In this document: one piece after another, positions 1-64,000 of the stretch
Numbering within the stretch: the first letter of the stretch is position 1
Layout of the letters: each line of letters begins with the position of its first letter
Assembly (NCBI GenBank): GCA_025655595.1
Contig: JAHXIO010000002.1
Coordinates: 62,001-126,000 of the forward strand
Length of the DNA: 64,000 nt
Source: Candidatus Thiodiazotropha sp. (ex Monitilora ramsayi)
GTDB taxonomy: Bacteria > Pseudomonadota > Gammaproteobacteria > Chromatiales > Chromatiaceae
Direction of reading: 5' to 3'
Translations under genes and position numbers: made by a program
The notes under the pieces: model-generated
What the model saw: the letters and a program-made list of their open reading frames with translations, nothing else
Told to the model about the DNA's origin: nothing
Database searches by the model: none

Positions 1-666
1 GATGGAGAGCCCGCCGATGATATTGATAAAGAGAATCAGGATGCCGGCGACCGCATCGCCGCGCACGAATTTACTGGCACCGTCCATGGCCCCGTAGAAA
101 TCGGCCTCTTGGGCGACGTCTTCTCGCCGCTCCCGGGCCTCATCCTGGCTGATCAGACCCGAGTTGAGGTCCGCATCGATGGCCATCTGCTTACCGGGCA
201 TGGCATCCAGGGTGAATCTGGCGCTGACTTCAGATACCCGTCCCGCACCCTTGGTGACCACCACGAAGTTGATGATCACCAGGATCAGGAAGACCACCAG
301 ACCCACGGCGTAGTTACCGCCGATAACAAAGGCGCCAAAAGCCTCGATCACCTTACCCGCCGCATCACCGCCGGTGTGGCCCTCCAACAGCACAACACGG
401 GTCGAAGCGACGTTCAACGCCAAGCGTAGCAAGGTGGCAATCAACAACAGACTGGGGAACACGGAGAAGTCGAGCGGTCGACGTGTATAGACCACCACCA
501 GCATCACCACCAGAGAGAGGGTGATATTGAAGGTAAAGAACATATCCAGTGCGATAGGCGGCAGCGGGATCACTACCATCGCCAACAGCATCAACAGTAC
601 CAGTGGTGCACCGATACCGCGGGCTCCCGCTTGTTTTACATTGGATAGGATTGCTGTTGCGTCCAT
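1..666 (-). CDS. flhA: Flagellar export gate protein FlhA, N-terminal part (cut by window edge)
   Basis: FlhA forms the nonameric export gate of the flagellar type III secretion system, with an N-terminal membrane domain and a C-terminal cytoplasmic ring. Reading leftward from the ATG at 664-666 gives 222 codons with no stop. The protein opens with [14 protein letters not shown], then shows hydrophobic segments, and carries the family-typical stretches [23 protein letters not shown] and the loop around [20 protein letters not shown] followed by [11 protein letters not shown]-like residues. The C-terminal two thirds lie outside the window. It follows flhB in the same direction but is separated from it by a ~190-bp inverted-repeat element, so cotranscription is likely but not certain. 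Confidence 0.95.
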
Positions 667-680
667 CTTCAATACCTTGA

Positions 681-870
681 ATTATTAATTTTTAATTGTG
701 AATTTTGAATTCTGGTGCTCGCTTCGCTCGCGCCTGATCTATCCATGAGCTTCGACGATCGCTGGTATTTGCCGATCACATCTTCCACCTTTGCCAATGA
801 ACTCATTACTGAGCTAAAACCAGTCGTGCACGAAGTGCACACATCCAATTCAAAATTCAAAATTAAATTA
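681..870. repeat. Inverted-repeat (MITE-like) element between flhB and flhA
   Basis: An AT-rich left arm (about 681-712, containing TGAATTTTGAATTC) faces a complementary right arm (about 845-870, containing CAATTCAAAATTCAAAATT). Inside lie two small hairpins, GCTCGCTTCGCTCGCGC near 717-733 and GTGCACGAAGTGCAC near 826-840. The right arm contains the stop codon of flhB. Other flagellar genes in this operon overlap or nearly touch, so this gap looks like an insertion. No transposase is encoded. Whether it is mobile is inference. Confidence 0.55.
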
Positions 871-2004
871 CCCGTCGTACCTGAACTCATCCGGCACCTC
901 AAGATCCTCCGGCATCTCAGGCCTCTCCCCCCCCTCAGTACGATAGGCCTTGAGCTGAAAGACATAGGCCAGCAGTCTGGCAACCGCCAGATAGAGGCCT
1001 GCGGGGATAAAGGCATCCAGTTCCGTGTGGTAGTAGATGGCGCGGGCAAGCGGTGGAGACTCCACCATTGGCACGCCGGACTCCTTTGCCACCTGGCGAA
1101 TGTTCATCGCCACCAGGTCGGCACCCTTGGCCAGCAGCTTGGGTGCATGCATGTTTTCCGGATCGTATTTGAGGGCGACTGCATAGTGGGTCGGGTTGGT
1201 CACGATCACATCGGCCTTCGGTACCTCTTCCATCATGCGCCGCTGCGCCATCTCGCGCTGCAACTGGCGAATACGGCTCTTTACCTCGGGTTTGCCCTCA
1301 GTCTCCTTCATCTCGTCGCGCAACTCCTGGCGGGTCATCTTCAGCTGACGCTTGTGCTCCCACAACTGAAACGGCACATCGATGGCGGCGATAATGATCA
1401 GGGTCGAGGTCATCAAAATCACCGCCCAGCCGATCAGACCGTTGAGGCGGTCGATCGCCTGGGTCATATCCATGGCGTGCAGGGAGAGAAACTTCTCCAG
1501 GCTGGTATAGAGCAACAGAATGGTAATACCGCCGATGAGTAGGAACTTGGCCATCGCCTTGACCAACTCAATCAACCCTCGGGCGGAAAAGACCCGTTTA
1601 AGTCCCTTGATGGGGCTCAGCTTATCCAGCTTGGGTGTTAATGCTTCACCGCTGAAGGAAAAACCGCCCAAGGCAATGGAGCTGATGATTGCGGCGATGA
1701 TGACTGCCAGGAAAAAGGGAATCAGACTAAAAAATATCTGGCCAATTCCCTCTCCCAAATGGATCAGCATACTGTTAATGTCGAAGATCTCTTCCCGGGT
1801 CAGAACAAATCGCTGACTCATCATCTCAGACAGACTATTACCCAGGGGCCGGCTCATGACGACCAGGCTCACCACACCGATCATGGTCACCGCCATGGTA
1901 TTGAGCTCTCGTGAACGGGGAACCTGCCCCTTTCGCTTGGCATCCTCCAGCCGTTTCGCTGTCGGTTGTTCTGTTTTTTCCTGGCCGTCTTGGTTCTCAG
2001 CCAT
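868..2004 (-). CDS. flhB: Flagellar export switch protein FlhB
   Basis: FlhB is the inner-membrane export-apparatus protein that switches secretion from rod/hook to filament substrates. The 378-residue product has an N-terminal basic/acidic stretch (ENQDGQEKTEQPTAKRLEDA), four hydrophobic segments between about residues 35 and 210, and a C-terminal cytoplasmic domain. The autocleavage motif NPTH lies at about residues 270-273, so the switch should be functional. A GTG directly precedes the chosen ATG; the ATG is preferred because GAGGTGA sits at proper distance. The fliR stop lies immediately upstream. The stop codon falls in the right arm of the inverted-repeat element, and the C-terminus (PDEFRYDG) may have been defined by that insertion. 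Confidence 0.97.
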   Translation of the reverse strand: MAENQDGQEKTEQPTAKRLEDAKRKGQVPRSRELNTMAVTMIGVVSLVVMSRPLGNSLSEMMSQRFVLTREEIFDINSMLIHLGEGIGQIFFSLIPFFLAVIIAAIISSIALGGFSFSGEALTPKLDKLSPIKGLKRVFSARGLIELVKAMAKFLLIGGITILLLYTSLEKFLSLHAMDMTQAIDRLNGLIGWAVILMTSTLIIIAAIDVPFQLWEHKRQLKMTRQELRDEMKETEGKPEVKSRIRQLQREMAQRRMMEEVPKADVIVTNPTHYAVALKYDPENMHAPKLLAKGADLVAMNIRQVAKESGVPMVESPPLARAIYYHTELDAFIPAGLYLAVARLLAYVFQLKAYRTEGGERPEMPEDLEVPDEFRYDG

Positions 2005-2007
2005 CAC

Positions 2008-2787
2008 TCACCTCGTCACACGCAGGAGTTGCATCGTGAACTGAAACGACTCGTCGAGAAACTCGTTGAAGACGTTGAACAGGTTGGGCAGCGTTACCCA
2101 CATCAGGGCGAAACCCAACAGCATGGTGATGGGAAAACCGACGGAAAAGATATTCAATTGAGGCGCGGCACGCATCACCACACCCATCCCCATGTTGACC
2201 ATCAGCATGGCGCCGACAATAGGTAGTGAGATCAATAGACCACCGGCAAACAGACGACTGCCCCAGGCGACGATATCGATCATGCCGTTGCGTGAAATTC
2301 CATCTGCCGCTACCGGCAGGGTCTGAAAACTGTCCGCCACCAGCTCAATCGCCAACAGATGGCCATTGGAGAGCAGAAACAGAAGCGTTGCCAGAATCAG
2401 GTAGAACTGCGCCACCACGGGCACCTGCACACCATTCGTGGGATCGACCATGGAGGCAAACCCCAAGCCGGTACTGTAGGCCACTACCTGTCCACCGAAG
2501 ACCAGGGCGCCGAAGACCATCTGCAGGATGAAACCCATGATGACCCCGATCACGATCTGCTGCAGCATGATCATGAATCCAGTGTGGCTCAGGACGTCCG
2601 CCGGCGGCATGGGGGGCAATGTCGGTATTATCGTCCAGGTGATCAGGATCATCAGCAACAAACGGTACCGTACCGGTACCTGGCGGGAACTGAACAGGGG
2701 CGCCGCCAGCAGCATGGCACCGATTCTCACCATGGGCCAGAGGTAGGCCGCCATCCAAGCGTTGAATTGTGCCTCGTTGATGACCAT
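2008..2787 (-). CDS. fliR: Flagellar export gate protein FliR
   Basis: FliR is an integral membrane component of the FliPQR export channel at the base of the flagellar rod. The 259-residue protein is almost entirely hydrophobic, with about six membrane segments, and has the family features of an N-terminal FNAWMAAYLWPMVRIGAML segment and a central GFASMVDPTNG stretch. Length is normal for the family. It starts 44 bp after fliQ and its stop abuts the start of flhB, which indicates operon translation. Confidence 0.96.
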   Translation of the reverse strand: MVINEAQFNAWMAAYLWPMVRIGAMLLAAPLFSSRQVPVRYRLLLMILITWTIIPTLPPMPPADVLSHTGFMIMLQQIVIGVIMGFILQMVFGALVFGGQVVAYSTGLGFASMVDPTNGVQVPVVAQFYLILATLLFLLSNGHLLAIELVADSFQTLPVAADGISRNGMIDIVAWGSRLFAGGLLISLPIVGAMLMVNMGMGVVMRAAPQLNIFSVGFPITMLLGFALMWVTLPNLFNVFNEFLDESFQFTMQLLRVTR

Positions 2788-2831
2788 AGGATTCCCGATA
2801 GCACCGCTTCAGTGTCTGTTGGCGGAGCGGA

Positions 2832-3101
2832 TCAATGGATCAGCTCCGGGATGCTTTCGATCAGATTCATTGAAAAATTCATCAACAGCTGAATCATCCA
2901 GTTACCGGCCAGCATCAACACCAGTCCCACCACCACCAGCTTGGGGATAAAGGTCAATGTCATTTCGTTGATCTGCGTGGCGGCCTGGAACATGGCAATC
3001 ACCAGCCCGACGGCGAGTGCGGGCAACAACACCAAGCCGGTAAGAATACCGATCACTTCAAGGGTGTTCTGTCCGATTGACATGACGGTGTCAGGACTCA
3101 T
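2832..3101 (-). CDS. fliQ: Flagellar export protein FliQ
   Basis: FliQ is the small two-helix membrane subunit of the FliPQR export gate. The 89-residue product starts MSPDTVMSIGQNTLEV, has a first hydrophobic helix at about residues 16-40 and a second at about 52-75, and shows the conserved QAATQINEMTLTFIPKL stretch between them. A strong ribosome binding site (GGGAGGATCCAAC before ATG) supports the start. It sits between fliP (15 bp upstream) and fliR. Confidence 0.97.
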   Translation of the reverse strand: MSPDTVMSIGQNTLEVIGILTGLVLLPALAVGLVIAMFQAATQINEMTLTFIPKLVVVGLVLMLAGNWMIQLLMNFSMNLIESIPELIH

Positions 3102-3116
3102 GTTGGATCCTCCCGG

Positions 3117-3851
3117 TTAGACCAGAAAACTCGACGCCAGCGTGCCGAAAACCAATGCCCAACCATCGATGAGCACAAACAGCATGATCTTGAATGGCAA
3201 TGAGATGATCATCGGCGACAGCATCATCATGCCCATCGACATCAATACGCTGGCAACCACGATGTCGATAATCAGAAAAGGGATAAAGAGCAGGAAGCCG
3301 ATCTGGAAGCCGGTCTTGAGTTCACTGGTGGCAAATGAAGGCAACAGCAGACTGAAAGGCACATCCGACGGCTCCGCCATCTCACCGAAATCACCGATGC
3401 GGGCGAACAGGGCCAGATCGTCCTCCCGGGTCTGGGCGAGCATAAATTCATGGAAAGGGGTAGCCGCCGCCTGCAGCGCCTCCACCGTATTGAGCTCCTC
3501 TGCCAGATAGGGCTGTACCGCTACCTGGTTCACCTCATTGAAGACCGGCATCATGATGAAAAGGGTCAGGAAGAGTGCCAGACCGATGAGGATCTGATTC
3601 GAGGGTGTGCTCTGGGTACCCAGGGCCTGACGCAGGATTGCCAGTACGATGATGATGCGGGCAAAGGAGGTCATCATCATGAGCGCCCCTGGCAACAGGG
3701 TCATGGCGGTCATGAAAAGCAGAATCTGTATGGTCAGGGTATAGGTCTGACCGCCCTCCCCGTCTGTCTCGATACTAAAAGCATCGATACCGGGGGCCGC
3801 CTGCAGCAGACCGCTCATCAGGAGACCGGCAATCAGTAGCCAGCCTCTCAT
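3117..3851 (-). CDS. fliP: Flagellar export gate protein FliP
   Basis: FliP forms the core pore of the flagellar export gate with FliQ and FliR. The 244-residue product has a cleavable signal peptide ([21 protein letters not shown]), as usual for FliP, then membrane segments with the conserved [29 protein letters not shown] region (about residues 55-83) and the [21 protein letters not shown] region near 190. The start overlaps the fliO stop (ATGA), so translation is coupled. Nothing is missing relative to family length. Confidence 0.97.
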
Positions 3852-4270
3852 GACGAACGACTCCGGGTTACGGATTGCTCATCCTGCCTGCCATGTGCCT
3901 TGTCCAGCTCCTGCTGAAAACTGGTGCTATCGGAGGGGAGTTCATAGAGGTTCCGTACCTGACCAGGCGCCACGCCCAAGAGTAGCCGTTTATTCTCAAC
4001 TTCAACCACCACCACTCGCTCACGCGCCCCCACGGAGGCGCCGCCCAACACTTTGACATAGCCCTTTCCCGCCATAGGCAGATTGGCATAACGTTTGAAA
4101 AGCCAGGCGCCGCCAATGATCAGGACAAGAATCAGCAGGAGTCCGCCGGCGGTCTGAAAGAGGCTTTCACTCCCCAGCGGAGATGTCTTGACACCCAATC
4201 CCTTGCCGGTCGACTCGACCGCGAGAAGGGTTTCGCTGAACAGCAGCAGGAGTGGGGACCAACGCAACAT
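3848..4270 (-). CDS. fliO: Flagellar protein FliO
   Basis: FliO is a small membrane protein that assists FliP assembly. The 140-residue product has an N-terminal hydrophobic, signal-like segment ([16 protein letters not shown]), a membrane span at about residues 40-62 ([20 protein letters not shown]) and a C-terminal part with the family-typical [23 protein letters not shown]. The ATG at 4268-4270 overlaps the fliN stop (TGATG); a TTG one codon upstream is a less likely start. FliO is poorly conserved, but position between fliN and fliP plus the motif make the call firm. Confidence 0.92.
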
Positions 4271-4668
4271 CAACTCAATCTCTTGACGCGTTCCGAAGGG
4301 CTGATGATATCGGTGAGGCGCAGGCCGAACTTTTCGTTCACCACCACTACCTCCCCCTGGGCGATCAGGGTACCGTTGACCAACACATCCATGGGTTCGC
4401 CCGCCAGCCGGTCCAATTCCACCACCGAACCCTGGTTGAGCTGCAGCAGATTGCGGATATTGATCTTGGTGCGACCGATCTCCATGGAGATGGTCACCGG
4501 CACATCTAGGATGGCATCCATGTTGACGGCATCGTTTCCGGATTCATCGGTCAGCTCGTCAAAGGTTGCAGCGGCTGCCGACTCGTCGGTATCACCCGCT
4601 TCATCCAGCGCGGCAGCCCATTCATCGGCCAGGGCCTCGTTGGGATCTGTCTTGGTTTCTTCATTCAT
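4270..4668 (-). CDS. fliN: Flagellar motor switch protein FliN
   Basis: FliN builds the lower part of the C-ring that controls rotation direction. The 132-residue product has an acidic, low-complexity N-terminal 45 residues and a C-terminal SpoA domain (about 52-130) with the conserved LDVPVTISMEIGRTKINIRNLL and GSVVELDRLAGEPMDVLVNG stretches. The acidic N-terminal extension makes it a typical proteobacterial FliN. It lies 31 bp after fliM and overlaps fliO by one base. Confidence 0.96.
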   Translation of the reverse strand: MNEETKTDPNEALADEWAAALDEAGDTDESAAAATFDELTDESGNDAVNMDAILDVPVTISMEIGRTKINIRNLLQLNQGSVVELDRLAGEPMDVLVNGTLIAQGEVVVVNEKFGLRLTDIISPSERVKRLS

Positions 4669-4699
4669 GCTTTTGGCCCTCTTCGGGGGAATCGTGATT

Positions 4700-5770
4700 T
4701 CAGGTATCGGTTACCTGTGGTAACGAATTTTTCGTCTCTTTTTCCTCTTCGATGGATTTCCTTTCCATCTCGAGATATTCATGCAAACCCTTGCGTTTCG
4801 ATTTCTCCAGCCATTTCGAAACCTTCAACGAATAGTTGCCATCCGATACGCCCAGCCGAGCCTTGAAGACCGGCACATCCGCCGCCTCCACTTCAACCTC
4901 TTCAGGCATGTCGAAAGGAATGATGTCTCCTGCCTGGAGACCGGACAGCGCTTTCACAGACATGGTTACGTCCGCCAGGGTACTGCTGAGTTCAACCTGG
5001 GCGGCAAGAATCTCATCCTTTAGCGAGCGCTCCCAACGCTCATCCCTTTCACCCCGATCACTCTGCACGCCGGCATCGAGCAACTCACGAATCGGCTCCA
5101 ACATCGAGTACGGCATACAGATGTGGAAGTCACCGCCGCCACTCTCGAGATCCACATGAAAAGAGGTGACCACCACCACTTCCGAGGGGCTGACAATGTT
5201 GGCGAACTGTGGATTGACCTCGGAACCGCTGTACTCGAAGTTGACCCGAAAGACAGGACGCCAGGCCTGGGTAAGATCCTCGAAGGCCCGCTTCAACAGG
5301 ATCTGCACCACCCGATTCTCTGTGGGCGTGAAGTCCCGCCCTTCAATCTTGGTGTGGAAGCGGCCGCTGCCGCCGAAATAGTTGTCCACCACACTGAAGA
5401 CCAGCTTCGGGTCGATCACGAACAGAGCTTTTCCGCGCAGAGGCGGAACCTTGATCATATTGAGACTGGTGGGTACGAAGAGGCTGTGTACGAACTCAGA
5501 GAATTTCTGCATCTGGATACTGGAGACCGAAAGATCCGCGGTGCGCCTCAGCATATTGAACAGACTGGTGCGAAACAGACGGGCAAAACGCTCGTTGATC
5601 ATCTCCAGCGTCGGCAGCCGTCCGCGGACAATGCGGTCCTGGCTGGTGAAGTCGTAGGCGCTGGCGCCGCCGGGATCGGCTACCTCGCTTTCAGTCGCGA
5701 CATCACCGTTATCGACACCATGCAGTAAGGCATCAATCTCTTCTTGGGAAAGTAGGTCGCTGGCACTCAT
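4700..5770 (-). CDS. fliM: Flagellar motor switch protein FliM
   Basis: FliM is the C-ring protein that binds phospho-CheY and transmits the switching signal. The 356-residue product starts with the CheY-binding motif LLSQEEIDALLHG (about residues 5-17), followed by the CheC-like middle domain (TLEMINERFARLFRTSLFNMLRR near 55-77) and a C-terminal SpoA domain (about 255-325). The long charged tail ending NSLPQVTDT is slightly extended. Only four bases separate it from the fliL stop. Confidence 0.97.
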   Translation of the reverse strand: MSASDLLSQEEIDALLHGVDNGDVATESEVADPGGASAYDFTSQDRIVRGRLPTLEMINERFARLFRTSLFNMLRRTADLSVSSIQMQKFSEFVHSLFVPTSLNMIKVPPLRGKALFVIDPKLVFSVVDNYFGGSGRFHTKIEGRDFTPTENRVVQILLKRAFEDLTQAWRPVFRVNFEYSGSEVNPQFANIVSPSEVVVVTSFHVDLESGGGDFHICMPYSMLEPIRELLDAGVQSDRGERDERWERSLKDEILAAQVELSSTLADVTMSVKALSGLQAGDIIPFDMPEEVEVEAADVPVFKARLGVSDGNYSLKVSKWLEKSKRKGLHEYLEMERKSIEEEKETKNSLPQVTDT

Positions 5771-5774
5771 AGCG

Positions 5775-6290
5775 TCACTGGGTCACAAAACTGGTGAAAA
5801 AGACATCATCGATCTGACCCGGGGCATTCAATTCACTCAACACCCGATTCAACTCATCCAACATCTTCTTCCGTAATGCCTCTTTTTCGCTACGGACCTT
5901 CAAGGCCTTGACATCGACAGCAGAGAGCAGGTTGAGCAGGTTATGCCGGATCATGGGATCGTTGTGGGTCAGAAACTCGGCGAGTTCACTATTCGAGAAT
6001 CGAACGCTCACACCCACCTGCAGCAGGCTCGGCTTGCCGGTGAGGGTAACGACAAAGGGGGGATCGAGGTCGAGGTACTGTGGTGGTTCCGCAGCCGACG
6101 TCTCCTCGGTTGCCACCTCGCCCGCCTCACCTTCAGCCTGTTCTCCATCAGCGCTGAACAACAGGAAATAGGCGGCCAAACCGCCTCCAATCAAAAGCAC
6201 TGCCACCAATGCGATGATGATAATCAGTTTGCTTTTTCCGGGTTTCTCTTCACCCAAATCAAGCTCTTCCGCCCCATTTTCGTCTGCCAT
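5775..6290 (-). CDS. fliL: Flagellar basal-body protein FliL
   Basis: FliL surrounds the stator units at the basal body and supports torque. The 171-residue product has an acidic N-terminus (MADENGAEELDLGEEKPGKSK), one membrane span at about residues 20-42, an Ala/Glu-rich linker, and a periplasmic domain with YLDLDPPFVVTL and the C-terminal DDVFFTSFVTQ typical of FliL. The ATG at 6288-6290 is chosen because GAGGAAA lies at suitable spacing and because a sigma-54 promoter sits at 6323-6339; a longer open frame to 6344 would cross that promoter. It is the first gene of the fliL-flhA cluster. Confidence 0.95.
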   Translation of the reverse strand: MADENGAEELDLGEEKPGKSKLIIIIALVAVLLIGGGLAAYFLLFSADGEQAEGEAGEVATEETSAAEPPQYLDLDPPFVVTLTGKPSLLQVGVSVRFSNSELAEFLTHNDPMIRHNLLNLLSAVDVKALKVRSEKEALRKKMLDELNRVLSELNAPGQIDDVFFTSFVTQ

Positions 6291-6322
6291 GATGCATTTC
6301 CTCAAACAAGCTAAGCGAAGAA

Positions 6323-6339
6323 ATGCAAAATAGATGCCA
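6323..6339 (-). promoter_or_regulatory. Sigma-54 (RpoN) promoter of the fliL operon
   Basis: On the minus strand the sequence reads TGGCATCTATTTTGCAT. It has GG at -24 and GC at -12 separated by exactly ten bases, close to the consensus TGGCAC-N5-TTGCA. The GC lies about 35 bp upstream of the fliL ATG. This fits the class of middle flagellar genes controlled by RpoN and a FlrC/FleQ-type activator in polar-flagellate gammaproteobacteria; the activator itself is not in the window. Confidence 0.8.
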
Positions 6340-6748
6340 CACAAGAACTAAATTATTTTTCCTTTTAATACAGAGTGTTACATTTCCCATTTTGCAGAAA
6401 GACAGAACTTTGACTCCTGTTTTTCAGATCTGTAGGCAATTTTCCGTCATCTGGCGAAAGTGGAATAAATCCCTATCTTGAATCATCGAGCCCCACTGTA
6501 GGCTGGTTGTGACGAGCCGGCATTGCGACATAGGGCAAATACTGATCCACATCCTGTGCCTAGTATTTCATGAGTAGTAGTTTCCCGACTTGTTGTCGAT
6601 TAGACACCAGCAGAAAATTGAACTATTGCTGTCAATGGGCCTGACTGGATGCTCTGACCAAACGCTAAATTCAGCTTTATCCGGACTTAATTAAGTGCTA
6701 TTAATAGAGCGCATAAACAGTTGTTAACCATATAATTTTAGGATATTC
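6340..6748. other. Divergent intergenic region, fliL operon / sensor kinase
   Basis: About 400 bp with no supported gene between the sigma-54 promoter of the fliL operon and the GTG of the HDOD kinase. A TATAAT at 6731-6736 is visible but lies only about 12 bp before the GTG, with no good -35, so it is not called as a promoter. Activator sites for the sigma-54 promoter would be expected here, but none could be identified by eye. Confidence 0.5.
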
Positions 6749-8863
6749 GTGCCTACTTCTCCTGAGAAAAAGCCATTCAGCGGAAAATTTGCCAACCTTC
6801 CGTCACCCCCGGCTATCCTCATTGAATTGATCGACAGCTGTAACGATCCGGAAGTCAGCGTATCCAAGCTGGCGGATATCATCCGCAAAGATGCCTCCGT
6901 CTCATCCAAGGTGATTTCCGCCGCCAATTCACCCTTTTACCGCCAGTGGCAGGAGATCAGCGACCTGCAGCGCTTGCTGGTGGTACTGGGTATGCGCAAC
7001 GTACGCACGATCGCAATCAACAGTGCGGTTAAGCAGTTCTTCGGCCAACTCGGTAAGCAGATGGGACGCACTGTGGACCGCATCTGGTACCACTCGCTGG
7101 TCTGCGCCTACTGTGCAAGAGCCCTTGCCGAATTGACCACCTACACCTCTCCGGAAGAGGCCTACCTTGCCGGACTGCTTCATCGACTGGGTCAACTGGC
7201 GCTGCTCCAGGCCTATCCGGATGCCTACCAGAAAATACTCGATGAGCATCTCAGCGATGATGCATTGAGCATGGCGGAGAGGGAGATCGCCGGGTTCTCA
7301 TCCCCGGAGGTGGCGGCAGAGCTGATCGACCGTTGGGAACTGCGCTCTTTTCTCTCCGATGCCGTGCTCTACCAACACGAACCGGCCGAGCAGCTACTCG
7401 ACGGCTCCCACCTGGTCAAACTGGTCAACCTTGCCAGCCATCTGACCCGGTTTGAGAAGACACCGGACAATGAGACCCTGGAACGCGCAGACCTGCTGCT
7501 CGGTCTCAATCAATCGATCGTTGAAAAACTGCTGAATGAGAGTCAGGAGAAGTCGAATACGGCTGCACGCAGTCTGGGTATCGCCCTGCCCTCGGAAAAG
7601 AGCGATCCCAAGGCGCAATCACATCAGGAGGCTTTGGGCGAGAGAATCAAACAGGCGGCACTGTTCGGCAACAACCTGGATTCGGCACCGGAGAAAAGTG
7701 ATTTGCCGATGACGTTACAGCAGATCCAGAGTGATCTCGATCTCCTGTTCGGCCTCAAACAGAGCTGTTTCCTGCTCCATAACGATGACAGCGGCAAACT
7801 GCAGCCTTTCGATCCCAGGCTGACGGATGACAATCTTCTTGAGGGCATCGAGTTTTCAACCGAAGCGGATCGAAGTCTCGCAGCAAAGGCATTCAACAGT
7901 CAGCAGACGTTGCACTCGTTCGATGCCTCGGCAGACGAACCCTTTCCTGTGGGTGACCGCCAATTGGCGCGATATGTCAGGTCGGACGACCTGCTCTATC
8001 TGCCGCTGACCAGTCAGCAACAGCGAATCGGCGTCATTGCCATTGGATTGACCGAATCTGTCTGGCATGCCCTGGAAGAACAGGAGTCCCTGCTGCAGCT
8101 CTTCGCCAAAGAGGCAGCCCAGACCCTGATCCGCCAGCGGGATATGGCCGATTCACAGCAGCAGGTCATCGAAGAGGAACGCGCCGCCTTCCATCTGGAA
8201 GCGCGCAAGGTGGTGCATGAGGCGAACAATCCACTGGGCATCATCAACAACTATCTGCATATCCTCGGGATGAAACTCGGTGAAGGTCACGAGGCCCAGG
8301 AAGAGATCGATATCATTAAGGAAGAGATTGATCGGGTAGGAAAAATAATCCTAAGAATGCGCGACATTCCCGAGGGGCTCGAACAACAAGAGAGAACAGT
8401 TGACATCAATCAATTAATCTCAGATTTGGACAAGCTGTTTCAGTCATCCCTCTTCCCGTCCAACAATATCTCATCTACGCTGGACCTGGATGGGAAAATC
8501 CCTGCGATACGGACACAGCGCAGCCATATGAAACAGATATTGACCAATCTGGTTAAAAACGCAGTCGAAGCTATGGAACAGGGAGGGAATCTCATCATCA
8601 CCACTCGCGACAATGCCTATCTCAACGGCAAGGCGTTTGTCGAAATCCAGATAGTCGATGACGGACCCGGTATCCCGAAAGAGATCATGCAGCAGCTCTT
8701 TACGCCGGTGACATCAACCAAAGACAGTTCCCACTCCGGGCTGGGGCTCGCCATCGTGAAGAACCTGATCGACGAGCTTTCGGGCCACATCAGTTGTACC
8801 TCCAATCCGGGCCAGGGAACCCGATTCCAGCTCTATCTGCCGAGAACCGGTAGCGCGACATAA
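6749..8863 (+). CDS. HDOD-GAF sensor histidine kinase
   Basis: A 704-residue soluble histidine kinase with no membrane segment. Residues about 14-215 form an HDOD domain, seen from FANLPSPPAILIELIDSC, the IIRKDASVSSKVISAANS stretch and YLAGLLHRLGQLAL; a GAF-like region spans about 310-455. The dimerisation/phosphoacceptor helix carries HEANNPLGIINNYL with His490. The ATPase domain shows the N box (QILTNLVKNAVEAMEQ), DDGPGIP and SGLGLAIVKNLI. Start is GTG with AGGAT just upstream. HDOD domains are common in bacterial signalling; how this one feeds the kinase is unknown. The next gene, 9 bp downstream, carries a receiver domain and is the likely partner. Confidence 0.9.
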   Translation: MPTSPEKKPFSGKFANLPSPPAILIELIDSCNDPEVSVSKLADIIRKDASVSSKVISAANSPFYRQWQEISDLQRLLVVLGMRNVRTIAINSAVKQFFGQLGKQMGRTVDRIWYHSLVCAYCARALAELTTYTSPEEAYLAGLLHRLGQLALLQAYPDAYQKILDEHLSDDALSMAEREIAGFSSPEVAAELIDRWELRSFLSDAVLYQHEPAEQLLDGSHLVKLVNLASHLTRFEKTPDNETLERADLLLGLNQSIVEKLLNESQEKSNTAARSLGIALPSEKSDPKAQSHQEALGERIKQAALFGNNLDSAPEKSDLPMTLQQIQSDLDLLFGLKQSCFLLHNDDSGKLQPFDPRLTDDNLLEGIEFSTEADRSLAAKAFNSQQTLHSFDASADEPFPVGDRQLARYVRSDDLLYLPLTSQQQRIGVIAIGLTESVWHALEEQESLLQLFAKEAAQTLIRQRDMADSQQQVIEEERAAFHLEARKVVHEANNPLGIINNYLHILGMKLGEGHEAQEEIDIIKEEIDRVGKIILRMRDIPEGLEQQERTVDINQLISDLDKLFQSSLFPSNNISSTLDLDGKIPAIRTQRSHMKQILTNLVKNAVEAMEQGGNLIITTRDNAYLNGKAFVEIQIVDDGPGIPKEIMQQLFTPVTSTKDSSHSGLGLAIVKNLIDELSGHISCTSNPGQGTRFQLYLPRTGSAT

Positions 8864-8872
8864 CGAGTAGCC

Positions 8873-11149
8873 ATGCAGTCATTCTACCCATCACGTTGGC
8901 GCGGCATTGAATCGGATATCAACAAGATTCCGAAGCGAGCCAAGCTGAGCGTCCCCCAGCGTAAATTTATTGCCCATGTTCTTGTGGTGGATGACGAGCC
9001 GCGCGCCAGATCGAGCCTCAAAGAACTGCTCAGACTCTCCGGCTACGAAACCACATTGGCTGAAGGCGGAGAGGAAGCGCTGCAATTGCTCTCCGACCAG
9101 AGCTTCGATCTGATCCTGCTCGATCTCAATATGCCCGATCTCGACGGGCATCAGGTGATGGCCCACATCTATCAGCACAACATCGACATCGATATCATCG
9201 TCGTCAGCGGAGAAACCACCTTCAACCACGCTACCCAGGCGCTTCGCAAAGGTGCCCAGGATTTTCTCAGAAAGCCCTATGCACCGGATGAACTGCTGCG
9301 CGCCGTATCCAACACACTGGAGAGACGCCGGCTCAAAAAAGAGAATCAGTCTATCCAGAAACGGCTCGAAGAGTCGGAGAACCTGCATAAGTTCATCGTC
9401 AACAACTCACCGGACATGATCTATCTGCTCGACGAGGATGGTTGCTTTTCCTACGTCAACGAAAGAGTCGAGTCATTGCTGGGATATAAGCAGGACGAGA
9501 TTCTCGGCAAGCATTTCTCCACCCTGATATTCGAAGAGGATATCGACCAGGCGACATACACCTTCAACGAACGACGCACCGGAGAACGCGCCACCCGAAG
9601 CACAGAGTTGAGATTGTGCTGCAAAGACAGTGAGACCCCCAGATATTTCGAATCGCGCACGGTACCGATCGAGCTCAGTTCTATCGGCATCTACTCAGTG
9701 GACGAAAAGAACGAGAAGTCGTTTATCGGCACCTACGGCGTTGCGCGTGACATCACCGAGAGAAAGCAAGCGGAAGAGTTGATCAAGTATCAGCTCTACC
9801 ACGACCTGCTGACCAACCTGCCCAACCGCACACTATTTCGCGACCGCCTCAATATGGCGATGGCGCAGTCCAAGCGTAGCGGCAAGAAACTGGCGATTCT
9901 CTACCTCGACATGGATCGCTTCAAAATCATCAACGACTCTCTCGGTCATTTTATCGGCGATGAACTCCTGCAGTCGGTTGCGCAGCGCCTGCGCAATGAA
10001 CTGCGCGAGGCGGATACACTGGCACGCGTCGGCGGCGATGAGTTCAATCTCCTGATCCCTGAGATCAACGATATACAGGATGCGAGGAACCTGGCTGAAA
10101 AAATACTCCGCATCACGGCAGAACCCTTCATCATCAAGAACGAAGAGATCTTCATCAGCTTCAGTATCGGCATATCCGTTTACCCCAACGACGGCGACTC
10201 CAAGGATGCGTTGATCAAGAATGCCGATATGGCCATGTACAAAGTGAAGCGCGCAGGCAAGAACGGTTACGCCTTCTACGCCGAAGAGATGAAGTCGCAC
10301 TTCTCCCAATCCCTCGACATCGAGAACGGATTGCGCAGGGCCATATCCACCGATGAGCTATGCCTCTACTACCAACCGCAATACGACATCCTCAATGGCA
10401 AGATGGTGGGGGTCGAGGCGTTGGTGCGCTGGCAACATCCGGATAAGGGATTGATCCAGCCGTGTGAATTTATCGATGTGGCGGAAGAGTCCGGGCTGAT
10501 CGTGCCCCTCGGCGAGTGGGTCTTGCGCAAAGCGTGCAGCGATATCAGACGCTGGATGGATGAGGAGTCGGTCCAACTCAGTCTGGCGGTCAACATCTCC
10601 GTACAGCAGCTTGAGTTGGAACAGTTTGTCGCCAAGACCCTGAAGATCATCAAACGCCTGAATCTGCCGAAAAACATCCTGGAGCTGGAGATTACCGAGC
10701 ATGCCATCATGCAGGATATGGATAAGGCGATTCAGACCCTGTCCCAACTTGCCAACAAGGGCGTGCGTATCGCCATCGATGACTTCGGCACCGGTTACTC
10801 ATCGCTGGGTTATCTGCAGACCCTACCCATCAATACATTGAAGATGGATCGTTCTTTCGTCCAGGGCATCAAGTCGACAGGGGATAATTCGATCATCAAT
10901 GCCATCATCGCCATGGCCAAGGGATTGAACCTGGATCTGATTGCCGAGGGTGTCGAGCATCAGCCGCAAATCGATCACCTGTTGAGTTCGGGTTGCCGTC
11001 TGGCGCAAGGGTTCTACTACTGTCGACCGTTGCCTGAAAAAGATCTGATCCAATTGATTCGGGAAACCAACGCGAATGCAAAAAACCAGAACTCGCCTGT
11101 GACTCCGCCTAATCCAGGTGCGACTTCACAAGAACACCCACCCATCTGA
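8873..11149 (+). CDS. Response regulator with PAS, GGDEF and EAL domains
   Basis: A 758-residue protein predicted to make and/or break cyclic-di-GMP. Domains in order: receiver (about 34-150) with phosphoacceptor Asp84 in ILLDLNMP; PAS (about 165-300); GGDEF (about 315-475) with intact GGDEF at 387-391 and an RxxD inhibitory-site motif (READ) five residues before it; EAL (about 490-735) with intact EAL at 515-517 and DDFGTGYSSLGYL. Both catalytic domains look complete, so it may be bifunctional. It lies 9 bp after the HDOD kinase, presumably in one operon, and is a plausible phosphorylation target of it. About 30 residues precede the receiver domain; the true start might be internal. Confidence 0.93.
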   Translation: MQSFYPSRWRGIESDINKIPKRAKLSVPQRKFIAHVLVVDDEPRARSSLKELLRLSGYETTLAEGGEEALQLLSDQSFDLILLDLNMPDLDGHQVMAHIYQHNIDIDIIVVSGETTFNHATQALRKGAQDFLRKPYAPDELLRAVSNTLERRRLKKENQSIQKRLEESENLHKFIVNNSPDMIYLLDEDGCFSYVNERVESLLGYKQDEILGKHFSTLIFEEDIDQATYTFNERRTGERATRSTELRLCCKDSETPRYFESRTVPIELSSIGIYSVDEKNEKSFIGTYGVARDITERKQAEELIKYQLYHDLLTNLPNRTLFRDRLNMAMAQSKRSGKKLAILYLDMDRFKIINDSLGHFIGDELLQSVAQRLRNELREADTLARVGGDEFNLLIPEINDIQDARNLAEKILRITAEPFIIKNEEIFISFSIGISVYPNDGDSKDALIKNADMAMYKVKRAGKNGYAFYAEEMKSHFSQSLDIENGLRRAISTDELCLYYQPQYDILNGKMVGVEALVRWQHPDKGLIQPCEFIDVAEESGLIVPLGEWVLRKACSDIRRWMDEESVQLSLAVNISVQQLELEQFVAKTLKIIKRLNLPKNILELEITEHAIMQDMDKAIQTLSQLANKGVRIAIDDFGTGYSSLGYLQTLPINTLKMDRSFVQGIKSTGDNSIINAIIAMAKGLNLDLIAEGVEHQPQIDHLLSSGCRLAQGFYYCRPLPEKDLIQLIRETNANAKNQNSPVTPPNPGATSQEHPPI

Positions 11150-11238
11150 CATCGAATCCACCCGGACTTAACGCTGAGAGTCTCTTAACCGCGCTTCCTA
11201 CCAGCGCCTTTTCCCTCCGTGTTATCATACGCCGCCTT

Positions 11239-11504
11239 AGGGCCTGTTAGCACTAATCCAATCGTCTCTGCTGGAGCTGTTTTTTTGCCCAGCAAGGCAG
11301 AATGAGCGAGGTTAACCGTGCTAAATGAGCGAATGATAACGCTGCTGGGCGGAAAAACAGCCCCAGCCCTTCGGGTTGTGCCTGAAAACGTGCCACTCGG
11401 CGTTGCTCGTCGCTCATTTAGCACAGCTAAACCTCACTTCTCGCGCCTTGATTGGCGCGTTTTCAGGCGCAACAGAGCCGATTGGATTAGTGCTAACAGG
11501 CCCT
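11239..11504. mobile_element. MITE with perfect 26-bp terminal inverted repeats
   Basis: The 26 bases at 11239-11264 (beginning AGGGCCTGTTAGCACTAATC) are the exact reverse complement of 11479-11504 (ending GATTAGTGCTAACAGGCCCT). The 266-bp interior has nested inverted repeats: GTGCTAAATGAGCG near 11319 against CGCTCATTTAGCAC near 11410, TGCCCAGCA against TGCTGGGCG, and GCCTGAAAACG against CGTTTTCAGGC. It has no coding capacity beyond short shadow frames. No clear target-site duplication is visible. It lies 42 bp upstream of the ettA start and could influence its expression. Confidence 0.85.
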
Positions 11505-11546
11505 GAAACCGGCAGCGGCTAACCTTTCCAAACAGACAGAGACACA

Positions 11547-13214
<1,668 letters not shown>

Positions 13215-13225
13215 ACAAAACGCCT

Positions 13226-13710
13226 TAAAGACTCGACTACAAGCGGAATAAACCCATCATCGATATTAATAGTGTCGTTGACGGGTTAAATAATCTCGAT
13301 GGCGATGAAAATATCGTGGCCAACGAGTAAAAAAGAGAGGACAGCAAGTCGAATCTTCTCGGCGTTGAGTAAAAAACCGTCAGCAACGATTTAAATCGAC
13401 TCGTCGTTGGCTAGATAATGAGTCAACGATGACTGATAACGACCCGATGTTGACTTAAAATGCGTCAGAGACGACTAAAATAGACTCGTCATTTACTAAA
13501 AACTCGTCGATGGCGAGTCAAAACATCTCGACGATGAATAAAAAAGTCTCGATGACGACTCGTAACAACCCAGCGTCGATTAAAAATTAGTCATAGATGA
13601 GTCTCGGAGAGTCTCCGTTGACTAAAATTTAATCAATTCCGACTCCCAGCGACTCCTCCTTGAATCGAATTTAATTAACTGCAAGTCAAAAGGAGTCAAT
13701 GGTGAGTAAA
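13226..13710. repeat. Array of ~23 degenerate units with ~21-bp period
   Basis: Directly after ettA the sequence repeats a loose unit of the form CTCG, then 6-8 bases, then GA-N-TAAAA. The base preceding each A-run falls at 13226, 13249, 13267, 13287, 13307, 13328, 13351, 13370, 13392, 13416, 13437, 13456, 13476, 13497, 13519, 13539, 13563, 13581, 13623, 13667, 13687 and 13707; two expected positions (about 13602 and 13644) lack the run. The mean spacing over 23 steps is 20.9 bp. GANTC occurs about 13 times in 480 bp, where about two would be expected by chance. Spacing varies 18-24 bp and most units contain TAA, so it is not coding. No matching known repeat class was recognised. Confidence 0.75.
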
Positions 13711-14093
13711 ACAGACCTGCTGTGTCCGGTCTCAGGCTCACCTTCCCATTCCTCGAATAGTATCGCGACCAGAACCACTTTGTCCCAAGAAAAACGATAA
13801 GTGACAAATGATAATCTTTCGTCTTTTCGGCCGTCACCGACCCCTTTACTTATTTCTTACAGTTGAATCAGCTCACAAATTAAGTAAGCGTAGCGCATTC
13901 GTAATTTGTCGAAACCGCCACGCTTGAAGTATGGGGAGTCTGCCTTTTACCATAAGATATCTATCGACGTGATGGGACTGTTGATCCAGGAGTTTGACCC
14001 CTGAATGGATGCTGCTGTATTCTCATAGATGTTTTCGGCACCAACTTATTTCAGCATCCGGGTTGGTATTTTTTCAAGGACAGACAGATAGTT
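13711..14093. other. Non-coding stretch between repeat array and cassette region
   Basis: About 380 bp with no supported gene. It contains an imperfect inverted repeat (AATTAAGTAAGC ... GCATTCGTAATTTG, about 13877-13909) and otherwise nothing recognisable. Base composition shifts from the phased array into more ordinary sequence. Confidence 0.4.
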
Positions 14094-14264
14094 ATGCCAA
14101 AACCGCTCGACCGCACGTTGCTCCTAAGCAGAATCACTTCCGACCATTATAAGCCCTCCATGGCTATCTCTATGATAATGGAAGGCGTATCAAAACTTGG
14201 AAAAAAGTCCACGGAGATAGACAGACACCTCCTATCTCAGATAACAAAGCGTCTGTCTACATAA
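14094..14264 (+). CDS. Possible small protein of 56 residues, unknown
   Basis: An open frame from ATG 14094 to TAA 14262-14264 encodes MPKPLDRTLLLSRITS and continues with a basic, partly helical sequence ending KRLST. An AAGGA lies about 13 bases upstream, rather far for a ribosome binding site. No family is recognised. It could be a real small gene, the remnant of a longer one or a chance frame; its position next to the cassette region makes a gene-cassette relic possible. Confidence 0.25.
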   Translation: MPKPLDRTLLLSRITSDHYKPSMAISMIMEGVSKLGKKSTEIDRHLLSQITKRLST

Positions 14265-14279
14265 CTGTTATGTGTAAAT

Positions 14280-14660
14280 ATGAAAATCATCACAACATTA
14301 CTCATAATTTTACTTTCAAGTTTTACGCACAGCAATGCAGCTGAGAATATTCTCAATTTAGGTGTAATGTCACATGACTGTAGTAGTTTCAAACCAAGTG
14401 ATAATAAAGCTAATTTACCTGAATATTTCAAATTAACGCCTGTTGAAGCAGCAAAAACGGTTAAGGCTAATTCAAAGTACGGTTGTTTTATAAAAATGGG
14501 TATTGGTGTTTATACTGATGGCAATTATTACTATTTTGCTAACAATAACTTGTTGTTTGGAAAATCAGTAACGTTTGAGCTTATCAAGCAATATTCATTT
14601 GTGGTAAATCCAAACACAGGCAATTTAATCTCAAAACCAAAGTATGAAGACAACACATAA
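14280..14660 (+). CDS. Secreted hypothetical protein, cassette-borne
   Basis: A 126-residue protein with a clear signal peptide (MKIITTLLIILLSSFTHSNA, cleavage before AEN) and a mature part with two cysteines (HDCSSF and YGCFIK) and a Tyr/Asn-rich middle. No family is recognised. The coding sequence is conspicuously AT-rich compared with ettA or the flagellar genes, which indicates transfer. It lacks a ribosome binding site, begins 10 bases after a GTTATGT that resembles an integron core site, and its stop codon lies in the first bases of an attC-like site. These are the usual features of an integron gene cassette. Confidence 0.7.
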   Translation: MKIITTLLIILLSSFTHSNAAENILNLGVMSHDCSSFKPSDNKANLPEYFKLTPVEAAKTVKANSKYGCFIKMGIGVYTDGNYYYFANNNLLFGKSVTFELIKQYSFVVNPNTGNLISKPKYEDNT

Positions 14661-14717
14661 CCATGAGCTACAGTGGATGCTCGCTATCGCTCGCTCCACT
14701 GAGCCCGGGCGTTAAGA
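14655..14717 (+). repeat. attC-like recombination site 1
   Basis: The site runs from ACATAAC to GTTAAGA. TAAC (14658-14661) pairs with GTTA (14711-14714), and the inner arms CAGTGGA (14671-14677) and TCCACTG (14695-14701) are complementary, enclosing GCTCGCTATCGCTCGC. The ending GGGCGTTAAG closely resembles attC simple sites such as those of Vibrio cassette arrays. The next gene starts 7 bases after the site. The outer R'' box departs from the RYYYAAC consensus. Confidence 0.65.
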
Positions 14718-14723
14718 AGCAAA

Positions 14724-15074
14724 ATGAAATATCTGACTTTTGCCGTTTTGTTGGTGTTTCAGACGCCCTTTGTTTTAGCGCAAACGTGCCAAGACGAAGT
14801 TCAAATGTTGAAGTGGGTAGAAAACGCTGATCCTGCGAAAGATGCAGAAAAAGCAATAAAAAGCGGAAACACTAAATTGATAGCCGTTTACGGTTTTGCT
14901 TTATATTTTCCAGGTGTAGATGAAAATCAGGTTACGAAAGCATACGAAACTGGTGATTACATTTTGATAGAAGGTACAGGTGATGATTTATGCTCAGAAG
15001 AGCACGCAAGATTAAATAATATTGCTAATGAGTATGCAGAAACATATAACAAAACCATATCAGGTAAGCAATAA
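14724..15074 (+). CDS. Secreted hypothetical protein, cassette-borne
   Basis: A 116-residue protein with a signal peptide (MKYLTFAVLLVFQTPFVLAQ, likely cleavage after LAQ or before it). The mature part has two cysteines (QTCQDE and DDLCSEE), suggesting a periplasmic disulfide, and is helical and acidic. No family is recognised. The gene is AT-rich, fits tightly between two attC-like sites (7 bases after the first, 4 before the second) and is therefore a typical single-gene cassette. Function unknown. Confidence 0.7.
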   Translation: MKYLTFAVLLVFQTPFVLAQTCQDEVQMLKWVENADPAKDAEKAIKSGNTKLIAVYGFALYFPGVDENQVTKAYETGDYILIEGTGDDLCSEEHARLNNIANEYAETYNKTISGKQ

Positions 15075-15078
15075 TGCT

Positions 15079-15138
15079 TCTTAACCATCGGCTCCAGTGG
15101 ATGCTCGCTGTCGCTCGCTCCACTGAGCCTAGCTAATA
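15079..15138 (+). repeat. attC-like recombination site 2
   Basis: GGCTCCAGTGGA (15090-15101) pairs with TCCACTGAGCC (15119-15129) with one bulged base, a hallmark of folded attC sites. The inner 35 bases (15095-15129) differ from site 1 (14671-14705) at a single position. The left end TTAAC is good. The right end, GCTAATA, departs from the GTTRRRY core, so this may be the decayed last site of the array. Confidence 0.6.
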
Positions 15139-15272
15139 GGGGACAGACCACAGTTTCTATAATAGAAATTTGCAAGGTTAATATATATCGTGATCTGACT
15201 CAGATTATTTACAAATCACACCCCGATACGTCAAGCCCCTCACTACAGGTATAGGCCTAAATCGAGAACATC

Positions 15273-15998
15273 ATGATGAACGACGTTGTGATCGAGCCGA
15301 TGACAGAGGAACTCATGCTGTGGCGATGTCTTCACAATGGACCGCTCACGCGTGACTCAATTGATCAATGGCCATGCGAAGGCACGATGCCGTGGGAAAG
15401 CTATCGCAAGCGGAACCTACCCCTTTTGATGAAGCTCACCAGAATCTATGGATCTTGCGCTATTCTGGCACGCGATGGCGACCAGATCGTGGGGTTCCTT
15501 CGCTTTTACCCCAAAGTGGTCTATAACATGGAGGGCGCATGCGGCCTTTGTCTTCAGCAGGATCCGCCTGCGGGCCCAGTTAAGGATTTTGCAGACAGCG
15601 ACTTCCCTGACTTTGCAGATATAGAAGACAAGACACTTGTCGTCTATTGCCTGATGACCGGAAGCCCTCAGCAGAATGAGAATCCGTACCAGAGGAAGGG
15701 CATCGGCACGCGTATGGTTAAATTCTTGATCGAGTGGGCCAAAACAAACGGCTGGGATGGTATTGAAGCCGATGCATTTGAAGATCTTCCTATCATCTAC
15801 GAAATCACTGGCAGTGCCGGGCATACATTCTGGGAGAAACTGGGGTTCCGCCTTGTTAATCGGCATCCACACCCGGACCTGATGGACCCTAGCAGATTCG
15901 TCGAATTCATCGAAACACTTGAAGCACAGGCATATTCCGCTGGAATCCCCCCCGAAAAGGCGAAGGATCGGCTCGTAATGCGACTTGATTTGAGATAA
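15273..15998 (+). CDS. GNAT-family acetyltransferase
   Basis: A 241-residue soluble protein with a GNAT fold. The acetyl-CoA binding motif A is visible as YQRKGIGTRMVKFLIEWAK (about residues 140-158), followed by GIEADAF and a late FWEKLGFRLV strand/helix. An N-terminal CLHNGPLTRDSIDQWP segment and a Cys-rich GACGLCLQQDPP insertion precede it. Substrate unknown; proteins of this shape are often annotated only as N-acetyltransferase. It follows the second attC-like site by 135 bp and could be part of the same acquired block, but no attC-like site follows it. Base composition is closer to the chromosomal average than the two cassette genes. Confidence 0.75.
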   Translation: MMNDVVIEPMTEELMLWRCLHNGPLTRDSIDQWPCEGTMPWESYRKRNLPLLMKLTRIYGSCAILARDGDQIVGFLRFYPKVVYNMEGACGLCLQQDPPAGPVKDFADSDFPDFADIEDKTLVVYCLMTGSPQQNENPYQRKGIGTRMVKFLIEWAKTNGWDGIEADAFEDLPIIYEITGSAGHTFWEKLGFRLVNRHPHPDLMDPSRFVEFIETLEAQAYSAGIPPEKAKDRLVMRLDLR

Positions 15999-16077
15999 AA
16001 AGAAAAGGTCAAAAAACCATTGGAATAGCGCTTAACAACGCACCTCAGTGCAACTGCCAACAACCATTGAGACGACA

Positions 16078-16557
16078 ATGACAACATTAGGTTATCGATC
16101 ACTCAAGCTCCTATTCCTATTCTCCTTGGTACTCCTATTGACTTCATGTACAGCAGGCAATGCTCAGTTCACGCCAGAAAGCCCTGCCGGTTTCTTTTGG
16201 GGTTTATGGCACGGCGTCATTTCAGTCATCAGTCTGATTATTCATATCTTCAACGAAAATGTCGTTGTTTATGAACTGGACAATATAGGCGGTTGGTATG
16301 ACTTTGGCTTCTTGCTTGGCGTGGTTCTGGTTTGGGGCGGCGGTTGTCATGCCAGCTGCAAATCCACAGAAAAGAAACAAAATGAAAAGGAGTGGGACGA
16401 GATAGGCGATAAAGTCGAGAAGAAAGTGATGCGCAAGCTGAAAGCCTGGGCTGAAGAAGAGGAGACCGGAGAATCCGACAAGGAGTGGGCGGAAATCGGT
16501 GATAAGGTCGAGAAGAAGCTGAAACGCAAAATTCGGGAGTGGGCGGAGAAGGATTGA
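16078..16557 (+). CDS. Membrane lipoprotein with duplicated charged coiled-coil tail
   Basis: From ATG 16078 the 159-residue product starts MTTLGYRSLKLLFLF and has a lipobox LLTSC, so Cys is the likely lipidated residue. Two further hydrophobic segments (FFWGLWHGVISVISLIIHIF and FGFLLGVVLVWGGGC) follow. The C-terminal third is two near-identical charged repeats, EWDEIGDKVEKKVMRKLKAWAE and EWAEIGDKVEKKLKRKIREWAE, separated by an EEETGESDK linker and predicted helical. An upstream in-frame ATG (16048) would add ten residues before the signal sequence and is less likely. Function unknown; no family is confidently recognised. Confidence 0.6.
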   Translation: MTTLGYRSLKLLFLFSLVLLLTSCTAGNAQFTPESPAGFFWGLWHGVISVISLIIHIFNENVVVYELDNIGGWYDFGFLLGVVLVWGGGCHASCKSTEKKQNEKEWDEIGDKVEKKVMRKLKAWAEEEETGESDKEWAEIGDKVEKKLKRKIREWAEKD

Positions 16558-16566
16558 GCCGATTCT

Positions 16567-16590
16567 GGTGCGGCATGGCCGCACCCTACG
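16567..16590. repeat. REP-like palindrome
   Basis: GGTGCGGCATGGCCGCACC followed by CTACG forms a short GC-rich hairpin just after the lipoprotein gene. It resembles the GGTGGGGC...GCCCCACCCTAC palindromes at 24411, 24496, 61395 and 61433, and appears to be a variant of the same dispersed family. It could also act as an RNA stabiliser or weak terminator. Confidence 0.55.
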
Positions 16591-16736
16591 TTTGTCCTCT
16601 GGTCCAGAAGAGAAATCAGATAAACTCGATTGTGTTTCGCAGGCTGTGTATCGTTGCCACTGTATCTGAAGGGTTCTTCTGATGTTATCCTGCTAGGATT
16701 CCGACTTTGTATTTCCCGAATGGAGTGATCCGGCCG

Positions 16737-17315
16737 ATGCCCAGAACAAAGATACTTCTCTTACTCATCATGATGATCTCCTCTTTGTCTGCGGTAGGTG
16801 AGAGACAATCCGGCAATCCCGATCCATTGCCCTTGATCAGTAGCGTTTCAGTTGCCAGCCCCGATCTGCTTCTTCCCGAGGGCACGACATTCACCTGGCA
16901 CGAAAACGGTCAGGAGATCCACGCTGACGATCGGCTGAAGAACGCCAATTTCAAGGAGATGATCGATAGCGGTATCGAAAACACCTTGGTGTCATCGGGC
17001 TATAAATTCGTCGACCCGAAAGAAGGGGCCAAATATCAGATTGCCTATACCGCCGCACTGGAAAAGGATCTGACCGATCGGGACATCCTCTCACGCTTTG
17101 GTCTGTTGCCCGGTTACCCCGCCATCCATTCCGAGCAGACGCGTTTCGAACGTGGATCGTTGATCATCTATCTGGTGGATCCGTCACATCGTACGGTTGT
17201 CTGGCGCAGCGCGACTCAGTCTGCCGTCGATTTCAAAGCTGATAATGAGAGTCGTAAGCAGCGGATAACCAGGATCATTCATGAGATGTTGGAGACGCTC
17301 CCCCGATCCCGCTGA
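16737..17315 (+). CDS. DUF4136-like secreted protein
   Basis: The product from ATG 16737 is 192 residues, with a signal peptide (MPRTKILLLLIMMISSLSAVG). The mature part matches the DUF4136 pattern: LPEGTTFTWHENG, a helix DRLKNANFKEMIDSGIENTL, SSGYKFVDPKEGAKYQIAYT, then GSLIIYLVDPSHRTVVWRSA and a C-terminal helix with EMLETLPRSR. DUF4136 proteins are envelope proteins of unknown function in proteobacteria. An upstream in-frame ATG at 16707 adds ten non-signal-like residues; GGAG at about 16722 lies between the two. It is convergent with the ParA-like gene. Confidence 0.7.
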   Translation: MPRTKILLLLIMMISSLSAVGERQSGNPDPLPLISSVSVASPDLLLPEGTTFTWHENGQEIHADDRLKNANFKEMIDSGIENTLVSSGYKFVDPKEGAKYQIAYTAALEKDLTDRDILSRFGLLPGYPAIHSEQTRFERGSLIIYLVDPSHRTVVWRSATQSAVDFKADNESRKQRITRIIHEMLETLPRSR

Positions 17316-17365
17316 CTCCGGCACAATATCAAGCCACGCAGAAAAGCGTGCAAGGCAGAGTCACC

Positions 17366-18070
17366 TCACGCCTGCAGCTTGACAGGCATACTCTCTTTTT
17401 CCTGGACATGAGGAGGTATCTTGCCGGTCTCAAGCCAGTAGATCAGCGCCGTCCACTGCATCATCTCTTTTTTCATGGCCGGATCTTTCAACTCAACGAT
17501 TGCACACCCCTCCTCCGCAGCACGAACATAGCCCTGAGTATCCCTGAGGTAGGCCACTAATGGGATCTCCACATTCTGCAGGATATCTTTGAGATGTTTG
17601 AATGAGCGGGTATTGAGGCGCACCCGATTAGCCACGATTCCCATGGGGACGTTGATGTTCATCTGACGGCAGAGGATGGTCAATTCCTTCAGGAAGTCCA
17701 GAGTGACATGGCGGTCGATGGCGGAAGGGAGCAGCGGCACGATGATGGCGGAGGCAGACCTCAAAAGATCCATCATCTCAAGTCGCTTCATGGAGGCAGG
17801 CGTGTCGATGATGATACGTTGAGTTTCACCGGGCACCCGCATGGCGAAAGCACGAGTGACACCAGCCTGGGTGGGTTTACCGGCAAATACGCCGTGAATA
17901 TCGGAGAGACGCTCAGGACGCAGTTCCAGCCAGCGCCTGCTAGACCCCTGGGGATCCTGGTCTATCAAAGCGGTATGCGTACCTGAGGAGGCGTAATATC
18001 CCGCCAGGTTCGTCGCAATTGTCGTCTTCCCACAGCCTCCCTTGCTGTTGAGGATCAAGAGTCTTTTCAT
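17366..18070 (-). CDS. Orphan ParA/MinD-type ATPase
   Basis: A 234-residue deviant-Walker ATPase. The Walker A motif KGGCGKTT (about residues 10-17) carries the signature first lysine of ParA/MinD proteins; DQDPQGSS and IIIDTPASMKR provide the A' and B elements. It has no N-terminal helix-turn-helix and no amphipathic C-terminal MinD helix, so it resembles the small stand-alone ParA class that positions protein cargo such as chemoreceptor arrays, carboxysomes or partition complexes. No ParB-like or cargo partner is adjacent. Single gene, convergent with the DUF4136-like gene. Confidence 0.85.
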   Translation of the reverse strand: MKRLLILNSKGGCGKTTIATNLAGYYASSGTHTALIDQDPQGSSRRWLELRPERLSDIHGVFAGKPTQAGVTRAFAMRVPGETQRIIIDTPASMKRLEMMDLLRSASAIIVPLLPSAIDRHVTLDFLKELTILCRQMNINVPMGIVANRVRLNTRSFKHLKDILQNVEIPLVAYLRDTQGYVRAAEEGCAIVELKDPAMKKEMMQWTALIYWLETGKIPPHVQEKESMPVKLQA

Positions 18071-18487
18071 CGCACGGAGCCTGCTCCAGTGGAGAAACTG
18101 AAGGAATAATCCTCCTATTGTACCGAGATTTCAAGTCATAAAGGCATATTAACTATTTGTTTTCTATTTGATTTCATTCTTGATGCCACCATCGAGCCAC
18201 TCACTTGAGTTTTATCCCGGCATTCCTCGACAGATTAGCAGACAACTCGCTACCCATATCGTCCGATGCAGCGCCTGACAAACAGGGAATTATTCCTTCT
18301 CTTGAGGGGGGTGATCCAAAACGACCACGCAAATTTATTTTACTTGTAAATCAATCTGTTAATTACTCCTCTCTCAAGCATTTACAACAGGAATTAATCC
18401 CCCAGGCAAAGTGTGAACCAGTACCTGAAGGTTTCCCTCCCGCCGCCGCCAGAGGAGATAACAGGAGGCGCTTTCAGGCAGGCAATC
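18071..18487. other. Intergenic region, ParA-like / lipoprotein
   Basis: About 415 bp between two divergently oriented genes. A long open frame on the plus strand (18205-18639) crosses into the lipoprotein gene in another frame but shows no protein-like features. AT-rich stretches near 18140-18175 and 18330-18365 could hold promoters, but no clear -35/-10 pair was identified. Confidence 0.4.
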
Positions 18488-18853
18488 ATGAAAAGAATCA
18501 GCTCGCTCACTCTAGTAATCCTCGTCAGCATCATCCTCACCGCCTGTGGTGGCGGCTCCAGCGAAGCCATCAGCGACAGCCGTACTACATCGTCTTCAGT
18601 CGTCCTCTCATGGACAGCACCATCCACCCGGGCCGATAACAGCTATCTACCGCTTTCCGAACTTCAGGGCTACCGGGTGTATTACGGCACTTCAGAAGAC
18701 GACCTCAATATGCTGGTCGACCTGAACGACGATACGATCACCGAGTATTCCGTCGACAACCTCCCGTCAGGCAGCTACTACTTTGCAATTACAGTTTATG
18801 ACCTGGACGGTATGGAGAGCGGCTTATCCAATGTCGTCAATAAGGACGTATAG
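18488..18853 (+). CDS. Lipoprotein with fibronectin type III domain
   Basis: A 121-residue product from ATG 18488 (MKRISSLTLVILVSIILTACGGGSS) with a lipobox LTAC and a Gly/Ser spacer. Residues about 38-118 form a fibronectin type III-like domain: SVVLSWTAPSTRAD, then GYRVYYGTSEDDL, SVDNLPSGSYYFAITVYDLDGMESGLSNVV. Such small FN3 lipoproteins occur in many marine gammaproteobacteria, where they are thought to be surface or envelope binding modules; no specific ligand can be inferred. A longer frame starting 18413 precedes the signal peptide and is rejected. A strong terminator follows at 18907. Confidence 0.75.
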   Translation: MKRISSLTLVILVSIILTACGGGSSEAISDSRTTSSSVVLSWTAPSTRADNSYLPLSELQGYRVYYGTSEDDLNMLVDLNDDTITEYSVDNLPSGSYYFAITVYDLDGMESGLSNVVNKDV

Positions 18854-18906
18854 ATCGCAGAGCACCAAGGATGGTACAGAGAACTCCTGACCTCCATATA
18901 CAGACC

Positions 18907-18938
18907 TAAAAGCCCCCAATTCGGGGGGCTTTTTTTAT
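18907..18938 (+). terminator. Rho-independent terminator after the FN3 lipoprotein gene
   Basis: AAAAGCCCCCAATTCGGGGGGC followed by seven T residues: a 6-7 bp GC stem with an AATT-type loop and a U-run. The A-run on the left side would also allow use from the opposite strand. Confidence 0.9.
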
Positions 18939-19114
18939 GTATATCCGCCCTACCGGGCATCAGGCACGGATAGAGGTAAAAAACTCTAACCGTATGAGTA
19001 ACCACAATTAATACACCGTAGAACCCCCTAACACCGGCCTGCAATCGCCCATACAATTTCATGTAAGAGCGGACCCTTTACCTGTCCCCGGCAGACTGTC
19101 TTTGGAGGCAAGAA

Positions 19115-19858
19115 ATGGAGCAGTGGATTGAAGGCAAGATTGTGGAAAAGCGTCGTTGGAGCGATCGGCTCTACTCCCTGCGTTTCGAGGCACAGGTGGA
19201 ACCATTCAGTGCCGGCCAATTCACCCGGCTGGCCCTGGAGATTGACGGTGAGCGTGTGGCTCGTCCCTACTCTTTCGTCAATCCTCCTCATGACAACTTG
19301 CTCGAAGTCTATTTCAATGAGGTTGTGGATGGCCCGCTGAGTCCCCGGCTTGCCGCCCTGCAGCCGGGAGACAATCTCTGGGTTTCGGCAAGGCCGAACG
19401 GTTTTTTCACACTGGACCAGATACCCGACAGCGAGAATCTCTGGATGCTCGCCACCGGCACCGCACTCGGTGTCTATCTTTCCATACTGAGGACACAGGA
19501 GAGCTGGCAGCGATTTCGCAACCTTCTTCTGGTACACAACGTCCCGAGCCGGGATCACCTGAGCTATAGAGACGAGATCTCCACGCTGCAGGCGACACAC
19601 GAGTCTAACTTCCGATATCTGCCCATTACCAGCCGGGAGAACGCCGAGGGTGTGCTTAACGGCCGCATACTCGCTGCGCTGGAGGATGGCCGCTTGGAAC
19701 GACAGGCAGAACTGACTCTCTCAGCCGAGAACTCCCATGTCATGCTGTGCGGCAATATCAACATGATCAAAGAGGTGTCGGCGGTTCTTGTAACAAGAGG
19801 TATGCGCAAGCACCGCAAGAAAGAGCCGGGGCACATCACGACCGAGAAGTACCACTGA
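19115..19858 (+). CDS. fpr: Ferredoxin--NADP(+) reductase
   Basis: A 247-residue flavoprotein of the bacterial Fpr class that moves electrons between NADPH and ferredoxin/flavodoxin. The FAD site is seen in RPYSFVNPP (about residues 49-57) and the NADP region in ATGTALGVYLSILR (about 110-123) and MLCGNINMIKEV (about 210). The C-terminus GHITTEKYH matches the short Fpr type (GHITVERYW in Pseudomonas/Azotobacter). No signal peptide; cytoplasmic. It may serve oxidative-stress defence, Fe-S repair or reductant supply in a chemolithoautotroph. Convergent with the TlpA-like gene. Confidence 0.93.
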   Translation: MEQWIEGKIVEKRRWSDRLYSLRFEAQVEPFSAGQFTRLALEIDGERVARPYSFVNPPHDNLLEVYFNEVVDGPLSPRLAALQPGDNLWVSARPNGFFTLDQIPDSENLWMLATGTALGVYLSILRTQESWQRFRNLLLVHNVPSRDHLSYRDEISTLQATHESNFRYLPITSRENAEGVLNGRILAALEDGRLERQAELTLSAENSHVMLCGNINMIKEVSAVLVTRGMRKHRKKEPGHITTEKYH

Positions 19859-19881
19859 CCGATGCGGCCACTATTCTGATT

Positions 19882-20400
19882 CTACTTATGCAACTGGAGC
19901 AGTTGCTGAATCAGCTCGGGATGGTCGAACTCCCTGCCTCCCACGGCCCTATAGACAATTTTACCTTCCGGGTCTACCACGAAAGTTGTCGGTAATCCCA
20001 TGACCTTCCATTCTGTCATGACACTCGAATCGGTGTCGAAGAGAATCGGAAAGGTGGGCGAGGGCTCGATAGCACCGAGAAAGGGAAAGACGGTATCCTC
20101 ATCCTCCCCCACGTCCACCGCAAGCACCTTAACCCCTTCGTCGCCGGCTGCTTGATAGAGACGCTCCAACGAGGGCATCTCACGCCGACAGGGCGGACAC
20201 CATGTGGCCCAGAAGTTGATCACCACCACTTCACCCCGCAGTGATGCCAGGTCGACGAGTTCATCGTCCATAGAGGTCAACTTCAGGGTAGGCGCCTCGA
20301 CAGCGGGTGAGATGGGGGTCAAGCCGTGGGTCAAGGGCGGCAGGTCGGCCCAGGCTGAGAAGCTCAGCCAACCCATCATCAGTAGACTCCATCGACTCAT
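19882..20400 (-). CDS. TlpA/ResA-like periplasmic thioredoxin
   Basis: A 172-residue exported thioredoxin-fold protein. From ATG 20398-20400 it has a signal sequence (MSRWSLLMMGWLSFSAWA) and a redoxin domain with the catalytic WCPPC motif in NFWATWCPPCRREMPSLERLY, plus the cis-Pro loop GLPTTFVVDPEGKI. Such proteins reduce or isomerise periplasmic disulfides, often for cytochrome c or metal-centre maturation. The start is chosen because it lies one base after the upstream gene's stop (TAG-C-ATG). Paired with an unknown secreted protein. Confidence 0.88.
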   Translation of the reverse strand: MSRWSLLMMGWLSFSAWADLPPLTHGLTPISPAVEAPTLKLTSMDDELVDLASLRGEVVVINFWATWCPPCRREMPSLERLYQAAGDEGVKVLAVDVGEDEDTVFPFLGAIEPSPTFPILFDTDSSVMTEWKVMGLPTTFVVDPEGKIVYRAVGGREFDHPELIQQLLQLHK

Positions 20401-20401
20401 G

Positions 20402-20974
20402 CTACTTGGCACATTGGACATCTTTCAGTCTCCCCTCGAAAGGTTTGCCATCGATATCCCATCGGGCGATCAGATCGAATTTACTGCCAGGAGGCAGACC
20501 GGCAGTCAGCATACCCTGGTTCCAGTCCCCACCGGGCTGGTAGGTCTGCTCCGGTGGGAACTGCGCCCAGCGAAAAGCGATGCGTGCCGATTGCGTGAGT
20601 TGATCACTCTCGAACCGCTTCAGCCACTCCGCCGCCACGATAGGCGGTTGCTCTCCCGAAGCCGTTACAACCGACCAGTCGGCCTGACGGAAGTGGACAG
20701 CACCCGGGGCGCTGTCGTTTCTCAGCACCGTCATGAAGACACAGGCTTTCGCATAGGCTTCGGTGGCAGCGGTCGGAAGACCCCGATTGCCATAGAAGGC
20801 ACGAGCCTGATCAGGCAGGATCTGCGCCATCAGGAGCGTCACTCCATGGGCCTGCGTCTCCCAGGTGACAATACCCGTTTCAGGCGCAACTGTCCGGGTC
20901 TGCGCCGATAAGCTCGCACTCCACAGAAGGGCGCATCCGATAGCGGTCAATCGCTGGGTTCTCATTCGCAACAC
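20402..20974 (-). CDS. Secreted protein of unknown function upstream of TlpA-like gene
   Basis: A 190-residue product with a signal peptide (RTQRLTAIGCALLWSASLSAQ). The mature part is Trp/Phe-rich (DWSVVTA, AFRWAQFPPEQ, GGDWNQGMLTAGLPPG) and has cysteines at KACVFM and near the C-terminus (VQCAK). No family is recognised. It may start at GTG 20974 or at ATG 20965 three codons in. Its stop is one base before the start of the TlpA-like gene, so the two are surely cotranscribed; a disulfide substrate or partner of that thioredoxin is a reasonable but unproven idea. Confidence 0.75.
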   Translation of the reverse strand: MLRMRTQRLTAIGCALLWSASLSAQTRTVAPETGIVTWETQAHGVTLLMAQILPDQARAFYGNRGLPTAATEAYAKACVFMTVLRNDSAPGAVHFRQADWSVVTASGEQPPIVAAEWLKRFESDQLTQSARIAFRWAQFPPEQTYQPGGDWNQGMLTAGLPPGSKFDLIARWDIDGKPFEGRLKDVQCAK

Positions 20975-21064
20975 GAATTCTCGATAACTGGCATCAATTC
21001 ATCATGCCAGTCTGCCATCAGAGAACAGAAAAACAACCGCCATCGGCAGCACAATCCCCGCTTG

Positions 21065-21943
21065 TCACTTGCGGCTATTCACGCTCTGCAACACAGTACG
21101 CCCGATCTCCGCCGCGTTCTGCACCACGCTGACACCCAGCTCATCAAGCCGCTTCATCTTGGCTTGGGCGGTATCCGACTCGCCGGAGATAATCGCACCG
21201 GCATGGCCCATGGTGCGTCCGGGCGGTGCCGTCGCCCCGGCGATAAAGCCGATCAGGGGCTTGTTCATGTTTTCCCGTGCCCAAGTCGCGGCCTCCACTT
21301 CCTGGGAACCGCCGATCTCTCCGATCATCAGCACAGCATCGGTTTCGGGGTCTTCGGCAAATTTTTTCATCAGGCTGAGGAAATCACACCCGTTTACCGG
21401 GTCGCCTCCGATGCTGATACTGGTGGAGATCCCCAAACCCAGCTCACTCATCTGCTCCACCGCCTCATAGTTGAGTGTGCCGGAGCGGGAGACCAGGCCG
21501 ATCCGTCCTTTCGGATAGATGTGGGCCGGCATGATGCCCACCTTGCACTCTTCAGGCGTGATCACACCGGCGGTGTTGGGACCGACAATGATGGCGTCAT
21601 GGCCGATCAGGTAACGCTTGACCCGCACCATGTCCTGCACCGGCACGCCGTCTGTGATCACCACGATCACCTTGATCCCCGCCTCGATGGCTTCCATGAT
21701 GGCATCCGCACTGAATGGCGGTGGCACGAAGACGACACTCACGTCGGCACCCGTCTCCTTAACCGCATCTTTCACGGTATCGAAGACCGGACGTTCGATA
21801 TGGGTCTCGCCCCCCTTGCCCGGTGTTACACCGCCCACCACATTGGTGCCCATGCGGATCGCCTCCTGGGCGTGAAAGGTGGCGTGTTGGCCGGTGAAGC
21901 CCTGAAAGATCACCTTGGACTGTTTGTTGACCAGAATACTCAT
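21065..21943 (-). CDS. mtkB: Malate--CoA ligase (malate thiokinase) alpha subunit
   Basis: A 292-residue protein of the succinyl-CoA synthetase alpha family. It has the CoA-binding N-terminal domain (GFTGQHATFHAQEAIRMG) and the phospho-histidine loop TMGHAGAIISGESDTA near residue 245. Segments such as NVVGGVTPGKGG, VFVPPPFSADAIMEA and ISIGGDPVNG match MtkB of serine-cycle methylotrophs as I recall it. Generic succinyl-CoA ligase is the alternative, but the neighbouring malyl-CoA lyase and the MtkA-like partner favour malate. It activates malate with CoA at the expense of ATP, or makes ATP in reverse. Start overlaps mtkA (ATGA). Confidence 0.88.
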   Translation of the reverse strand: MSILVNKQSKVIFQGFTGQHATFHAQEAIRMGTNVVGGVTPGKGGETHIERPVFDTVKDAVKETGADVSVVFVPPPFSADAIMEAIEAGIKVIVVITDGVPVQDMVRVKRYLIGHDAIIVGPNTAGVITPEECKVGIMPAHIYPKGRIGLVSRSGTLNYEAVEQMSELGLGISTSISIGGDPVNGCDFLSLMKKFAEDPETDAVLMIGEIGGSQEVEAATWARENMNKPLIGFIAGATAPPGRTMGHAGAIISGESDTAQAKMKRLDELGVSVVQNAAEIGRTVLQSVNSRK

Positions 21944-23112
21944 GCGGCCTCCCCCTTCACTGCCTTGACCGCTTTTTCGGCCGCATCGCTGAGCCGGTCC
22001 GCGTGGATGTAGTCGAGTCCCGACTCGCTCAGGATTCTCCTGCCTGCCTCCAGGTTGGTGCCGGCCAGTCTGACCACGACCGGGACATCGATCGACTGTG
22101 ATTCCATCGCCTTGACGATGCCCTCGGCGATCCAGTCACAGCGGTTGATGCCGGCATAGATATTGAGCATCAGCACCTCGACGTTAGGATCCTCCAGGAC
22201 AATACGAATGGCATTGGCGATCTTCTCCGGCGAAGCGCCGCCGCCCACGTCGAGAAAGTTGGCCGGACGTCCGCCGTAGAGGCTGATGGCGTCCATGGTC
22301 GCCATCGCCAGGCCTGCGCCGTTGACGATGCAACCCACGCTGCCGTCGAGGGCGATATAGTTGAGGTCGTGACCGGAGGCCTCCACCTCCTTCGGGTCCT
22401 CTTCATCGAAATCTCGCAGATCCGCAATGTCGGGCTGACGAAACAGGGCGTTGCCATCGAAAGACATCTTTCCGTCCAGGGCCAGGAACTGGCCCTCCTG
22501 GGTGGTCACCAGGGGATTGATCTCCACCATCAGGGCATCCTTGTCGCGAAAACAGCGATAGAGCTGTTTCATGATACGTGCAGCCTTGTGGATCTGTTTG
22601 CCGCTGAGACCGATTTCAGCGGCCACTTTGCGGCACTGGAAGTCCTGCAATCCTACGGCGGGATCGACCACTTCGTTGATCACCTTCTCCGGGGTGGCTG
22701 CCGCCACCTCTTCGATCTCCATCCCGCCCGCTGCGGAGGCGATCAGTGTGATACGTTGTGAGGCACGGTCGATCACAAGACCCAAATAGAACTCCTGATC
22801 GATCGGCTGCATCTGCTCCACCAGCACCCGGTTGACCATGCGGCCCGTCTCCCCGGTCTGCTTGGTGACCAAACGGGAGCCGATGAGATTCTCGGCATGT
22901 TGTTGCACCTCATCCAGGCTTCTGGCCAGTTGCACGCCACCGGCCTTGCCCCGGCCGCCTGCATGGATCTGCGCCTTCACCACCCAACCGTCTCCCCCTA
23001 CCTGTTCGGCAACGGAGACGGCCTTATTGGCGGAGTGGGCCATGCCCCCTTCCGGCACAGGCATGCCGTAGCTGCGGAACAGCTCCTTGGTCTGATATTC
23101 ATGGATATTCAT
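21940..23112 (-). CDS. mtkA: Malate--CoA ligase (malate thiokinase) beta subunit
   Basis: A 390-residue ATP-grasp protein of the succinyl-CoA synthetase beta family. ATP-grasp elements include VKAQIHAGGRGKAGGVQL (about 44-61), the metal-binding ALMVEINPLVTT and LALDGKMSFDGNALFR segments, and the C-terminal NIYAGINRCDWIAEGIVKAM. In ordinary SucC the last element reads NIFGGI-RCD; the form with AGINRCDW, together with FLDVGGGASPEKI and RLAGTNLEAG, is typical of MtkA. Overlaps both neighbours by four bases (ATGA), so three proteins are made in coupled fashion. Cytoplasmic heteromer with MtkB. Confidence 0.9.
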   Translation of the reverse strand: MNIHEYQTKELFRSYGMPVPEGGMAHSANKAVSVAEQVGGDGWVVKAQIHAGGRGKAGGVQLARSLDEVQQHAENLIGSRLVTKQTGETGRMVNRVLVEQMQPIDQEFYLGLVIDRASQRITLIASAAGGMEIEEVAAATPEKVINEVVDPAVGLQDFQCRKVAAEIGLSGKQIHKAARIMKQLYRCFRDKDALMVEINPLVTTQEGQFLALDGKMSFDGNALFRQPDIADLRDFDEEDPKEVEASGHDLNYIALDGSVGCIVNGAGLAMATMDAISLYGGRPANFLDVGGGASPEKIANAIRIVLEDPNVEVLMLNIYAGINRCDWIAEGIVKAMESQSIDVPVVVRLAGTNLEAGRRILSESGLDYIHADRLSDAAEKAVKAVKGEAA

Positions 23113-24092
23113 GCCACTACCGCCTCATTGCCTGACATCCGCTCGATCTGTTCAATTTTTTCGATCACCACCTGCGCCTGACGGATGGAGGCGGCGTCGA
23201 TCATGCGACCGTCGAGGCTCACTGCGCCCCGGCCTTCGGCTGCAGCCTCTTCCATAGAGGAGACGATGCGCCTGGCCCGATCCACTTCCGCCTCTCCGGG
23301 GGTGAAGACCCGGTTCGCCAGTTCGATCTGGGAAGGATGGATTGCCCATTTCCCCTCACCGCCCAAGGCGGCAAAGGCACGCGCCACGGCCAGGTAGCCG
23401 TCGGGATCGCTAAAGTCTCCAAACGGGCCGTCGATGGGTCGCAGCCCATAGGCACGGCAGGCGACGATCATGCGGGACATGGCGAAGTGCCACTGGTTGC
23501 CCAGATAGGCCTGGCGATGACCCTCGCTGTCGGGGTCGTCCAGGACCAGATAGTCGGGATTGATCCCGCCCATGCTGGTGGTGCGGGCCTGGGTAGAGGC
23601 GGCATAGTCGGCCACGCCGAAAACCAGGGCTTCCAATCGTTCGGGGCAGGTCTGGGCGATCGCCTCCACATTGGCCATGCCCATGGCAGTCTCGATCAGA
23701 GCGTGCAGGTTGATGGGCTCGAACCCCATGGCGGTCTCGATCTGCTCCAGCAACAGCGCCACGAACTGCAGATCGGACGGCTGGTTGACCTTGGGTACCA
23801 GGATGGTGTCGAGTTTGTCTCCTGCCGCTTCGACAACTTCGATGATGTCGCGGTAGCAGAAGTGGGTGTCCAATCCGTTAATACGAATCGAGACCGAACA
23901 GCGGGACCAGTCATAGTGGTTCAGCGCATGGATGATGTTTTTTCTCGCCTCTTCTTTGTCGGACACTGCAACAGCGTCCTCCAGATCGAGAAAGACCAGA
24001 TCGGCACCCGCTTCCGGGGCCTTTTCCAACATGCGCGGATTACTGCCCGGTACGGCCAGTTCGCTTCGATGAAGACGATTTCTGAAGGCCAT
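23109..24092 (-). CDS. mcl: Malyl-CoA lyase (CitE-like)
   Basis: A 327-residue CitE-superfamily enzyme that cleaves L-malyl-CoA to acetyl-CoA and glyoxylate, reversibly. Family signatures include LHRSELAVPGSNPRMLEKA near the start, the metal-binding DLVFLDLEDAV, RINGLDTHFCYRD, ALIETAMGMANVEAI, FGVADYAAST and GKWAIHPSQIELANRVF. These are very close to malyl-CoA lyase of methylotrophs. Start at ATG 24090-24092 is chosen because a strong GGAGG lies eight bases before it; a longer frame from 24110 would put that site inside the gene. First gene of the mcl-mtkA-mtkB operon. Confidence 0.92.
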   Translation of the reverse strand: MAFRNRLHRSELAVPGSNPRMLEKAPEAGADLVFLDLEDAVAVSDKEEARKNIIHALNHYDWSRCSVSIRINGLDTHFCYRDIIEVVEAAGDKLDTILVPKVNQPSDLQFVALLLEQIETAMGFEPINLHALIETAMGMANVEAIAQTCPERLEALVFGVADYAASTQARTTSMGGINPDYLVLDDPDSEGHRQAYLGNQWHFAMSRMIVACRAYGLRPIDGPFGDFSDPDGYLAVARAFAALGGEGKWAIHPSQIELANRVFTPGEAEVDRARRIVSSMEEAAAEGRGAVSLDGRMIDAASIRQAQVVIEKIEQIERMSGNEAVVA

Positions 24093-24410
24093 AGTCGGAT
24101 CCTCCGTCATTGTTATTTATGAATTCTGTTTTTAATTTCTGCCCTTTTGTGGTGCAAATCCACACACAAAGAGAGAAAGTATTTACCACAGGCGAGGCAT
24201 GAATGACAGAAGAGAGGCTTTATCCCCCTATCTGTTTATACCGCGAATGGACAGGTGAATGAGATAGAAAAGACAATGAAAACAAAGTATATCTCATTGT
24301 TATATTTTCATTTTTATGATCACAAGAGAATCGATATTCAATGCGTCATATTGACGATAAAAATCTAAATCAATCAAGAAAACTGTGAAATGACGATCTT
24401 AATGAGAGAT

Positions 24411-24433
24411 GGTGGGGCTGGGCTCCACCCTAC
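24411..24433. repeat. REP-like palindrome
   Basis: GGTGGGGCTGGGCTCCACCCTAC: hairpin with arms GGTGGGGC and GCTCCACC (one mismatch) followed by the CTAC tail shared with the other copies. Confidence 0.6.
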
Positions 24434-24495
24434 CTGATGTGACAGCGCATTGGGCGGAGACCTGCCCCTCCGAAACCCCTCAACCGATTTTAGTG

Positions 24496-24519
24496 CGTAG
24501 GGTGGGGCTCTGCCCCACC
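24496..24519. repeat. REP-like palindrome, inverted copy
   Basis: CGTAGGGTGGGGC followed by TCTGCCCCACC: perfect GGTGGGGC/GCCCCACC arms with the GTAG tail on the left, so it is the opposite orientation to the copy at 24411. The pair sits immediately downstream of the DUF938 gene and could act as a transcription end. Confidence 0.65.
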
Positions 24520-24527
24520 AAAACGTC

Positions 24528-25127
24528 TCAACTGACTTTGCGCCAGACCAGAATCCGGTTGTTCACCGGCATCTCGATATCCTCAATGAATACCAATCCG
24601 TTAGTGGCGGCCAGTGCCTGCAGATCATCAAAATCACGAATGCCGCTTAAAGGGTCTCTCGATTTCAACCAGCCATCGAATTGCCGGTTGCTCTCGCTGG
24701 TATATTTCCCGCCGTAATTGAAGGGTCCGTAAAGCACGAACAGACCTCCCTGTTTCAACACCCGCCCAACCCCTTCGAAGCAGGTGATCACCTCCGCCCA
24801 GCTCATGATGTGCACAGCGTTTGCGCTGAAGACGGCGTCGTAGGGTCCTCCCGGCCAGTCGCCGTTGACATCTAGCAACAGAGGATAGTGGGCATTAGGT
24901 AGTGCGGCCTCATCCAACCAGGCACGAATACCGGAATGAGAGTCCTCCAAGTCACTGGTCTGCCAGGTGAGGTGGGGCATCGCAGCAGCGAAGTGGACCG
25001 CGTGCTGGCCGGTGCCGCTGCCGATCTCCAGCACCGTTTGGGTATCGGCAAATAGCCGCCGCAAGACCTCGAGAATCGGGGCCTTGTTCTGTTCACTGGA
25101 TTCGGCAAAGGGCTTGGCGCTTGTCAT
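24528..25127 (-). CDS. DUF938-family SAM-dependent methyltransferase-like protein
   Basis: A 199-residue class I methyltransferase-fold protein of the DUF938 family. Typical features: FAESSEQNKAPILEVLRRLF at the start, SAM-binding LEIGSGTGQHAVHFA (about residues 34-48), acidic TSDLED, and FSANAVHIMSW followed by LKQGGLFVLYGPFNYGG. Substrate unknown. It starts one base after hemF stops and is thus its operon partner. Confidence 0.88.
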   Translation of the reverse strand: MTSAKPFAESSEQNKAPILEVLRRLFADTQTVLEIGSGTGQHAVHFAAAMPHLTWQTSDLEDSHSGIRAWLDEAALPNAHYPLLLDVNGDWPGGPYDAVFSANAVHIMSWAEVITCFEGVGRVLKQGGLFVLYGPFNYGGKYTSESNRQFDGWLKSRDPLSGIRDFDDLQALAATNGLVFIEDIEMPVNNRILVWRKVS

Positions 25128-25128
25128 C

Positions 25129-26088
<960 letters not shown>

Positions 26089-26156
26089 TTACCAGCTTAT
26101 GTTTGCCGGCTTGGTACCTCACTACACTATACGACACCAGCGGATGAACAAGTCTC

Positions 26157-26462
26157 TCAGTCTAGCCTTTTGAGAAATACCTTCATCTCTTTCGCTGCCT
26201 GCACATCCCCTTTTGACTCCGCAACAGCAATCCCCTTCTGATAAGCCTCCCTGGCCTCATCGGTACGCTCCAACTGTGTCAGTACCTTGCCATACAGTTT
26301 CCAACTGGCCGAGTGTGTCTGATCAAAGTTCAGTGCCTGTTGCAGGTGTTCGGCAGCCTCCTTAAAGCATTTTTCCTTGAGGCAGAGGGAGCCAAGCGTA
26401 TAGCGCAACAGCGCGTTATCCTGGCCATGCTGCAGCATCTTTTCCAGTGCCTGTCGATCCAT
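26157..26462 (-). CDS. Small tetratricopeptide-repeat protein
   Basis: A 101-residue soluble helical protein of about two and a half TPR units: ALLRYTLGSLCLKEKCFKEAAEHLQQAL, SASWKLYGKVLTQLERTDEAREAYQKGI and a capping helix AAKEMKVFLKRLD. The ATG at 26460-26462 lies four bases after the stop of the persulfide dioxygenase gene with AGGG at the right distance, so the two are coupled. TPR modules mediate protein contacts; the partner is unknown. Confidence 0.8.
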   Translation of the reverse strand: MDRQALEKMLQHGQDNALLRYTLGSLCLKEKCFKEAAEHLQQALNFDQTHSASWKLYGKVLTQLERTDEAREAYQKGIAVAESKGDVQAAKEMKVFLKRLD

Positions 26463-26466
26463 TATG

Positions 26467-27162
26467 TCAGCCCTGCCGATCGAGTCCACAGGCCTGGTTG
26501 CCCGGCACCGCAATGTCGATCAACCCAGGTTTGTCCAGCACCATCTCATCCATGATACGGATGTACTCCTCACGGGTTCTCTCTCCGCCCAAACGCGGGT
26601 TGAAGCGCTTCTCCTCGCCAATAGTGCTACAGGTGAAGCCGCTATAGTCGTGTGCAGGATAGACCAGCGTCTCTTCGGGCAGGGTAAAGAGCCTGCCGGT
26701 GATGGAGTCATAAGAGCGCGCGGCGTCGCCTGACTGAAAGTCTGTGCGCCCGCTGCCGTGGATCAGGAGAATGTCGCCCGTAAAGATCACACCATCGGCC
26801 AGATAGCAGACATCGGTGTCTGTGTGACCGGGCGTATAGAGAACCTCAAGCTGCTGGCTACCCAGGGAAACGTAGTCGTCGTCGACTAATTTGATATCGG
26901 GACAATCGCTATCGACTTGGTTATGAACGCCGATTTTGCAACCGAACCGTTCCCGCAGCAGTCCGCTGCCGGTGATGTGATCCGCATGGACATGGGTCTC
27001 CAGGGCAAAGCGAAGATGCAACCCAAGCTCATCGATCAACTGACTGTCCCGCTCAACCTGCTCCCTGACAGGATCGATGATGGCTGCATCACGGGTATCC
27101 TCATTCCACACCAGGTAGGTGTAGGTACTGGATCGGTGGTCGAATAATTGCCGGAACTGCAT
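26467..27162 (-). CDS. Persulfide dioxygenase (ETHE1-like metallo-beta-lactamase fold)
   Basis: A 231-residue enzyme matching ETHE1/bacterial persulfide dioxygenases, which oxidise glutathione persulfide to sulfite and glutathione. Iron-binding residues are seen in THVHADHITG (about 56-65), TPGHTD (about 110) and the Asp of FTGDILLIHGSGRTDFQ (about 127-142), with a late PAHDYSG. AAGGAGG precedes the ATG closely. No rhodanese domain is fused. In this sulfur-oxidiser context it would remove excess sulfane sulfur; gshA for glutathione synthesis lies 2.3 kb away. Confidence 0.92.
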   Translation of the reverse strand: MQFRQLFDHRSSTYTYLVWNEDTRDAAIIDPVREQVERDSQLIDELGLHLRFALETHVHADHITGSGLLRERFGCKIGVHNQVDSDCPDIKLVDDDYVSLGSQQLEVLYTPGHTDTDVCYLADGVIFTGDILLIHGSGRTDFQSGDAARSYDSITGRLFTLPEETLVYPAHDYSGFTCSTIGEEKRFNPRLGGERTREEYIRIMDEMVLDKPGLIDIAVPGNQACGLDRQG

Positions 27163-27315
27163 AATGCCTCCTTAAAGATATGCAATATCGTTGAATTACA
27201 TAGTATATTTCTTGGTTATTATTTGGGAGCAGTGGTTGACCTATTCAACCAGCTATTTATCAGGGATTTTCGAGCTTCGGCGGTGTAAGCGTGTTAGTGT
27301 TTCGTAACAGCAACC

Positions 27316-27335
27316 AGGGCCTTTTAACAGGCCCT
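27316..27335. repeat. Small hairpin resembling joined MITE ends
   Basis: AGGGCCTTTTAACAGGCCCT: 7-bp perfect arms AGGGCCT/AGGCCCT around TTTAAC. The right half matches the last bases of the 11.2-kb MITE (TAACAGGCCCT). It could be a deletion remnant of that element or an unrelated hairpin in the leader of the 67-residue gene. Confidence 0.35.
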
Positions 27336-27455
27336 AGCCACCTCCCTAATCCGAGAATACGGGAAATTGCGGGCAGACCGAATCGGATATACCGAGGGAA
27401 TTCAAATATCGGAACTCAAGCGAATGTTTATGAATATGTCACGAGGAGCAATCCC

Positions 27456-27659
27456 ATGACCCTTGATAAGGCGAGAGAGATCATCAAACAGCAAATCAGC
27501 TTCGGCAGTGGCTACAATCGAAACGCTGTTCGGCTCTTATTGGGGGAGATCCAGAGAGAATATGGTCTGCAAGTGGGAGATCAGCTTATCCGGGAATTCG
27601 ATTTGGAGAGCGCCTTCGGCCTGAAACCTGGAACAGACTTTACCCGCGTAGGCCGCTGA
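27456..27659 (+). CDS. Small conserved-looking protein of 67 residues, unknown
   Basis: The product MTLDKAREIIKQQISFGSGY continues to a C-terminus FGLKPGTDFTRVGR and is predicted mainly helical, without signal peptide or membrane span. The ATG at 27456 has a strong AGGAG eight bases before it, better than the open frame start at 27291, which would add 55 low-complexity residues. No family is recognised. Its last 20 bases overlap the end of the convergent methyltransferase gene. Confidence 0.65.
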   Translation: MTLDKAREIIKQQISFGSGYNRNAVRLLLGEIQREYGLQVGDQLIREFDLESAFGLKPGTDFTRVGR

Positions 27660-28239
27660 CCGAGCGTTCAGCCACCAGCATGGCCACATCCCTCACGCCT
27701 CTCGTTAAATCCCCCAGGCGATCCTCTTCCCGATAACATCTCACTTTCAGGGGTCTGAACAGATCGAGCAGCTCATTGTCGCCCAAGCGGAAATCGGGAT
27801 TCGACGGCCCCTCATCACCCACGGCAATGGCCGTAAAGGTCTGATAGAAGATCAATCCGCCCGGCTTCAGCGCGCTGATCAAGGCGGGTATCAACGTTCG
27901 CTCAAGATAGTAACTGACAACAATCACATCAAAGCTGCCTGAGGATGGAGGCTGTCGCTCCACATCCCTCACTTCGGCCTGCAGATTGGTAAGTCCTTCC
28001 GCGGCGGCAATACCCTGCAGTCGCTCGATCGCGACCGGAGAGAGATCCCAGGCAGACACATCCAGGCCCTGTTCAGCCAGGACCAACGCATTACCGCCGA
28101 GTCCGCAAGCCAGATCTAAAGCATGACCGGACGGTGGCAATAGATGAAGATTCTCTTCCAGCACCCTGGCGACCGACGGAGATTTCTCCGCATCCCCATG
28201 CCGTGCATCCCATTTCGCTCTCAGGGAGTCATCCGCCAT
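27640..28239 (-). CDS. Class I SAM-dependent methyltransferase (TehB-like)
   Basis: A 199-residue soluble methyltransferase. The SAM-binding motif is ALDLACGLGGNALVLAEQG (about residues 40-58), followed by acidic SAWDLSPVAIERL and a late LKPGGLIFYQTF strand/turn. The N-terminus AKWDARHGDA is like that of the tellurite-resistance TehB / thiopurine-methyltransferase-like group. Substrate unknown. It begins 9 bp after metZ ends and probably shares its transcript; its 3' end overlaps a convergent small gene. Confidence 0.82.
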   Translation of the reverse strand: MADDSLRAKWDARHGDAEKSPSVARVLEENLHLLPPSGHALDLACGLGGNALVLAEQGLDVSAWDLSPVAIERLQGIAAAEGLTNLQAEVRDVERQPPSSGSFDVIVVSYYLERTLIPALISALKPGGLIFYQTFTAIAVGDEGPSNPDFRLGDNELLDLFRPLKVRCYREEDRLGDLTRGVRDVAMLVAERSVSGLRG

Positions 28240-28248
28240 GGTTCAGGC

Positions 28249-29439
28249 TCAAAGTCGATCGAGACCTAAAGCCAGATCGTGCTGGATATCCTCAACGGAT
28301 TCCAGTCCCACTGCGATCCGCACCAGGCCGTGCTCAATGCCGGCTTCCGCTTGTTGTTCCGACGTCAATCTCCCATGGGTGGTTGTGGCGGGATGGGTGA
28401 TAGTGGTCTTGGTATCCCCCAGATTGGCGGTGATGGAGAGCATGCGTGTAGCATCGATGAGCGACCAGGCGGCGGTCTGCCCCCCCTTGACCACAAACGA
28501 GACGATGCTGCCGGGTGCGGTCTGCTGCTGCTGGGCGAGCTTATACTGTGGATGCGATTCGAGCCCGGGAAAATAGACCCGCTGAATCTGAGGATGGACC
28601 TCCAGCCATGCCGCCAGCTGCTGTGCATTCCGTGAGTGTGCCTGCATGCGCAGTTCCAGCGTCTCCAGGCCCTTCAGAAAGACCCAGGCGTTGAATGGGC
28701 TCATGGTGGGGCCGGTTGTACGCAGGACGCCAAAGACCTCCTCCCCCACCAACTCCCGGTTACCGACCACCGCACCGCCGACACAACGCCCCTGACCATC
28801 CAGGTACTTGGTGGCGGAGTGCACAACGATATCAGCGCCCAGATCCAACGGCCGTTGCAACGCGGGGGTACATAAACAGTTATCCACCACCAGCAGACAG
28901 TCGTTAGCATGGGCCAATTCGCCGAGGCGATGGATATCGGCCACTTCGGTCAACGGATTGGACGGGGTTTCAAGAAACAGGAGCTTGGTTTTCGGACCGA
29001 TTGCCGCCTCCCAGGCCGCGTAGTCGTCCACCGGCACGAAACTGGTCTCTATACCGAAACGGGTCAGGTACTTATTGAATAGCAGGGTCGTGCTGCCGAA
29101 AACGCTGCGTGAGGAGACGATATGATCCCCTGACTGCAGCAATCCCAGGCAGGTTGCCAGAATTGCCGCCATACCGGATGCCGTGGCAACGCAACACTCG
29201 CCGCCTTCCAGCGCTGCCAGTCGTTCCTCGAAGTTCCTTACGGTCGGATTGGTAAACCTCGAGTAGATGTTACCCGGCTCATCGCCGCTGAAACGGGCTG
29301 CAGCCTCCGCAGCGCTGCCGAAGACAAAACTGGAGGTGGGAAAGATCGGCTCACCGTGTTCACCCTCGGGAGTTCGATGGTGACCGGTGCGGATCGCCCG
29401 GGTAGCGAACCCCAACTGATCCTCTTTGTTAATGCCCAT
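28249..29439 (-). CDS. metZ: O-succinylhomoserine sulfhydrylase
   Basis: MetZ is a PLP enzyme that makes homocysteine directly from O-succinylhomoserine and sulfide. The 396-residue product shows the Cys/Met-metabolism PLP family signature HSATKYLDGQGRCVGGAVVG with the PLP lysine, and FATRAIRTGH at the start, YSRFTNPTV and LETPSNPLTEVADI. Sequence features match MetZ of Pseudomonas more than cystathionine gamma-synthase. In Pseudomonas metZ follows purF; here it stands between gshA and a methyltransferase. Direct sulfhydrylation suits a cell with abundant sulfide. Confidence 0.9.
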   Translation of the reverse strand: MGINKEDQLGFATRAIRTGHHRTPEGEHGEPIFPTSSFVFGSAAEAAARFSGDEPGNIYSRFTNPTVRNFEERLAALEGGECCVATASGMAAILATCLGLLQSGDHIVSSRSVFGSTTLLFNKYLTRFGIETSFVPVDDYAAWEAAIGPKTKLLFLETPSNPLTEVADIHRLGELAHANDCLLVVDNCLCTPALQRPLDLGADIVVHSATKYLDGQGRCVGGAVVGNRELVGEEVFGVLRTTGPTMSPFNAWVFLKGLETLELRMQAHSRNAQQLAAWLEVHPQIQRVYFPGLESHPQYKLAQQQQTAPGSIVSFVVKGGQTAAWSLIDATRMLSITANLGDTKTTITHPATTTHGRLTSEQQAEAGIEHGLVRIAVGLESVEDIQHDLALGLDRL

Positions 29440-29486
29440 GGTGAAACCTCTAAATCAAATCAATCGGACTCAGGCTTAAGACTGTA

Positions 29487-31070
29487 TCAGAGTTGTTGTG
29501 AGAAATAGTCATCCAGAAAGGCATCGAAGCCAACCTCGTCTGCCGATTCGATATCCCGCTGCCTGCGCCAGGAGTCAGAAGCCTCACGCTCCAGTAGGCT
29601 CCGATCTTCCGTAGAGTACTCATGTTGCATGAAGTAGTCGTAATGCTCACGGGATTTGCGATGAGCAAAATGGTAGAAACCCTCCCCCAACTCACGCATC
29701 TCAGCCAGCATTCTCGCTGATGGTGTCAGATCAGCATCCTGCAGGCGGTCACGTTGCAACTGGAGACTGGACTGGTAGGGCGTCTCCTCCATACCCTGAT
29801 CCAGCAACTCACATATCGGTTGCAGAGCATCGCATATCTCCTGACCCCAGGCCGCCAGCGCAATCTCATCGCCATTTCGCTTCAGTTTCAGCGCAGGGTC
29901 TCTCCCCTGGTGTGCGGCGGCCAGTTCATTCCAATCGATAGACCGCTGCTCCGCCACATTGATCGCGGGACTCTCATGCAGAAGGCTCAAGATCATCAAT
30001 GCTTCCAGGAAAAAGATCTGCTCCTCTGCAATTCCCAGCGGGTGATAGGGATTGACGTCGAGGGATCTCAGCTCCACATAGCGCACACCCTTTCTCTGCA
30101 GGGCATGGATCGGCTTCTCCATCATCTCCGGCACCTGCTTCGGCCGGACGGTACTGTAGTACTCATTCTCGATCTGCAGGATGTTGGCATTCAGCTGCCG
30201 GTACTCCCCATCCACCTTCACGCCGATGGCCTGATAGATGGAACAGGGGGTCTCGATGGCCCGGGAGAGAGTCTCCACATAGGCGTCCAGGCAATCGTAA
30301 CAGGCCTTGATACCCGTCCCCTCCTCCTTACTGTTCTGATAACCGATATCCCCCATACGCAGGGAGGTCGCATAGGGAGCATAGTAGGTGGCACCATCGA
30401 ACTTATGCAGACTGGTCGGCCTCCCGCCGAGAAAAGATTTGCAGACCGCCGGTGATGCACCGAACAGATACGGTATCAGCCAGCCGAACCGCTGCAGGTT
30501 GCGCAACATGCCGAAGTAGCTTTCCGAGATAAAAGTCTGGGGTGAACGCCCATCGTCTTCCAACGACTGATAGGCCTGCCAGAATGCGTGGGGCAATGAG
30601 AAGTTGAAATGTACGCCGGCAATCACCTGCATCACTCGCCCGTAGCGGTGACCCAATCCCCGTCGATAGACGGTTTTCATCATACCAGCGTTAGAACTGC
30701 CGTAGTTGGCGATGGGTATCTTGGCGTCCCCCTCGACCACACAGGGCATACTGCTGGACCAGAGAATCTCTTCGCCCAGATGCTGATAGAGAAAATGGTG
30801 GGCATCGAAGAGAAACCGCAGGGGCTCCGCCCGATCGCCTGATGGCGGCGTGATGATTTCGGTCAGCGCCTCGGAATAGTCGGTGGTAATATAGCGATTG
30901 GTCAGTGGTGACCCGAGCCCCATGGGATGGGGCTGCTGAGAGATGCACCCCCGGGGTGAGACGCGAAGTCCCTCTTTCTCGAGTCCGATCAGGCCGCCCT
31001 TTAGCAATCCCGCATGACCTGTCTGCTGCAGCTGCAGCAAACGCTTTTCAGATGTCTCGTACAAACCCAC
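29487..31070 (-). CDS. gshA: Glutamate--cysteine ligase
   Basis: GshA catalyses the first step of glutathione synthesis. The 527-residue product is the gammaproteobacterial type-1 enzyme: GLIGLEKEGLRVSPRG, HPMGLGSPLTNRYITTDYSEALTEIITPP, FNFSLPHAFW, RFGWLIPYLFGASPAVC and YVELRSLDVNPYHPLGI. The start is GTG (31068-31070). Glutathione links to the persulfide dioxygenase encoded nearby and to reverse-DSR sulfur chemistry, where glutathione persulfide is a suggested intermediate. Confidence 0.97.
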   Translation of the reverse strand: MGLYETSEKRLLQLQQTGHAGLLKGGLIGLEKEGLRVSPRGCISQQPHPMGLGSPLTNRYITTDYSEALTEIITPPSGDRAEPLRFLFDAHHFLYQHLGEEILWSSSMPCVVEGDAKIPIANYGSSNAGMMKTVYRRGLGHRYGRVMQVIAGVHFNFSLPHAFWQAYQSLEDDGRSPQTFISESYFGMLRNLQRFGWLIPYLFGASPAVCKSFLGGRPTSLHKFDGATYYAPYATSLRMGDIGYQNSKEEGTGIKACYDCLDAYVETLSRAIETPCSIYQAIGVKVDGEYRQLNANILQIENEYYSTVRPKQVPEMMEKPIHALQRKGVRYVELRSLDVNPYHPLGIAEEQIFFLEALMILSLLHESPAINVAEQRSIDWNELAAAHQGRDPALKLKRNGDEIALAAWGQEICDALQPICELLDQGMEETPYQSSLQLQRDRLQDADLTPSARMLAEMRELGEGFYHFAHRKSREHYDYFMQHEYSTEDRSLLEREASDSWRRQRDIESADEVGFDAFLDDYFSQQL

Positions 31071-31164
31071 GCATCCCGTTCAAAGAGCGCAGATTATAGC
31101 CTTTCGTTAAGAATCTAACACGGATAAATTGAACGCTCGGCATGGCAAATTCAGGCTGTGCTGT

Positions 31165-33252
31165 TTAGCGCATCACTGCCATTGGCGCCTCTAGGCGAAT
31201 CGAGTCAACGAGTATTCTGGCCGCCTCATTGAGTTCTATCCGACGGGTGGCCTTGCTCTCCTCACCATCGTCATCCTCAGTGGCTTCCCGTTCATCCTTC
31301 TGCTTGATCGCATCGAGTCCCTGGGAGGTTCTGAAACGGTTTTTGTGTAACAAGCGCTCTTCTTCGCGCTGATCCCACTCAGATCGACGTTTGGATTCCA
31401 AAAGGCTGATTTCCGTACGTCGGTCGAGATCCTTAAAACGTTTCTCCCGATCGACCAGCATCTCAAAACCGGGATCATGGGAGATTCGACTCAGATGGGA
31501 CTCCATCAGACGTGGGATCGACCCCTTGGCCTGTGCAGTAAACTTAGCCGGCTGTATCTGTGCCCATGGCAGCGCATTGTCCAGCGAACGTTCTCCATAC
31601 TCATCAGAAAACCTGGCAGTGGGGAAGAGAATATCCGGCACTACACCACGATGCTGGGTACTACCGCCATTGATTCTGAAAAACTGAGCCATGGTGAGAC
31701 GCAGTCTGCCGAGATCCCGCTTCCTGCCGGGGACAAAACGACCCAGATCGACCAGCGTCTGCACTGTGCCCTTTCCAAATGTCGGTTCGCCGAGCACGAT
31801 GCCTCGCTTGTAGTCCTGGATGGCACCGGCAAAAATCTCCGACGCGGAAGCACTGTCACGATCGACCAATACAGCCAATGGGCCATCGTAGGCGATCTCT
31901 GCATCAGGATCCCTTTCAACCTCAACTTTTCCGAAGGCATCCTTGATCTGTACGACAGGTCCCGTCTCAATGAAGAGGCCTGTCAGCTCCGTGGCCTCGG
32001 ATAGAGAGCCGCCGCCATTCTCCCTCAGATCGATGACGATGCCGTCAACACCCTGCCCTTTCAGATCGACAAGCAGGTTTCTGACATCCCTCGTGGTACT
32101 GCGGAAATCCTCATCGCCTCGGGACTCGGCGGCAAAATCGCGATAGAAGGTCGGTACTTCAACCACACCGATCCTGTAACGATCCATTCCCTCCAAACCC
32201 TCAATGATATAGCTCTTGGCTGCCTGCTCCTCGAGCTTGATCTTGTTTCTCACCAGGGTAATGGTCTCGGGATCGATCTCACTCTGACTCCCCTTGGGCA
32301 CAATGTTCAACCTGACAACCGAACCCTTGGGACCGCGAATCTGTTCCACCACATCCTGCAACCGCCAGCCGACGATGTCGATGATATTGCCTTCAAGACC
32401 CTGTCCGACACCGACGATCTTATCGCCCGCATGCAGCAGCTTGCTCAGTTCAGCCGGCCCGCCGATCACCGTCTTTTGCACCACGGTGTAACCGTCCTCA
32501 TCCTTCAATACCGCGCCTATGCCCTCCAACGAGAGGCTCATGCTGATATCGAAGTTCTCGGATGTACTCGGTGACATATAGCTGGTGTGAGGTTCCAGGC
32601 TCAACGTGTAGGCATTGATAAACGTCTGGAAAATATCGTTGGAATCGAACTGCATCACACGATTTTCAAGCCGCGTGTAACGTGCCATCAAGGTCTTACG
32701 GATCTCATCATCCGCCTTTTCGGTCAATTTTAAATTGAGAAAGTCATTCTTCACCCGCTTGCGCCAGAGATCATTCAACTCTGCCCGTGTTTGCGGCCAG
32801 GCAGCGTCTGCACGTTCAAACTGATAGACCTCGTCGACCGTAAAATCGAATTCACCCTCGATAAGCTTTTTGGCATGGGTAATCGCCTCGCCCACTCGCT
32901 GGCGGTAGAGACGAAAAATCTCGAATGCGGGCTCGATCCTGGCATTTTTCAGATAGTCGTCCAGCTTCTCCTGAAAAACAGAGAATCGCCGGATATCATT
33001 GGCAAGAAAGAAGGAACGATTGGGATCCAAAGCTTCGAAATAGCGCTGCAGAATCATCTCAGACATCTCGTCATTCAGCAGTACCTCCTTGTAGTGGTAC
33101 TTATCGATGACCTTGACGATGACATGGGCTGTCTGCTGCTGCTCCTGCGTAGGATGGAGTTCGGACACCGGCACCAGCTGTTTCAGCGCCCAAACCGGTG
33201 AAGCGCCCAACAGCAACAGCAAACAGAGAGAAACGGATCGGATAAGTCTCAT
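31165..33252 (-). CDS. prc: Tail-specific (carboxy-terminal processing) protease Prc
   Basis: Prc is a periplasmic PDZ serine protease that trims or degrades proteins at their C-termini, including cell-wall hydrolases. The 695-residue product has a signal peptide (RLIRSVSLCLLLLLGASPVWA), an N-terminal helical domain, a PDZ domain (about 230-315, LSLEGIGAVL... DKIVGVGQG) and the catalytic S41 domain with GIVIDLRENGGGSLSEA, the serine in DSASASEIFAGAIQDY and lysine in FGKGTVQ. The C-terminal DUF3340-like tail is charged. Monocistronic appearance. Confidence 0.96.
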   Translation of the reverse strand: MRLIRSVSLCLLLLLGASPVWALKQLVPVSELHPTQEQQQTAHVIVKVIDKYHYKEVLLNDEMSEMILQRYFEALDPNRSFFLANDIRRFSVFQEKLDDYLKNARIEPAFEIFRLYRQRVGEAITHAKKLIEGEFDFTVDEVYQFERADAAWPQTRAELNDLWRKRVKNDFLNLKLTEKADDEIRKTLMARYTRLENRVMQFDSNDIFQTFINAYTLSLEPHTSYMSPSTSENFDISMSLSLEGIGAVLKDEDGYTVVQKTVIGGPAELSKLLHAGDKIVGVGQGLEGNIIDIVGWRLQDVVEQIRGPKGSVVRLNIVPKGSQSEIDPETITLVRNKIKLEEQAAKSYIIEGLEGMDRYRIGVVEVPTFYRDFAAESRGDEDFRSTTRDVRNLLVDLKGQGVDGIVIDLRENGGGSLSEATELTGLFIETGPVVQIKDAFGKVEVERDPDAEIAYDGPLAVLVDRDSASASEIFAGAIQDYKRGIVLGEPTFGKGTVQTLVDLGRFVPGRKRDLGRLRLTMAQFFRINGGSTQHRGVVPDILFPTARFSDEYGERSLDNALPWAQIQPAKFTAQAKGSIPRLMESHLSRISHDPGFEMLVDREKRFKDLDRRTEISLLESKRRSEWDQREEERLLHKNRFRTSQGLDAIKQKDEREATEDDDGEESKATRRIELNEAARILVDSIRLEAPMAVMR

Positions 33253-33393
33253 TCAACCACCTAATTCGCTGCCAATTCGCCACAGGGGGCAGCTATCAAC
33301 CTGATTGGAATACGATTTTGACTGGAATTCCAGCCTTCTGGTTCCATCAGGTATTAAAAGTGTGTACTTGTGCAATAATTTAGCACTCACTGC

Positions 33394-34254
33394 TCAGAAC
33401 TTCTCGTGCAATCCCATGACAAGCTCCAGGTAGTTCGGGCTCTCAGGATTTAGAATCCCATGCCGGACAAAGAAATCGATCAGGACCAGATTACAATTTA
33501 GCTTGAATTCATCGGTCTCTCGAACCAGTCTGACTACCTCCTCGACCTGCAGCAACATGAACTCAGCCACTTCACCATCGGTATTGTGTGGTTGGAAATC
33601 GTCAGGCAGTTCCAGATCGTAGCAATATAGGGTGTCCGGCTTGAGGCCGACCTTTGTCTCCTTGCAGTAGGTCAATGCTCCCACCGGCTTGGCTCTGGCT
33701 GCCAGTTGCCCAGGAACCGAAGCCTCCTCCATGCACTCCTTTCTCAGGTTCTCCTCCAGGCTCAGATCATGGGGCAACCCTCCTGCCACCATGTTATCAA
33801 GCTTGTTTGGATAGACACGCCTGTCAGTGGAACGCCGGGCAATCCACAGCTTCAAACCCTGCGGGGTTCGAACATATCCGTTCAAGTGTTGACCGTAGGC
33901 CCTGAGTCCGAAATAGGAGGCCGCAGTACGGTCAATTGTCGCTATCGCCGTCTCACGACCACTGGATGTGACCGGGTAACGTTCACCATGCGCATGGGAG
34001 ATGACGCCTTGGGTAACCAGGGTTCGAGTCACTTCAGAAAGAGCCTGAGTGCGAACCTCGAAGGTATCCAGCGCTCTATTGAGATGAACGGCATCGGACT
34101 GGACCTGAAAATAGGCCGGCCACTGGCGCAATGCCTCACCGAGGCCTGTCTTCAAATAGCCGACACGCTGGTCCCGATAATAAAAACCACGAAAATTCTC
34201 AGGGTTCCACTGATTCAGATCTTCTATGTGTCGCAGCAGACCCTTATCGTTCAT
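33394..34254 (-). CDS. DUF4743-Nudix hydrolase (thiamine-diphosphate-damage type)
   Basis: A 286-residue two-domain protein. The N-terminal part (about 1-110) is DUF4743-like, related to thiamine pyrophosphokinase N-termini: LLRHIEDLNQWNPENFRGFYYRDQRVGYL. The C-terminal Nudix domain carries GGLPHDLSLEENLRKECMEEASV, a Nudix box with G, REx2EE-like residues (KECMEEA). Plant and yeast homologues hydrolyse oxidised thiamine diphosphate derivatives. The ATG at 34252-34254 has GGAGG about ten bases upstream and overlaps the yjbQ stop (ATGA); longer frames are rejected. Coupling to yjbQ, itself thiamine-related, supports the role. Confidence 0.82.
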   Translation of the reverse strand: MNDKGLLRHIEDLNQWNPENFRGFYYRDQRVGYLKTGLGEALRQWPAYFQVQSDAVHLNRALDTFEVRTQALSEVTRTLVTQGVISHAHGERYPVTSSGRETAIATIDRTAASYFGLRAYGQHLNGYVRTPQGLKLWIARRSTDRRVYPNKLDNMVAGGLPHDLSLEENLRKECMEEASVPGQLAARAKPVGALTYCKETKVGLKPDTLYCYDLELPDDFQPHNTDGEVAEFMLLQVEEVVRLVRETDEFKLNCNLVLIDFFVRHGILNPESPNYLELVMGLHEKF

Positions 34255-34661
34255 CCTGCATCCTCCAATATTGAGCAGACAACTCTGCGATCGGACCTGG
34301 GCCCATCGAATTCGCAGAAAAAGATATTCTGCCATCGAGAGAGACCCATCACCCCGTCAACCAGCGGGACGGTTTCAGAAGGACCGACCAGTCCAGCCTT
34401 TAAGTGAGCATCTCCGTTACCATCCTGTGCATCATGCAGCCAAACACCCTGCGGAATCATCTTTCTCAGCAGATTGATAACGTCGGTCTGCACACTCTCA
34501 TCCCAATTCTCCTGGATCATGACGGCAGCGGTCGCGCCTTGCGCGTAGACACTGACAATACCTTGGCGGATACCGCTCGTCCTGACGACCGACTCCACCT
34601 GTTGGGTGATATCGACCAGCGTCTCCCTTGCATGAGTCTCAAGATGAATTGTCTGTTGCAT
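34251..34661 (-). CDS. yjbQ: YjbQ family protein (UPF0047)
   Basis: A 136-residue protein starting MQQTIHLETHARETLVDITQ with the family-conserved GIVSVYAQGATAAVMIQEN, WLHDAQDGNGDAHLKAGLVGPSETVPLVDG and WQNIFFCEFDGPRSDRRVV segments. YjbQ proteins have a weak thiamine-phosphate-synthase-like activity in vitro; the physiological role is unsettled. The longer open frame to 34904 adds 81 residues that are the antisense of a DUF302 pseudogene, so the ATG at 34659-34661 is chosen. Its length is normal for the family. Translationally coupled to the DUF4743-Nudix gene. Confidence 0.9.
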   Translation of the reverse strand: MQQTIHLETHARETLVDITQQVESVVRTSGIRQGIVSVYAQGATAAVMIQENWDESVQTDVINLLRKMIPQGVWLHDAQDGNGDAHLKAGLVGPSETVPLVDGVMGLSRWQNIFFCEFDGPRSDRRVVCSILEDAG

Positions 34662-34751
34662 ATCCCGGGGCTCCCTGGGGTTTTGATAAACTTCAATCTG
34701 CTTGACCATCGGCTCTGCTGGAATGCGGCCTCCCATATGACAGGAGGCACT

Positions 34752-35177
34752 ATGTACGAAATCAATACCGAAATCGATCTTCCGTTTGCACAGGCGCTGG
34801 AGAAAGTCCGTGACACCCTGACGAGCGAGCATCTGGGTATTCAGCGATGTCGATGTGCAGGCGATCTTCAAGGCAAAAATGGAAAGGACATTCCTGCCTA
34901 CCATATCTACGGCGCCTGCAATCCTAGGCTGGCCGAACGGGTGCTCAGCAGCGAAAACCCAATGCAGGTGCCCTACTCCCGTGCAACTTCATCCTGCGTG
35001 AAACCGAAAGCGGCAAGACGGTGGTCAGTTTCATGGACCCGGTCAGCGTGCTAGGGCCTGTTATACCGAAGAGCCAAAGCGTGTAGCAGCCGAAGCGAAA
35101 GAGAAGCTGTACGTATGATTGGAAAGCTCAATAGCCAGGTCCCTTGCACAAGTGATGCAGCTTCATCACCAAGATAA
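34752..35177 (+). pseudogene. DUF302 protein gene, broken by about five frameshifts
   Basis: A good ribosome binding site (CAGGAGG) precedes ATG 34752, and the first frame gives MYEINTEIDLPFAQALEKVR, typical of DUF302. After that, family-like segments continue only by changing frame: VFSDVDVQAIFKAKM (shift near 34835), GKDIPAYHIYGACNPRLAER (shift near 34880), ALLPCNFILRETESGKTVVS and SFMDPVSVLG (shift near 34967), VAAEAKEKLY (shift near 35080) and MIGKLNSQ (shift near 35112). A complete DUF302 gene of about 130 codons is therefore present but unreadable. DUF302 proteins are small cytoplasmic or periplasmic proteins of unknown function, common in sulfur bacteria. Sequencing error is possible but five events argue for decay. 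Confidence 0.8.
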
Positions 35178-35280
35178 GTCTTCCGTAGACGTTCAGGCTT
35201 GTATTAAATCCAAGAAAGGAAAAGCGACCTTGGCGCTCCTCCATCAAGACAGGTTTTTCTACTGCGGCACCAAGAAAATC

Positions 35281-35742
35281 TCAACGGCCTTGCCGATACG
35301 ACTCAAACAGGAGACGGATTGCCTTGCGATTGGTCCAGGATGTAGCCTGCCGCACTGCTTGTAGATAGGGGAGCCATCGATAGGCGCTGTGCTCCTGCCT
35401 GCTCAAACGGATCAGACGCCGCTGGGGTAACGGCAGGGCAAACCAATGTTCAAGATTACTCCTGGCATTGGAGGCATAACGTCCACGCCAGGCAGGCAGT
35501 ATGGGGAAACGGACACTATGTGAGAGGTCAACCAGCCGGGAGCCGGCCATGATACCGGTCTCCTCATAGAGTTCCCGTCGGGCGGCATGGAGGGGAGATT
35601 CCCCCCAGGCCAGGCTACCTGTTACCGACTGCCAAAAATCGGCCGGTCGTGTTCGGCGCAGCAACAACACTTCACCCCCGGCGTTGTAGACCACCACCAG
35701 CACCGATTCCGGCCGTTTGTATCGTCGGGCATCAGGTGCCAT
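35281..35742 (-). CDS. nudB: Dihydroneopterin triphosphate diphosphatase
   Basis: NudB is a Nudix hydrolase removing pyrophosphate from dihydroneopterin triphosphate in folate synthesis. The 153-residue product begins with RYKRPESVLVVVYNAGGEVLLL and has the Nudix box GSLAWGESPLHAARRELYEETGI, plus DFWQSVTGSL and NLEHWFALPLP as in E. coli NudB. It starts 24 bp after aspS, the same aspS-nudB order as in E. coli. The region downstream (35178-35280) holds no gene. Confidence 0.9.
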   Translation of the reverse strand: MAPDARRYKRPESVLVVVYNAGGEVLLLRRTRPADFWQSVTGSLAWGESPLHAARRELYEETGIMAGSRLVDLSHSVRFPILPAWRGRYASNARSNLEHWFALPLPQRRLIRLSRQEHSAYRWLPYLQAVRQATSWTNRKAIRLLFESYRQGR

Positions 35743-35766
35743 GAGGATGCCCAGCTGCGAAGCCCC

Positions 35767-37557
35767 TTAAGCGGATGTCTCCTCACTGGCCGGCTTGCGT
35801 ACCCGGATTGATAGCTCCCGCAATTGATCCGCTCCAACATCAGAGGGAGCGGCAGTGAGCAGACAAGCTGCCGTCTGGGTCTTGGGAAAGGCCATTACGT
35901 CACGTATGGAGTCCGAACCGGTCAACAGCATGACCAGGCGATCGAGGCCAAAGGCGAGACCACCGTGGGGCGGGCAACCAAATTTCAGTGCCGAGAGCAG
36001 GAAGCCAAACTTCTCCTCCGCCTCTTCTTCACCGATCTCCAGCAGTTGGAAGATTTTCTGCTGCACATCCTGCTGATGAATACGGATGGAGCCACCACCC
36101 AGTTCGACACCGTTCATAACCATATCGTATGCGCGGGAGTTACAGGCACCGGGATCCGAATCGAGCAGATCGAGCTGATCCAGTTTGGGCGAAGTAAACG
36201 GATGGTGCAGAGGTGTCCAGCGGTCGTGCTGCTCATCCCATTCGAACATGGGGAAATCGACCACCCACAGGGGTTTCCACTCCCCTTCCATCAGTGCCAG
36301 GTCCTCTCCCAGACGAACCCGAAGGGCACCCAGGGATTCGTTGACCACACGGGCCTTGTCGGCGCCAAAAAAGATCAGGTCCCCATCTTCCGCACCTGTA
36401 CGTTCCAGGATGGCGCTCACCGCCTCGTCCGGCAGAAATTTCAGAATCGGCGACTGCAGACCCTCGACACCCTTGGCCTTTTCATTGACCTTGATGTAGG
36501 CCAGGCCCTTGGCGCCATAGATGCCGACAAACTTGGTGTACTCATCGATCTGCTTTCGGCTGAGGGTATTGCCGCCCGGCACCCGCAGGGCCGCCACCCG
36601 GCCCTTGGGGTCTTTTGCAGGTCCCGAGAAGACCTTGAACTCCACCGATGCCATCACGTCCTGCAGGTCGATCAGTTCCAACGGCACGCGCAGATCGGGA
36701 CGGTCGGAGCCGTAGCGGTCCATGGCCTCATGGTAGGTCATTCTCGGGAAGGGATCGGGTAGATCCACATCGAGTATCTCCTTGTAGAGCGTGCGGATCA
36801 TCTCTTCATTGAGCTGCATGATCTCGTCTTCGTTCAGAAACGAGGTCTCGATATCGAGCTGGGTGAATTCCGGCTGACGGTCGGCACGCAGATCCTCATC
36901 GCGAAAGCAGCGCACGATCTGATAGTAGCGGTCCATACCGGCCATCATCAGCAGCTGCTTGAAGAGCTGGGGTGACTGTGGCAAGGCGAAAAACTGACCG
37001 GGATGGGTACGGCTGGGCACCAGATAGTCCCTTGCGCCCTCCGGTGTAGCCTTGGTCAACATCGGAGTCTCGATATCCAGAAAACCACTATCGTCGAGAA
37101 AACGACGCAGTATCTGAGTCGCCTTTGCGCGAACCCGGATCTTCTCCAGCATCTCCGGGCGCCGCAGGTCCACATATCGGTAGCGCAAGCGTACCTCCTC
37201 AGAGACCCGCTCATGCTCATCGAGCTGAAAGGGAGGCGTATCAGCACGGTTGAGAATCTCCAGTTCCAGTCCCAGGATCTCGACCTCACCCGTGGGAAGA
37301 TCGGGATTCACCGTCCCCTCGGGGCGGGGGCGCACACGGCCCTTGATACGTAGCACGAACTCGTTGCGAACATGCTCGGCAAGCTGGAAGATCTCAGGCA
37401 GATCGGGGTCGTAGACCACCTGTACCAGGCCTTCGCGATCCCGCAGATCGATAAATATCACACCACCATGATCCCGGCGGCGGTGGACCCAGCCGCAAAG
37501 TTCCACTTCCTGATCGATATGAGCACTGTTGATCTGTCCGCAATAATGGCTGCGCAT
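35767..37557 (-). CDS. aspS: Aspartate--tRNA ligase
   Basis: The 596-residue class II synthetase of the bacterial type. Visible: N-terminal OB domain ([29 protein letters not shown]), motif 2 region [29 protein letters not shown] insertion domain (about 290-420) and motif 3 [17 protein letters not shown]. Whether it is discriminating (tRNA-Asp only) or also charges tRNA-Asn cannot be decided here, because gatCAB presence is unknown. It lies after the FmdB and DUF502 genes, in a common proteobacterial order. Confidence 0.98.
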
Positions 37558-37617
37558 GGGTATTTCCTGTGAAAACTGGTGATGGTCGCAAGAACGGGCC
37601 GCTAAAAGGCGGGAATG

Positions 37618-38268
37618 TTACGGCTTGGCCTCTGCCTCTGCAAGTCCGTCGGACTGGGTGGCAGCCTCCGGTAGTGCGGGATTCACGGCTCCCATGGAGA
37701 GCAGTAACTTCAGTCCGTCGTCTACACTCAGATCGATCTCCCGCACATCCTCTTTCGGCACCAAGACGAAATAGCCGCCGGTGGGGTTGGGCGTGGTGGG
37801 GACATAGACACTGATAAGTTCCTTTCCGATGGCCTGTTGAACCGGTCCCTGCTCGTCATTGGTCAGAAACGCCAGGGCCCACATGCCGCGCCGGGGAAAC
37901 TCTACCAGCACCACTTTTCGAAAAGATTCCCCCTTGTCGGAGAGCATAGTCTCCACCATCTGCTTGACGGCTGAGTAGACCGAACGGACTAGCGGTATCC
38001 TGGAGAGCATATTTTCCCAAAGGCTAACCAGCTTGCGTCCAAACAGATTGGCGGCAACCAAGCCGGTCAGCAAAAGAATCAGCATCGAAAGCACAACGCC
38101 GAGGCCAGGAATATGGAATCCCAGTAAGTTGTCCGGCCGATAGGCTTCCGGCAACAGAAGCAGGCTCTGGTCCATCCAATCGACCAGAAGCCTGATGACG
38201 AAAAGGGTGGCTACCAGCGGCAGCCAGACCAGCAGACCGGCCACCAGATAGCGGCGAAGAAAATTCAT
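37618..38268 (-). CDS. DUF502 family membrane protein
   Basis: A 216-residue protein with two membrane segments: residues about 7-29 (LVAGLLVWLPLVATLFVIRLLVD) and about 52-75 (PGLGVVLSMLILLLTGLVAANLFG). The rest matches DUF502: RIPLVRSVYSAVKQMVETML, VVLVEFPRRGMWALAFLTN and SVYVPTTPNPTGGYFVLVPKEDV. Bacterial function is unknown; plant relatives (LIKE-COV) affect vascular development. The gene order FmdB-type ribbon, DUF502, aspS is frequently conserved. Confidence 0.92.
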   Translation of the reverse strand: MNFLRRYLVAGLLVWLPLVATLFVIRLLVDWMDQSLLLLPEAYRPDNLLGFHIPGLGVVLSMLILLLTGLVAANLFGRKLVSLWENMLSRIPLVRSVYSAVKQMVETMLSDKGESFRKVVLVEFPRRGMWALAFLTNDEQGPVQQAIGKELISVYVPTTPNPTGGYFVLVPKEDVREIDLSVDDGLKLLLSMGAVNPALPEAATQSDGLAEAEAKP

Positions 38269-38285
38269 TTTATATCAATTAGTTA

Positions 38286-38549
38286 TTAAGAATGGCAGGC
38301 ACAGCCGCTACTACAGCTTGATGATTTGCTGTCAGAATTGCTGCTCTTGTCCTCGGTTTTCTTCTTGCCGCCTTTGAAATCTGTCTCGTACCAGCCGCTA
38401 CCTTTGAGACGAAATCCCGCGGCGGTCAGTGCTTTCTTCAGAGACGCCTGCTTACATTCCGGGCAATCCGTAAGCAGAGGATCACTCATTTTCTGTAGAG
38501 CCTCCAGTTCATGGCCGCAGGATTCACAATGGTATTCGTAGATCGGCAT
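38286..38549 (-). CDS. FmdB-type zinc-ribbon regulatory protein
   Basis: An 87-residue protein with an N-terminal zinc ribbon MPIYEYHCESCGHELEALQKM ... LTDCPECKQ (CxxC pairs at about residues 8-11 and 30-33), then FRLKGSGWYETDFK and a Ser/Lys-rich tail ending in a second Cys cluster (SSCSSGCACHS). This is the FmdB/CxxC_CXXC_SSSS family. The C-terminal cysteines may bind metal. Function is not established. First gene of the FmdB-DUF502-aspS-nudB group. Confidence 0.92.
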   Translation of the reverse strand: MPIYEYHCESCGHELEALQKMSDPLLTDCPECKQASLKKALTAAGFRLKGSGWYETDFKGGKKKTEDKSSNSDSKSSSCSSGCACHS

Positions 38550-38984
38550 GGCGATTCCTCAAATGATCGATTTTTGGTACGCCGCCGTTCAGATGCGCAC
38601 CACTAAAAACCTGGAATCGTAACATACTGGTAGCGAATAAGGGTCATTTCCCGCTGAGAATCGATCCGTTTGCGTGATCTTTCCAAATAGGTGAAGAACA
38701 CAAACAACAGCTTGCCGAATGATCTCAATTGAATGAAGTCATTGGATTATGCGAGACGGTTTGAGAAATGTTCAAACCTTTATCAAGTACACATTGAGGC
38801 TATACCGTACTGATTGGATTTTACTGTCAGATAAATTGGGGCTTTCCAACACATGAACCTGTATTCGATCCATGTATCGAAATCATATCTTCATGGCAGT
38901 CAATCGACGGGCTATTCGTACAAGTTCAAGCGGCCAAGCTTGAACTGAACGGCTGACATCATCAACGACGCCAGCCGCGATTCT
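38550..38984. other. Intergenic region with hairpin 38923-38946
   Basis: About 435 bp without a gene between the FmdB-type gene and the P-box protein. A 9-bp stem (AGTTCAAGC/GCTTGAACT, 38923-38946) lies about 40 bases downstream of the stop of the P-box gene and may mark its transcript end, though no U-run follows. The rest shows no recognisable element. Confidence 0.4.
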
Positions 38985-39764
38985 CTAGGCTGCAGCTTTT
39001 ACATACATAGAGGTGATATTGTTCATATGATCCATGATCTTATCCGTAGTCGCAAAAACGGTGACGGGCAATCCACCCTTTTCAACATCCAGGAAGAAGG
39101 GGCGTATAACCCGCCAGAGCAGACTGACCCGGGCAAGATTATCAGTGATCTCGGGTGTATTGATCTTTTCGGCTTTGAGAAGGGCCAATGCCGATTCAAA
39201 CTCGCTAACAGCTTTTTTTATCTGACTGATGGAGTCCGGGTCCTTAAAGCCTGACTGATAGGCAATGTAGTATTTGGCAATGCGTTGAGAGAGCATACGC
39301 TGCCTGCCGGAAATATTGATAATCTTCGGCTTTTCAACATTGGCCAGCGCCTCGATCTTGACCACGATATCATGGCTGGCTTCCAGAATGGTCTCACTCA
39401 AGTCGAGGACCTGGGCTGCGCTCTCTTTGCTATAGGGGCGACCCGCCAGGTCGATATACTCCTCAATGATAATATCCACAAAGGCCAGCATTTTCTGTAC
39501 ATTCTGATTGCTGATTTCGGCTTTCAATTCAGTGTGGTTCTTTATGAATTCAGCAATGCTGATATGTAACTGCTGCTCTGCTTTATCCCGTCTCACACCG
39601 TTTCCGAGAAAGAAGTAAGCCTTTGCAATTCTCTGTGAGAGCATGCGTTGTTTGCCAGCCTTGTTGACGGCTTGGGACAGGTCAATTTTTGCCGAATGGG
39701 CAGAAAATGAGAATGCCAGCATGACGCTAAGGCAGAAGGTTAACAGATATCTTGAGATCTTCAT
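38985..39764 (-). CDS. Secreted protein with two PilJ/NarX-type sensing domains
   Basis: A 259-residue exported protein (signal peptide ISRYLLTFCLSVMLAFSFSAHSA) composed of two tandem type IV pili methyl-accepting chemotaxis transducer N-terminal domains. Each has the P-box-like helix: NKAGKQRMLSQRIAKAYF (about 34-51) and NISGRQRMLSQRIAKYYI (about 149-166). In NarX/NarQ this motif binds nitrate; in PilJ it is a periplasmic sensing module. Here there is no membrane anchor or kinase/MCP output domain, so it is a free periplasmic or exported protein. It might bind a small anion and present it to a receptor. Function unknown. Confidence 0.85.
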   Translation of the reverse strand: MKISRYLLTFCLSVMLAFSFSAHSAKIDLSQAVNKAGKQRMLSQRIAKAYFFLGNGVRRDKAEQQLHISIAEFIKNHTELKAEISNQNVQKMLAFVDIIIEEYIDLAGRPYSKESAAQVLDLSETILEASHDIVVKIEALANVEKPKIINISGRQRMLSQRIAKYYIAYQSGFKDPDSISQIKKAVSEFESALALLKAEKINTPEITDNLARVSLLWRVIRPFFLDVEKGGLPVTVFATTDKIMDHMNNITSMYVKAAA

Positions 39765-40390
39765 AATTACTTTCCTGATACATCTTGGAAGAGTGGCTTA
39801 TCTCATTCTGCTCAATCGCATCATCCCTATCGGATCAGGATGCAGTCGTCGGCACGAATAGTGAGCGCGGAGACAACTTAGCACTCGAGGTACAGTGAAA
39901 AGGCTGCACGAACCCATTTACACTAGTTTGCGAAAACCCTGTTGAAATTTCATATGAAATATGTATCGACGATCTATGCAGAAGGTTTAGTCGGTTCGTT
40001 CTTAGATTGAATGCCGGATTTCAAATAAACGGCCATATCGGAAGGCGATTCCTAACTATCGCCATCGCAAGGCCATTCCAGGCTCTCCTCCCTGATCAAA
40101 CTTCGCAATCACACAGTTTCCCACTTCAGATGACATGAACAGTTGCTGATCTGCACATAGTGGAATATGCGGATGGTCTATTAAGGCCGCCGGTGATCTT
40201 TCCGACATATTGATTTTCTTGGCTCGCTGACTGACGAGCCGAGTGCTGCTGGGAGCTGTGAAAACTGATACGGTTGGTTAATGGATCAGTACAAAGACTG
40301 AGATCCAACAACGTGTTGTAGTTTCTGTATGAACTTTGTTATGAGCAGAGATAACGAGCGAAGTCTCCAGGACCCATCAAGAACTTAACC
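39765..40390. other. Intergenic region upstream of the P-box protein
   Basis: About 625 bp with no supported gene on either strand. It contains a small palindrome ATTTCATATGAAAT near 39946-39959 and a few short frames without protein character. The promoter of the P-box gene should lie at the left part, but no clear signal was seen. Confidence 0.4.
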
Positions 40391-40408
40391 AGGGCCTGAT
40401 AGCACTAT
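40391..40408. repeat. Solo MITE-type end at the PilZ gene stop
   Basis: AGGGCCTGATAGCACTAT matches the first 18 bases of the 11.2-kb MITE end at 16 positions. It supplies the TAG stop of the PilZ protein gene. No matching opposite end is visible within several hundred bases, so it would be a solo or truncated element. Confidence 0.4.
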
Positions 40409-40989
40409 GTCAGTCCCTGCTGTTCTCTGCGCTGTCGCAACATCTCACCCTGGCGTCGCATGATGTGTCGGATCAGTGCCTCCTGATCCGTATCGCGGAT
40501 AAGCGTGAAATTGATTCGCACATGGTGAGGATAATCGCTATCAGCCTCCTGAGAAGCCTCCAGGCCGACCACCTCGCCGTAGGCTAACACGCCTGTATAT
40601 GAGGGCAACAGCAACAACTTGATCTCAATATGATCCCCGATAGCCAGCGGCTCGGCGATATCCATTGCCAGTCCACCGGCACTCAGATTGACAGAACGGG
40701 AAGGTTGCCCCAGTAGATCGCTCTCCTCCGCCAGAAAGCTCTGTCCAAGCAGATTGATTTTCTCATCCAGTGCCTTGAGGTAATCGGCCACATCCGGATC
40801 GCGTTGCTCAATTCGGTGCAGGGAGGCGGAAAGGTGCTGACTGATCACCTGCATCCGGGTCATCACACTGAATCGATCGTTCTGCAACCGATCATCGATA
40901 GAGGCCGGCAGCTCGGACGCCGGAATGGTGTGATAACTCACCTGAACGGAATCATCGATTCGGAAGAATTCTCTGCGCTCGTCGGTCAT
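40405..40989 (-). CDS. PilZ-domain protein
   Basis: A 194-residue soluble protein. The N-terminal ERREFFRIDDSVQVSY contains the RxxxR-type cyclic-di-GMP motif (RREFFR) and the C-terminal PilZ barrel has SVNLSAGGLAMDI (the D/NxSxxG motif, about residues 98-110). A helical insert (about 45-90) separates the two, as in PilZ proteins of the flagellar-brake-like or DUF-type. It lies next to pomAB and on the same strand, with 54 bp between, which suggests cyclic-di-GMP control of motility. Its last codons merge with a MITE-like end. Confidence 0.85.
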   Translation of the reverse strand: MTDERREFFRIDDSVQVSYHTIPASELPASIDDRLQNDRFSVMTRMQVISQHLSASLHRIEQRDPDVADYLKALDEKINLLGQSFLAEESDLLGQPSRSVNLSAGGLAMDIAEPLAIGDHIEIKLLLLPSYTGVLAYGEVVGLEASQEADSDYPHHVRINFTLIRDTDQEALIRHIMRRQGEMLRQRREQQGLT

Positions 40990-41043
40990 ATCGCCCTACA
41001 CTCCTCTCTTTCTCTTTCCCCATGCATGGTCCCGAGAAGACCC

Positions 41044-41973
41044 TCAGCCCTCACTGGCCTCGATCACCTCACCGCTGTCGATATCCTCACCCCGCTGGAT
41101 GATCAGTTCCACCCGACGGTTCAGTGCCCGATTCTCACGAGTGTCATTGGGTACCAGCGGCCTTGAATCGGCGAACCCCTGGATCAGGAATCGGTTCTGA
41201 TCCAGTGCCGCGTTACTCAGCATCGCGTGTACAACAGTCACTGCCCGTGCCGAGGAGAGTTCCCAGTTTGAGCGAAAACGTTTGGTCGAGATCGGGATAT
41301 TGTCAGTATGGCCCGCGACAATGATCTTACCAGGGGTGTCTGCGAACACATCGGTAATTTTCGAGATGACCTCGAAAAAGTCGGGATTCAGATTGGCACG
41401 GCCGGAGGGAAATGATCCTTTTTCCTGGATGCGGATGATGATTTTGGCACCCTCTCTTTCCACTTCCAGAAGCCCTTCATCGATCTCCTCGTCCAGCTTC
41501 TCTTTCAACTCCTGTGCCTGCGTCTCGACCTCCTGTTCCAGCTTGGCCTGCATGGCTGCCTGTGCGACATCAATGTCTATAGACTCCTGAGCCTGAGACT
41601 CCTCCGCCTGAGCACCCTCCGCCCCAGACTCCTGAGCCTGAGACTCCTGAGCATGCTCTTCCACATCGAGGTTTTCCTTCTCGACATCGGTAGTCATTTG
41701 CCTAATCTCAGTAATGGGAGTCGGTTGAGGAATACCCGGGCTGAACTCCTGCTTGATCACGCTGGTGCCCTTGACGATCTCAGATGCCGGTATCTCCCGC
41801 TGGACACCAAAGGCATCCTTCATCGATTCAGCCATCTTTTTAAAACGAATCGCATCGATTTCAGCGAAGGAGAGCAGCAGCACAAAAAAGCACATCAGGA
41901 GTGACATGAGATCGGCGAACGTTGCCAGCCAGGGCGGCAGGCCCGCATCACATTTGGGGCAATCATCTGCCAT
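41044..41973 (-). CDS. pomB: Flagellar stator protein PomB/MotB
   Basis: The 309-residue peptidoglycan-anchored stator subunit. The single membrane span carries the ion-binding Asp in TFADLMSLLMCFFVLLLSFAE (about residues 18-38), and the C-terminal OmpA-like domain (about 180-300) has IIVAGHTDNIPI, NWELSSARAVTVVHAML and ENRALNRRVELII. Between them lies a Gln/Ala/Glu-rich linker of imperfect AQES repeats (about residues 112-140). Starts with MADDCPKCDAGLP, the cysteine-bearing N-terminus common in PomB. Coupled with pomA four bases upstream. Confidence 0.94.
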   Translation of the reverse strand: MADDCPKCDAGLPPWLATFADLMSLLMCFFVLLLSFAEIDAIRFKKMAESMKDAFGVQREIPASEIVKGTSVIKQEFSPGIPQPTPITEIRQMTTDVEKENLDVEEHAQESQAQESGAEGAQAEESQAQESIDIDVAQAAMQAKLEQEVETQAQELKEKLDEEIDEGLLEVEREGAKIIIRIQEKGSFPSGRANLNPDFFEVISKITDVFADTPGKIIVAGHTDNIPISTKRFRSNWELSSARAVTVVHAMLSNAALDQNRFLIQGFADSRPLVPNDTRENRALNRRVELIIQRGEDIDSGEVIEASEG

Positions 41974-41977
41974 TTTG

Positions 41978-42736
41978 TCAGTCTTCCTGGCTCGGACGCT
42001 TGCCAGTGGGCAGGTAGGTACTTAACAGCTGCTCCAACACCCTTGGGTTCATACCTTCCTGTATTCCGGATATGGTCTCCATGATCAAAGACTTGTTGGT
42101 CTTCTCCATACTACTGGCGCGGGCCAGTTTTTCGGACATGGGCTGAGCAAAGGCGTTGGCGATGATCGCACCGTAAAGTGTGGTCAGCAGGGCCACCGCC
42201 ATGGCGGGGCCGATACTGGCCGGGTCCGACATATTCGCCAACATCTGTACCAGACCCACCAAGGTACCGATCATGCCCATCGCGGGAGCCATCGTGGCCA
42301 TATTCTTGAACATGGTCTGGCCAACCTCATGGCGCTGGATGGTCAGATCGATGTCCTTTGTCAGCAATTTGTTGACCAATGTGGGATCGTGACCGTCAAC
42401 GCAGAGACTGATGCCTTGTTGTAGAAAGGGATTACCAATCTCCTGCCCCTCCAAGGCCAACAGGCCGTTTTTTCGGGCGATATCGGCGAGCTCCACTGCC
42501 TCTTCGATCAATTTTTTAGGATCGTCAGTATTGTAGAAGAAGGCCTTCATTCCGATGCTGAAGGAACCGAGAAAGTCACCCAGGGAGACCTGCATCAGGG
42601 TTACCATGAAGGTACCGCCTACAACGATGAGTATTGAAGGGACATTGACGAACAACATGACATCGCCACCCGAAGCAATGGCGCCGATAATGATGCCGAA
42701 CCCGCCCAGCAAACCGACCAGTGTTGCAATATCCAC
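41978..42736 (-). CDS. pomA: Flagellar stator protein PomA/MotA
   Basis: The 252-residue four-span stator subunit that with PomB forms the ion channel driving flagellar rotation. It begins DIATLVGLLGGFGIIIGAIASGGD and has the pore helices TMAPAMGMIGTLVGLVQML and AVALLTTLYGAIIANAFAQP. Length and sequence are like Vibrio PomA (253 residues) rather than the longer E. coli MotA, so a sodium-driven motor is likely, though ion choice needs experiment. Start is GTG (42734-42736). Confidence 0.94.
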   Translation of the reverse strand: MDIATLVGLLGGFGIIIGAIASGGDVMLFVNVPSILIVVGGTFMVTLMQVSLGDFLGSFSIGMKAFFYNTDDPKKLIEEAVELADIARKNGLLALEGQEIGNPFLQQGISLCVDGHDPTLVNKLLTKDIDLTIQRHEVGQTMFKNMATMAPAMGMIGTLVGLVQMLANMSDPASIGPAMAVALLTTLYGAIIANAFAQPMSEKLARASSMEKTNKSLIMETISGIQEGMNPRVLEQLLSTYLPTGKRPSQED

Positions 42737-42964
42737 CTGTGCTAACTCCGACTCCCCGTTGTTGTATCAATATTGAAGAATCGGTACCCATGGTCATGAC
42801 AATGCCAACAGGGCATAACTATTGATGCCGCTTCTTCAATCCATTCTGAACTGGTTAGCGGACGTCGCGAGTGAAACTTTAATTCCTTTTCCTGTACGGA
42901 AAGCCCGCCGGAGCCCTCAAGGAACAGAAGACAGAAATGTTAATAATCGAGTATTCTAGGCGCC

Positions 42965-43813
42965 ATGTCTGTTGCTAAAAGCGTTCTCATCACCGGCTGT
43001 TCCAGTGGTATCGGGCGTTGTGTTGCCGAAGGGCTGAGAACAAGGGGATACCGGGTTATCGCATCTGCAAGAGCTGCGGAGGATGTCCAGCAGCTACAAC
43101 AACTGGGATTCGATGCGCTCCATCTTGATCTGGATGACAGCGAGTCCATTCAAAATGCAGTCAAACAGGCTCTCACGCTTTGCGACAACAGGCTCTACGC
43201 CGTCTTCAATAACGGCGCCTATGGACAACCTGGTGCAGTAGAGGATCTCAGCCGCGACACCCTGCGACGCCAGTTTGAGACAAATCTCTTTGGATGGCAC
43301 GAACTGACCTGCCAACTTATTCCTCATATGCGGCATCAGGGCGAGGGACGTATTGTTCAGAACAGCTCTATCCTCGGTTTCATGACACTCCCTTATCGCG
43401 GCGCCTATGTGGCCAGTAAATATGCCTTGGAGGGACTGAGTGATACTTTACGTCTGGAGCTGGCAGGGAGCGGGATCCATGTCTCATTGATCGAACCCGG
43501 CCCCATCGAAAGCCGCTTTCGCGCCAATGCATTAAAGCACTGGCAGGAAAATATCGATCAGGAGAACTCCTTTCACAAGGACTATTATCAGGCTATGCTG
43601 GCGAGACTGAATAAAAAGGGACCAGCCGCCCCATTTACCCTGCCGCCGGAAGCGGTATTGAAGAAGGTGGTGCATGCCCTTGAGAGCCGCAGGCCGAAAC
43701 CCCGCTATTATGTGACCTTCCCGACCCATCTGTTTGCCCTGCTACGGCGAATTCTCTCCAGCAGGGGAATGGACCGTACATTGCTGAGGGTATCCGGCAA
43801 GGGACATCGGTAA
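42965..43813 (+). CDS. Short-chain dehydrogenase/reductase
   Basis: A 282-residue classical SDR. The nucleotide-binding motif TGCSSGIG (about residues 10-17), NNGAYG (about 82-87), NSSILGFM with the catalytic Ser, and YVASKYA with Tyr/Lys are all present. The C-terminal extension PRYYVTFPTHLFALLRRILSSRGMD is found in the retinol-dehydrogenase-like / YbbO-type group. Substrate unknown. Divergent from pomAB. Confidence 0.88.
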   Translation: MSVAKSVLITGCSSGIGRCVAEGLRTRGYRVIASARAAEDVQQLQQLGFDALHLDLDDSESIQNAVKQALTLCDNRLYAVFNNGAYGQPGAVEDLSRDTLRRQFETNLFGWHELTCQLIPHMRHQGEGRIVQNSSILGFMTLPYRGAYVASKYALEGLSDTLRLELAGSGIHVSLIEPGPIESRFRANALKHWQENIDQENSFHKDYYQAMLARLNKKGPAAPFTLPPEAVLKKVVHALESRRPKPRYYVTFPTHLFALLRRILSSRGMDRTLLRVSGKGHR

Positions 43814-43905
43814 GGACCTTTTTCATACAATCCACCGGTTGAAGCGGGATGCCGATCTGTGACATCATCCCGCACCTTCTCTTCGTAAGATTGACCGGTA
43901 TCAGC

Positions 43906-44544
43906 ATGCCCAAAGAGATCCCAGTACCCGTGGAAATCAACCTGCACCAGAAGTCACGCCTTCTGGCCCTGCGCTTCTCGGATGGTGCAAGCTTCGAACT
44001 GCCCTGCGAATACCTCCGGGTCTTCTCCACTGCGGCCGAGGTGAAGGCCGGTTCAACCCCGGTGACCGGCAAGGAATCTGTCAATATCGAACGGATCGAA
44101 CCCCAGGGGCAGTATGCCATCCGTCTGGTCTTCGATGATGGACACGATACGGGCATCTACTCGTGGGAAACACTCTACCGGCTTGGAGAGGAGCTGGACA
44201 AGAACTGGCAATCCTATCTCGACAAACTGAATTCGCTTGGATACCAACGCAAGGAGGCTGTCGACCAGGAGCGCACAATTAAACTCTACTACTTTTCCTG
44301 GCTTGCCAATAAAGCTGGCAAAGAGAGTGAAGAGATAAGACTGCCTCAATCGGTCGTTACCATTTCCGACCTGCTGAAGTTACTGCGTAACCGCCGCCCG
44401 CAGCTGGCGCCTGTGTTTGATGAGTCATTGATAAGACCGACCGTCAATAAGCAGTTTGCGGAATTGTTTACGAAACTTGAGCAGGGCGATGAGGTCGCCT
44501 TGGTACCCAATCGTCCCACCCCTCCGGCAACCCCCGATCGCTGA
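43906..44544 (+). CDS. DUF971 domain fused to a MoaD/ThiS-like domain
   Basis: A 212-residue protein with two recognisable parts. Residues about 12-108 are a DUF971 domain (LLALRFSDGASFELPCEYLRVFS ... YAIRLVFDDGHDTGIYSWETLYRLG), otherwise seen alone or at the C-terminus of Mrp/ApbC iron-sulfur carriers. Residues about 124-200 resemble a MoaD/ThiS ubiquitin-like sulfur carrier (TIKLYYFSWLANKAGKESEEI ... GDEVALVP). The C-terminus then runs NRPTPPATPDR, lacking the Gly-Gly needed for adenylation and thiocarboxylate formation. It may be an adaptor rather than a sulfur donor. Start chosen at ATG 43906, just before the domain; 43849 is an alternative. Confidence 0.75.
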   Translation: MPKEIPVPVEINLHQKSRLLALRFSDGASFELPCEYLRVFSTAAEVKAGSTPVTGKESVNIERIEPQGQYAIRLVFDDGHDTGIYSWETLYRLGEELDKNWQSYLDKLNSLGYQRKEAVDQERTIKLYYFSWLANKAGKESEEIRLPQSVVTISDLLKLLRNRRPQLAPVFDESLIRPTVNKQFAELFTKLEQGDEVALVPNRPTPPATPDR

Positions 44545-44580
44545 GCGATACGAACCGATTAAAAATGGGCGAATTAAGGA

Positions 44581-45516
44581 TTAATTGAGACTGAAGTTAA
44601 GCGACTGTGGCTGACCGTTCCGTACGATATCCACCTGCACCGAGGTCGCATCTTTCAACATCTGAATCAACTTCATGGCCTCTTTGTCGTTGGTCAGAGT
44701 CACGCCGTTGACAGCTGTGACAAGATCGGAAGGCCGAATACCCAACTTATTGTAAAGCTCACGATTCCTCTGCGGCAGCACACGATAGCCTTTCAGGCCA
44801 TCCCTCGACCTGACCGGTACGAAACGCACATGTTCGAAGATCTTGAGCGGCTCTTTCTGAAAAACTTCCCTGTACTCACGAAGAGAGGCAGCTCTTACTG
44901 TCTTGGATCCTGTTGATCTGCCTGAAGAGGCGGATCTGACGGGGGCGACATTGGCGCTTCTGTTAGACACTTTCGGGAAACGCAAGACTTCAGATTGGCC
45001 GTTACGCAGCAGTACCACGCGATCATCGAAGACACCCTGGAGCTTTACACCGTTCATCACGTTGGCACCCACTTTATAATATTTCTGCTTGTTTCCGGAT
45101 GTACCGATGATGGCTGCCCCCTGCTCCGGCTTATCTTCGACGAAAACACCATGTAAGGTCAGATTCAATCGCGTTTCCGGTGCCTTAAGCTCGATCTTCT
45201 TGGCCGGCTTTACCGCACCAGCCACTCCGAAGAGATGGAGGCTTGCCGTCTGGGCCAACTGCACTTTGTCATCCTGGCGATTCCCGCTGGGCAAGGGTTT
45301 GAAAACCTTCTGCTGTACATTGACGTTACCGCTCTCAGGAGTGGGCATCAGACGCCAGGTGAGTTCCGCCAACTTAGCCCCAATCACAACCACCAGCAAC
45401 AGTACCACCAGTGTCGGTAACCTGTGTCGAAGGAAAGATTCCAACCATTTCGTCGAATGTCTATCCCTGAGACCACTGATGAATGATTGGGCTTGTGTCG
45501 CAATGTTCATATTCAA
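44581..45516 (-). CDS. gspC: Type II secretion protein C (GspC-like), isolated
   Basis: A 311-residue inner-membrane protein: a membrane span at about residues 33-52 (LPTLVVLLLVVVIGAKLAEL), a homology-region domain (about 70-175: ASLHLFGVAGAV, LNLTLHGVFVEDKPEQGAAIIG, KYYKVGANVMNGVKLQGVFDDRVVLLRNG) and a C-terminal PDZ domain (about 235-310: GYRVLPQRNRELYNKLGIRPSDLVTAVNG). This is the architecture of GspC, which links the inner-membrane platform to the secretin. No other gsp gene is in the window. It follows dedD, where cvpA-purF stand in Pseudomonas. Confidence 0.85.
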   Translation of the reverse strand: MNMNIATQAQSFISGLRDRHSTKWLESFLRHRLPTLVVLLLVVVIGAKLAELTWRLMPTPESGNVNVQQKVFKPLPSGNRQDDKVQLAQTASLHLFGVAGAVKPAKKIELKAPETRLNLTLHGVFVEDKPEQGAAIIGTSGNKQKYYKVGANVMNGVKLQGVFDDRVVLLRNGQSEVLRFPKVSNRSANVAPVRSASSGRSTGSKTVRAASLREYREVFQKEPLKIFEHVRFVPVRSRDGLKGYRVLPQRNRELYNKLGIRPSDLVTAVNGVTLTNDKEAMKLIQMLKDATSVQVDIVRNGQPQSLNFSLN

Positions 45517-45539
45517 GACCGACGAATAATATCGTTATG

Positions 45540-46067
45540 CTATTCCGGATAGCGCATGACCTTAGGCGTGAGCTTGAAATCACGCTTTATCTTCTTTGCC
45601 ATTCTTTCAGCGGTTTTAAAATCCACTTCCGGACCGACTCGAATACGAAAGTGCTTCTTGCCATCCACCGCAACCTTCTCCAGATGTGCAGGCATCTCTG
45701 CCTTTCTCAGGTCTGCCACCAATTTCTCCGCATTCTTTTGTACCGTCAAGCTTGCCACCTGTATCATCCAGGATGTGGGCGGCTTCTTTCCTGCTTTTTT
45801 ACTGGGGGCTTTCTTTTCAACCACATCAGGCTTGGGTGTCGGCGGCGCTTCAGGTACCTGTACCGGTGTTTCCGCAGTTTCTGGTTTCGGCGGAAGAATT
45901 TCAGGCATCGGTTTAACCAAAGCGGGGGGTTTTTCCGGAATTCGATGATCGGACACCAGCTTGCTGTCTTGCGGTTCATCGATGAGCATGGGCACAAAGA
46001 TCACAACCAGCGCAACCAATACGGCAGCGCCGATCAATCGTTGCTTTAATCCTTCCTCAAGTGCCAT
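45540..46067 (-). CDS. dedD: SPOR-domain protein (DedD-like)
   Basis: A 175-residue protein with an N-terminal membrane anchor (MALEEGLKQRLIGAAVLVALVVIFVPMLI), a Pro/Glu-rich periplasmic linker and a C-terminal SPOR domain (about 100-170: WMIQVASLTVQKNAEKLVADLRKA, HFRIRVGPEVDFKTAERM). SPOR domains bind denuded septal peptidoglycan, and DedD helps cell constriction. It follows folC as in E. coli and Pseudomonas. Confidence 0.92.
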   Translation of the reverse strand: MALEEGLKQRLIGAAVLVALVVIFVPMLIDEPQDSKLVSDHRIPEKPPALVKPMPEILPPKPETAETPVQVPEAPPTPKPDVVEKKAPSKKAGKKPPTSWMIQVASLTVQKNAEKLVADLRKAEMPAHLEKVAVDGKKHFRIRVGPEVDFKTAERMAKKIKRDFKLTPKVMRYPE

Positions 46068-46159
46068 AGATGAGATCCGCTTAGTTCATAGTGTCCAGCC
46101 GGAAACCGATTCCGTTAAGCCCGCTCGATCAAGTATATCAGGTGGCAGATGGATGTCGG

Positions 46160-47428
46160 CTACCGAATACTCAAATATTGCATTGCTTCACCAACAACCA
46201 GAAAAGAGCCGAACACTAGAATCAAGTCCTCTCCCTCGGAAGAAGCCTTTGCGCCATCCATAGCATTCGCGACATTCGGGTAGGTCTTGATCGGCGCTTT
46301 GATACCGGCTTCCCTGAAGGTGTCCGCCAATTCTGAAGAGGCCAGCGCCCGGCTACCCGAGAGATCCATCAGGTGCCACTCAGTCACCACATCGCCCATG
46401 AGTGATGCGATGGCAGTGGCATCCTTGCCTCTCAGCAGCCCGAAGACAGCCCTGACACGACCCACTTGTTGATGCTGAGTGAGACAGCTTCTCAGGCTCT
46501 CCACCGCCTGCGGATTGTGTGCCACATCCAGTAAAACATTCGGACGCCCCGGGATAAGCTGCTGACGACCCGCAAGCCTCGCTTTTGCCAGACCGGCCGC
46601 CAGCGCTACATCCGGGCAATCCAACCGCTGCCTGAAACAGTGGCAGGCCATGACCACCGCGGATGCATTGTATATCTGCTCTTGACCCGGCAACGCAGGC
46701 AGAGGCAGGTCGATTGAAATACCGTCCGGGCCAGACCACCGCCAACCTGATCCGGTTTCTGTATACGTATAATCCCGCCCCTGGGCATAGGCATCGGCGC
46801 CGATTCGCTCCGCAGCTGCGAAAACCGATGCCGGCATATCCGGATCGGCGAGGACAACCGGCCTGTCCGGTCGCATAATTCCCGCCTTCTCACGACCGAT
46901 TTCATCACGGGTCTCGCCCAGCCACTCGGTATGGTCGAGATCAATCGTGGTAATTAACGCCAAGTCTGCGTCGATGATATTGACTGCGTCCAGGCGCCCC
47001 CCAAGGCCAACCTCCAGAATCGCCAGATCCGGCTTTTCTTCAGCAAAAATGGTAAGCGCTGCCAGGGTGCCAAACTCGAAATAGGTCAGAGTCGTATCGC
47101 CGCGGGCCCTGTCGATGTCCTCGAAAACCTCACACAGACGCCTGTCATCAACCGCATCTCCATCCAATGTGATGCGCTCGTTGTATCGAATCAGATGGGG
47201 AGAGGTATAAACGCCGACACGGTATCCCGCATGACGATAGATACTTGCAAGCATCGCCACACAGGAGCCTTTGCCATTGGTTCCCGCCACAGTGATCACC
47301 GGACATTCGAGACCCGCCGGCTTCAGGCGCCGCCAGACAGTCAAGACCCGCGCCAGACCCAGCTCGATCTCCCGCGGGTGTAGCGTCTCCTGCCAGTCCA
47401 GCCACTGATCCAGCGTATCAAATCGCAT
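46160..47428 (-). CDS. folC: Bifunctional folylpolyglutamate / dihydrofolate synthase
   Basis: FolC makes dihydrofolate and adds glutamates to folates. The 422-residue Mur-ligase-type enzyme has the ATP loop VAGTNGKGSCVAML (about residues 46-59), TSPHLIRYNERI, FEFGTLAALTIFAEEKPDLAILEVGLGGRLDAVN and the later LLDVAHNPQAVESL. Length is normal. It lies 12 bp after accD, conserved order. Confidence 0.96.
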   Translation of the reverse strand: MRFDTLDQWLDWQETLHPREIELGLARVLTVWRRLKPAGLECPVITVAGTNGKGSCVAMLASIYRHAGYRVGVYTSPHLIRYNERITLDGDAVDDRRLCEVFEDIDRARGDTTLTYFEFGTLAALTIFAEEKPDLAILEVGLGGRLDAVNIIDADLALITTIDLDHTEWLGETRDEIGREKAGIMRPDRPVVLADPDMPASVFAAAERIGADAYAQGRDYTYTETGSGWRWSGPDGISIDLPLPALPGQEQIYNASAVVMACHCFRQRLDCPDVALAAGLAKARLAGRQQLIPGRPNVLLDVAHNPQAVESLRSCLTQHQQVGRVRAVFGLLRGKDATAIASLMGDVVTEWHLMDLSGSRALASSELADTFREAGIKAPIKTYPNVANAMDGAKASSEGEDLILVFGSFLVVGEAMQYLSIR

Positions 47429-47440
47429 GGAGAGGCGGTA

Positions 47441-48301
47441 TCAGGGGCGTGCTTTGTCCGTCATGATGCTGAGCAGGTCCGCAATCCTGTCACGCATATC
47501 CCGACGATCGATGATCATGTCGATCGCACCGTGATCGAGAAGAAACTCACTACGCTGAAAACCCTCGGGAAGCTTCTCCCGCACCGTCTGTTCGATCACC
47601 CTGGGACCGGCGAAACCAATAAGTGCGTTGGGTTCACCGATGTTGATATCGCCCAACATTGCCAGACTGGCGGAGACGCCTCCCATGGTGGGGTCCGTCA
47701 TGATGGAGATAAAGGGAAGCCCACGCTTCTGTAGCCGCTCCAACGCGGCGCTGGTTTTCGCCATCTGCATCAAAGAGAAGAGTGACTCCTGCATACGCGC
47801 GCCACCACTGGCAGAGAAACAGACCAGGGGGATATGGCGCTCCAGAGCCATATTGACAGCACGTACGAAACGCTCGCCCACGACAGAACCCATGGACCCG
47901 CCCATGAAACTGAATTCAAAAGCAGCAGCGACCACATCCAGTCCTTTGACCTGTCCACGAATCGCAATCAGTGCATCCTTTTCGCCGGATACCTTCTGCG
48001 CTTGACTGATACGCTCCTTGTATTTTTTACTGTCCTTGAATTTCAGCGGATCGACCGACTCGAGGTTGACGCCGATCTCCTCTTGAGGTTCCGGGTCGAG
48101 GAATGTCTCAACCCGGCGGCGGGCACTGATCCGGTTGTGATGGTTACATTTTGGGCAGACATCGAGATTCCGTTCCATCTCTGCCCGATAGAGAATCGCG
48201 TTACACCCGGGGCATTTGGTCCAGAGTCCCTCCGGTACCGCCCGTTTATGGCCGGCATCCGTTCGGATGCGGCTTGGCATCAATTTTTCGAACCAACTCA
48301 T
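47441..48301 (-). CDS. accD: Acetyl-CoA carboxylase carboxyltransferase beta subunit
   Basis: AccD with AccA transfers CO2 from biotin to acetyl-CoA. The 286-residue product has the N-terminal zinc finger ([25 protein letters not shown], about residues 28-52) and the crotonase-like domain with [35 protein letters not shown] and [22 protein letters not shown]. It starts [13 protein letters not shown] as in other gammaproteobacteria. Confidence 0.98.
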
Positions 48302-48335
48302 GGTTGTTTACAGCCTTTCCTGTTATTCATTGTCA

Positions 48336-49142
48336 TTATGTAGCATCCATAGCCTGTCGCATGGATGACAGAACCTCACGCAATGCACCACCGATCTTTT
48401 CCGGTTCCCCGGCCAATGCCTCCACTCTTGAGACGAGTGCGCTGCCCACGACCACTGCATCGGCCAATTGGGAGACGGCGGCTGCGGTCTGGGCATCCTT
48501 GATACCGAATCCGACACCTACCGGCAAGTCAGTAGCGCTCCTTATCTCCTGTAGTTTCCTCTGCACTGCCTGCAAATCCAGATTGCTGGCGCCGGTGACG
48601 CCCTTTACAGAGACATAGTAGACGAAGCCGCCTGCGGCGTCACAGATGCGTTGAATCCGCTCAGGCGTGCTGGTGGGCGCAATCAGGTAGATCTGATCGA
48701 GCCCATTATCGCTCATGGCATCGAGCAGCTCCCCACCCTCTTCCGGCGGAATATCGACCACCAATGCGCCATCCACACCGGCATCGGCCGCCTCTGCTGC
48801 AAATGTCTCGTATCCCATTATCTCTATGGGATTGAGATACCCCATAAGCACCACTGGGGTATCGCTGTCCTGTTCCCGGAAATGTCGAACCATGCCGATC
48901 ACGTCCCGCAGGCTGACATGGTGTTCCAGCGCGCGTTCACTTGCCCGCTGGATAACCGGACCATCCGCCATGGGATCGGAAAAGGGAACACCCAGTTCGA
49001 TCACATCAGCCCCTGCAGAGACGAGTTCCAGCATCAGGTCCACAGTGATGCCAGGAGTTGGGTCTCCGGCAGTGATGAAGGGAATCAACGCCTTTTTACC
49101 GTCCGCTTTAAGCTGACTGAATCGTGCTTCAAGACGGCTCAT
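48336..49142 (-). CDS. trpA: Tryptophan synthase alpha subunit
   Basis: TrpA releases indole from indole-3-glycerol phosphate. The 268-residue TIM barrel has [14 protein letters not shown] (about 19-32), the catalytic Glu in [19 protein letters not shown] and Asp in [14 protein letters not shown], and [10 protein letters not shown] near the phosphate site. Start overlaps the trpB stop by four bases (ATGA). In Pseudomonas trpBA lie elsewhere; here they sit between trpF and accD. Confidence 0.97.
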
Positions 49143-50356
49143 AGTTCGATACCCTCCCGAGCCGCCACCGTGTGCATATCCTTGTCTCCCCGCCCAGAGA
49201 GATTGACCAGTATCGCCTGATCCCGGCTCATTTCCGGAGCCAGCTTTGCGGCATAGGCGAGTGCATGGCTCGATTCGAGGGCCGGAATGATCCCTTCGAT
49301 TCTGGTCAGATCGTGGAACGCCTGCAGCGCCTCATCGTCGGTCACGGCCACGTAACTCGCACGACCGCTGTCTTTCAACCAGGCGTGTTCAGGTCCGACG
49401 CCCGGGTAGTCCAAACCGGCGGAAATGGAATGCGTCTCTATGATCTGACCGTCACTGTCTTCCATCAGATAGGTGCGGTTACCATGCAGCACACCCGGTT
49501 TACCGGCACACAATGGCGCCGCGTGAAGACCGGTGTCGATCCCATTACCGGCGGCCTCGACGCCGTAAATACTCACCTCCCGGTCATCCAGGAAGGGATA
49601 AAAAAGACCGATTGCATTGGACCCCCCACCAACACAGGCCACCAGCGCATCGGGCTGGCGACCGGTCTGTCTCTGCATCTGCTCCCGGGCCTCCCGGCCG
49701 ATCACAGCCTGAAAATCCCTCACCATCGCCGGATAGGGATGGGGTCCGGCAACCGTTCCGATGATGTAGAAGGTGTTGTCCACATTGGTCACCCAGTCGC
49801 GCATTGCCTCATTCAGCGCATCCTTGAGGGTCTTGGAGCCGGAACTCACAGACCTCACTTCAGCACCCAACAGACGCATACGATAGACATTGGCCTCCTG
49901 CCGGGCGATGTCCACGGCGCCCATGTAAACCACACACTCCAGCCCCAGTCGAGCAGCCACTGTTGCGGTAGCGACACCGTGCTGACCGGCACCCGTTTCG
50001 GCAATGATACGGGTCTTACCCATGCGCCGGGCAAGCAACGCCTGCCCGATGGTGTTGTTCACCTTGTGGGCGCCTGTATGGTTCAGGTCTTCCCGTTTCA
50101 GATAGATCCGGGCACCCCCAAGCTCTTCACTCCAACGCCGGGCAAGGTAGATCGGTGAGGGCCTACCCACATAGTTGGCCAGGTCCTCATCCAGCTCTCT
50201 GAGAAAATCCTCATCCTGCATATAGCGTTCATAGGCAACCCGCAGTTCTTCCAGGGGCTCCATCAGAGTCTCGGAAACAAACAGTCCGCCATAGGGACCG
50301 AAATGCCCCTGTGCATCCGGTAAGGTACCGATGATTTTTTCAGTTGTTATCGACAC
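49139..50356 (-). CDS. trpB: Tryptophan synthase beta subunit
   Basis: TrpB joins indole and serine using PLP. The 405-residue product carries the PLP lysine in [23 protein letters not shown], the glutamate loop [20 protein letters not shown] and the phosphate loop [15 protein letters not shown]. The start is taken as GTG 50354-50356 (preceded by GGAG), giving [23 protein letters not shown]; an upstream ATG at 50419 would run antisense-free through the end of trpF and adds 21 unconserved residues. It overlaps the trpF end by 17 bases. Confidence 0.96.
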
Positions 50357-50966
50357 GATTGACTCCAGCAATGAAGGCGGCCATCTTCCCGGCATCCTTG
50401 ATGCCCTTGGCCGCCTCAACTCCGCCGCTCACATCCACAGCATAGGGATGGAGCTGATTGATCGCCTGCTCCACATTCTCCGAATCCAGGCCGCCCGCGA
50501 GTATAATTCGAGATGCCATCCCCTTCGGGATTCTGCCCCAATCGAAGGATTGACCTGTCCCACCCGGCACACCTTTACGATAGGTATCGAGCAGAAGCCC
50601 CGAAGCTGCAGAATAGTGCTGCTCCACCTGTTGCAGATCAATGTTTTCACGCATGCGAATCGCTTTGATCCACGGACGTTGAAATCCACTACACGCCGAT
50701 GGGGTTTCATCCCCGTGAAATTGGAGCAGGTCCAGAGGCACTTCACGAATTACATGATCGATCCGTTCCCTGGTCTCGTCCACAAAGAGGCCCACCACTG
50801 TCACAAACGGCGGCAAATGCGCCACAATGGCTTTCGCCTGTTCGATGGTAACAACTCTCGGGCTGGGTGGATAGAAGACAAAACCAAGGGCGTCGGCGCC
50901 CAATCGCACCGCCTCCAGCGCGTCCTCCACCCGGGTGATACCACAGATTTTAATACGGGTTCTCAT
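50340..50966 (-). CDS. trpF: Phosphoribosylanthranilate isomerase
   Basis: TrpF catalyses the isomerisation step before indole-glycerol phosphate formation. The 208-residue TIM barrel starts [36 protein letters not shown] and has [20 protein letters not shown] and a late [28 protein letters not shown] with the phosphate-binding loop. The gene lies between truA and trpB; the trpF-trpB-trpA set is complete, while trpE, G, D and C are not here. Confidence 0.97.
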
Positions 50967-51140
50967 AAACCTGAGAAAGATACAGCATGGCGCCGGCTGA
51001 CGCCATGTTTAGCGTAGAAGACTCAATAAAATCTCACCGATATTGCAGCCTGTCGTATAGTAAGTACAAAGATACAGCCTATGACAAACAGCCTAAGTTA
51101 ACATACGGGCAAAGGGTTTCGGCCGGAGACACCAAAGGTC

Positions 51141-51890
51141 CTATATCCCAAACTCTTCCGGGTAATCCACACACGTCAGGCAAAGCCCCTGCGGCGGTGC
51201 GGTCACACCTCCCAAGGTGCGGTCGCGCAAGTCCAGGACATCCTTTGTCCATGAGACCGGCTGTTCTCCTTTACCGATGGCAATAAGAACGCCTGCAATA
51301 TTGCGCACCATATGGTGCAGGAAGGCATTGGCATGCACCGTTATCGAGACCATCTCTCTGTCACGATTCACCTCAAGACTATGGATGGTCCTGACCGGGT
51401 GTTTGGCCTGACATGCCAGTGCCCGGTATGAGGAGAAGTCATGGGTACCCACTAAATACCGAGCAGCAAGTTGCATACTCGATGCGTCCAGAGGATGGTG
51501 TATCCAGACCGCTCGATCCCGCCAGAGCGCAGAGCGGAACTTTCGGTTGATGATCTGGTAACGATAGTGACGCCCAACCGCCGAGAAACGCGCATGGAAT
51601 GATTCCGGCATCTCCTTCGCCCAGGAGATGCTGATATCATCAGGCAGATTACTGTTGGTTCCGAGAATCCAGGAACGTTCCGATCGATAAGCATCAGTCT
51701 CAAAATGGACCACCTGTCCCGTGGCATGCACGCCTGTATCCGTGCGACCTGCGCAGTGAACCGTGACAGGTTGATCAGCCACCCTTGATAGGGCTATCTC
51801 CAGCGACTCCTGGACACTGCGGACATCGCCCTGATACTGCCAACCGTGGAAGGCGCTGCCATCGTACTCTACGCCCAGTGCTATCTTCAT
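51141..51890 (-). CDS. truA: tRNA pseudouridine(38-40) synthase
   Basis: TruA modifies uridines 38-40 in the anticodon stem-loop. From ATG 51888-51890 the 249-residue protein starts MKIALGVEYDGSAFHGWQYQ, has the catalytic Asp in CAGRTDTGVHATGQVVHFE, and HMVRNIAGVLIAIGKGE near the C-terminus. A GTG 13 codons upstream is possible but adds unconserved residues. About 175 bp separates it from trpF. A fimV terminator lies before it. Confidence 0.96.
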   Translation of the reverse strand: MKIALGVEYDGSAFHGWQYQGDVRSVQESLEIALSRVADQPVTVHCAGRTDTGVHATGQVVHFETDAYRSERSWILGTNSNLPDDISISWAKEMPESFHARFSAVGRHYRYQIINRKFRSALWRDRAVWIHHPLDASSMQLAARYLVGTHDFSSYRALACQAKHPVRTIHSLEVNRDREMVSITVHANAFLHHMVRNIAGVLIAIGKGEQPVSWTKDVLDLRDRTLGGVTAPPQGLCLTCVDYPEEFGI

Positions 51891-52019
51891 TTTCAGCTTA
51901 TTCTGGCCAAGTGTTGGTGGAGTGTGCACGTCTTATTGTAGGTTTGATCCATCCGCCAGGCATCGCCTGAATTCGGCATAATTTCGTCAACCCTACAGTC
52001 AGTCAGAATTTGTCTCAAT

Positions 52020-52046
52020 AAAAAAGGGGCACACAATGTGTGCCCC
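52020..52046 (-). terminator. Rho-independent terminator of fimV
   Basis: On the minus strand GGGGCACACATTGTGTGCCCC is followed by a run of T residues. The perfect stem begins about 23 bases after the fimV stop codon. It separates the fimV transcript from truA. Confidence 0.92.
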
Positions 52047-52068
52047 TCGCATTACAGCCATTGAGGTA

Positions 52069-54735
52069 TTAAACGCCGATACTGTTCATCAGCTCCTTGG
52101 CCTCTTCCTTCTGTTGATCACTGCCCTCGCTGGCAACCTCTTCGAGGATACTCTTGGCGCCTTCGTTATCACCCATGTCGATATAGGCTCTGGCCAGGTC
52201 CAGCTTGGTGGTAACCTCATCGGTGGAGTCCAGGTCCAGGGAGATCTCCTCACTATCGGCCTCTGGAAGCTCCAGCGGTTCGGCAGACTGACCGTCGAGA
52301 TCATCTGACAGATTTTCGAGCTCTTGCTCAATGCTCTCGAGATCCAGATCATCAAGAGATTCTGAGTCTTCAAGCTCAATGGCATCTGCGGCTTCCACCT
52401 CAAGTTCCTCGATTCCCGACAGTTCGGATTCCGCTTCTAGGGATAGAGCATCAGACCCCATATCAAGACCACTCAGGTCGATATCCAAATTCTCTCCGCT
52501 CTCTTCTGCAGGGCCAGACTCCACCTTATTCAGAAATTCCGAATCGAGTGAGAGATCCGCCTCGAGACTTTCAGAGTCCATTTCATCCAGGTTATCCAAT
52601 CCGCTGAGATCCATGGAGTCTATCTCATCACTATCAAGGGCTCCCTGCGGTTCCTCTGCCTTTGTGGCTTCGGAGAAATCCGAGCCGAGATCAAGCCCAA
52701 GATCCTCCAACTCGTCATCGTCAGCGAGCGCGACTCCGGCAGCACCTGCTGCTGCGGCAAATAGTGCGTGAGTGGGATTGAGCTCCTTGCCCATGGAGAC
52801 GATCTTTGACCATGCATCGGGATTGCTGGTCTCCAGACCGCCATTGTGGAGTTCTTCCGCAAGACCGGTGAACTCATTGCCCTTCTTGGCGGAAAAGTAG
52901 ATTTCCAGCAGTTTATGTCGAAGCTCTTCCCGCTCAGGAAATTTCTCAATGGCCTGTTTAATCAGCTCTTCAGCCTGCTGATAGCGACCGTAGGCGATAT
53001 AGACATCCGCTTCAGAGAGGGGATCGACTTCTCCGGTCTCATCCTGCAGAGCGTCGATATCACTGGGTGAAAAATCGCTCATGAAGGAGGTTTCGTCACT
53101 GGGCTCATGGAGCGAATCACTCTCATCCTTACCCGCGGCGGCTACCTCACTGTCCGGAGAAACAAGAATACTCTCGGCAAACTCAGCTTCGGCCTCTTTA
53201 CGCCTGCGCATGAGCATCCAGAGCATACCGATCAGCAGTACAGCCACACCACCTACGATACCCATCATGGTGGTGTTACCTTCGAGGTTATCGAAATAGC
53301 TGACTTTCTTTCCAGGAATTCTGGTGTCAGGTTTCTGAACAGGCTCAGCCTTTGCGGGAGCCTCCGCCACCGGTGGCGGTTCCGGCATCGTTTGGGCCAC
53401 TGCAGGCTGTTCGGATATCGCCTCAGCAGCTTCCGTTACGGGTGCTTCCACCATTTCAGCCTGATTCGCCTGGGCGATTATCTCCTCGATATTGGCTTCT
53501 TCAATGACTGTGCCTTCGGGAATTGGCACAACAGGCGCCTTCTCAGCCTCTGGCGCCATTGCCATCTCTTGCTCAGGTTCCGGCTCAGGCGCCATTTCCG
53601 GTTGTTCTGTCGGTTGCATCTCCGACATCTTTTCTGATGCAATCTGCTGTGCAGCCTGCATCTCTGCCATCTCATCGCTCTTTAGCGTTACCAGACGCTG
53701 GATATCCTCAATCTGCTTCTCGAGTTCGCTGACCCGGTTACGCAGTGCATCGTTCTCCTGCAGCGCACTCTCGTTGGATTCCCTCACCAACAAAATTTCC
53801 TGTTGAAGACGGTCAATCTCTGCCTCTGCCTTACCCTCCCGGGCCATGGCTTCGCCACTCTCGGGCTTGGCCGACATCAGCTTAAGGCGATCTTTTGTGT
53901 CTGGCTTGGCAGGGGCTGATGGAGCAGGACCTGTTTTGGCGGCAACCGGCTTACCACTTCGCCATGCACGAGTCTGTGCAAGAAACTCGGCTCTTGCTTC
54001 CTGCTTGGAAAGAGAGGTGACATCCGCACCTTCAGGCAGACGCAGTACCTTGCCAACTTTCAGGTTATTGACGTTGTCATTGATAAAGGCATTCGGATTA
54101 TGGCGCTGCAGGGCCATCATGACCTGTTCAACAGACTCATTCTGCTCTCGCATCGTCTTTGCGATAGTCCAGAGATTGTCGTTGGGCTTGACCGGGCCAT
54201 ACTCCCTACCCCCGACAGCAGGAGCTGCGGCAACCATTCTCGGTGCCGGTGCGGATTCACGCATGGGCGCTCTGGTCACCTGTCGCGCCGGCGTTGTGCT
54301 CACCCGTGGGGCGGCAACCGCCTGGGGTGCACGATTGATTGTCACCGGAGGATCAAGCAGCACCGTATATTCGCGTACCAGTCGACCTTTCGGCCAGTTG
54401 ACCTCAAGTAGGAAATTAAGGAACGGCTCCCTGATCGGATCGGCGCTGGTAACCATGATCACCGGCTTCCCCGATGGGCTCATCATGGGTTTGAATTTCA
54501 GCCCGGAAAGGAGAAACAGTCGTTCTATACCCGCTTTGTCAAAAGCCTCCTGGGAGGCCAGACTGACACGAAGATCCTGAACCTCTTCCTGATTCACGGA
54601 AAGCAGATTGATCTCGGCGTTGAATTTTTGATTGAGAGCTGAATTGGAACGAATATCGCCCAATCCAAGCGCCCAGGCACCCATAGGTGAGAGGGCTGTT
54701 GCAACAGCCACTGCCAGAGACAGCTTACGAATCAT
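52069..54735 (-). CDS. fimV: FimV/HubP-family polar landmark protein
   Basis: FimV/HubP marks the cell pole and organises pili, flagella and chemoreceptor arrays. The 888-residue product has a signal peptide (MIRKLSLAVAVATALSPMGAWA), the FimV N-terminal domain (LGLGDIRSNSALNQKFNAEINLLSV), a LysM domain (about 175-230, YGPVKPNDNLWTIAKTM), a coiled coil (about 300-370), a Glu/Pro/Ala-rich stretch, a membrane span (about 490-512, MMGIVGGVAVLLIGMLWML), a long acidic cytoplasmic region and the conserved C-terminal TPR-like KLDLARAYIDMGDNEGAKSILEEV. A strong AGGAGG fixes the start. Polar flagellar motility and array positioning would depend on it. Confidence 0.95.
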   Translation of the reverse strand: MIRKLSLAVAVATALSPMGAWALGLGDIRSNSALNQKFNAEINLLSVNQEEVQDLRVSLASQEAFDKAGIERLFLLSGLKFKPMMSPSGKPVIMVTSADPIREPFLNFLLEVNWPKGRLVREYTVLLDPPVTINRAPQAVAAPRVSTTPARQVTRAPMRESAPAPRMVAAAPAVGGREYGPVKPNDNLWTIAKTMREQNESVEQVMMALQRHNPNAFINDNVNNLKVGKVLRLPEGADVTSLSKQEARAEFLAQTRAWRSGKPVAAKTGPAPSAPAKPDTKDRLKLMSAKPESGEAMAREGKAEAEIDRLQQEILLVRESNESALQENDALRNRVSELEKQIEDIQRLVTLKSDEMAEMQAAQQIASEKMSEMQPTEQPEMAPEPEPEQEMAMAPEAEKAPVVPIPEGTVIEEANIEEIIAQANQAEMVEAPVTEAAEAISEQPAVAQTMPEPPPVAEAPAKAEPVQKPDTRIPGKKVSYFDNLEGNTTMMGIVGGVAVLLIGMLWMLMRRRKEAEAEFAESILVSPDSEVAAAGKDESDSLHEPSDETSFMSDFSPSDIDALQDETGEVDPLSEADVYIAYGRYQQAEELIKQAIEKFPEREELRHKLLEIYFSAKKGNEFTGLAEELHNGGLETSNPDAWSKIVSMGKELNPTHALFAAAAGAAGVALADDDELEDLGLDLGSDFSEATKAEEPQGALDSDEIDSMDLSGLDNLDEMDSESLEADLSLDSEFLNKVESGPAEESGENLDIDLSGLDMGSDALSLEAESELSGIEELEVEAADAIELEDSESLDDLDLESIEQELENLSDDLDGQSAEPLELPEADSEEISLDLDSTDEVTTKLDLARAYIDMGDNEGAKSILEEVASEGSDQQKEEAKELMNSIGV

Positions 54736-54849
54736 GCTTCCTCCTTGCCAGAAAACACAACCCACCGGTCGAACTCGCTCCGGTGCAGTGGGCTTAAAGG
54801 CCCCCCTGAACAGCTCCGATAGGTTTAGAATAAACTTAACAATTTGCGG

Positions 54850-55881
54850 CTAACTATAGCTGAGAAATAATCTTTTTACCAAAACTTCAATGATCTTCAC
54901 AGCATTTCCTGCAATACAATAGCGCAGGTTGTCCGCAACCCCCAAAAGTGAGAAATCGGTCTTACTTTTCGCCCTTGCAACCAGATTCCCTACCATCAAT
55001 ATATTCTTGCCGGATGCATCGGTTACCGCTGTCGGCGGTACCTGAGTATCCGTGCTCAATTCAACATATGGCAAACGCCCAAATATGTTTTTCAAACTTT
55101 CCTCGTCCACCGCTTGCGAGGTGGTGAAGTGGATAGCCTGTGTATGCCCGAAAAAGACTGGTACCCAGCAACATGTGACGGTTATCGGCAGGTCTTCGCT
55201 ATCCAACATCTGACAGACCTCATCTGCCACAACCGCACCCGAACCCATCACCGCTTTATCCTCACCATCCTCCACTGCCAGCGGCACAATGTTGAATGCC
55301 ATCTGGGCGGGGAACAGCACCGGTTTTGCTGGTGTGCCGTTCAACATCCGTGCAGTCTGGCGCGCCACCTCTTCTACACCGGCTCTGCCCAGTTCCGACA
55401 CCGCCTGACAACAGAACAGACTCACCCGCTCAAGACCCACATTGTCCAAAAGCGGTTTAAGCAACGTAGCGCACTGCAATGTTGTCGCATCCGGCAGGGA
55501 GATGATAGTGCCAGGCGTGACCTCGTCGAGCACACCCGGATTTACATCTGCACCCACAAGCGGAAGCTCTGAATAACGTCTCAGCCCCCCGCCGATATCC
55601 AATATGACACAACCGGCTTCCCGTGCCTCGTCAACCCAATCTCCATCACAGGTAATCTCCCCGGTAGAGATCAGAAAATCGATTTCATTGAAATCGCATA
55701 ACGCGACCTCGTCCATGGACAGGGTCTGCTGTCCAAACTCAACGAGTTCGCCCACACTCTCTTCTTCACCCAGCAGCGCAATTTCGCCCTGCAGTGATGT
55801 ATGCTCGGCGATGACAGCCAAAAGGGACTCTGTCACCAAACCATTGGCGCCGACAATGGCGACTTTTACTCGCTTTTCCAC
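54850..55881 (-). CDS. usg: Aspartate-semialdehyde-dehydrogenase-like protein (USG-1)
   Basis: A 343-residue paralogue of Asd, homologous to E. coli USG-1. It has the Rossmann start VKVAIVGANGLVTESLLAVI and overall Asd fold, but the catalytic cysteine motif (NC-T in Asd) is replaced: the corresponding stretch is SLPDATTLQCATLLKPL, with Ala at the cysteine position. It is therefore unlikely to be an active dehydrogenase. Start is GTG. It lies between asd and fimV as in Pseudomonas. Role unknown. Confidence 0.9.
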   Translation of the reverse strand: MEKRVKVAIVGANGLVTESLLAVIAEHTSLQGEIALLGEEESVGELVEFGQQTLSMDEVALCDFNEIDFLISTGEITCDGDWVDEAREAGCVILDIGGGLRRYSELPLVGADVNPGVLDEVTPGTIISLPDATTLQCATLLKPLLDNVGLERVSLFCCQAVSELGRAGVEEVARQTARMLNGTPAKPVLFPAQMAFNIVPLAVEDGEDKAVMGSGAVVADEVCQMLDSEDLPITVTCCWVPVFFGHTQAIHFTTSQAVDEESLKNIFGRLPYVELSTDTQVPPTAVTDASGKNILMVGNLVARAKSKTDFSLLGVADNLRYCIAGNAVKIIEVLVKRLFLSYS

Positions 55882-55906
55882 TCGATCTCACGAACCTGAA
55901 TAACGG

Positions 55907-55944
55907 AAAAACCCCGTCGCCAGTCAAACAACTTCACGACGGGG
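55907..55944 (-). terminator. Rho-independent terminator of asd
   Basis: On the minus strand CCCCGTCG ... CGACGGGG is followed by TTTTTCC, a good 8-bp GC stem with a 16-base loop. It lies about 40 bases after the asd stop and ends the leuC-D-B-asd transcript before usg. Confidence 0.8.
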
Positions 55945-55982
55945 CCTGTTTAAGTTAATCAATGGCCGAAGGCCAGTTGATG

Positions 55983-57098
55983 TTATGCTTCCAGCAGAAT
56001 CCTCAGCATGCGCCTCAAGGGTTCTGCGGCACCCCATAAAAGTTGATCGCCGACGGTGAAGGCGTTGAGATACTCGTCACCCAGGTTCATCTTTCGCAGG
56101 CGCCCAATTGGGACATTCAGCGAACCGGTCACCTTGGCCGGACTCAACTCCGACACAGTGATCTCCCGCTCGTTGGGTACGACATCAACCCAATCATTCG
56201 CGGCATTCAAGATCGATTCAACTTCGTCTATCGGCACATCCTTGCGTAACTTTACCGTCAAGGCCTGACTGTGGCAGCGCATGGCGCCGATACGAACACA
56301 GGTGCCGTCGATGGGAATGGGGTTGTCGCTGCGACCGAGAATCTTGTTGGTCTCCACAAATCCCTTCCACTCCTCCTTGCTCTGCCCGTTCTCCAGCGGC
56401 ACGTCGATCCAGGGAATCAGACTGCCAGCCAGGGCTGCGCCGAAGTTCTCCTTGGGGAAGCTATCGCTGCGCAGGCTCTCCGCAACACCATGGTCGATAT
56501 CGAGAATGGCAGATGCGGGATCTGCCAATTTGTCAGCCACCGAACGCTCAATCGTGCCCATTTGGCTGATGAGCTCCCGCATGTTTCGCGCACCCGCACC
56601 TGAGGCTGCCTGGTAGGTCATGGAGGTTGTCCACTCCACCAGGTCCTCCTGAAACAGCCCGCCAAGCGCCATCAGCATCAGGCTGACAGTACAGTTGCCA
56701 CCGATGAAATCACGCTTGCCGTTTGCCAGGCCATCGCGAATCACCGAATCGTTGACCGGATCGAGTACGATCAGGCTGTGGTCCTTCATGCGCAAGCTGG
56801 AGGCCGCATCGATCCAGTACCCTTTCCATCCGGCAGCACGCAGCTTTTCATAGATGCCGTTGGTATAGCCGCCACCCTGACAGGTGAGGATCACCTCCAT
56901 CTTCATCAGCTCGTCGATATCGGTGGCATCCTTCAACGGCGGAATCTCTTTACCGATGTCGGGACCGGCCTGACCCACCTGGGAGGTGGTGAAGAACACT
57001 GGCTCCTCAATTGAGGCGAAATCGCCCTCTTCCCGCATGCGGTTCATGAGCACGGAACCGACCATGCCTCGCCAACCTACAAAACCGACTCTTTTCAT
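55983..57098 (-). CDS. asd: Aspartate-semialdehyde dehydrogenase
   Basis: Asd reduces aspartyl phosphate to the semialdehyde, feeding lysine, methionine, threonine and cell-wall diaminopimelate. The 371-residue enzyme starts [20 protein letters not shown], has the catalytic Cys in [19 protein letters not shown] (about residue 135) and a late [16 protein letters not shown]. This is the gammaproteobacterial type. It follows leuB by 45 bp. Confidence 0.97.
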
Positions 57099-57143
57099 CT
57101 TTCAGACCTAAATAAAGTAATCGCTGCATGAGGCAGCATTCGT

Positions 57144-58223
57144 CTAACCATTGAGTGCCGCAGTAACCGCGTCACCCATCGCTTCGCAACCCACTTCCGT
57201 CATACCCTCGGACATAATATCCGGCGTCCGCAAGCCATCGTCTAGGACTTTGTCCACCGCGCGCTCGATGCGATCGGCCATCGCCGGCTCATCCAGGCTG
57301 TAGCGCAACATCATGGCGACCGAGAGTATGGTCGCCAGAGGATTGGCGATACCCTTGCCTGCAATATCGGGCGCAGAGCCGTGGATGGGCTCATACATCC
57401 CTTTACCGTTCTCGTCCAGTGAGGCGGATGGCAGCATACCGATGGAACCGGTGAGCATCGCGGCGCAATCCGACAGGATATCGCCAAACATGTTGGTCGT
57501 CACCATCACATCGAACTGTTTCGGCCACTTGACCAGCTGCATGGCGGCGTTATCCACGTACATGTGACTCAGTTCAATATCGGGATGCCCTTCACCGACC
57601 TTTGTCACGACTTCACGCCAGAGCTCGGTACACTCGAGCACATTGGCCTTGTCCACCGAGCAGACCCGGCCACCGCGCTTGGCGGCGATGTCGAAGGCGA
57701 CCCGGGCGATTCGCTCGATCTCGGATTCACTGTAGACCAGAGTATTGAAACCTTGACGCTCACCACCCTCAAGCTCCCGAATCCCTCTGGGCTGTCCAAA
57801 ATAGATACCGCCGGTCAGCTCGCGGACGATCATGATGTCGAGACCGGCAACGATATCGGACTTGAGGCTGGAGGCACCGGCCAGCTGGGGATAGAGGATC
57901 GCCGGACGCAGATTGGCAAACAGGTTCAGCGCGGAACGCAGACCCAGCAGACCCTTTTCGGGCCGGATCGAGATGTCGAGCGACTCCCACTGATGGCCGC
58001 CCACTGCGCCGAGCAGGATGGCGTCCGCCTCCTCAGCCAGCTCCAGCGTAGCCTCCGGCAGGGGGCCGCCGGTGGCATCGATAGCGGCGCCGCCGACCAG
58101 CGCCTCGTCGAGATCCACATCCAGCCCGGCGTCATCACGCAGCGTGGCCAATACCTTGACCGCCTCGGCGACGATCTCAGGACCGATGCCGTCACCCGGC
58201 AATACCAGTATCTTTTTACTCAT
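57144..58223 (-). CDS. leuB: 3-isopropylmalate dehydrogenase
   Basis: LeuB oxidises and decarboxylates 3-isopropylmalate. The 359-residue product has [23 protein letters not shown], the substrate-binding [12 protein letters not shown] with its Arg, [12 protein letters not shown], and [26 protein letters not shown]. Metal-binding aspartates lie in [29 protein letters not shown]. Complete and of normal length. Confidence 0.98.
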
Positions 58224-58283
58224 TTTCTCTCACTTACCTAATATATACATTGTGAAGATGCAGTGAATCGCCAAACCACTGCT

Positions 58284-58922
58284 TCAGGTGAAAAGCCAGG
58301 GCGCTTCCGAGCGTCGGCGCGCTTCATAAGCCCGGATATCATCCACGTGTTCCAGAGTCAGGCCGATATCGTCCAGACCATTGAGCAGACAATGTTTGCG
58401 AAAGGGATCGACGTCGAACGGAACTGTCTCTCCGCCCGCATAGGAAAGCGTCTGCGCCTGAAGATCGACTGTGATTTCCAGTGCCTGTGGGCCACCGGAC
58501 AATGCGAAAAGCTCATCCACCGTCTCCTCTTTCAACACGATTGGCAGGATCCCATTCTTGAAGCAGTTATTAAAGAATATATCGGCGAAGCTGGGAGCCA
58601 GAATCACCCGAAAGCCGTAGTCTTCAAGTGCCCACGGCGCATGCTCACGGGAGGACCCGCAACCGAAGTTCTTGCTTGTCAGGAGAATCTTCGCCCCCTG
58701 ATAGCGGGCATCGTTGAGGACAAAATCGGGATTCAGCGGACGCTGGCTGTTGTCCATCCCGGGCTCGCCGTGATCGAGATAGCGCCACTCATCGAACAGA
58801 TTGGGTCCGAAACCCGACCGCTTGATCGACTTCAGAAACTGCTTGGGAATAATGGCATCGGTATCCACATTGGACCTGTCCAGGGGACAGACGATACCGG
58901 TGAATGTCTCAAATTTCTCCAT
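58284..58922 (-). CDS. leuD: 3-isopropylmalate dehydratase small subunit
   Basis: LeuD completes the [4Fe-4S] isopropylmalate isomerase with LeuC. The 212-residue product begins [31 protein letters not shown] and has [16 protein letters not shown] and [25 protein letters not shown]-like features. The ATG at 58920-58922 is preferred over one two codons upstream because GGAGG lies at proper distance; the gene overlaps the leuC end by 14 bases. Confidence 0.97.
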
Positions 58923-60351
58923 CGTCATCCCCTCCTAACTTCAAGGCACTGATATCGGTAAAGTGGCCGGCAACCGCAGCGGCGGCAGCCATGGCCGGAC
59001 TGACTAGATGAGTGCGACCACCCTGCCCCTGCCTGCCCTCGAAATTACGGTTGGAGGTGGAGGCACAGCGCTCGCCCGGCTCCAGCCGATCGGCGTTCAT
59101 GGCCAGACACATGGAGCAACCCGGCTCACGCCACTCGAAACCGGCCTCGGTGAAGATCTTGTCGAGCCCCTCGGCCTCCGCTTGCGCCTTGACCAGCCCG
59201 GAGCCCGGCACCACCAGCGCCTGCTTGATATTGGCAGCCACCTGTCGGCCTTTGGCGACGTCGGCGGCGGCCCGCAGATCCTCGATGCGGGAGTTGGTGC
59301 AGGAGCCGATGAATATCCGGTCGAGTTTGATCTGTTCGATAGGCGTTCCCGCTTCAAGCCCCATGTATTCGAGCGCCCGGCGCATACCGCCTGCCTTCAC
59401 CTCATCGGCCTCGGCAACCGGGTCGGGTACCGACTCATCCACCGACACCACCATCTCGGGTGAGGTCCCCCAGGTCACCTGAGGCTTGATTGCGCTGCCG
59501 TCCAGTACTACCTCTTTATCAAATACCGCACCCTCGTCACTGTGCAGATTACGCCAATATGAGACCGCACTTTCCCAGTTTTCACCCTCGGGGGCGTATG
59601 GCCGGCCTTTCACATAGTCGATCGTCTTCTCATCGACCGCCACGAAACCGGCCCTGGCGCCCGCCTCTATGGCCATATTGCAGAGGGTCAGCCGCCCTTC
59701 GATGGAGAGATCCCGAATCGCCTGCCCGGCAAACTCGATGGCGTAGCCGGTACCACCGGCAGTACCGATCTCCCCGATGATCGCCAACACGATGTCCTTG
59801 GCGGTGATGCCGGGAGTCACAGCGCCTTCAACGCGGATCAGCATCGCCTTCGACTTCTTCTGGATCAGGCATTGGGTGGCCAGCGCATGCTCGACCTCAG
59901 ATGTCCCGATACCAAAGGCCAGGGCACCCATTGCGCCATGGGTCGAGGTATGGGAATCACCGCAAACCACCGTCATACCGGGCAGCGTGGCGCCCTGCTC
60001 AGGTCCGACAACATGGACGATGCCCTGCCGCGGATCTAGCATCTTGAACTCGGTGATCCCGAAGCTATCGCAATTGTCGTCCAGGGTCTCCACCTGGGTA
60101 CGGGAGATGGGATCGACGATGGCGCTGACACCGCCGGAACGTTCGGTGGTCGGTACATTGTGGTCCGGCGTGGCCAGATTGGCGCCCGTGCGCCAGGGTT
60201 TGCGGCCGGCCAGGCGCAGTCCCTCGAAGGCCTGGGGCGAGGTCACCTCATGCACCAGATGGCGATCGATATAGATCAGTGCGGTGCCATTCTCGTCCGT
60301 GCGCACCACATGGGACTCCCAGAGTTTGTCGTAAAGCGTCTTGGCACTCAT
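58909..60351 (-). CDS. leuC: 3-isopropylmalate dehydratase large subunit
   Basis: LeuC is the catalytic aconitase-type subunit. The 480-residue product starts [16 protein letters not shown] and has [33 protein letters not shown], the Fe-S cysteines in [17 protein letters not shown] and [10 protein letters not shown], and [22 protein letters not shown]. Two ATGs follow AGGAGG; the second is chosen by homology. First gene of the leuC-leuD-leuB-asd operon, divergent from a LysR regulator. Confidence 0.97.
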
Positions 60352-60428
60352 CATCTATTCCTCCTGCTCGGTAGGCAAAACATAGGGGAGTGTGCTACAT
60401 AATACAAATTCATATTTTTCATTTAATC

Positions 60429-60445
60429 TATTCATATTAGGAATA
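60429..60445. promoter_or_regulatory. Candidate LysR-type operator
   Basis: TATTCATATTAGGAATA is a perfect interrupted palindrome (TATTC-N7-GAATA) and includes a T-N11-A, the usual LysR-type contact pattern. It lies four bases before the ATG of the LysR gene, overlapping its ribosome binding site, and about 78 bases upstream of leuC. Autoregulation and control of leuC are inferred, not shown. Confidence 0.4.
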
Positions 60446-60448
60446 CAT

Positions 60449-61339
60449 ATGGAACTTGCCAGTCTTCGAGCATTCGTCGAGGTCGCCCGTGAGGAGTCCT
60501 TCTCCCAGGCGGCGGAGAATCTCTTTCTGACCCAGCCCGCCATCAGCAAGCGTATCGCGGGGCTGGAAGAGGAGCTTGCCATCCGCCTGTTCGATCGGGC
60601 CGGACGACAGGTGATCCTGACGGAAGCCGGCCGACACCTGCTGCCGAGGGCTGAGCGGATCATCCACGAGGTGACCGATATCCGCCGGGAGTTAAGCAAT
60701 CTCTCCGGTGAGATCTCCGGTGCTCTGGCCATGGCCACCAGCCATCATATCGGTCTGCACCGGCTCCCCCTGGTACTACGCGAATATAGCGACAGCTACC
60801 CGCAGGTCTCGCTGGACATACGCTTCATGGAATCGGAGAAGGCGTGTCTGGCGGTGGAACATGGTGAGCTGGAACTGGCTGTGGTGACCCTACCCCTGGA
60901 ACCCGCTGCCTCTCTGCTGACGGAAACAATCTGGCGGGACCCGCTGACGCCGGTTGTCGGACCGGATCACCCCTTGGCGACACAGCCAGATACCGGCCTG
61001 TCAGAGCTGATCCAATATCCCGCTGTATTGCCCACACGTGGCACTTATACCAGGGCCATACTGGAACAACGGATAGGATCACTAAATCGCCAGGTGAACT
61101 GTACGCTCTCAACCGATTACCTGGAGACCCTTAAGATGATGGTGAGTATCGGTCTGGGCTGGAGCCTGCTGCCGGAAATCATGCTCGACAGCCAACTGCA
61201 ACCGCTTGAGATTCCCGAGCTGAAGCTCTCACGTTCCCTTGGTATCGTGACGCATCGCAAACGCACACTCTCCAATGCCGCCCAAGCCATGCGGAAATTG
61301 CTGCAGATGCCTGAACACCATCAGACCCGAAGGCATTGA
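60449..61339 (+). CDS. LysR-family regulator, divergent from leuC
   Basis: A 296-residue LysR regulator: N-terminal winged helix-turn-helix (MELASLRAFVEVAREESFSQAAENLFLTQPAISKRIAGLE, residues 1-40) and an effector-binding domain starting near 90 (GALAMATSHHIGLHRLPLVLREY). AGGA eight bases before ATG 60449 supports the start. A LysR gene in the same divergent place beside leuC occurs in Pseudomonas; control of leucine synthesis genes is the natural guess. The ligand is unknown. Confidence 0.88.
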   Translation: MELASLRAFVEVAREESFSQAAENLFLTQPAISKRIAGLEEELAIRLFDRAGRQVILTEAGRHLLPRAERIIHEVTDIRRELSNLSGEISGALAMATSHHIGLHRLPLVLREYSDSYPQVSLDIRFMESEKACLAVEHGELELAVVTLPLEPAASLLTETIWRDPLTPVVGPDHPLATQPDTGLSELIQYPAVLPTRGTYTRAILEQRIGSLNRQVNCTLSTDYLETLKMMVSIGLGWSLLPEIMLDSQLQPLEIPELKLSRSLGIVTHRKRTLSNAAQAMRKLLQMPEHHQTRRH

Positions 61340-61394
61340 CTTAAGGGAATTTGATTCGCAATAGGAGGATTCGTGCTGGCTTCCAGCCTGTTTT

Positions 61395-61455
61395 GGTGGG
61401 GCAGGGCCCCACCCTACGCGCTATCCCATTTTGTAGGGTGAGGCCCTGCCCCACC
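61395..61455. repeat. Pair of facing REP-like palindromes
   Basis: GGTGGGGCAGGGCCCCACCCTAC (61395-61417) and GTAGGGTGAGGCCCTGCCCCACC (61433-61455) are nearly perfect inverted copies of each other, each a hairpin by itself. They lie between the ends of the LysR gene and dsrB, a convergent junction, and may act as a bidirectional transcription end or block exonuclease. Confidence 0.7.
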
Positions 61456-61549
61456 ATTGCTCTGGCGAAATAAGTGACACACTACGATGTCCGGTTAAGT
61501 AACCGCCACTCTCATCAGACCCTGTGAACCACCACCCCCGATCGATCCT

Positions 61550-62626
61550 TCAGAACCGAAGATGGCTGGATGCATTCAGGCTCTTCTGCTGCCCGCGCCA
61601 GTTATCGATATGGAACTTGGTGAACGGCAGCTCCGTCAATTCGAAGAAACGTGTCCAACCGATCCGTTCCACCCAATCATTGATCCGCTCCCAGTCCCTG
61701 GCGTGAGTCTGATAAGCCTTGAGGATGCGTTTGACGATGGCGGTGGCCTCGGGCCAGCGCGGCGGATTGTTGGGAATCCCGGCCGCTACCAGCTTTTGGA
61801 ATGTGGGCCGAGCCCGTGCATTTGAGTGATTACCACCGATCCACACCGCCAGTTTTGAATGTTCCGGGTCGTTGATCTGCATCGGCGGGCAGGGCGGATA
61901 GCAAGCGCCGCAACAAACGCACTTCCGCTCATCGACCTCCAATGAGGGCTTGCCGTTGACCATGGCGGGCCGGATCGCAGCCACCGGACAACGGGCCACC
62001 ACTGACGGGCGTTCGCAGACATTGGCCACCAGGGTATGGTCGATCTTGGGCGGCTTGGTGTGCTGGATATTGATCGCGATATCCCCCTGACCGCCGCAGT
62101 TAATCTGACAACAGGAAGTAGTGATATGGACCCGGTTGGGCATGTTCCATTGACGGAACTCGTCCACCAGCTGGTCCATCATCGACTTCACAACACCCGA
62201 AGCGTCGGTGGCCGGAATGTCGCAATGCAGCCACCCCTGTGTATGAGAGATGGCCGCCACCGAATTGCGTGTGCCGCCGACCACAAACCCATTCGATTCC
62301 AGGGCCTCGATCAACGGTTCCACACGTTTGCCATCCGACAGCATAAACTCGATATTGCTGCGGATGGTGAAGCGGACGTAACCGTCCGCGAACTCATCGC
62401 CGATCTCACACAACTTGCGCAGAGTGAAGAGATCGAGAATCCGCTGAGTCCCCGCCCTGACAGTCCAGATATCATCGCCGCTATAAGCCACATGACGCAG
62501 TACACCGGGCCGGGGATCTTCGTGATAACGCCAGCGACCGAAGTTCTTTTTCATCACCGGATGCATATACTGAATACCGTCGGGACAGCCGCTCTCGATG
62601 GGAAGCCTTCGTTCTGCATGTGCCAC
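61550..62626 (-). CDS. dsrB: Reverse-type dissimilatory sulfite reductase, beta subunit
   Basis: DsrB pairs with DsrA in the siroheme alpha2beta2 enzyme that, in sulfur oxidisers, oxidises persulfidic sulfur to sulfite in the cytoplasm. The 358-residue product has TTSCCQINCGGQGDIAINIQHT with siroheme/Fe-S cysteines (about 171-178), and a ferredoxin-like insert ERKCVCCGACYPPCPPMQ near 240. N-terminal SGCPDGIQYMHPVMKKNFGRW is typical. It follows dsrA by 11 bp. No dsrE follows: downstream lie REP palindromes and a convergent LysR gene, unlike the dsrABEFHCMKLJOPNRS order of Allochromatium. Confidence 0.97.
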   Translation of the reverse strand: MAHAERRLPIESGCPDGIQYMHPVMKKNFGRWRYHEDPRPGVLRHVAYSGDDIWTVRAGTQRILDLFTLRKLCEIGDEFADGYVRFTIRSNIEFMLSDGKRVEPLIEALESNGFVVGGTRNSVAAISHTQGWLHCDIPATDASGVVKSMMDQLVDEFRQWNMPNRVHITTSCCQINCGGQGDIAINIQHTKPPKIDHTLVANVCERPSVVARCPVAAIRPAMVNGKPSLEVDERKCVCCGACYPPCPPMQINDPEHSKLAVWIGGNHSNARARPTFQKLVAAGIPNNPPRWPEATAIVKRILKAYQTHARDWERINDWVERIGWTRFFELTELPFTKFHIDNWRGQQKSLNASSHLRF

Positions 62627-62637
62627 TTTAAACCTCC

Positions 62638-63900
62638 TCAGGCCACATTGGCCGAACGACTATGACCGGAACGGCGCTCAAACCACTTCTGCGCCTCCTC
62701 CTCCCAGTGATCGGTGCGTACATAGGAGTTTTCCCGGGGGTGCACGATCATGTTGGGATCCATCTCGATATTCAGCGCCTCAAGAAAGTTGACCAGCCCG
62801 ATGCGCTCGATCATCTCGCCGATGCGTTCGTGTTCCAGGGCATTTTCGGCAAAGAAGTCAATGACCTCCTCCGCCAGTTCCACCAGCCGTTCGTAGTCCG
62901 ACTCATCTTCCAGCTTCATGAAGGGCACGATCACCGTGCCGAAACGGTCGCCGATCTTCAGGGTTCGCTTACCGCCAATCAGCAGGCTGACGCCTCTGTC
63001 CTCTCCGGGTGAGAGTGCCTTGGGCATCACGTTGAGGCAGTGCATGCAGCGCACACAGTTGGGATTGTCCACCTGCAGGGTGTCATCATCGGTCAGAGAG
63101 AGCGCGTGGGTCGGGCAGCGGGTGATGACGTTGTCGATGATGTATTGCCGACCTTTGCTGGAGACATAACGCCTCACCTCCGCCTGATCCACCTGCATAT
63201 CGTCCCGCCAAGTGCCGATCACAGCGAAATCGGCCCGCTCGATGGCGTTCATGCAGTCATTGGGGCAACCGGAGACTTTGAACTTGAATTTGTACGGGAG
63301 CGCCGGCCGGTGCATCTCATCGAGAAAGTTATTGACCAGCCGACGATGGATCTCATGTTCATTCGCGCAGGACTGCTCGCAACGACCGGATCCCACACAG
63401 GACTGGGCGGTACGCACACAGGGCCCCGCCCCACCCAGATCGAATCCGTACTCATTGATCTCGTTGAAGAAGTGCTGGGTGTTCTCGGTGGTGGCGCCGA
63501 TGAACATGATATTGCCTGTCTGACCATGAAAAGTGACCAGTCCGGAACCCCACTTCTCCCAGCTGTCCGACAGGCGCCGCAGTATATCGGTAGTGTAATA
63601 GTTGCCGGCAGGCGGTTGTACCCGAAGGGTGTGGAACTCCCTCGACTTGGGAAATAGATCGCCCACTTCGGAGAATCTCGGAATGATGCCACCCCCATAA
63701 CCGAAGACGCTGACCGTACCACCCTTCCAATAGCCCTTTCGGGTTTCATAGGAGTGCTCCAGCTGGCCCAGGAGATCGTTGGTGGTTTCACGAATACGGG
63801 TGTCCGGATGGGTATCCCGCAGTCGCTTGATGCCTGTGATGAAACTGGGCCACTCGCCACTCTCCAGTTGGTCGAGCATGGGGGTTGGATGCAACTTCAT
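62638..63900 (-). CDS. dsrA: Reverse-type dissimilatory sulfite reductase, alpha subunit
   Basis: The 420-residue alpha subunit. It starts MKLHPTPMLDQLESGEWPSFI and closely matches the oxidative DsrA of Chromatiales: SYETRKGYWKGGTVSVFGYGGG, FHGQTGNIMFIGATTENTQ, cysteines of the siroheme-linked cluster in GPCVRTAQSCVG and VSGCPNDCMNAIERADFAV, and the ferredoxin domain with CPTHALSLTDDDTLQV ... NCVRCMHCLNVMPKA. An extra Cys sits in RCEQSCANEHEIH. A near-perfect AGGAGGTGATAG precedes the ATG, predicting strong expression. About 100 bp of upstream sequence is visible without an obvious promoter. Confidence 0.98.
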   Translation of the reverse strand: MKLHPTPMLDQLESGEWPSFITGIKRLRDTHPDTRIRETTNDLLGQLEHSYETRKGYWKGGTVSVFGYGGGIIPRFSEVGDLFPKSREFHTLRVQPPAGNYYTTDILRRLSDSWEKWGSGLVTFHGQTGNIMFIGATTENTQHFFNEINEYGFDLGGAGPCVRTAQSCVGSGRCEQSCANEHEIHRRLVNNFLDEMHRPALPYKFKFKVSGCPNDCMNAIERADFAVIGTWRDDMQVDQAEVRRYVSSKGRQYIIDNVITRCPTHALSLTDDDTLQVDNPNCVRCMHCLNVMPKALSPGEDRGVSLLIGGKRTLKIGDRFGTVIVPFMKLEDESDYERLVELAEEVIDFFAENALEHERIGEMIERIGLVNFLEALNIEMDPNMIVHPRENSYVRTDHWEEEAQKWFERRSGHSRSANVA

Positions 63901-64000
63901 CTATCACCTCCTAGAGCACCGTGCCGCTCATCGAATTGGTCATGTGAAAGCGGCGACATTGCGGTGAGAATGATTACCGGTCGTATTCCCTAACAATAGT

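Follow-up and report, generated by a model that had tools for sequence, protein, structure and literature searches.

Behind ettA, in the 64,000-nucleotide stretch of Candidatus Thiodiazotropha DNA analyzed here (the window), lies an array of 23 degenerate units that are phased at two turns of the DNA helix. It belongs to a family of arrays present in many copies in four genomes of the genus, and many of these arrays are linked to copies of an integron attI site, upstream of which they are placed. Modeling predicts that the DNA of most of them is curved. We tentatively favor, at a little short of even confidence, the reading that the array stands on the upstream side of a clade-specific integron cassette platform, of a dispersed kind, and serves there as a boundary module of phased bent DNA; the boundary function is what we infer. 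The strongest rival is that the arrays are a neutral palindromic minisatellite.

The array behind ettA

The initial annotation described degenerate units phased at ~21 bp between positions 13226 and 13710. The period and the coordinates both hold, with the first core beginning at 13231 and the last finishing at 13707. Base autocorrelation of 13226-13710, compared as the annotation had proposed with dinucleotide-shuffled sequence (1000 dinucleotide-preserving shuffles), gave clear peaks at lags 21 (0.455, z 9.6), 42 (0.535, z 13.1) and 63 (0.443, z 8.0). All other lags from 2 to 70 were at z 4 or below (lag 3, z 3.0). When the 64-kb window was scanned in 300-bp pieces, lags 42 and 21 at the array were the top two of all lags from 10 to 199. 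The strongest period is 42 bp, a pair of 21-bp units that run in roughly opposite directions, and the annotation had missed it; the peak at 42 exceeds that at 21 because neighboring units tend to be reverse complements.

Units were identified with an iterated symmetric weight matrix, which yielded 167 units with the core ASTCRNCGNYGAST in 13 arrays. The chained search places 23 of these in the window array, at steps of exactly 21 bp in 21 of 22 cases and 22 bp in the remaining one, and over the 13 arrays 141 of 154 spacings are exactly 21 bp. These spacings are supportive only, since chaining rewards 21, and the autocorrelation is therefore the unbiased figure. Of the two kinds of repeat finding that were applied, the weight matrix detected the array and TRF at minimum score 30 returned no row for it. 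(The top-scoring TRF row of the window is a 15-bp tandem repeat of 4.8 copies at 41581-41652.) The units are ~50% alike and have no constant part, in keeping with the view that they are too degenerate for CRISPR or plasmid iterons. Two further observations of the annotation were confirmed: both stretches of the window array that were checked have stops in all six frames, and 13 GANTC sites fall within 485 bp, where ~2.3 are expected at the window rate of 4.7 per kb. Rfam gave no match in the window at the gathering threshold; at a lax threshold, eight loci returned chance microRNA models only, on the integrase-side locus L146.

Table 1 Features of the window and copies of the 160-aa gene family.
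Feature	Position	Strand	Remarks
ettA, host gene	11547..13214	+	555-aa ORF; the array begins ~16 bp past the stop codon
21-bp phased array	13226..13710	+	23 units, core ASTCRNCGNYGAST, A-tract between cores; predicted to be strongly curved
Probable decayed platform region	13711..14250	+	Between the array and the attI core
attI-like core GTCTGTCTACATAACTGTTATG, degenerate	14251..14272	+	Insertion point C-TGTTA; read by eye against the platform on contig C8 of the same genome
Cassette gene 1	14280..14660	+	126 aa; no Pfam or NCBIfam match at E 0.1
attC-like site 1	14655..14718	+	Ends ATAAC ... GCGTTAAG, by eye
Cassette gene 2	14724..15074	+	116 aa; no Pfam or NCBIfam match at E 0.1
attC-like site 2	15078..15139	+	Last of the short cassette array; GTTA end imperfect
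160-aa family copies with an array behind	L149 3922-4401, L144 2051-2524, L150 2702-3130, L164 766-1242, L244 6872-7345		

A dispersed family of arrays

The comparison set comprised 22 Candidatus Thiodiazotropha genomes (clam symbionts), including the window's own genome (G000, 46 contigs) and three that we take to be symbionts of Myrtea (G005), Gloverina (G014) and Monitilora (G018). BLAST within the own genome revealed further arrays on contigs C8 and C26 and weak matches on C9, C1 and others. An 84-column sequence model of arrays with this core (type A), trained on 56 stretches of 13 arrays and referred to as R1, matches this genome at E <= 0.01 in 17 places, the window array and 16 others. 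At the same threshold 5 of the 22 genomes match, with 89 matches in G000, 40 in G005, 32 in G018 and 25 in G014; the fifth, G012, has two weak matches of 46-50 bases at one stretch. Clear type-A arrays are hence found in four genomes, G000, G005, G014 and G018. They comprise about 5-24 units in two-turn phase. Close relatives are not devoid of similar arrays, as the annotation had considered they might be: three of them have many. Arrays with other core types are probably undercounted, because whole genomes were searched by sequence and the 21-bp period was scanned at single loci. Among 116 genomes drawn from the wider family, R1 matched only G000 and G133, a genome of another genus in the same family (E <= 0.001, stricter filters); G005, G014 and G018 were evidently outside this draw, because R1 would have matched them.

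The 555-aa ORF in front of the window array, which following the initial annotation we take to be ettA, is 97% identical in three relatives. In G018 the array behind it is split into two pieces ~4.5 kb apart (C10:29996-34715, L225), and the gap looks as if something had inserted into the array. The sequence downstream of ettA in G014 is differently composed and has AT tracts ~21 bp apart by eye, which the period test (see below) did not confirm. The annotation had raised the question of whether such an array always lies next to ettA. It does not: a clear 21-bp array is present behind ettA in 3 of 48 testable loci from the genus, family and class (G000, G005 and G133; scores 0.18-0.58), two further loci without the gene end being outside the 48, and other arrays lie elsewhere. 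At the ettA locus L042, from another family, 21 is the best period at a score of 0.109, within the noise of the test.

Arrays often lie upstream of attI platforms

A palindromic box, TGTAGGAAnnnGmCTACAGACA, was first spotted beside five arrays and usually stands ahead of an attI copy. In the form TGTAGGAAnnnGnCTACAGACA it occurs behind several arrays, with 9 instances in G000 at up to two mismatches and 0 for the reversed control. At up to one mismatch it is present in 4 of the 22 genomes, exactly the four with clear type-A arrays. Alignment of 16 box loci shows a conserved stretch that in most ends sharply at C-TGTTA, beyond which the sequences diverge. The order of the module is array, ~100-1000 bp, TGTAGG box, mostly an attI copy, and then unrelated sequence with small genes; a 160-aa orphan gene (discussed below) is sometimes situated between array and box.

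Eight platforms were queried for attI homology. Four match the attI beside intI on contig C14 of G000 (88% and 83% over 95-96 bp, 69% over 95 bp and 77% over 44 bp), and the other four match the intI-side attI of G011 or G012 (73-79%). Two intI genes above the family cut-off are present in G000, on C14 and C2, and likewise two in G005 and in G018; G014 has no integrase above that cut-off. In G000, no intI is situated within 20 kb of the arrayed platforms. An attI model (R2) finds 17 sites in G000 (the C14 site included), 21 in G005, 12 in G018, 3 in G014 and 1-6 in each of the other 18 genomes. All 22 genomes therefore carry between 1 and 21 attI-like sites, several of them more sites than integrases above the cut-off, and as far as model matches can tell the dispersed attI copies are a trait of the genus. 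In three of the four array genomes the copies seem to have multiplied, a contrast that may be inflated since all 19 training sites of R2 come from these four.

To relate arrays to platforms, 30 of 31 box loci were fetched and compared with 25 control loci (13 intI and 12 ettA loci) of array-free species. R1 finds a type-A array within 1.5 kb of the box in 20 of the 30 box loci and in none of the 25 controls, and in 20 of 20 the array is upstream of the box. Nine of the 20 loci hold arrays on which R1 was trained; when these are excluded, 11 of 21 remain. Seen from the arrays in G000, 8 of 17 are within 1.5 kb of an R2 site (chance ~1% each), and 6 of the 8 sites concerned are R2 training sites. 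The other nine have no R2 match within 1.5 kb; the window array is one of these, and another has a box ~150 bp away. A period test that is blind to sequence, covering periods from 15 to 27 (13 periods) over the 1500 bp upstream of the box, gave 21 as the best period in 21 of 29 box loci (one locus was too short), and 17 of the 29 scored 0.10 or more. For whole box loci the corresponding figures are 22 and 18 of 30. At attI loci of the other 18 genomes, 21 was best in 5 of 22 and its top score was 0.083; among the 25 intI and ettA controls, one reaches 0.103. Seven of the 30 box loci show an array by neither R1 nor the period test, and in L167 a box-like sequence stands ahead of another gene with no attI visible. 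The training of the models and the finding of box and arrays depend on one another; even so, the untrained loci (11 of 21 against 0 of 25) together with the period test are enough to uphold a link of arrays to platforms. This link supports the earlier suggestion that the place of the window array is a hot spot.

In the window itself, the platform downstream of the array appears to be decayed, and two cassettes with attC-like repeats remain (Table 1). The segment 13711-13824 matches the corresponding place in G018 (L010) with a score of 31.1, compared with at most 21.4 in 30 shuffles, and L010 retains the CTACAGACA half of the box; the other six of seven comparisons of this region were not above shuffles. 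The TGTAGG box is absent from the window at up to three mismatches, and the window has no intI above the family cut-off. R2 misses the attI-like core, whose alignment to the C8 platform is not above shuffles and whose assignment is a reading by eye. Beside the corresponding arrays R2 does find attI, both in G005 (E 4.4e-6) and in G018 (E 2.2e-4). The two attC-like sites share a 48-nt repeat (92%).

Predicted curvature and conserved helical phase

The initial annotation suggested bent DNA and a curvature prediction, and the outcome of the prediction supports that reading. Under a wedge model, the window array has a predicted curvature of 1.30, above all of 150 other 420-bp pieces of the window (at most 1.086). 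Of 11 Thiodiazotropha arrays, 10 exceed this background; for ten arrays, dinucleotide-shuffled versions have means of 1.04-1.07. When the 21 columns were permuted alike in all units, seven arrays had their observed value reached in 0-0.5% of 200 trials. Such controls do not set L156 apart (28% of 100), and L275 is marginal (8%). Column permutation also breaks A-runs and therefore partly measures the tracts themselves. Changing the period to 18 or 26 abolishes the predicted curvature and a period of 23 reduces it, while breaking the A-tracts, which are located between the cores, lowers the value for the window array from 1.30 to 1.13.

Types B (L057, L156 and L169), D (L056 and L054), E and F keep the 21-bp phase with cores other than that of type A. 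In L277 and L275, A/T tracts recur each 21 bp with cores that by eye hardly resemble one another. A/T tracts of three or more occur at 0.62-1.33 per 21 bp in all 15 Thiodiazotropha arrays counted. The phasing of A/T tracts is kept in these arrays while the core sequence changes from one to another.

The following model would accommodate the placement and the predicted shape. Two-turn phasing of A/T tracts is predicted to curve the DNA, and nucleoid proteins of the H-NS/IHF/HU kind may land on the curved stretch or wrap it. Positioned between the host gene and the cassettes, the array might form a boundary that would screen the host gene from the cassette promoter and could set the activity of that promoter. 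One report describes H-NS, IHF and FIS sites in class 1 integron promoters (PMC8876359). In a bolder version, which we think rather unlikely as a whole, two integrases would serve at least ten attI platforms in dispersed places. Each platform would have a promoter box to itself, many would be insulated by a curved array that renews itself, and selection would preserve helical phase and not sequence. In the literature searched, which had most subscription journals outside its coverage, we came across no description of phased arrays at dispersed attI sites.

The 160-aa gene and arrays in another genus

In array-bearing Thiodiazotropha genomes the 160-aa orphan gene has a 21-bp array directly behind it in all five loci (three copies in G000, one in G014 and a broken one in G018). 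Table 1 lists five copies of the family that have such an array behind them. The family members scanned have no Pfam, NCBIfam or PHROGs match at E 0.1. The protein is modeled as helical with medium confidence (mean pLDDT 73), and the model has no PDB fold match at E <= 0.001. Its gene was considered as the maker or binder of the arrays and is not required for them, because G005 has many arrays and no match to the protein at E <= 1e-10. A fragment of the gene in G020 has no array; one in G013 shows weak signs (best period 21 at 0.093, and two 30-base R1 matches at E 0.002-0.005).

G133 carries a 35%-identical relative of the 160-aa gene with an array ~18 bp behind it, in addition to the array behind its ettA. 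Its arrays have the 21-bp palindromic format, are GC-rich and contain few A-tracts. The fractions of permuted controls that reach their predicted curvature are 0.18, 0.415 and 0.05, i.e., not clearly curved, and 0.02 for a fourth. R2 finds no attI on the four G133 stretches fetched. One locus (L243) has both a 27/54-bp palindromic tandem array and a 21/42-bp one, at 2227-2471 and 2743-2950, ~270 bp apart, and the period of the former is not a whole number of helical turns. The G133 arrays are the main evidence that the palindromic 21-bp format may be older or broader than its curvature.

Palindromic units and alternative explanations

Across the 13 arrays, bases facing each other over the A-tract between adjacent units pair more often than expected (z 4.5 for the innermost position and 3.3 for another), with two outer pairs below expectation (z -2.4). 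Facing bases inside one unit pair less often than expected at three positions (z -3.5, -3.2 and -2.9), and units two apart show no pairing excess. In the window array alone the effect is modest, adjacent cores being 56% alike as reverse complements and 49% alike directly. The alternating orientation is a tendency and not strict. RNA folding of the window array is far better than that of shuffles (z -7.3), and folding is also favored at four other loci (two type A, one type D and one weak array; z -2.9 to -4.8) and in a type-B array (z -5.8).

This pattern would suit a neutral or selfish, BIME-like palindromic minisatellite whose alternating units are copied in whole steps of 21 or 42 bp. Individual arrays would then drift towards separate consensus sequences and move along with duplicated attI platforms and the orphan gene, and the phase would be kept because copying adds whole units. 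Besides the pairing and folding, such growth is consistent with the ettA array of G005, which is shorter and differs from that of the window by a ~210-bp block (ten units) plus many substitutions. The A-tract-poor arrays of G133, the existence of a 27-bp array and the arrays behind the 160-aa gene point the same way. We consider this quite possible, if not what we would expect. However, A/T tracts are phased even where the cores are barely alike (e.g., L277, by eye), and in three aligned array pairs small indels are few compared with many substitutions; the G005 and window ettA arrays, for example, align with a one-base gap at either end, and one pair has an untidy start. Moreover, in most arrays the predicted curvature surpasses nearly all column-permuted controls, and in 20 of 20 loci the array is on the same side of the box, ahead of it; drift alone predicts neither.

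A dedicated dimeric DNA-binding protein that recognizes ASTCRNCGNYGAST, with one dimer per two turns, and spreads along the array appears improbable. LacI-type operators have a palindromic consensus with a central CG, which the array core resembles, and the 23 sites of the window array are on one face of the helix. In types B, D, E and F, on the other hand, the phase is the same and the cores are different, and a single protein that reads sequence would hardly fit every array; the array-linked 160-aa protein has neither a match in array-rich G005 nor a PDB fold match. Still less probable, in our view, is insulation at the level of the transcript, in which hairpins of the transcribed array would stop or destabilize read-through from the host gene into the cassettes. 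The favorable folding and the position of arrays directly behind genes would suit it, but any alternating inverted array folds well, and the exact 21-bp phase would be unnecessary. In addition, 13200-14300 contains one terminator-like site, the number expected by chance (1.0), and the arrays in L002 and L003 follow seemingly ordinary terminators, as judged by eye.

A decayed coding sequence with a seven-residue repeat would account for a unit of seven codons, the lag-3 autocorrelation noted above and the G133 and type-B arrays being open in at least one frame; it is very improbable, and it was rejected for Thiodiazotropha arrays by stop counts that are about as expected after column permutation, in addition to the stops in all six frames of both window-array stretches. 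A GANTC methylation cluster, which the annotation had offered as one reading, is hardly credible despite the 13 sites in the window array, as all 10 type-A arrays that were counted are dense in GANTC (11-32 per kb) and all 5 counted arrays of types B and D, which keep the same 21-bp phasing, are at background (0-5.6 per kb); this rules it out as the key feature.

Relation to known systems

Phased A-tract curved DNA upstream of promoters shares with the arrays the A-tracts at whole helical turns and the predicted curvature; here, however, the tracts occur every second turn with palindromic cores between them, in up to 24 units, and in many dispersed copies tied to integron platforms. REP/BIME elements are likewise extragenic, situated behind genes and built of short imperfect palindromes in alternating orientation that grow in tandem. 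The arrays differ in their 21-bp unit, the differing cores between arrays and the strict two-turn phase. REP/BIME palindromes also carry a GTAG/GGAG foot, which is absent from the 167-unit consensus. Plasmid iterons and CRISPR resemble the arrays in having ~20-bp repeats at regular spacing, but here the units are ~50% alike, there is no constant repeat with unique spacers and the arrays lie behind housekeeping genes.

A CALIN consists of attC cassettes without an integrase. The platforms resemble CALINs and integron platforms in having an attI copy (as much as 88% identical to the attI of the genome itself) ahead of unrelated small-gene sequence, and in the attC-like repeats of the window. In contrast to the order intI - attI - cassettes, the platforms examined have no adjacent intI, and array and TGTAGG box are found in its place; three of the four array genomes, moreover, have 12-21 R2 attI matches. 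attI-like sites are reportedly the subject of one published study. Another describes delta-attI sites in cassettes of mobile integrons, so partial attI copies are not new in themselves (PMC12901181). What is documented here is their dispersal in a symbiont genus, as a result of which gene capture could occur at many places from few integrases. If the boundary reading is right, the arrays would be a case of DNA that conserves its helical phase and shape as its sequence turns over, and the many arrays in four genomes would provide a natural replicated series for testing the effect of curvature upstream of a promoter.

Two minor observations concern the platforms. In L052, L157 and L161 (platforms of G000, G018 and G014), the same sequence, starting with TTACATGGACCCGTCCCGG, directly follows the attI core and is perhaps an insertion element that targets attI. 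In L192, from a Thiohalomonas genome, the same TGTAGG box is present from 4423 and is followed ~230 bp on by CAACTGTTAGGC, as read by eye; this is possibly an attI platform outside the genus.
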